This document shows positions 1-21,267 of a stretch of 21,267 bases of DNA, piece by piece. The translations under genes were made by a program, and so were the position numbers. Within the stretch, counting starts at the first letter, position 1. Every line of letters starts with the position of its first letter. The DNA is taken from positions 1 through 21,267 of IMG/VR virus record IMGVR_UViG_3300031758_000681; one strand, written 5' to 3'. The DNA is from a virus. Under the pieces are notes generated by a model. The model saw only the letters and a program-made list of their open reading frames with translations. It was not told where the DNA came from and made no database searches.

Positions 1-2403
1 AGTAATACTAGACCCTGTGATAGTACCTCTTGCAGTGATTACCGATGTTAAAGTATTTGCAGAATTAATTCCTTCAAATAAATTTGTGGTGGCATCAGGA
101 TTACCCGTACCATTTTTGATTGAGAACGCACCTAAAGTTGAGTTGGTTGTTATTTCAGGTTGTACTGAGTTATTATAAGCTTGTTGTAGGTTTGTTGTTG
201 ACACACCCCCCGTAGCACCTACAGTTTCACCAAACTTAGACGCAAAAAAGAATCTTGCTTTAGTTGTATCGGTCAAATCCGTTGCGGTACTTAACACCGT
301 TAATATACCAATAAGAACGGCATTATTTACAAAATTGGGGAATATTGTGAATGTTTCTGTTTGTAATGCTTCTATCGCCTGTACTAAAGTGTTATATTCG
401 GTTTGACCATATTGAATTCTAAATTGTCCATTTTGCAATAGGTAAATTCTTTGGTTTGTGGCTTTAGTACCTGTGATTGGAGTTATAACACCCCCAACAT
501 CATAGTTAAGTGGGTCAATATCTGTAACATTTGTAACCGTTCCTCCTGTTTGTGTTCTATATTGGAATGTACAAGGGCTTGTTCCTGATATCGATAATGC
601 ATTTGGGTTCAATGTATTCGATGCAAAATTAATACCTAATCCATATATAAACCCGGCACTTGTGTTGAATTTTAAGTTTGCTCCGTTGGCTGATGGATAT
701 ACACCCCCATTAATTAAATTAATAGGTACAAACATATCACGAAGTTGAGATAATGGTGATAAAACAAAATCAGGTTGTGAAAACACTAAGTTAATTGAAA
801 CTTTTTCAGGGTGTCCTATTTTACCTAAAAATATATTTTGTCTTCTTTGTTGTTCAGTTAGTGGTGTTGATTGTTGTCCAATTGTTGCACCACTTGTTAA
901 ATAAACAAATGTCTCAAAAGCCGTTGTTACAAAACTATCAGTATACGTTCCTCCAGTAAAATAAACAAATAAAAGTTGGGGACTCAACGGATTAGTTGTA
1001 TCATCAACTATCCAACCTTTAACAGGGGCAACATTAAATGTGGTATTACTTGCCTTTGTCAAACCACTAAATTCAAAAACACCTGTTGATGAGTTTACTG
1101 TTGAGATATTATAAGACATTGCAACCCAAAAACTACCATTACTTACTAATTGTAATGAGTTTGTTTCACCTAAAATAACAAATGGTGCTAGATCTATAGT
1201 TTCACTACCATAAGGGACTACCGTAACTGCACCTCCACCATTATTTTTAATAACAACTATTCTTCCTTGTCTTCCTACGGCAGATAGTAATTGTACGTTG
1301 AATGTTCCTCCTGTAACATCAATCATAAAATCATTATCAGTCATGGTGTATGAACTATTAATTGTCAGCTGTGGAAATGTTATTTTAGATGTAGAGGTTA
1401 TACCACTTGTATATGTAAGACCGCTAATTATAACAGAACTACCAGACATCCTAACTAGATCAGCATCGTTTACTCTAAAGTTCATGTAACTTGGCGGGAA
1501 TGTATTGTTAGTTACAAACATATCAATGCCGACAGGTACAGTTGAATTGTCTGAAATTCCTAATTGAATGGTTCTGTTAGTTCCGCCGTCTGATGCTATA
1601 AATGGACCTTCTTTATTAACACCACTTGTGGATGTAATTAATAATTCTCCGGTTTTTTGATAGATAGACCCATAAACGTCTAAGTCATAGAGAGGGGTGT
1701 TAGTCCCAATTCCCAACCTTTTATTTACATTATCCCAAGTAAATCCAGTAGTTTGACTTACCGTACTTGCTGAACTTTGGAACAAGACTCCACCTGTAAA
1801 TCCTGATTGAATCTGTGTTGAGTCAATAATTATCACATCACTTGGTAAGTTTTGATAGGTTGTTGCCGATATTGTTATCGCACTTAAACCGGCATTAAAT
1901 ATTGTATTACCCGTAACCGTGCCCCCTGATAATGGTAAAAATAACCCAATACCACTTAGACCGCTTGTACCATTAGTTCCATTTGTACCGCTAGATCCAT
2001 TTGTTCCATTTGTACCGCTAGATCCATTTGTTCCTGAAGTACCGTTTGTTCCATTAGTACCGCTAGATCCATTTGTTCCTGAAGTACCGTTTGTTCCATT
2101 AGTACCGCTAGATCCATTTGTTCCTGAAGTACCGTTTGTTCCATTAGTACCGCTAGACCCATTAGTACCGCTAGACCCATTAGTTCCTGATGTACCGTTA
2201 GTTCCATTTGTACCACTACTTCCATTAGTTCCTGATGTACCGTTTGTTCCTGTAGAACCACTAATTAAACTAACAAGTTGAGAAATTGATGCTTTAAAAG
2301 ATGATCCCGCAGGATTTTGAGAAGTATCACCAGTTATTACTATGTGAATTAAGTCTGTTAGAGAAACTCCAGTAGCTTGTATTTGATCCGTTAATAATGC
2401 CAT
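1..2403 (-). CDS. Collagen-like tail fibre protein (C-terminus beyond window)
   Basis: This is an open frame of 801 codons without a stop, running off the left edge, so the C-terminus is missing. The ATG at 2401-2403 begins MALLTDQIQATG. Residues 1-48 are a short N-terminal head. Residues 49-150 are about 34 perfect Gly-X-Y triplets made only of GTN, GTS, GSS and close variants, a collagen-like stalk without proline. Around residues 220-240 comes the GIGTNTPLYDLDVYG motif, of the GIGT.xP..LDV.G type common in trimeric phage fibres and often linked to a chaperone-processed tip. Residues about 355-430 hold a beta-rich module of the kind that ends with a polar 'NG.FW' strand, frequent in phage tail fibres. 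A later segment has FGE near residues 720-725. It is the last gene of the run, separated from the 98-aa gene by 21 bp. A receptor-contacting long fibre is inferred; the binding tip would lie in the missing part. Confidence 0.8.
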   Translation of the reverse strand, partial: MALLTDQIQATGVSLTDLIHIVITGDTSQNPAGSSFKASISQLVSLISGSTGTNGTSGTNGSSGTNGTNGTSGTNGSSGTNGSSGTNGTNGTSGTNGSSGTNGTNGTSGTNGSSGTNGTNGTSGTNGSSGTNGTNGSSGTNGTNGTSGLSGIGLFLPLSGGTVTGNTIFNAGLSAITISATTYQNLPSDVIIIDSTQIQSGFTGGVLFQSSASTVSQTTGFTWDNVNKRLGIGTNTPLYDLDVYGSIYQKTGELLITSTSGVNKEGPFIASDGGTNRTIQLGISDNSTVPVGIDMFVTNNTFPPSYMNFRVNDADLVRMSGSSVIISGLTYTSGITSTSKITFPQLTINSSYTMTDNDFMIDVTGGTFNVQLLSAVGRQGRIVVIKNNGGGAVTVVPYGSETIDLAPFVILGETNSLQLVSNGSFWVAMSYNISTVNSSTGVFEFSGLTKASNTTFNVAPVKGWIVDDTTNPLSPQLLFVYFTGGTYTDSFVTTAFETFVYLTSGATIGQQSTPLTEQQRRQNIFLGKIGHPEKVSINLVFSQPDFVLSPLSQLRDMFVPINLINGGVYPSANGANLKFNTSAGFIYGLGINFASNTLNPNALSISGTSPCTFQYRTQTGGTVTNVTDIDPLNYDVGGVITPITGTKATNQRIYLLQNGQFRIQYGQTEYNTLVQAIEALQTETFTIFPNFVNNAVLIGILTVLSTATDLTDTTKARFFFASKFGETVGATGGVSTTNLQQAYNNSVQPEITTNSTLGAFSIKNGTGNPDATTNLFEGINSANTLTSVITARGTITGSSIT
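1954..2259 (-). repeat. Collagen-like Gly-X-Y region of the fibre gene
   Basis: Every third codon is glycine over 34 consecutive triplets (residues 49-150 of the fibre protein). The X and Y positions are almost only Thr, Ser and Asn, with no proline and no charged residue. Nearly all Asn residues sit in Asn-Gly-Thr or Asn-Gly-Ser. Collagen-like stalks are known to trimerise in bacterial and phage fibres; here the trimer is inferred from the pattern alone. Confidence 0.9.
2029..2163 (-). repeat. Three tandem copies of a 45-bp unit in the collagen-like stalk
   Basis: A 45-bp unit starts at 2029, 2074 and 2119. The first two copies appear identical and the third differs by one base (agaccc in place of agatcc). 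Each unit encodes 15 residues, that is five Gly-X-Y triplets, so gain or loss of a unit keeps the reading frame. Partly matching shorter pieces flank it at 1981-2028 and 2164-2240. Confidence 0.88.
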
Positions 2404-2424
2404 ATCGTATAATAAATATTTTGG
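2404..2424 (-). promoter_or_regulatory. Leader of the fibre gene with TATTTAT motif
   Basis: The 21-bp gap between the 98-aa gene and the fibre gene contains, on the coding strand, TATTTAT (2412-2418), 8 nt before the ATG, followed by TATACGAT. There is no Shine-Dalgarno sequence. The same 7-mer occurs in the three other gaps of the window, and the layout ATATTTAT...GATATGGC closely matches the gp25 leader. Whether it acts in transcription or in translation cannot be told from the sequence. Confidence 0.35.
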
Positions 2425-2721
2425 TTACTGAAAATTAAACTGAGTTCCATCCATAAAAAAGTAATATTGTAAATTTTGGAATTGTTTTGGTAATCCTTCG
2501 GTTGAACAATAAATTATTTCAGACACTAAACATCCAATTGAATCTTGTAATGTTAATTGTAATGATGGAGCCGTATTGAATTGTGATGGTAATGTAAATG
2601 TTATTGGAAAAGTTGTTCCACTTCCTATATATGAACATTGATTTCCATAGACATCACAAGCGGTTCCACTAAATGGTGGTGTAATACCTATTGCCGATAC
2701 TATTGTAACTTGTGAGGGCAT
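2425..2721 (-). CDS. Small phage structural protein of unknown function (98 aa)
   Basis: I do not recognise a named family. The protein is beta-rich with few charged residues, has no signal peptide or membrane segment, and carries four cysteines spaced along it (in CDVYGNQC, then DSIGC, then IIYC). The stretch LTLQDSIGC resembles the closing strand of the SprB-like modules of the preceding protein (for example LTVTDASGC), so it may be a lone, diverged module of similar fold; this is speculative. Its ATG directly follows the TAA of the 732-aa gene with no spacer, so translation is likely coupled. Its place between the SprB-like protein and the fibre suggests an adaptor or small decoration protein of the host-contacting apparatus. 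Confidence 0.65.
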   Translation of the reverse strand: MPSQVTIVSAIGITPPFSGTACDVYGNQCSYIGSGTTFPITFTLPSQFNTAPSLQLTLQDSIGCLVSEIIYCSTEGLPKQFQNLQYYFFMDGTQFNFQ

Positions 2722-4920
2722 TTAACTACAACTTACACAAGATATGTCATAGTCAATCAATAAGTTGACTTTTATTTCAGTATCTTGTAATGGATTTATT
2801 GTTTGTGGACCACAGTTTTTAGTGATTTCTTCGCAGTTTGTTTTTATGATAATTCTATTTGAAGGTAGGTCTATAGTAACATCTGATATTCCAACAAAGT
2901 CGTTAAGTATTGTCGATATTGCGTCTGCCCATAGTATATCATTTGGGTAATCTGTAGAACCAGAAGATGTATAAAATATAGTTTCTGCTGATTGTCCACC
3001 AACTTCAGCACCAATCGTAAAAGTTGCAGAATTTATAATACAGTTTGTATCACCACTAGTTAAGTCATTGAACCCTTCTAAATACATTGCTCGTATAGTT
3101 CTTTTAGTTACTAACCCACTATCTGTAAATGTATTATCACAAACATTATAGTATAAATAATTAGTGTATTTTTTAGTACCTGTTAATGTTGCGTATTTTG
3201 TTAGTGTACAACCACTAGCATCAGTTACAGTTAGACTGTAAGGACCTGAAGTAAGACCTGTAACAGTACTTCCTGTTTGAAGTCCTATAGTTCCTCCACT
3301 CCAAGTTAAAGTGAAAGGTGGTTCACCACTTGTGATAAACGCAGTTATAGATCCGTCATTACCATTTACAGGTTGGTTTGGATATAGATTAAAGTTTACA
3401 CTTTGACTATATGGTATATTAACCGCATATGTTTGTATACAAGGTGGTGATGAGGTATCTTGTATTGTTAACACGTAATTTCCGTTAGCTAAATTAGTAA
3501 ACGTGTTGAACTGGCTTGTAGTAGTGTTTGGGTTGTAACTTGGTCCTGTTAATGAATATGTGTATGGGAAAGTTCCTCCTGTTGACGCACTTACAACAAG
3601 AATCCCATTATTCAATCCACATGTAGTTCCGGTTACTTCAGTAGTTGCACTATATAAACTAACAGAATTTATTACTGTTGATGCGGTATAGGTACAACCT
3701 GCAGATACAACTGTTACTATATATGTTCCACTTCCGAGACCATTAAATGTTTCATTAGAACTACCAAACAATCCTATTTGACTTATACCTGTTGTTCCAG
3801 ATACCGAAATTTGTAAGTTGGTTGCAGTACTAAGTCCTCCATCAACTAAAACATTAATACTACCATCATTTACAGAACAAGTTGAGTTAGTTGTTGTTAC
3901 TGCAACAGTACTAAAAGAGTTTGGTGTTATTAAACTTACAGAATCATAAATTGTACATAAACCTGAATCTGTCACAAAAAATGAGTATAATCCTGAAGAT
4001 AGTCCCGTAAAAGTTACGGAAGTATCAAATGTTATTTCAACTTGACCTGATGATCCACTAAAAAAATATGGTGCAGTACCACCAACAACAATAAACTCCA
4101 CTTCACCATCATTGGCAAAACAAGAAGGTTGTGATACCACAATAAAACCACCTGATGTTAATGGCGGAATAGTGTTTACAGTAAATGACTGACTTAACGT
4201 ACATCCTACTGAATTAGTAACAGTAGCAACATAAGATCCAGATGTTAGTCCTGTTATTGTTGATCCTGTTTGCCCTAAAGCGTTAGGACTCCAAGTTATT
4301 GTGTATGCCGACAATGGTGGTGTTAACCCTGTTAAGAAAATTTTACCACTACCTGAACCTAAACAACTAGCATCATCAACAACATATGCACCATATGTTA
4401 AACCTGATGAAGGATTTAATATTACAGATGCGGTTATTCCTGTACATCCACCACCATCGTTTGCAACAATGTAATATGTACCGGCCGAAAGAGATGTGAA
4501 TTCATAATAAGAATTAGATGTTGTTACACCTGAAATTAAATTATTACTTATATCATATAAATTAAAAGAAACAAGTCCATAGACGCCAGACGTGAAACCT
4601 GTTATGGTTCCATTATTCTGTCCACAAGTGGTATTGGACGAATCAATAGTTGCTGTAGTGCCTGTTGAAATATAAATGTTTAAAACTTCTTTTTCTGTAC
4701 TAGAATCTGTAAGTTGAGCATAATATGTGCCTCCTGTAAGGCCAGTTACTGAGTATGTATTTGTTGCTGCAGAAAGTGGTAATAATCCTTGACCTGTTGC
4801 ATCTGAAATACTAAAAGGAGATACTGTTGGTGTACTTCCAGTTATATCAAACGAAACCGCACCGCTACCTGTATTACTACAATCCCCCGTTACACTATAA
4901 TTATAAATTAAAATACTCAT
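2722..4920 (-). CDS. SprB-repeat-like adhesin/tail-fibre protein (732 aa)
   Basis: Residues about 14 to 572 form seven consecutive beta-sandwich-like modules, starting near residues 14, 99, 186, 267, 348, 434 and 520. A typical module begins with Cys then (N)DGxI or NNGxI, passes through an aromatic strand (PYTYSL, PFTLTW), and closes with TGLTSGxYxxTVTDxxGCT. This is the pattern of SprB repeats, known from the Flavobacterium johnsoniae gliding adhesin. Modules 3 and 7 are the most alike. Residues 573-624 are a linker, and 625-732 form a separate Cys-containing domain that recurs at the end of the neighbouring 995-aa protein. There is no signal peptide or type IX sorting domain, as expected for a virion protein and not a secreted host adhesin. 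The start overlaps the upstream stop by one base (TAATG). A peripheral fibre or decoration that contacts the host surface is inferred. Confidence 0.75.
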   Translation of the reverse strand: MSILIYNYSVTGDCSNTGSGAVSFDITGSTPTVSPFSISDATGQGLLPLSAATNTYSVTGLTGGTYYAQLTDSSTEKEVLNIYISTGTTATIDSSNTTCGQNNGTITGFTSGVYGLVSFNLYDISNNLISGVTTSNSYYEFTSLSAGTYYIVANDGGGCTGITASVILNPSSGLTYGAYVVDDASCLGSGSGKIFLTGLTPPLSAYTITWSPNALGQTGSTITGLTSGSYVATVTNSVGCTLSQSFTVNTIPPLTSGGFIVVSQPSCFANDGEVEFIVVGGTAPYFFSGSSGQVEITFDTSVTFTGLSSGLYSFFVTDSGLCTIYDSVSLITPNSFSTVAVTTTNSTCSVNDGSINVLVDGGLSTATNLQISVSGTTGISQIGLFGSSNETFNGLGSGTYIVTVVSAGCTYTASTVINSVSLYSATTEVTGTTCGLNNGILVVSASTGGTFPYTYSLTGPSYNPNTTTSQFNTFTNLANGNYVLTIQDTSSPPCIQTYAVNIPYSQSVNFNLYPNQPVNGNDGSITAFITSGEPPFTLTWSGGTIGLQTGSTVTGLTSGPYSLTVTDASGCTLTKYATLTGTKKYTNYLYYNVCDNTFTDSGLVTKRTIRAMYLEGFNDLTSGDTNCIINSATFTIGAEVGGQSAETIFYTSSGSTDYPNDILWADAISTILNDFVGISDVTIDLPSNRIIIKTNCEEITKNCGPQTINPLQDTEIKVNLLIDYDISCVSCS
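2725..3048 (-). other. C-terminal domain shared with the 995-aa protein (copy 1)
   Basis: Residues 625-732 of the SprB-like protein align by eye with residues 898-995 of the upstream neighbour. Shared points in order are T(N/D)C(I/L)xNS, an aromatic strand ending FYT, then W(A/V)DA(I/L)SSTLN-type helix residues (here WADAISTILND), an I...N.I.I strand, NC, and a final strand ending in (D/E)I(S/Y)C. This suggests a duplicated attachment or capping domain. Confidence 0.65.
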
Positions 4921-7907
4921 TATTCGTTACAATATATTTCGAACTCAAGTCCTATGTTTATTTGAAAGTCATCAAAATTAGGTTGACAATTATTGTTAAA
5001 GACTGTTATTTGTTCGTTATCCTCATCAATATTATAACTATACCCTGAGGTTAGTAAATTATTTAATGTACTACTCAAAGCGTCAACCCATTCTGAATTA
5101 GTTGGGATATTGAATGGTCCAATACCTGTGTAGAAAGGTGATATTACCAATACAAATCCATTTACCCTCAAATCTACATTCCAAGTTGTTACAATTGAAT
5201 TCTGTAAACAATCGGTTGGGTTTAATGAATTTTGGCTATAAAAAGTATCTAAAGTATCATTCAAGACTGCACCCATAGATGTTATTGTAGGGTCACTATT
5301 CCAAGGATAAAGTCCACAAACCACTTGTTGTACAGGGCAATCGTATACAAATAATTGTGTTGCCAAAGAACAAGGTTTACAAGGAACAGGAACGATTTTA
5401 CAGCCTTCTTGTCTTCTCCATACAAATTTTTGTCTATGAAATATTGAATTTTCTAATCTAACTCCTGTGTTCCATATTGTAGTTGCAGGGACCATTTGTT
5501 CAACCATTCTAATCCAATAGTCACCCATACCATTAATATAATCTATCATAGTTTGGTATGTAAAATTATCATTTGGTATTCCTGCTTGTGTCTGAGATTC
5601 TAAGTATTTCCAATATATTGATTGTAGTGTTGGGTAACCTCCAGTTTTACCATCGGTAATAAATTGTCGGTTTCTAGTGTTAACCATATTTCTCCAAAAT
5701 GTTTGAGCAAATTCAAAGAAAGTTTTTTGTTTTGGTTTTGGGATAATTGTTGTCCAATCTATTCCACCATATCTTGGGTAAGGATTTGGTACACTACAAG
5801 GTGTGTCAGGAGTGTAGAATAAACCTTGTTCAGGTATTGGGTAATTATATTGTCTAGACATTGTCCAAACATCATAAACCAAACCTTGTGCGGGATTCAT
5901 CATAATGTCAACATTTTTTACATTCAATGTTAAACATTCTTCACCGACTTCATAATAAGCATTAAATCCACCATCTGAACTTACTCGTTGTGTTGGTGAG
6001 GTATCACTCCAACTTTTCTTATTATCTTGGACTTTTCTAATCTTATACCCCAAATTCATATATGGGAAATGTCTGTACAGTTGTAGATATTCCTCTCCAT
6101 AGTTGAAAGGTAAAAGTTGAGTTTGGAAATTAGGATTATCGCCTATGAATACTTGATTTGTTGGGATTACAAATTCTGGCATCCTGTGTTGAGGTGTTGA
6201 TTCGAACCATCCTCCTCCAATTTGAAAAAAGTATTCCTCCGTTGGTGTTGGCATTTTAGGACATCCAAATTCATCAACAGGATAATCTTCTCTTGTAGTT
6301 AAAACTGTTGCATTTGCAAATGTTGTTGTAAAACCAGTGTACTGAATACCTTGTATTGAGTATGTGTTGTTAGTTTCTAATACAGGATATTCTTGTAGGA
6401 AAGTTCCTCCCGATAATTGTAAGTACTGTTTATTAAACTCACTCATGTTAATTCTTTGATCAGCAACATAAATGTGTTCGTTAAAATCAATTAAAGCCTC
6501 AGGAGCTCCAACCATCCTCAAGAGACACTCAATAGATTTTCTTGTTCCTTTTGATTTAAATAACCACGCAGAATTTATAATTAAGTTTCTGTAAAATTGA
6601 TAATTAATTTCCTCAGGCGTTGGTCCTATTTGTAAACCAGGAAAAGTATTTGGTTGTGTTGTAAAAACTGCCTGTAACAATTCTTCATTCGATATAGGTG
6701 AAAAGTTTGTTACCCAACCTAATGTTTGTGCCAAATTTTTCAAAAGTTGTGACGGTATATCATTTTTAACAGTATAGTGAACACTATTAATATTACCTAA
6801 CGCCGAAATGAATGCTTTAGTTTCGTCAAAACTTCTACCATAAATCTGTAAAAGTTTTTCAAATTTATGATCAGGTGTATCAAACTCTTTCAGAGCACCT
6901 GTCGTTAAAAATCTTGAAACTAAATTCGTGTTATATGAATCAAGATTTATTGCAAAATCGTTAATTTGTGTTAGGTAGTTATCAAATGTTTGTGATTCAA
7001 TATCTAAGTTCCAAAGTCCTGATTTTGGGAATGTGGCAAGTTCTGTTGTTATCTTAAATGTTCCATCTTCTTGTTCTCTTGGTACTGTAAAAGTTGCGGT
7101 ATATGGAGGATTAATATTTCTATTTAATAAAAAATTCTCAACAGGATCAAACTTCAGATTAAATACTTTATTAACTTCATAGTTATTTGGTCTTATAACA
7201 ATATAATCGTAAGATATTGAATTCCCGTTGAATGGGTTTCCATCAACAATTAATTTTAATGTAGATGAATTACTTGTCGTAGGGTACAAATAATTTACAG
7301 GATATTCATTGCCGTTGACAACTAAGGCGTATTTTTTATACTCCAATTTCATATTCCTCAGAGGTGAAACTTCCATCTCATTAAACAACATATTAGTTTC
7401 AGCATTAACGGTGTAATCTATGTCAAATGGATTTCTAATAGATGATACTGAAACTTCGAAAGTTGTGTCGTCCTCTACCGCATCGTAAGTTATATTAAAT
7501 GCCGTTTCTTGAGTTATAAACTTATTTGTATTTGGTGAAACCTCTAATCCTGCAGGATAAAAGTTGATTATCTTAGTTATTGAAACTGAAAATCTTTTTA
7601 CTAAAGAACCATATTGGGTAAAGTTTGTTACTTGAGATAAATCATAATTTGGGTAAACTCTATAGTTGTTAGCTAAAATCTCAGCGGCTTCAATATTATT
7701 ATCAATATTTATACTCTCAAGATTTATTGGATCTGAAAACGTACCAATATTAAACGTTCTATTCTGTTTTTCGGATATGTTTGTTGTGAAGTTAAAATTT
7801 GCTTGCGTTAACCCTCCTCCAGTGACTAACTGAACTCCAACCAAATTATTTGAGAATTCATTGGCGGCACTACTTTGAGGTGGACAAGTAAACTTCTGTG
7901 TGGCCAT
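4920..7907 (-). CDS. Large baseplate protein with P2 gpI/T4 gp7-like segment (995 aa)
   Basis: The middle of the protein (about residues 345-490) has the features of the P2 gpI tail-protein family, the equivalent of T4 gp7 and TssG in the (gp6)2-gp7 wedge core: a helical region with LLQIYGRSFDE, then LAQTLGW, then a helix running into SKGTRKSIECLLRMVGAP with the typical KGT at 453-455. N-terminal residues 1-340 are beta-rich and unrecognised. Residues 836-864 hold a cysteine cluster (C836, C843, C846, C857, C864) that could bind a metal or form disulphides. Residues 898-995 are the domain shared with the 732-aa protein. At 995 aa it is far longer than P2 gpI (under 200 aa) and nearer to T4 gp7 (1,032 aa). 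It joins both neighbours by TAATG overlaps. The wedge role is inferred from the KGT segment and from its place between gp6 and the fibre; no search was run. Confidence 0.6.
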   Translation of the reverse strand: MATQKFTCPPQSSAANEFSNNLVGVQLVTGGGLTQANFNFTTNISEKQNRTFNIGTFSDPINLESINIDNNIEAAEILANNYRVYPNYDLSQVTNFTQYGSLVKRFSVSITKIINFYPAGLEVSPNTNKFITQETAFNITYDAVEDDTTFEVSVSSIRNPFDIDYTVNAETNMLFNEMEVSPLRNMKLEYKKYALVVNGNEYPVNYLYPTTSNSSTLKLIVDGNPFNGNSISYDYIVIRPNNYEVNKVFNLKFDPVENFLLNRNINPPYTATFTVPREQEDGTFKITTELATFPKSGLWNLDIESQTFDNYLTQINDFAINLDSYNTNLVSRFLTTGALKEFDTPDHKFEKLLQIYGRSFDETKAFISALGNINSVHYTVKNDIPSQLLKNLAQTLGWVTNFSPISNEELLQAVFTTQPNTFPGLQIGPTPEEINYQFYRNLIINSAWLFKSKGTRKSIECLLRMVGAPEALIDFNEHIYVADQRINMSEFNKQYLQLSGGTFLQEYPVLETNNTYSIQGIQYTGFTTTFANATVLTTREDYPVDEFGCPKMPTPTEEYFFQIGGGWFESTPQHRMPEFVIPTNQVFIGDNPNFQTQLLPFNYGEEYLQLYRHFPYMNLGYKIRKVQDNKKSWSDTSPTQRVSSDGGFNAYYEVGEECLTLNVKNVDIMMNPAQGLVYDVWTMSRQYNYPIPEQGLFYTPDTPCSVPNPYPRYGGIDWTTIIPKPKQKTFFEFAQTFWRNMVNTRNRQFITDGKTGGYPTLQSIYWKYLESQTQAGIPNDNFTYQTMIDYINGMGDYWIRMVEQMVPATTIWNTGVRLENSIFHRQKFVWRRQEGCKIVPVPCKPCSLATQLFVYDCPVQQVVCGLYPWNSDPTITSMGAVLNDTLDTFYSQNSLNPTDCLQNSIVTTWNVDLRVNGFVLVISPFYTGIGPFNIPTNSEWVDALSSTLNNLLTSGYSYNIDEDNEQITVFNNNCQPNFDDFQINIGLEFEIYCNE
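4923..5216 (-). other. C-terminal domain shared with the 732-aa protein (copy 2)
   Basis: Residues 898-995 begin TDCLQNS, continue to SPFYTG, WVDALSSTLNNL, an EQITVFNNNC strand and end EFEIYC. The order and spacing of these elements match the end of the downstream SprB-like protein with only small gaps. The domain sits directly after the cysteine cluster of the wedge-like protein. Confidence 0.65.
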
Positions 7908-8812
7908 TAAGCAACAATATTATTAAAAGCTTTAGAGAAATCGATATTTTCATTACGATTTTGTCTAACTTCATAAAGAAGAGTATTAAACTGATCTTTA
8001 ATTTCATACAAGTTGTATTGTTGGTAGATGTTATTGTCAGCGTCGTAAATAGTGTAAATACCGTCCTCAATAGATTTAGTTTGGTTACCGTAAAGTGCTA
8101 TCGCTAAAGTTGAAATATCTTGATCTACTATTTCAATCTCTGTTGATATTGGATTGAAGTAAGTATTACTTATTATAATACTTTGGTTAGGTTGTCCGAT
8201 ATACGGAGTTGCACTTGGTTTGTTTGTTGGTGATGAAGATGGTGAAAGTGTACAAAATAAAAGATTTGTTGCACCTTCAACATATCTATATCTAATAGAT
8301 TTTTGAATTGTGTTAGTTAAGTTTTGAATGACTGGTTCACAGTAGAATGAAGATGTTATTATTCTAAAGAAGTTAGGAATTTTTGTTCCATCGGGATTCA
8401 AATATTCCACTCTAAATCCTACAAGTCCTTGATTAACAAATTTATTTCTATATTCTGTTGGTACATTATTCAAATCAATTACTATTCCTTTAACATTTGG
8501 TAGAGCAGATAAAACACCACAATCTGTGATAGTCGTTCTAATTTGTGCGGGTCTAATCATTAAAGTATAAATTCCCAAACTTGTGAACTGATCGGCAGGT
8601 AGTTTTAAACTATACAACCCACCTAAAACTTCAACAGTATTTCCTCCTGTTGCATTATTATTGAAGTATGGTCTTAAGACATCTTGAGCATTTAATGTTG
8701 TTAAAATGAAGTTTTGTGTGTCATCTCTTGATGGTGTATAAACCATAACGATTTCCACGTCTTCAGGACTGACATCCGCTGGTCTAATAGTTCCGTAATT
8801 ACCTGTAGCCAT
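7907..8812 (-). CDS. Phage structural protein of unknown function (301 aa)
   Basis: I do not recognise a family. The protein begins MATGNYGTIRPADVSPEDVE and is rich in beta-forming residues, Asn and Thr, without signal peptide or membrane helix. Residues about 208-235 are a Ser/Pro/Thr-rich linker (SPSSSPTNKPSATP), which separates an N-terminal domain from a shorter C-terminal one ending in a polar helix. Such a layout suits a structural connector in the tail. It follows a 27-bp gap with a long A-tract on the coding strand and a TATTTATA motif, so it may start a new transcript or translation unit. Its TAA overlaps the ATG of the 995-aa gene by one base, which couples it to the gpI-like protein. 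A baseplate-associated role is inferred from position only. Confidence 0.7.
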   Translation of the reverse strand: MATGNYGTIRPADVSPEDVEIVMVYTPSRDDTQNFILTTLNAQDVLRPYFNNNATGGNTVEVLGGLYSLKLPADQFTSLGIYTLMIRPAQIRTTITDCGVLSALPNVKGIVIDLNNVPTEYRNKFVNQGLVGFRVEYLNPDGTKIPNFFRIITSSFYCEPVIQNLTNTIQKSIRYRYVEGATNLLFCTLSPSSSPTNKPSATPYIGQPNQSIIISNTYFNPISTEIEIVDQDISTLAIALYGNQTKSIEDGIYTIYDADNNIYQQYNLYEIKDQFNTLLYEVRQNRNENIDFSKAFNNIVA

Positions 8813-8839
8813 TTGTTTTTTCTTTTTTTTTATAAATAG
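8813..8839 (-). promoter_or_regulatory. A-tract leader with AACTATTTATA motif
   Basis: On the coding strand this 27-bp gap reads AACTATTTATA, then a run of A broken by G and C, up to the ATG of the 301-aa gene. TATTTAT lies 19 nt before the ATG. The gap ahead of the 1,863-aa gene has nearly the same block, AACTATTTATG followed by A residues, at almost the same distance (18 nt). No Shine-Dalgarno sequence is present; the A-rich leader could itself help ribosome binding in Bacteroidetes. Confidence 0.4.
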
Positions 8840-10015
8840 TTATGTTGATACTTTTTCAATGTTGAAATATTTGTATCCGTATTTTTCTAAGTCTCCTACA
8901 TTATCAACTTCCCCAATTCTTTGTATATTTTCCAATGGTGTGTATTTACCTCTCTCAACAAAAACATTAGTAATGATTTCAGGTTGATCTATAACATTTA
9001 ATAAAGCCTCATTTTTTGTTAATGCCGTTAAAACAATATCACCAGGAACTAAACCATAAGAATCTGTAACATAAATGGTATAATCTTCGTAGTCCAAATA
9101 AGTCATACCATTTATGGTATATGCTGTATAAGAATTACTCGGATCAGGTCCCCAAAATGTTCCAATAGCCCCTGTTGTTCCTGTAACCTGAACTCCTAAT
9201 TTAAATTTACCATCATATAAATTTGTTTTAGGTCCAAATTGTGCTAAGTCGTTAACAGAAGATAAGGTTAAACCTGTTATTGGAAATGGAACTGATGTAT
9301 AATTGTAGGAATAATAATCAATTATGTTTGTGTTTGAGTCACCTGTAAAAATATAATCATAACTTATAGGTGTTGCCGACCAACTACCTCCCGCAGGATA
9401 AAACGTTATTGATCCGTTTGGATTTGGTATTGTTGCATTTGTGTAAGGTACAATAATATCTTTTTGAACTTTTGAAATACCCCATGGTGAGTTTGCCGTA
9501 AGTGTTATTGTATAAGATGTTTGACTAACAGGATATGTATGTGTTATTGGTGAAATACCTAAGACTGCTTGTGGTGCTGATCCATCACCCCAATCTAAAG
9601 TATAAGTAACTAATTGTAAGAATTTTATTAACTCTAAATCTGAAGTATTATAAAATGTGAAAGTGTAAGGATTTATTGTATTTGCTGTTACAATAAAATT
9701 ATTTAAAACGTCAAGTTGTAAAATTAAACCGTCCGTTGGCGTGTAATACCCAATGTCCACAGTAGATTCTGTAAACATTAAATTAACCGTTAATCCCGTT
9801 AAAAATGATGTACCACCTGTATTTCCTGATAACACATATTCCATTGGTAAATAAACACCTGTTGTCCCTGTTGTTACTGCACTAAATGTAAATGCTGTTA
9901 AACAACAAGGGTCTATGATTGTCGTTATATCTGTCTCCCCTGTATAAGGAACAAATACTAAATCACTCTTGATGTTTTCAGGAGAAATTATGAAATTATA
10001 TTGTTGTAATTCCAT
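8840..10015 (-). CDS. Structural protein with PKD-like domain (391 aa)
   Basis: Residues about 117-190 look like a PKD domain: a strand ending in LDWGDGS (W142-G143-D144-G145), a short loop, then ITHTYPV and the strand pair TSYTITLTANSPWG. PKD domains are Ig-like folds found in surface proteins of many Bacteroidetes and in some phage tail proteins. Flanking regions are rich in Gly and Thr and probably also beta-structured; a vicinal Cys pair lies at 37-38. The C-terminus (about 350-391) is more polar, with the segment LEKYGYKYFNI. No signal peptide is seen. It is joined to the upstream 267-aa gene by a TAATG overlap and is followed by the 27-bp A-tract gap, so it may end a translational unit. 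A decoration or connector role in the baseplate periphery is inferred. Confidence 0.7.
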   Translation of the reverse strand: MELQQYNFIISPENIKSDLVFVPYTGETDITTIIDPCCLTAFTFSAVTTGTTGVYLPMEYVLSGNTGGTSFLTGLTVNLMFTESTVDIGYYTPTDGLILQLDVLNNFIVTANTINPYTFTFYNTSDLELIKFLQLVTYTLDWGDGSAPQAVLGISPITHTYPVSQTSYTITLTANSPWGISKVQKDIIVPYTNATIPNPNGSITFYPAGGSWSATPISYDYIFTGDSNTNIIDYYSYNYTSVPFPITGLTLSSVNDLAQFGPKTNLYDGKFKLGVQVTGTTGAIGTFWGPDPSNSYTAYTINGMTYLDYEDYTIYVTDSYGLVPGDIVLTALTKNEALLNVIDQPEIITNVFVERGKYTPLENIQRIGEVDNVGDLEKYGYKYFNIEKVST

Positions 10016-10818
10016 TATGGATTAACATATTCATACCATTTTATCGGTGATAATCCGTCCCCAACTCTTAAGTTTGTTGAAGTGGAGAATACCTCGTAAG
10101 TTTTAGTTGCGTAATTCAAACTATATCTATAATAGAAATAGTCTGCATTATTAAAAGTAAATTTGGTTGGTGTTATTAAATCTTGTCTTGTATTGGTCAT
10201 TTGTTTAAAAAAACCTAACCTAGCATCAAAAAATTTTGCAGTCACATAAAAAGTATCGACATCTATAAAATCTCTACTTCTTAACCAATAAATAAAAAAT
10301 CCTTCTTTATCACCTAAATAATCTAAAACCATTTTTGGTTTTTTAATTTCAACTGGTGGGACTAAAGGAGATATAACAACTGTTTGTGTTAATCCTTGTT
10401 GAACAGGTAAAATTACAGATAGATAGATTTGTTGATCTCTTTCATCTGCAGTATCATAAAAATCCAACTTAAAAAACGATTTAGTAAACGGTTTTGAATA
10501 GTAGTAAATTTCTTCCGCGGTGAATCCGTTATTTAAATATGAAATATTCCAGTTACCAACAGTGTTTGCTGTTATTGGTTGTGAATCATCATAAAAATAA
10601 AATTCATAATTAATTGCTGTATCTTGATTCTGAAATATATTATGTGGAAACCTTGCAATTTCAAAATCCGCCGCAGGTCCTATAACTTGATCAAGTACAC
10701 TCACTTCGTATTCATCAATCGCATCATCTTTACCCATAAAATCCCATTGCATGTTAATTGGTATATTAACAAATTGTTCAAGTTCGGTTTTTAAAATTTT
10801 TATTCTATTCGCATTCAT
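10015..10818 (-). CDS. Baseplate-region structural protein with shared N-terminal motif (267 aa)
   Basis: No named family is recognised. Residues 13-21 read LEQFVNIPI and match, in the same place from the start, VDKYINVNL of the 1,863-aa protein, and VDQFINVPF of the 598-aa protein; the preceding RIK is also like RIR of the larger protein. The rest is rich in Tyr, Phe and Asp, with no membrane segment. A polar, aromatic C-terminal half (YFYYRYSLNYATKTYEVF) suggests beta sheet. The start overlaps the end of the 598-aa gene by 14 bp, and the stop overlaps the next ATG by one base. I infer a virion protein that docks onto the same partner as its two upstream neighbours. Confidence 0.7.
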   Translation of the reverse strand: MNANRIKILKTELEQFVNIPINMQWDFMGKDDAIDEYEVSVLDQVIGPAADFEIARFPHNIFQNQDTAINYEFYFYDDSQPITANTVGNWNISYLNNGFTAEEIYYYSKPFTKSFFKLDFYDTADERDQQIYLSVILPVQQGLTQTVVISPLVPPVEIKKPKMVLDYLGDKEGFFIYWLRSRDFIDVDTFYVTAKFFDARLGFFKQMTNTRQDLITPTKFTFNNADYFYYRYSLNYATKTYEVFSTSTNLRVGDGLSPIKWYEYVNP

Positions 10819-12601
10819 CTGTAGTTGGTTCTGCTATTGTTGTTATGTTCAATGGAACCGAACCTGAAATTGCATAATCATTTGGTATATTATATAATTC
10901 AGGAGTAATTCTAAAAATTGTATTTTTATAAGGATAATGAGCATTATTTAAGAACGGATAATCAACACCAATACCGTCAGTATCAATAAAACCATAAGGA
11001 TATTTATCTCTCCATCTAAATAATGCCGCCATAGTTGAGTAATAAGCATAATCAGGAATACCAACAACATTTGATGAATCACCCTCTTCAATGTAATCTG
11101 AAAATGCCGCAATTTGTATTGCACTGTGTGGTTGATAAAAATAACCTGGCTGATTTGTGGGTAAGAAATCATTATAAAGTGTGAACCATAATGGGTTATA
11201 TTTTATTTTATGTTGATACAAAGAAATAACTCTTTCTAATTGTTCGTAATTATTCCACTCACAATAATCACCATCTATAGTGTCACCAGACTGTAAAAAA
11301 TCATTATAAAAGAAAGGTCCTGATCCTAACAATGAAACATAACTATTTTGATTAACAATAACATTTGAGTTAACATTATTGTCATCCCACCATGATTGAG
11401 GTTTTTTATTCTCTAAGAAGGTGTTAAAGTACCACCCTTGTTTTAGATCTTTAGTCCATCCAAAATAACCTCTCCAAATTGACGTAAAAAATAATTCACT
11501 TAAGGGTCTTCCTTGGTTATCTCTCAATGGTTGTATATCAACATCACAATTAAATGAAAGGGTATACGATCTATTACCTTCTTTTGTTGACACTCTAGCT
11601 TTGTTATTTGGTGTTAAAACTTTTATTTCACATTTTCTTTTATCTCCATAAATATTTCTTTCAAACCCTGCATTTACTAAGACAGAACATTCTTGATTTG
11701 TTAATATTCTGTGTTTTCTTATATAATATTCACTAACAGTATCTCCCGAATTTGCGGCATTTATAACTCTTTTGAAAGTCCCTTGTGAATTTGTTTGGAA
11801 TGTTGTTCCTGTATAACCAATATTTTTAATGTTGAAAATAAATGCGTCCGATCCATCTCCAGTGTCCCCCAAACTTGATACCTGAAACATTTCAGTTCCG
11901 TTATAGTTTGTTGATAATAAAACAAACTCTCCTACTTGTAAACCATGTTCTACAGGACACTTAAATGTAATATTCAACCCATTCAAATCGTTACCCACCA
12001 TTATATAGTATGGTAAACCATCTGAAGCAACCCAAGACCAATTAATTTGAGAATTAGGTTCAACGGCAAATAAATTTTTATTATAATCATTTATAAAAGC
12101 ATAACTTAAATAGTGACTCCAATTGTAAGTTGTTGCACTTACGTTTTTAAAATCTAAATGATTATTTGGTGGTTGAGTATAACCAATTACATCATTATCT
12201 GTTCGTATAAAATCGAATTCATAATATTGTGGAAATCCTGTCCACTGAACTGTTTGGACTGTTGATGGGTTTGGTCCAAAATTTCCTGATGGGTAATATA
12301 GAATAGCGTTATTTAGTTCATTTGTATAATATAGATTATCTCTATATGGAACATATTTTGTTGACCCAGTATAAGCGTTTTCAAATAAAACCGTAAATTT
12401 GGTAACAGGTCTGAATATTGTGGACGCTTGTCTTTCTTCATCAAAAACAGTTGCCAAACTCAAATCAACACTTCTATCATATTCGATTAAGTCTTTTGAA
12501 GTTTGAGCGAACGGTACATTTATAAATTGATCAACTTTTGGTGCCGATTTATATCTCTGCGTTGATTCTATTATTCTTGTTGATGGATCTACTGTCATCA
12601 T
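10805..12601 (-). CDS. Baseplate-region structural protein with shared N-terminal motif (598 aa)
   Basis: No named family is recognised. Residues 23-31 read VDQFINVPF, the motif shared with both neighbours. The body is rich in Trp, Tyr and Asn, typical of beta-structured tail proteins. Residues about 205-245 (FKCPVEHGLQVGEFVLLS) resemble a small beta-barrel loop motif. There are no signal or membrane segments. Two in-frame ATGs lie at 12599-12601 and 12596-12598; the first gives an ATGA overlap with the stop of the 1,863-aa gene and the second shares its terminal base, so either is possible. By order (gp6, then two large proteins) it takes the place of T4 gp8, but I see no gp8 sequence signature, so that name is not used. 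Confidence 0.7.
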   Translation of the reverse strand: MMTVDPSTRIIESTQRYKSAPKVDQFINVPFAQTSKDLIEYDRSVDLSLATVFDEERQASTIFRPVTKFTVLFENAYTGSTKYVPYRDNLYYTNELNNAILYYPSGNFGPNPSTVQTVQWTGFPQYYEFDFIRTDNDVIGYTQPPNNHLDFKNVSATTYNWSHYLSYAFINDYNKNLFAVEPNSQINWSWVASDGLPYYIMVGNDLNGLNITFKCPVEHGLQVGEFVLLSTNYNGTEMFQVSSLGDTGDGSDAFIFNIKNIGYTGTTFQTNSQGTFKRVINAANSGDTVSEYYIRKHRILTNQECSVLVNAGFERNIYGDKRKCEIKVLTPNNKARVSTKEGNRSYTLSFNCDVDIQPLRDNQGRPLSELFFTSIWRGYFGWTKDLKQGWYFNTFLENKKPQSWWDDNNVNSNVIVNQNSYVSLLGSGPFFYNDFLQSGDTIDGDYCEWNNYEQLERVISLYQHKIKYNPLWFTLYNDFLPTNQPGYFYQPHSAIQIAAFSDYIEEGDSSNVVGIPDYAYYSTMAALFRWRDKYPYGFIDTDGIGVDYPFLNNAHYPYKNTIFRITPELYNIPNDYAISGSVPLNITTIAEPTTDECE

Positions 12602-15600
12602 TCTTCTGTTGTTGCTACATAAAGTTTATAGAATCTATTCAAAGCAGTTTTACCATTGTTCAAACCAAAGTAGAAATGGTAAGGTGCTCCGACAACTACT
12701 GCTTGATTAGCGCTACCAATAGGTTGTCCCTGATTGACAACTGATGGCGGTATAAGTGGTTCAGGTACACCAGCTAATGTATAGTTTGAAATGTAACCTA
12801 AATTAGTAGTACTTGTAATATACTTTTCACCCAAAGTTGTAAAATCTAGATCTTGGTATTTTTTCTTAAAGAAACCTTGTCCAACAACATTTGTATACCA
12901 ATTATTGTCTTCAGTTCCAAATATGTTTTGACTTGGGTTACTTTGTTTTAAACTCCACTTGTAATGTGGAACCACTTGTGATTTACCATATCCAAAGTAA
13001 TTTTGAATTAATGGGTTGAAGTTATACGTTTCAATACCTGGTGATTCAATTTTTCTATATCTTAAATTTTCAAGAGGGGTTTGGAAAAATAGTCCCATAA
13101 TAGGTTTTATATCATTTGCCCCTGATGGAGGGGTTGCAGGATAATAATTATCACCAAAGAAAATAAAATCATTAGCATTTGGTCCTGTAAGGTTTTCACT
13201 TATAAATGGTAAAACCTTCCATTCCGAGTTGATTGATAACATTTGTGCCCAATCTCCGTCTATTCTGTATCCTCCCCTTGTGCTATTGAAGAATTGTTCA
13301 ATTCCTTTACCCTCAGTATTATTTTGACCTTGTCCTATTGGTAATATTCTTTGTCTTACACCTTCATTCAATATTCTTGATAAAAACCCAAGTTGTATAA
13401 TGTCTGAGTTATCTTGATATGAGGTAGATTTTAATTGGTCAGCATAATAGGATCCAAACCCGTTTTCACCAGCCCCACAACAGATCTCATTTATAAAAAA
13501 GTCTCTTGGTCCTAAATCTGTAAGTGTAGTTGGAAATTGGATTTGTCTATCATTATACCCAAAACCTGGGAATGTTGCCAATCTTTGTGGTATTAATGGA
13601 TTAATTTGTGGTTTATTCTTACCAATAAATTGTTGGATGGTTTTATTCCAAGGAGATGATCTGTAGAAAAAACTATTATTAATGTCGTCAAATACAATAA
13701 CATCAGTACAATAATCATAATTTGGTATCAATGGATTAACACCGAATGTTTGTCTTTTGTTAAAATTAAACATATAAAGAACTCCGTTGATCCAATTGTT
13801 TTGGAATACTTGAGCAAAAACTCCTCTACACGCAGCAAAGTTCATGGTAAATCTAACTTTCCATTCTAAAAATAATCTCACATCTGAACCATACTCTTTG
13901 ACATATTTTTTATTAAGAAGACAGTAACATCCATTTATCATCCTGTTTTCAGGTATAGAACATTGTCCTGCAGGTATTACACCAACATTATTTCCTGAAC
14001 CGCTATAACACTCTAAAGGAACCATACCTTCACATGTTAAAGTAGAGGTCAAAGCTGAAGTTGGTCCAGTTTCATCAAAACTATCACCTGATGGTAAGTC
14101 AGCACCTGCAGTTATTGTTGGTGGTTCTAATTCACCACTAACAGTATAAACCGCAAAATTGTTGTTCTGATGTAAAGCATATCCTGTTGTAGGACTTGCT
14201 CCATTTTCAACTCTTGTTGAGGTTGGTAACCTATCACTTCTCATGATTATAAGAAGTGAATTTCCAAAATTTATAGGTGAAAAAGATTGATTATAATATG
14301 CCGGAGAATATAAAGAACTTAGATTACCATTTCCTCCACATGAAGATTGTTGTTGAAAATATCCCGCATTAGTGTTATAATATTGTTTCTTTTGATTATC
14401 GTCAGATATTGCGGTATCAGTCAACATGTTTGATGAAAACGGATTGTTACCAACCCATCCTAAAAACGCACCACCCCCAACATATGTCGTTGGATTTGCT
14501 TGGTTTCTTGGTAAAGTATATTGTGAACTCGAGTCAACATAAACAAAAGGAGAACCTTGTGTTTGTGTTGATACATTTAACCATCCAGGTGTTGGTGTAT
14601 ATGATGGTGTGTCATCAGTACTTAAATAAAAATAAGGTAAATTTGATGTAAAACCGCTATAGTTGTTTGGGTTGATACTTGGTGGTGTAATTGTAAAATT
14701 ATAAGATGGAAAATACAATTTAACATTATTGTTATTTGTTGTATTGTGTGTTTGAGGTTTTTGAGATACCGTAGAACTTTGTATTGGTACATTCAAATAA
14801 TAACTACCACTGATCACTACACTTCCATTGAACGAAGTATGACCAAATATTTTAGACACGTCGTAAGAAATTGTTTGAGGTGCGGTGTGAGGGTCAACAC
14901 CTCGAACAAAAATACAAACTTCAAAATTTTGCCAATTCGGCATAGTGTATAAAACGTCTTGGATTGTGTATGGACCAAAAGAAGGACAAATAGGCACATT
15001 ATTTCCATTACATATTGGATAATTAAATTGTACATTGTGTTCTAAATAAGCACTTTTGTAATATCCTGATGTTCCTAAAGAAGTGTTTACAAAGTCTGTT
15101 ACAGTTAAACCAGTTAACAATTGGAAATATTCTATATCTGTCGGATATTGTAAAAAACTTTGTTCTTGTGTTATAGTTCCCGCAACTTGACTAACTTGTG
15201 GTTGATCAATATAAATTATTGCCGGTAAACTTGATGTTCCATTTGAGTTAGATGGGTCTGCATAATTCACAGTATATGTTGTAACACCTGTGGTTGTTAA
15301 ACCTGTAATTGCATTGTTACCAAATTGATTCAGTGTTGCACCCGTAAGGTTTCTCATTCTAAACTGAGAACCTGAATCCATATAGTTTGGATCTTGGAAA
15401 GAACAAATACCACCAGGTGTAATTGACGCTGCGGTTCCTGAATTCATCAAAACAACAACAACTTGATCAAAAAATGGTGTTGAACCTGAAATTGGGTTTA
15501 CAGTTGTTTTGATTTGGTTAACACCTGAAAAATATTTATCTCTTGTATTGAATTGATTTAATTGTTGTGGAAAAGTTGCCGTTGTTGGGTAAGCAAAATA

Positions 15601-18189
15601 CCTTTCATCTGCAATACCAGCCCCTTGTTTGTTTGCAGACCATAAAAACGGTTGAGGAGCATGTAACAAATATTGTTCGTTACTATATAATTTATTTGGG
15701 TCGGTTGATGATAATACATCATAACCTGAAATTATTCTTTTGAAATCCAAGGCCGCCTTTACAGCAACCGCAGTGCTAATATCGTTTTGTCCTAATAATG
15801 ACTCAAAACTTTTGAATCCGCCCGTACTTCCACATTGGAATGGGTCGTCTCCATTATCATCGTTTTCAAAATTAGGATGGGAAACATCGTATGATCCAGG
15901 AGAATTAACAGGCGCAATTACACTATTTGTTTGAGTCAATACTACATCAAACCCAAGTCCGCTTGAGGGGTCTTGTAAACTATTTTGAATTTCCTGTTGT
16001 TCTTGTGCTAAAGTATTTGCATCAAAGTCATCATCCAAAGTTGCTGTTCCACAATCACAATCACAACTTGTACAGTCAGGATATGCAATCATAGGTAGAC
16101 CAATTCTTGGGAAATTGTCTATCTTACCATTTTGGGTATTATCAAGAAAGAATTTTGTATAAAAATATGTAAACGCCAAACCAGCTGCGACTTGAATTAT
16201 AACTTTGAGCCCTTGAGCAATAATTTGTAAAATAGTACCAATTGAAATTACCGGTCCTCCTAATGGTGCAAAATCACCAAGACTAGTAATATAATAAACT
16301 AAATCTATTCCCGCAGAAACACCCTGATATACAATATATGGTCCAAGGAATAATAACAAGTATTTCAATACAGGCCACAATAACGCAATCAAGTGGGCGA
16401 CAAATAACAATACCAAAATTGGGAATGTCAAAATATTAACAAGTACATTAAAAACAAAAAAAATAGGATCAAAGTTCCTTATTATATCATTTACTGGAAA
16501 AGTGTTAACAGTTGATTTACAAGTTCTGTTGTCAATTTCTTTTATACCTAAATGTTTTGCCCTTCCAATTCCGTTTTTATATCTATCAAGGAACATTGCC
16601 GTTGTATAGACTTTATTGTATTGGAATTCGTAAAAGGTATCTTCACAATTGATTGCTTCTTGTTTGTTAACATAATCATCCCAATCGGTACTAAAGGCAT
16701 ATGATCTGTAAAGATCAAATAGAGCTTGTGGGTATTGTTTAAATGTTATAACTTGTGGTTGAGAGGGGTCAACAGGATTTGCAACAATTTGAAGTTGATC
16801 TCCTGGTGTTATTTCAATAGCGTTTAGAGTTCCTGTATATGGTTGTCCATTTATGTATATTATATAAGATTGGACATTGGTTGTTGTTGGGTCTGCCAAT
16901 CCTTGTGCCGTCCCAAAAACAACTGTAGATCCTGTGACAACACCAACACCTAAATTATAAGGGTATGTTGAGGGTGTGTTATTTGTTAATGGATCTACAG
17001 TATAATTTGTCCATCCATATTCTTTAACATTAGGGACTAAAAAATTGGCTCGTAAAAAACTCCCTTGTAATCCTTGTTCGTTTTGCCATTTAAATTTAAA
17101 TCTATATCTACCTTTTGTTGGGATACCTTTTGATGGGTCGTCAGATAATACTTGTTGACCAAATTCATTTGTAAAAACGTAATCCAAATTCATAGGAACA
17201 TTCAATAGGTATGTTCCATCTTGATCGATAACTTTTCCTTCCTCTTCTATTTGATATTGTTCAAGTATTGGTAATCCTTGATCGTCAGAATTGATTGTGT
17301 GTCTAATTGCCAAAATTTCGCCAGGTCCTGAAACTATTTCACAAAGATTTCCTGTATTGTTTTTTGGTTTACAACTTACTTTTAATGCATCATCATCTGT
17401 TGTAGATATAATTGACCCCATGAAAATTGAGGTCGGTTGTATATTAATGTTTGCTAATTTTGTCAAATCAAAATCAACTCGTGTTATCGCAACTTGACAT
17501 AAATCAGGATCTCCCCAAAAAGGAGATACGTCAACGTCAAAAACTAAATTTTTAATTTGTGGTAACTCTCTTAGATTTGTTGAGGATTTGAATGTAGATC
17601 CATTCACTTGAGACTCTGTTGCTAATCCTTGTTGAATTAAATCTTGTGGTGATAATGAAAAACATCCAATATCGGAAAGATCAACATCCATAACAATAGT
17701 TTGGTTTCCAACAGGAACACCAAAAATCATAAAGTCACCACTCTCATTAGTTTTAACAGTAAATCTATAATACTTATCGTAGACTTCAATGTATGAGTCA
17801 TCCATTAATACATCAGACACATTTGGGAATGATCCTGTAGATTGGTGACCTCTGTATGATGGTAACTTGGGAAGTAAGTTATATCTATAACCTTCTTCAT
17901 TAGTATCTGTGATAGTTTTGTATGGGTATAATTCTGAAATTACAGGATTTAGTTCATCCGCATCATCAAGGGGAATAAAAACAGAAACCCTTGCATTTGG
18001 TAAACCAAAACCATTATTCACAAAAACTCTACCAACCACAACTCCGTAATCAGCACACATTCTTGTATAAACATCATTTGCAAGTATTTTCAGTGAGAGT
18101 ACTTCTAAAGACTCCCAATCTTGTTCTAAATTTACATTGATGTACTTGTCAACACCAACTTCGGTTCTTATTCTGTATGATTTTGGCAT
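12598..18189 (-). CDS. Giant baseplate-associated protein with Ig-like modules and a membrane-like stretch (1863 aa)
   Basis: This is the largest gene of the window and directly follows gp6, the place of gp7 in T4, but no gp7 similarity is visible. Residues 13-21 (VDKYINVNL) are a motif shared with the next two proteins. Residues about 49-110 (VVVGRVFVNNGFGLPNARV ... TDTNEEGYRYNLLP) and 140-175 (FTVKTNESGDFMIFGVPVG) look like carboxypeptidase-regulatory-like Ig folds. Residues 575-682 are strongly hydrophobic and could form three or four membrane helices. A cysteine cluster CTSCDCDC follows at 706-713. The remainder is long, beta-rich and rich in Asn, Gln and Thr, ending in a Tyr/Phe-rich region. 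The frame is intact throughout, with a T8 run inside the hydrophobic part. A virion role is inferred from context. Confidence 0.75.
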   Translation of the reverse strand: MPKSYRIRTEVGVDKYINVNLEQDWESLEVLSLKILANDVYTRMCADYGVVVGRVFVNNGFGLPNARVSVFIPLDDADELNPVISELYPYKTITDTNEEGYRYNLLPKLPSYRGHQSTGSFPNVSDVLMDDSYIEVYDKYYRFTVKTNESGDFMIFGVPVGNQTIVMDVDLSDIGCFSLSPQDLIQQGLATESQVNGSTFKSSTNLRELPQIKNLVFDVDVSPFWGDPDLCQVAITRVDFDLTKLANINIQPTSIFMGSIISTTDDDALKVSCKPKNNTGNLCEIVSGPGEILAIRHTINSDDQGLPILEQYQIEEEGKVIDQDGTYLLNVPMNLDYVFTNEFGQQVLSDDPSKGIPTKGRYRFKFKWQNEQGLQGSFLRANFLVPNVKEYGWTNYTVDPLTNNTPSTYPYNLGVGVVTGSTVVFGTAQGLADPTTTNVQSYIIYINGQPYTGTLNAIEITPGDQLQIVANPVDPSQPQVITFKQYPQALFDLYRSYAFSTDWDDYVNKQEAINCEDTFYEFQYNKVYTTAMFLDRYKNGIGRAKHLGIKEIDNRTCKSTVNTFPVNDIIRNFDPIFFVFNVLVNILTFPILVLLFVAHLIALLWPVLKYLLLFLGPYIVYQGVSAGIDLVYYITSLGDFAPLGGPVISIGTILQIIAQGLKVIIQVAAGLAFTYFYTKFFLDNTQNGKIDNFPRIGLPMIAYPDCTSCDCDCGTATLDDDFDANTLAQEQQEIQNSLQDPSSGLGFDVVLTQTNSVIAPVNSPGSYDVSHPNFENDDNGDDPFQCGSTGGFKSFESLLGQNDISTAVAVKAALDFKRIISGYDVLSSTDPNKLYSNEQYLLHAPQPFLWSANKQGAGIADERYFAYPTTATFPQQLNQFNTRDKYFSGVNQIKTTVNPISGSTPFFDQVVVVLMNSGTAASITPGGICSFQDPNYMDSGSQFRMRNLTGATLNQFGNNAITGLTTTGVTTYTVNYADPSNSNGTSSLPAIIYIDQPQVSQVAGTITQEQSFLQYPTDIEYFQLLTGLTVTDFVNTSLGTSGYYKSAYLEHNVQFNYPICNGNNVPICPSFGPYTIQDVLYTMPNWQNFEVCIFVRGVDPHTAPQTISYDVSKIFGHTSFNGSVVISGSYYLNVPIQSSTVSQKPQTHNTTNNNNVKLYFPSYNFTITPPSINPNNYSGFTSNLPYFYLSTDDTPSYTPTPGWLNVSTQTQGSPFVYVDSSSQYTLPRNQANPTTYVGGGAFLGWVGNNPFSSNMLTDTAISDDNQKKQYYNTNAGYFQQQSSCGGNGNLSSLYSPAYYNQSFSPINFGNSLLIIMRSDRLPTSTRVENGASPTTGYALHQNNNFAVYTVSGELEPPTITAGADLPSGDSFDETGPTSALTSTLTCEGMVPLECYSGSGNNVGVIPAGQCSIPENRMINGCYCLLNKKYVKEYGSDVRLFLEWKVRFTMNFAACRGVFAQVFQNNWINGVLYMFNFNKRQTFGVNPLIPNYDYCTDVIVFDDINNSFFYRSSPWNKTIQQFIGKNKPQINPLIPQRLATFPGFGYNDRQIQFPTTLTDLGPRDFFINEICCGAGENGFGSYYADQLKSTSYQDNSDIIQLGFLSRILNEGVRQRILPIGQGQNNTEGKGIEQFFNSTRGGYRIDGDWAQMLSINSEWKVLPFISENLTGPNANDFIFFGDNYYPATPPSGANDIKPIMGLFFQTPLENLRYRKIESPGIETYNFNPLIQNYFGYGKSQVVPHYKWSLKQSNPSQNIFGTEDNNWYTNVVGQGFFKKKYQDLDFTTLGEKYITSTTNLGYISNYTLAGVPEPLIPPSVVNQGQPIGSANQAVVVGAPYHFYFGLNNGKTALNRFYKLYVATTEE
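16144..16467 (-). other. Hydrophobic, membrane-like segment of the 1863-aa protein
   Basis: Residues 575-682 hold long runs of Ile, Leu, Val, Phe and Ala with almost no charge: one around 577-605 (FFVFNVLVNILTF, then ILVLLFVAHLIALLW), one around 608-636 (KYLLLFLGPYIVYQG), and one around 645-678 (ISIGTILQIIAQG, then VIIQVAAGLAFTYFY). The segment is followed by the polar KFFLDNTQNGK and the cysteine cluster. Predicted number of helices: three to four, by eye. Confidence 0.75.
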
Positions 18190-18267
18190 TAAAAAAATCG
18201 TTTTTTCATAAATAGTTTATTTCCTATTTTCATAGAAAAATAGTCCCTTTTGAAAAAAAATAAATCC
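18190..18267 (-). promoter_or_regulatory. 78-bp AT-rich gap between gp6 and the 1863-aa gene
   Basis: This is the longest gap inside the structural block. On the coding strand it carries AACTATTTATG then A residues, 18 nt ahead of the ATG, nearly the block seen ahead of the 301-aa gene. A 7-bp inverted repeat (CTATTTT/AAAATAG, 18224-18243) has no U-tract after it and is too AT-rich for a convincing terminator. A promoter or an RNA-processing site for the 1,863-aa gene is possible. Confidence 0.4.
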
Positions 18268-20109
18268 CTATGAGAAATTAACGGATTTCAAGTTCAATAC
18301 TCTTACATTAATATCTTTGTTTGGGAATCGAATTTGATAGATTTGTGTTGGAGTTGCAAACAAAGTATCTGCCGTTGGTTGTATTTGTCTTGTTACAGGA
18401 TCCGAATAAGGCATAGATGTTTGTGCCGAAGAGTATTGACCTCCAACTTGATTAAAGAATGAAATGTCAGAAATACTAACTATACCGTTTTCTGCTTGTA
18501 TTAGTCTTCTAAGTTCAGATATGTTTACATTTTGACCTAACTGTATAACTAATGGATTAAAGAAGTTACTAACAATTTCAATTGTTTTTGAAATAATTGC
18601 ACCTTGGTTTTGACTATTATCTAATACAACATCAACAGTAACAGCCAAATCAATTGTTTCTGCCGCTTCAACGGAAATATAATCATTGATCATTCTGAAG
18701 TTAGATAAATAATTTGCGATGTTTTGTTTTAAAGTATTTGAAACAACATTAGATAAACTACCATTAGTGTCGTATGACAACATTTTGATTCTAATTTTAT
18801 TATTTTCTTCAGTGATTGCAACTTTTGCTGGTGCGCCATATTGTGACGGCATTGTTCTTATTAATGAATTATAATCATTAACAGTTACTGCTCTGTTCTG
18901 AGCTGCGAAGTTAAATGAAACCATATTTCTAACATCTTCTGTTGTTGGTAAATTAGCACCACCAATTGCGGCAGTTACGTTATTACACTGAAGACTATTA
19001 ATAACACTTCTATTTACAGAATCAGAAGGTCCATTAACTGCGAATGAAACTGTACCAATTTGATTGATTGTATTTAGACCTACATTACTAGCTAATCCAC
19101 CCCCAATTCTGTATTGAACGAATAGTGTTGTATTTGGTGTTAAAGCCGCACCCATAGCGTAATTGTTAGTATATCTACTTAAATCAAATCCTTTACCATC
19201 TCTAGCGAATTCTCTTAGTTGTTCTTCGGCCGAAATGTTACCACCACCAAAAGTCATTTTACAGAAACCTTGTGGTGTGTATTCAGAAATAAATTTATTA
19301 GAGGTTGTGATGTATCTTCCAACTTTAATACCTGGTTGATCTGAAACTTTAGTTGGGTCTTCAACAAAAACTCTATCTTGAACTAATGCATCAACCTCAA
19401 ACCATCTTTCAGGCCCCAAACTTAAAAAATCTTGCGGATTTGGTACTGTTGAATATTGTGTTCCTGGTTTCAACAACACACTTGTAATTCCTAATATATT
19501 TTTTTCAGGGAGAAATAACTCTAAATATGGTTTTACATCATTTGCGGTAATTGTTCTTTTGAACACTTTTGTAACTCCATTTACAACAACTTCTCTTTTA
19601 ACAATGGTGTAATTTATCAATTTACCACTTGAATCAAAATTTGGTATTTTTAATCTGTTTGGTGATCCTTCAGCATTAATTGGTGATGCAAAATCAATGT
19701 CATAGACAGTTTCAAAAGGTTGTCCAGCACCATTAACTAAAGATCCTCTTCTTAAGATTCCACAATATCTTATGTCTTCTCTATCACCAAAAGCAGGAAC
19801 TGTTATTGAGAAATCAACTAAAGCAACCGATGGTCTTTGACCAGGTACTTTAAGACCATAAGTTCTTGCAATATTATAAACCGAATTCTTTTGTTGTGCA
19901 AATTGTAATACAGTTTCTTGGATACTTCTATCAATTTGATAATTCAAGTTATCAGTTACCGCGGCGTTAAGATCCAACATAACTGAAAAAATCCCAGCAT
20001 CATTAAAGTTCTGAACTAAATCAGGATAGTAAGTTCTTGTGAAATTTATTAACTCAGATCTTACTCCTTGAAAATCTCGGACCGTATAGGATATCTTTTT
20101 TTCAGCCAT
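18268..20109 (-). CDS. gp6: Baseplate wedge protein, T4 gp6/P2 gpJ family (613 aa)
   Basis: gp6 forms the dimeric ring of the wedge that holds the baseplate hub and triggers sheath contraction. The N-terminal helical part has the family look: FTRTYYPDLVQNFNDAG, then LDLNAAVTDNLNYQIDRS with QETVLQFAQQKNSVYNIAR and YGLKVPGQRPS. The central part is beta-rich. In the C-terminal half, AQNRAVTVNDYNSLIRTMPS followed by PAKVAI is the usual signature where the protein enters its baseplate-J-like fold, and GQNVNISELRRLIQAENGI closes it. At 613 aa it is close to T4 gp6 (660 aa). The gene lies 6 bp after gp25. The W-J adjacency is the same as in P2. No Shine-Dalgarno is present; the ATG is preceded by ATTTAATGATAT. 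Confidence 0.93.
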   Translation of the reverse strand: MAEKKISYTVRDFQGVRSELINFTRTYYPDLVQNFNDAGIFSVMLDLNAAVTDNLNYQIDRSIQETVLQFAQQKNSVYNIARTYGLKVPGQRPSVALVDFSITVPAFGDREDIRYCGILRRGSLVNGAGQPFETVYDIDFASPINAEGSPNRLKIPNFDSSGKLINYTIVKREVVVNGVTKVFKRTITANDVKPYLELFLPEKNILGITSVLLKPGTQYSTVPNPQDFLSLGPERWFEVDALVQDRVFVEDPTKVSDQPGIKVGRYITTSNKFISEYTPQGFCKMTFGGGNISAEEQLREFARDGKGFDLSRYTNNYAMGAALTPNTTLFVQYRIGGGLASNVGLNTINQIGTVSFAVNGPSDSVNRSVINSLQCNNVTAAIGGANLPTTEDVRNMVSFNFAAQNRAVTVNDYNSLIRTMPSQYGAPAKVAITEENNKIRIKMLSYDTNGSLSNVVSNTLKQNIANYLSNFRMINDYISVEAAETIDLAVTVDVVLDNSQNQGAIISKTIEIVSNFFNPLVIQLGQNVNISELRRLIQAENGIVSISDISFFNQVGGQYSSAQTSMPYSDPVTRQIQPTADTLFATPTQIYQIRFPNKDINVRVLNLKSVNFS

Positions 20110-20115
20110 ATATCA

Positions 20116-20574
20116 TTAAATATTTAATATAACAAAATCTTGTGATTCAAATGCCGAATCAGTGATTTTATAATCAATTTTGATTCTTGCCGTGTGTTCT
20201 AAATTGGCAATGTTTGTAACTTTAAATTCTCGTTCACCATATTGGTTAACCGTATAACCTTTATCTTCAAGTCCTGCAGATGCTGGTTCAACAACAATAT
20301 TTGTAACTTGTAAGTTTGGCATAAATGTTCTAATGGTGTCCCTTATCTCCGCCTCAATATCTGAAAACGTAGGACCATCAAGTGGTTCGAATATATATTC
20401 ATATAATCTTGTCCCAAAATCAGGTAAAAAATATCTACTTCCTTTTCTTGTTAAAAGTAAGTGAACTAGATTACCTCTAATTTCAGCTTCGGTAGTTTCA
20501 GTAACATCCAAATATCTACCTGTAAACGAATCAACGAAGGGAAACCCTATACCGTATGTAATACCATTTGCCAT
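20116..20574 (-). CDS. gp25: Baseplate wedge protein, gp25/GPW/TssE family (152 aa)
   Basis: gp25 clamps the wedge core and starts sheath assembly. The match is seen in LVHLLLTRKGSRYFLPDFG followed by LYEYIFEPLDGPT, which parallels T4 gp25 (TTRKGSRPFDPEFG ... LFENMTP), then helix ADIRDTIRTF-like residues and a final beta hairpin. The length (152 against 132 in T4) is normal, with about 20 extra C-terminal residues. The place where the family carries the EPR tripeptide (YEPR in T4) reads FMPN here. The gene starts the structural block after the nrdA terminator, and its leader carries TATTTATA. It precedes gp6 by 6 bp. Confidence 0.93.
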   Translation of the reverse strand: MANGITYGIGFPFVDSFTGRYLDVTETTEAEIRGNLVHLLLTRKGSRYFLPDFGTRLYEYIFEPLDGPTFSDIEAEIRDTIRTFMPNLQVTNIVVEPASAGLEDKGYTVNQYGEREFKVTNIANLEHTARIKIDYKITDSAFESQDFVILNI

Positions 20575-20617
20575 ATCACATATAAATATAAGTTATAGAA
20601 TTTTTAAGTAAAAAAAA
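20575..20617 (-). promoter_or_regulatory. Leader of gp25 with TATTTATA motif
   Basis: Between the nrdA terminator and gp25 the coding strand reads ...AACTTATATTTATATGTGAT before the ATG, with TATTTAT ending 7 nt ahead of it. Because a strong terminator lies just upstream, the structural block needs its own promoter, and this is the most likely place. There is no Shine-Dalgarno sequence. No -35-type element can be stated with confidence. Confidence 0.45.
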
Positions 20618-20639
20618 AATCACTACCGAAGTAGTGATT
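20610..20639 (-). terminator. Intrinsic terminator after nrdA
   Basis: On the minus strand, AATCACTAC and GTAGTGATT form a perfect 9-bp stem closed by a TTCG tetraloop (stem 20618-20639), followed by eight T (20610-20617). It begins 7 nt after the nrdA stop codon. This separates nucleotide metabolism from the baseplate block. Confidence 0.93.
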
Positions 20640-20646
20640 CTTAATT

Positions 20647-21267
20647 TTAGGATGAACATCCAAAACATTCAAAATCAGAATTCTCAGGTCTTGGTGGTAA
20701 GTTTAGGTGAGAATAGTCAACTTTTGGTGGTTCAGGAGTTACTTTAGGTTTTTCACGTTTAGACATATCTAACGCCAAATGTTTAGCTCCTGTTGATATT
20801 GCCTTAGTTCTTACATAATAACATAAAGTTTTTAATCCTTTTTCCCAAGAGTGGAAATGTGATGATGTAATCTTAGATAGGGTTGGGTTTGCCATATAGA
20901 TGTTCATTGACTGTGATTGATCAATAAATGGAGCTCTATCTGCAGCCATATCAATAAGTTCTCTTTGTGAGATCTCCCAAATAGTTTTATACTTAGGAAT
21001 TAAATGTTCAATTCGTTTAACTTTCTTATTGTAGTTTTTATCTTCAGAATCCAAATAGTTATTAAAGTTAATATTTTGAATTGATCCTTCATTTATAATG
21101 ATTTCATTTTTTAAATCTTCACACCAAATACCTATCTTTTCAAAGTCGTTGATTAGATATTTGTTAACTATCATGATTTCACCACCAACAACTCGTCTAT
21201 TAAAGATTGCAGAGTGTGCTGGTTCTGTCATTTCATATGAACCTGTAATTTTAGCTGAAGATGCCAC
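20647..21267 (-). CDS. nrdA: Class I ribonucleotide reductase large subunit, C-terminal part (partial, 5' end beyond window)
   Basis: The enzyme makes deoxyribonucleotides from ribonucleoside diphosphates for phage DNA replication, with a small NrdB subunit that is not in the window. The 206 visible residues match the C-terminus of the large subunit: EPAHSAIFNRRVVGGE, YKTIWEISQREL, APFIDQSQSMNIYMANP, GLKTLCYYVRTKA with the radical-transfer tyrosine pair (150-151 of the visible part), and a C-terminal ECFGCSS carrying the redox Cys pair that recharges the active site. These resemble the eukaryotic-type enzyme (human: FIDQSQSLNIHIAEP, MYYLRTR, CLMCGS) more than the E. coli one. The GTG at the window edge is an internal codon, so the gene continues to the right; several hundred residues are missing. 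Confidence 0.95.
   Translation of the reverse strand: MASSAKITGSYEMTEPAHSAIFNRRVVGGEIMIVNKYLINDFEKIGIWCEDLKNEIIINEGSIQNINFNNYLDSEDKNYNKKVKRIEHLIPKYKTIWEISQRELIDMAADRAPFIDQSQSMNIYMANPTLSKITSSHFHSWEKGLKTLCYYVRTKAISTGAKHLALDMSKREKPKVTPEPPKVDYSHLNLPPRPENSDFECFGCSS

Follow-up and report, generated by a model that had tools for sequence, protein, structure and literature searches.

A short N-terminal segment common to adjacent baseplate-region proteins of an uncultured phage lineage, a candidate docking arm

Three adjacent genes in a 21267-base virus record (the window, that is, the whole stretch of DNA analysed here) encode proteins whose bodies are unlike but whose N termini carry a short segment of alternating hydrophobic residues. 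Profile comparisons of these proteins—A (1863 aa), B (598 aa) and C (267 aa)—make it very probable that the segments of A and C are real shared sequence, and likely that B shares it too, B's copy being by sequence the weakest of the three. Our preferred reading, to which we give roughly even odds (about 0.5), is that the segments are docking arms by which A, B and C would be plugged into a common groove.

Results

The minus strand carries all the large genes of the window. In the direction of transcription these run from what we take, by eye only, to be the end of a ribonucleotide reductase gene, through a gp25-like baseplate wedge protein (20116–20574; PF04965, E = 2.3e-13) and a gp6-like one (18268–20109; PF04865, E = 2.9e-5; phrog_219, E = 3.5e-18), to A (12598–18189), B (10805–12601) and C (10015–10818). 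There follow D (391 aa, with a PKD match slightly under the cut-off), E (301 aa), F (995 aa; 4920–7907), G (732 aa), a 98-aa protein and a fibre-like protein. The A, B and C genes overlap by 4 and 14 bases, and the gp25- and gp6-like genes immediately precede A, which gives the trio neighbours from a T4-type contractile-tail baseplate module. The fibre-like protein (1–2403) contains a long GTSGTNG-type repeat, over which the opposite strand is open.

Relatives of the module were gathered from viral contigs with B as the query (69 loci), with A (the best 80 of 247 relatives, 73 of them new loci) and with a profile of distant A proteins (at least 80 further rows, at least 72 of them new loci); one related locus comes from a metagenome-assembled Paludibacteraceae genome. 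Both the ORF set and the locus set contain redundancy, and counts drawn from them are not counts of independent events. The order gp25–gp6–A is found in 140 of 162 loci holding both A and B, with several of the remaining loci incomplete. A–B–C is unbroken in 83/83 distinct trios; every locus reaching more than 1500 bases beyond A has B, and every locus reaching more than 700 bases beyond B has C. Recurrence beside the same neighbours, which the initial annotation had named as support for its proposal, thus holds in related loci long enough to show it.

Named phages offer few counterparts. Searching them with tblastn returned no homologue of B (E limit 0.01), of E (limit 1), of A (limit 1) or of two distant A proteins (limit 1). 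For B, a viral library yielded a single full-length relative: an uncharacterised protein of an uncultured phage. A gp6 search found 20 records, including LR756508, Microcystis phage Mel-JY01 and Flavobacterium phage immuto, at 24–27% identity. An alignment of the large proteins downstream of gp6 in these three is related by profile to F (hhalign 95.1% across 171 columns, E = 3.2e-8) and not to A (profile probability 0.3%); despite this kinship, no library names F. In 32-kb stretches of the three phages, HMMs of A, B, C, D and E matched nothing. The F HMM (first 450 residues) also missed the profile-related proteins there, so the absence of A to E is weak evidence where remote relatives are concerned. 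On the simplest reading, these three phages lack an insert, A–B–C–D–E, that separates gp6 from F here. In Mel-JY01, two neighbouring genes (locus L145, 24005–26139) encode proteins of 357 and 352 aa that by eye resemble paralogues.

The three ORFs and the peptides first reported for them were verified: VDKYINVNL at residues 13–21 of A (18127–18153, minus strand), VDQFINVPF at 23–31 of B (12509–12535, minus strand) and LEQFVNIPI at 13–21 of C (10756–10782, minus strand), with RIR (6–8) and RIK (5–7) upstream of the segment in A and C, respectively. Homologue profiles align at this same segment, strongly for A and C and less so for B with C and A with B. The refined motif reads D-[KQ]-x-h-x-h-(P)-h-x-[QM], followed in A and C by x-[FWY]-[DE]. 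The asparagine of the earlier description is not part of the core, being lineage-specific (40% of A, 46% of B and 56% of C).

In A, the motif spans residues 14–28, DKYINVNLEQDWESL (18106–18150, minus strand), and is defined by column conservation and by the profile match to C. Its columns are D/N14, K/Q15, hydrophobic residues at 17, 19 and 21, Q23 (98%), an aromatic at 25 and D/E26. The C motif occupies the same residues, 14–28, EQFVNIPINMQWDFM (10735–10779, minus strand), and is supported by profiles, conservation and per-genome ranks; here we find D/N14, K/Q/R15, hydrophobics at 17, 19 and mostly 21, P20 (83%), M/Q/L23, W/F25 and D26 (83%). The aromatic–acidic pair thus falls at 25–26 in both. 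B follows the pattern as far as D24 (74%), Q/L25, hydrophobics at 27, 29 and 31, P30 (48%) and Q33 (64%), without the aromatic pair. A distant A protein (locus L219) reads LNVPIVQTFD and has the proline that elsewhere characterises B and C.

Residues 42–57 of B, DRSVDLSLATVFDEER (12431–12478, minus strand), are a possible and tentative second copy. Compared as short segments, copy 1 of B was equalled by 0/200 shuffles against each of the A and C profiles, and is weaker in the single-family HMM searches described below. For possible copy 2, the score was reached by 1/200 shuffles with A, 0/200 with C and 35/200 with copy 1.

Coding variation points to the peptide as the conserved unit. A 12-residue peptide of A, DKYINVNLEQDW, is written by 30 distinct DNA sequences. 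That the peptide stays fixed while its DNA varies indicates selection at the peptide level in A and rules out a nucleotide-level explanation there. One B peptide has 5 DNA encodings and one C peptide 11. Recent duplication is unsupported, the motif DNAs of the window having only 18–21 of 39 bases in common. Motifs from the same clade are somewhat more alike than motifs paired across clades, the excess being positive for all pairs (p = 0.19–0.37 with 5 clades and 0.11–0.17 with 17, neither significant; 0.02–0.06 with 28; at most 0.02 with 39). Since related clades do not count independently, this excess, and the co-adaptation of motifs that it might reflect, is only suggestive.

We compared N-terminal profiles built from 57 (A), 54 (B) and 48 (C) representative rows. 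A and C align with hhalign probabilities of 93–95% and E of about 3e-7 to 3e-8 for a single comparison (93% and 3.4e-7 for the alignment over columns 9–28 of each). Alignments with B are weaker: A 4–28 with B 14–38 (12%, E = 0.0025) and B 20–38 with C 10–28 (18%, E = 0.0014), again as single comparisons. The initial annotation would have withdrawn its claim if shuffled sequences aligned equally well; after shuffling of target columns, the observed scores were reached in 0/300 trials for A–C (32.5), 0/300 for B–C (18.4) and 2/300 for A–B (17.7). Unlikeness of the three bodies, also claimed at the outset, agrees with profile–profile probabilities of 0.1 to 0.5%.

All 28 pairings of the N termini of eight module proteins (those from gp25 to F: gp25, gp6 and A–F) were scored. 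The three pairs within A, B and C reach 32.5, 19.1 and 17.6, against 6.0–14.4 for the remaining 25. By this sequence measure the motif appears confined to A, B and C within that set of eight. Scanning the module proteins other than the query in sliding windows (231, 212 and 245 windows) gives the same picture for two of the three queries: the N terminus of A finds that of C best, then that of B, and the N terminus of C finds that of A, then that of B. The N terminus of B is the exception: an internal window of F scores 21.8 against it, higher than C at 18.4 and A at 17.7, a result that speaks against B's membership.

Single-family N-terminal HMMs were then run against 7359 ORFs of related loci, a redundant set, and the best 60 foreign matches of each were classed. 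The C-only HMM found 57 A, 2 B and 1 unclassified protein, and the A-only HMM 44 C, 11 B and 5 unclassified. B gave a more diffuse result, with 34 unclassified, 15 C, 6 F, 5 D and 0 A for copy 1, and 47 unclassified, 11 A, 1 C and 1 gp25 for possible copy 2. A second search took the first 45 residues as query, module proteins as targets and the best 50 foreign matches. All 50 for C were A; those for A were 45 C, 4 B and 1 gp25, with the A/C matches nearly all N-terminal; those for B were 26 C, 13 D, 8 A, 2 gp25 and 1 of another family. Of the control queries, D, F, gp6 and gp25 placed 1, 4, 1 and 1 of their best 50 near an N terminus, and E placed 26/50 there, 25 of its best 50 being D. In bit score one control came close: the best match of gp6, an internal stretch of gp25, reached 9.1 bits, and A's best match to C 9.4 bits.

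The signal can also be read within single genomes. When 13-residue segments were scored with BLOSUM62, the N-terminal site came first among a median of about 2300–2600 module-protein segments of that length in 49/64 distinct trios for A–C, 23/64 for A–B and 25/64 for B–C, and it fell within the top 1% in 63/64, 48/64 and 43/64, respectively. On 12 contigs of 42–272 kb, some of which had supplied rows to the profile, a mixed A+C profile recovered A in 12, C in 9 and B in 2 (E = 0.10 and 0.97), together with one internal match in another protein. Taken as sequence, the shared N-terminal peptide of the initial annotation is confirmed.

Further candidates were considered and set aside. A 594-aa protein on a 153-kb contig (E = 0.056) matches internally and is unrelated by eye. 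F matches B internally, at residues about 437–450, and we treat this as chance although it scores above C and A; the whole-profile comparison of F and B gives 0.5% at that stretch. A putative second N-terminal motif of D and E, 'SPE' (7907–10015), was dropped, the D–E profile score being matched by 44/300 shuffles.

AlphaFold2 models of B (m15c68163b897, mean pLDDT 85) and C (mcea46c1ac65f, mean pLDDT 84) are each differentiated into an N-terminal arm and a beta-rich body. The arm of B, residues 1–44 (12470–12601, minus strand), is modelled mostly as low-confidence coil with three helical residues (13–15), and is followed by a helix at 49–59, which begins inside possible copy 2, and then by the confident body. 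The arm of C, residues 1–29 (10732–10818, minus strand), is low-confidence coil, followed by a low-confidence helix (30–46) and by a body in which 20/22 ten-residue blocks from residue 51 are at 85 or above. Block means from residue 1 are 41, 47, 41, 40 and 60 in B and 47, 54, 48, 65 and 52 in C, values to which the thin alignments (46 and 51 sequences) could also contribute. In both models the motif segment is thus predicted to lie outside the folded body. At its other end, B has a low-confidence tail (571–598; 10808–10891, minus strand), and cysteine is its last or second-last residue in 50/54 representative rows; of the other four, three are cut by the contig end and one (L120) has no such cysteine.

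Fold searches place neither body in a known family. The best VIA-align score for C is Z = 5.5 (3klq_B), and that for B is Z = 8.2 over 85 residues, covering a single barrel-like domain at residues 190–283 (8qt6); both are within the range of common arrangements. Foldseek found no match in the PDB for either model at E ≤ 0.001, and sequence searches of solved structures gave none for A 1–300 or for C, and for B only matches at E = 0.73–0.97.

A is composed of an arm, a carboxypeptidase-regulatory-like domain and a large body. The first domain matches PF13620 (CarboxypepD_reg) at E ≤ 0.1 in 48/53 members (best 2e-5); the A of the window itself scores 18 bits at residues 142–166, under the curated cut-off of 32.3. 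Long hydrophobic stretches resembling membrane segments lie at about residues 575–690 (16120–16467, minus strand), which is unexpected for a baseplate-region protein. A simple hydropathy scan finds at least two such stretches in 45/57 A homologues over 1100 residues, and a cysteine-rich stretch follows the hydrophobic region.

The initial annotation knew of no named motif of this kind, and we recognised none for the arm in Pfam, PHROGs, PDB sequences or the searched literature. An A+C motif profile gave 0 matches to PDB chains at E ≤ 10, and no title or abstract opening in the literature covered, which mostly excludes subscription journals, describes this motif. The locus shares gp25- and gp6-like genes with the T4-type wedge module, whereas A, B and C themselves have no Pfam or PHROGs match identifying known wedge proteins; as T4 gp7–gp12 in particular, they have no identifying Pfam, PHROG or PDB sequence match, single C members being weak in PHROGs (best 0.0053).

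Discussion

The motif is unnamed in the libraries and papers searched, but it is a familiar kind of element. PMC8406304 describes the feet of TssG in the type VI secretion baseplate: two copies of a short, unfolded segment, each carrying a repeating hydrophobic pattern, that plug onto a shared baseplate surface, the TssK trimer. Their likeness to the arms proposed for A, B and C is a functional one; as described there, they differ in being loops toward the C terminus of one protein, with LG repeats, where ours are N-terminal and on three proteins. According to PMC3457955, the adenovirus fibre binds the penton base through a conserved N-terminal FNPVYPY peptide. That too is short, conserved and N-terminal, but it belongs to one fibre family of an animal virus and is another motif. 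We consider both systems analogies, not relatives. The anchor and XD domains in the tailspikes of CBA120 and its relatives are set apart by their description in an abstract: a 335-residue N-terminal region in TSP4, against an arm of 13–20 residues here.

A docking peptide would best explain a conserved amphipathic arm that lies outside the modelled bodies and recurs on several neighbouring virion proteins. Under this reading A, B and C would each have a flexible N-terminal arm, in which an extended run of alternating hydrophobics is homologous among the three or strongly co-selected. During assembly each arm may become ordered as a strand, the strands filling hydrophobic grooves, equivalent or pseudo-equivalent, in a single baseplate component beside gp6, and three unlike proteins would so be plugged into the same wedge. 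The occupants would be A with its carboxypeptidase-regulatory-like domain, B with its barrel-like domain and C as a small beta-rich protein. The shared docking first proposed for these N termini is, to this extent, partly supported.

The main rival is that the arms bind each other, as an A–B–C heteromeric clasp whose homologous strands would form a pseudo-symmetric sheet or prism. Such pairing is possible between homologous strands, and the unbroken adjacency and overlaps of the three genes suit such a complex; yet no result favours pairing over a common receptor, and we hold the clasp possible but clearly less probable than docking. Single-chain models are equally compatible with a common groove and with mutual pairing of the arms.

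It is unlikely that the segments, at least that of B, converged on a generic amphipathic strand and share no partner. In favour of convergence, beta-rich proteins often show alternating hydrophobics, the scores of B are modest, and the internal F window outscores A and C against B's N terminus. For A and C, convergence is already disfavoured: their match stands far above the null of windows from the same module proteins and above every shuffle, and it extends beyond the hydrophobic pattern to the initial D/N and K/Q, the Q or M and the aromatic–acidic pair.

Less likely still is an assembly or processing signal, chaperone-bound or cleaved at maturation, in place of a structural plug: T4-like heads do have short N-terminal signals common to unlike virion proteins, but the present genes lie among tail-base genes, with gp6 on one side and F on the other, and not with head genes.

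Returning to docking, we raise a doubtful extension, that this unnamed peptide marks a lineage-specific ring or shell of a contractile baseplate, to which unlike proteins might have been recruited by gaining the same plug, possibly twice in B, making it a socket array with exchangeable occupants. Should the arm prove to be a common plug, it would provide a sequence handle for unknown proteins co-located in the baseplate across a large lineage of uncultured phages, would offer a simple rule by which new proteins enter such a machine, and would make the assembly question directly testable through deletion or exchange of a peptide of about 15 residues.
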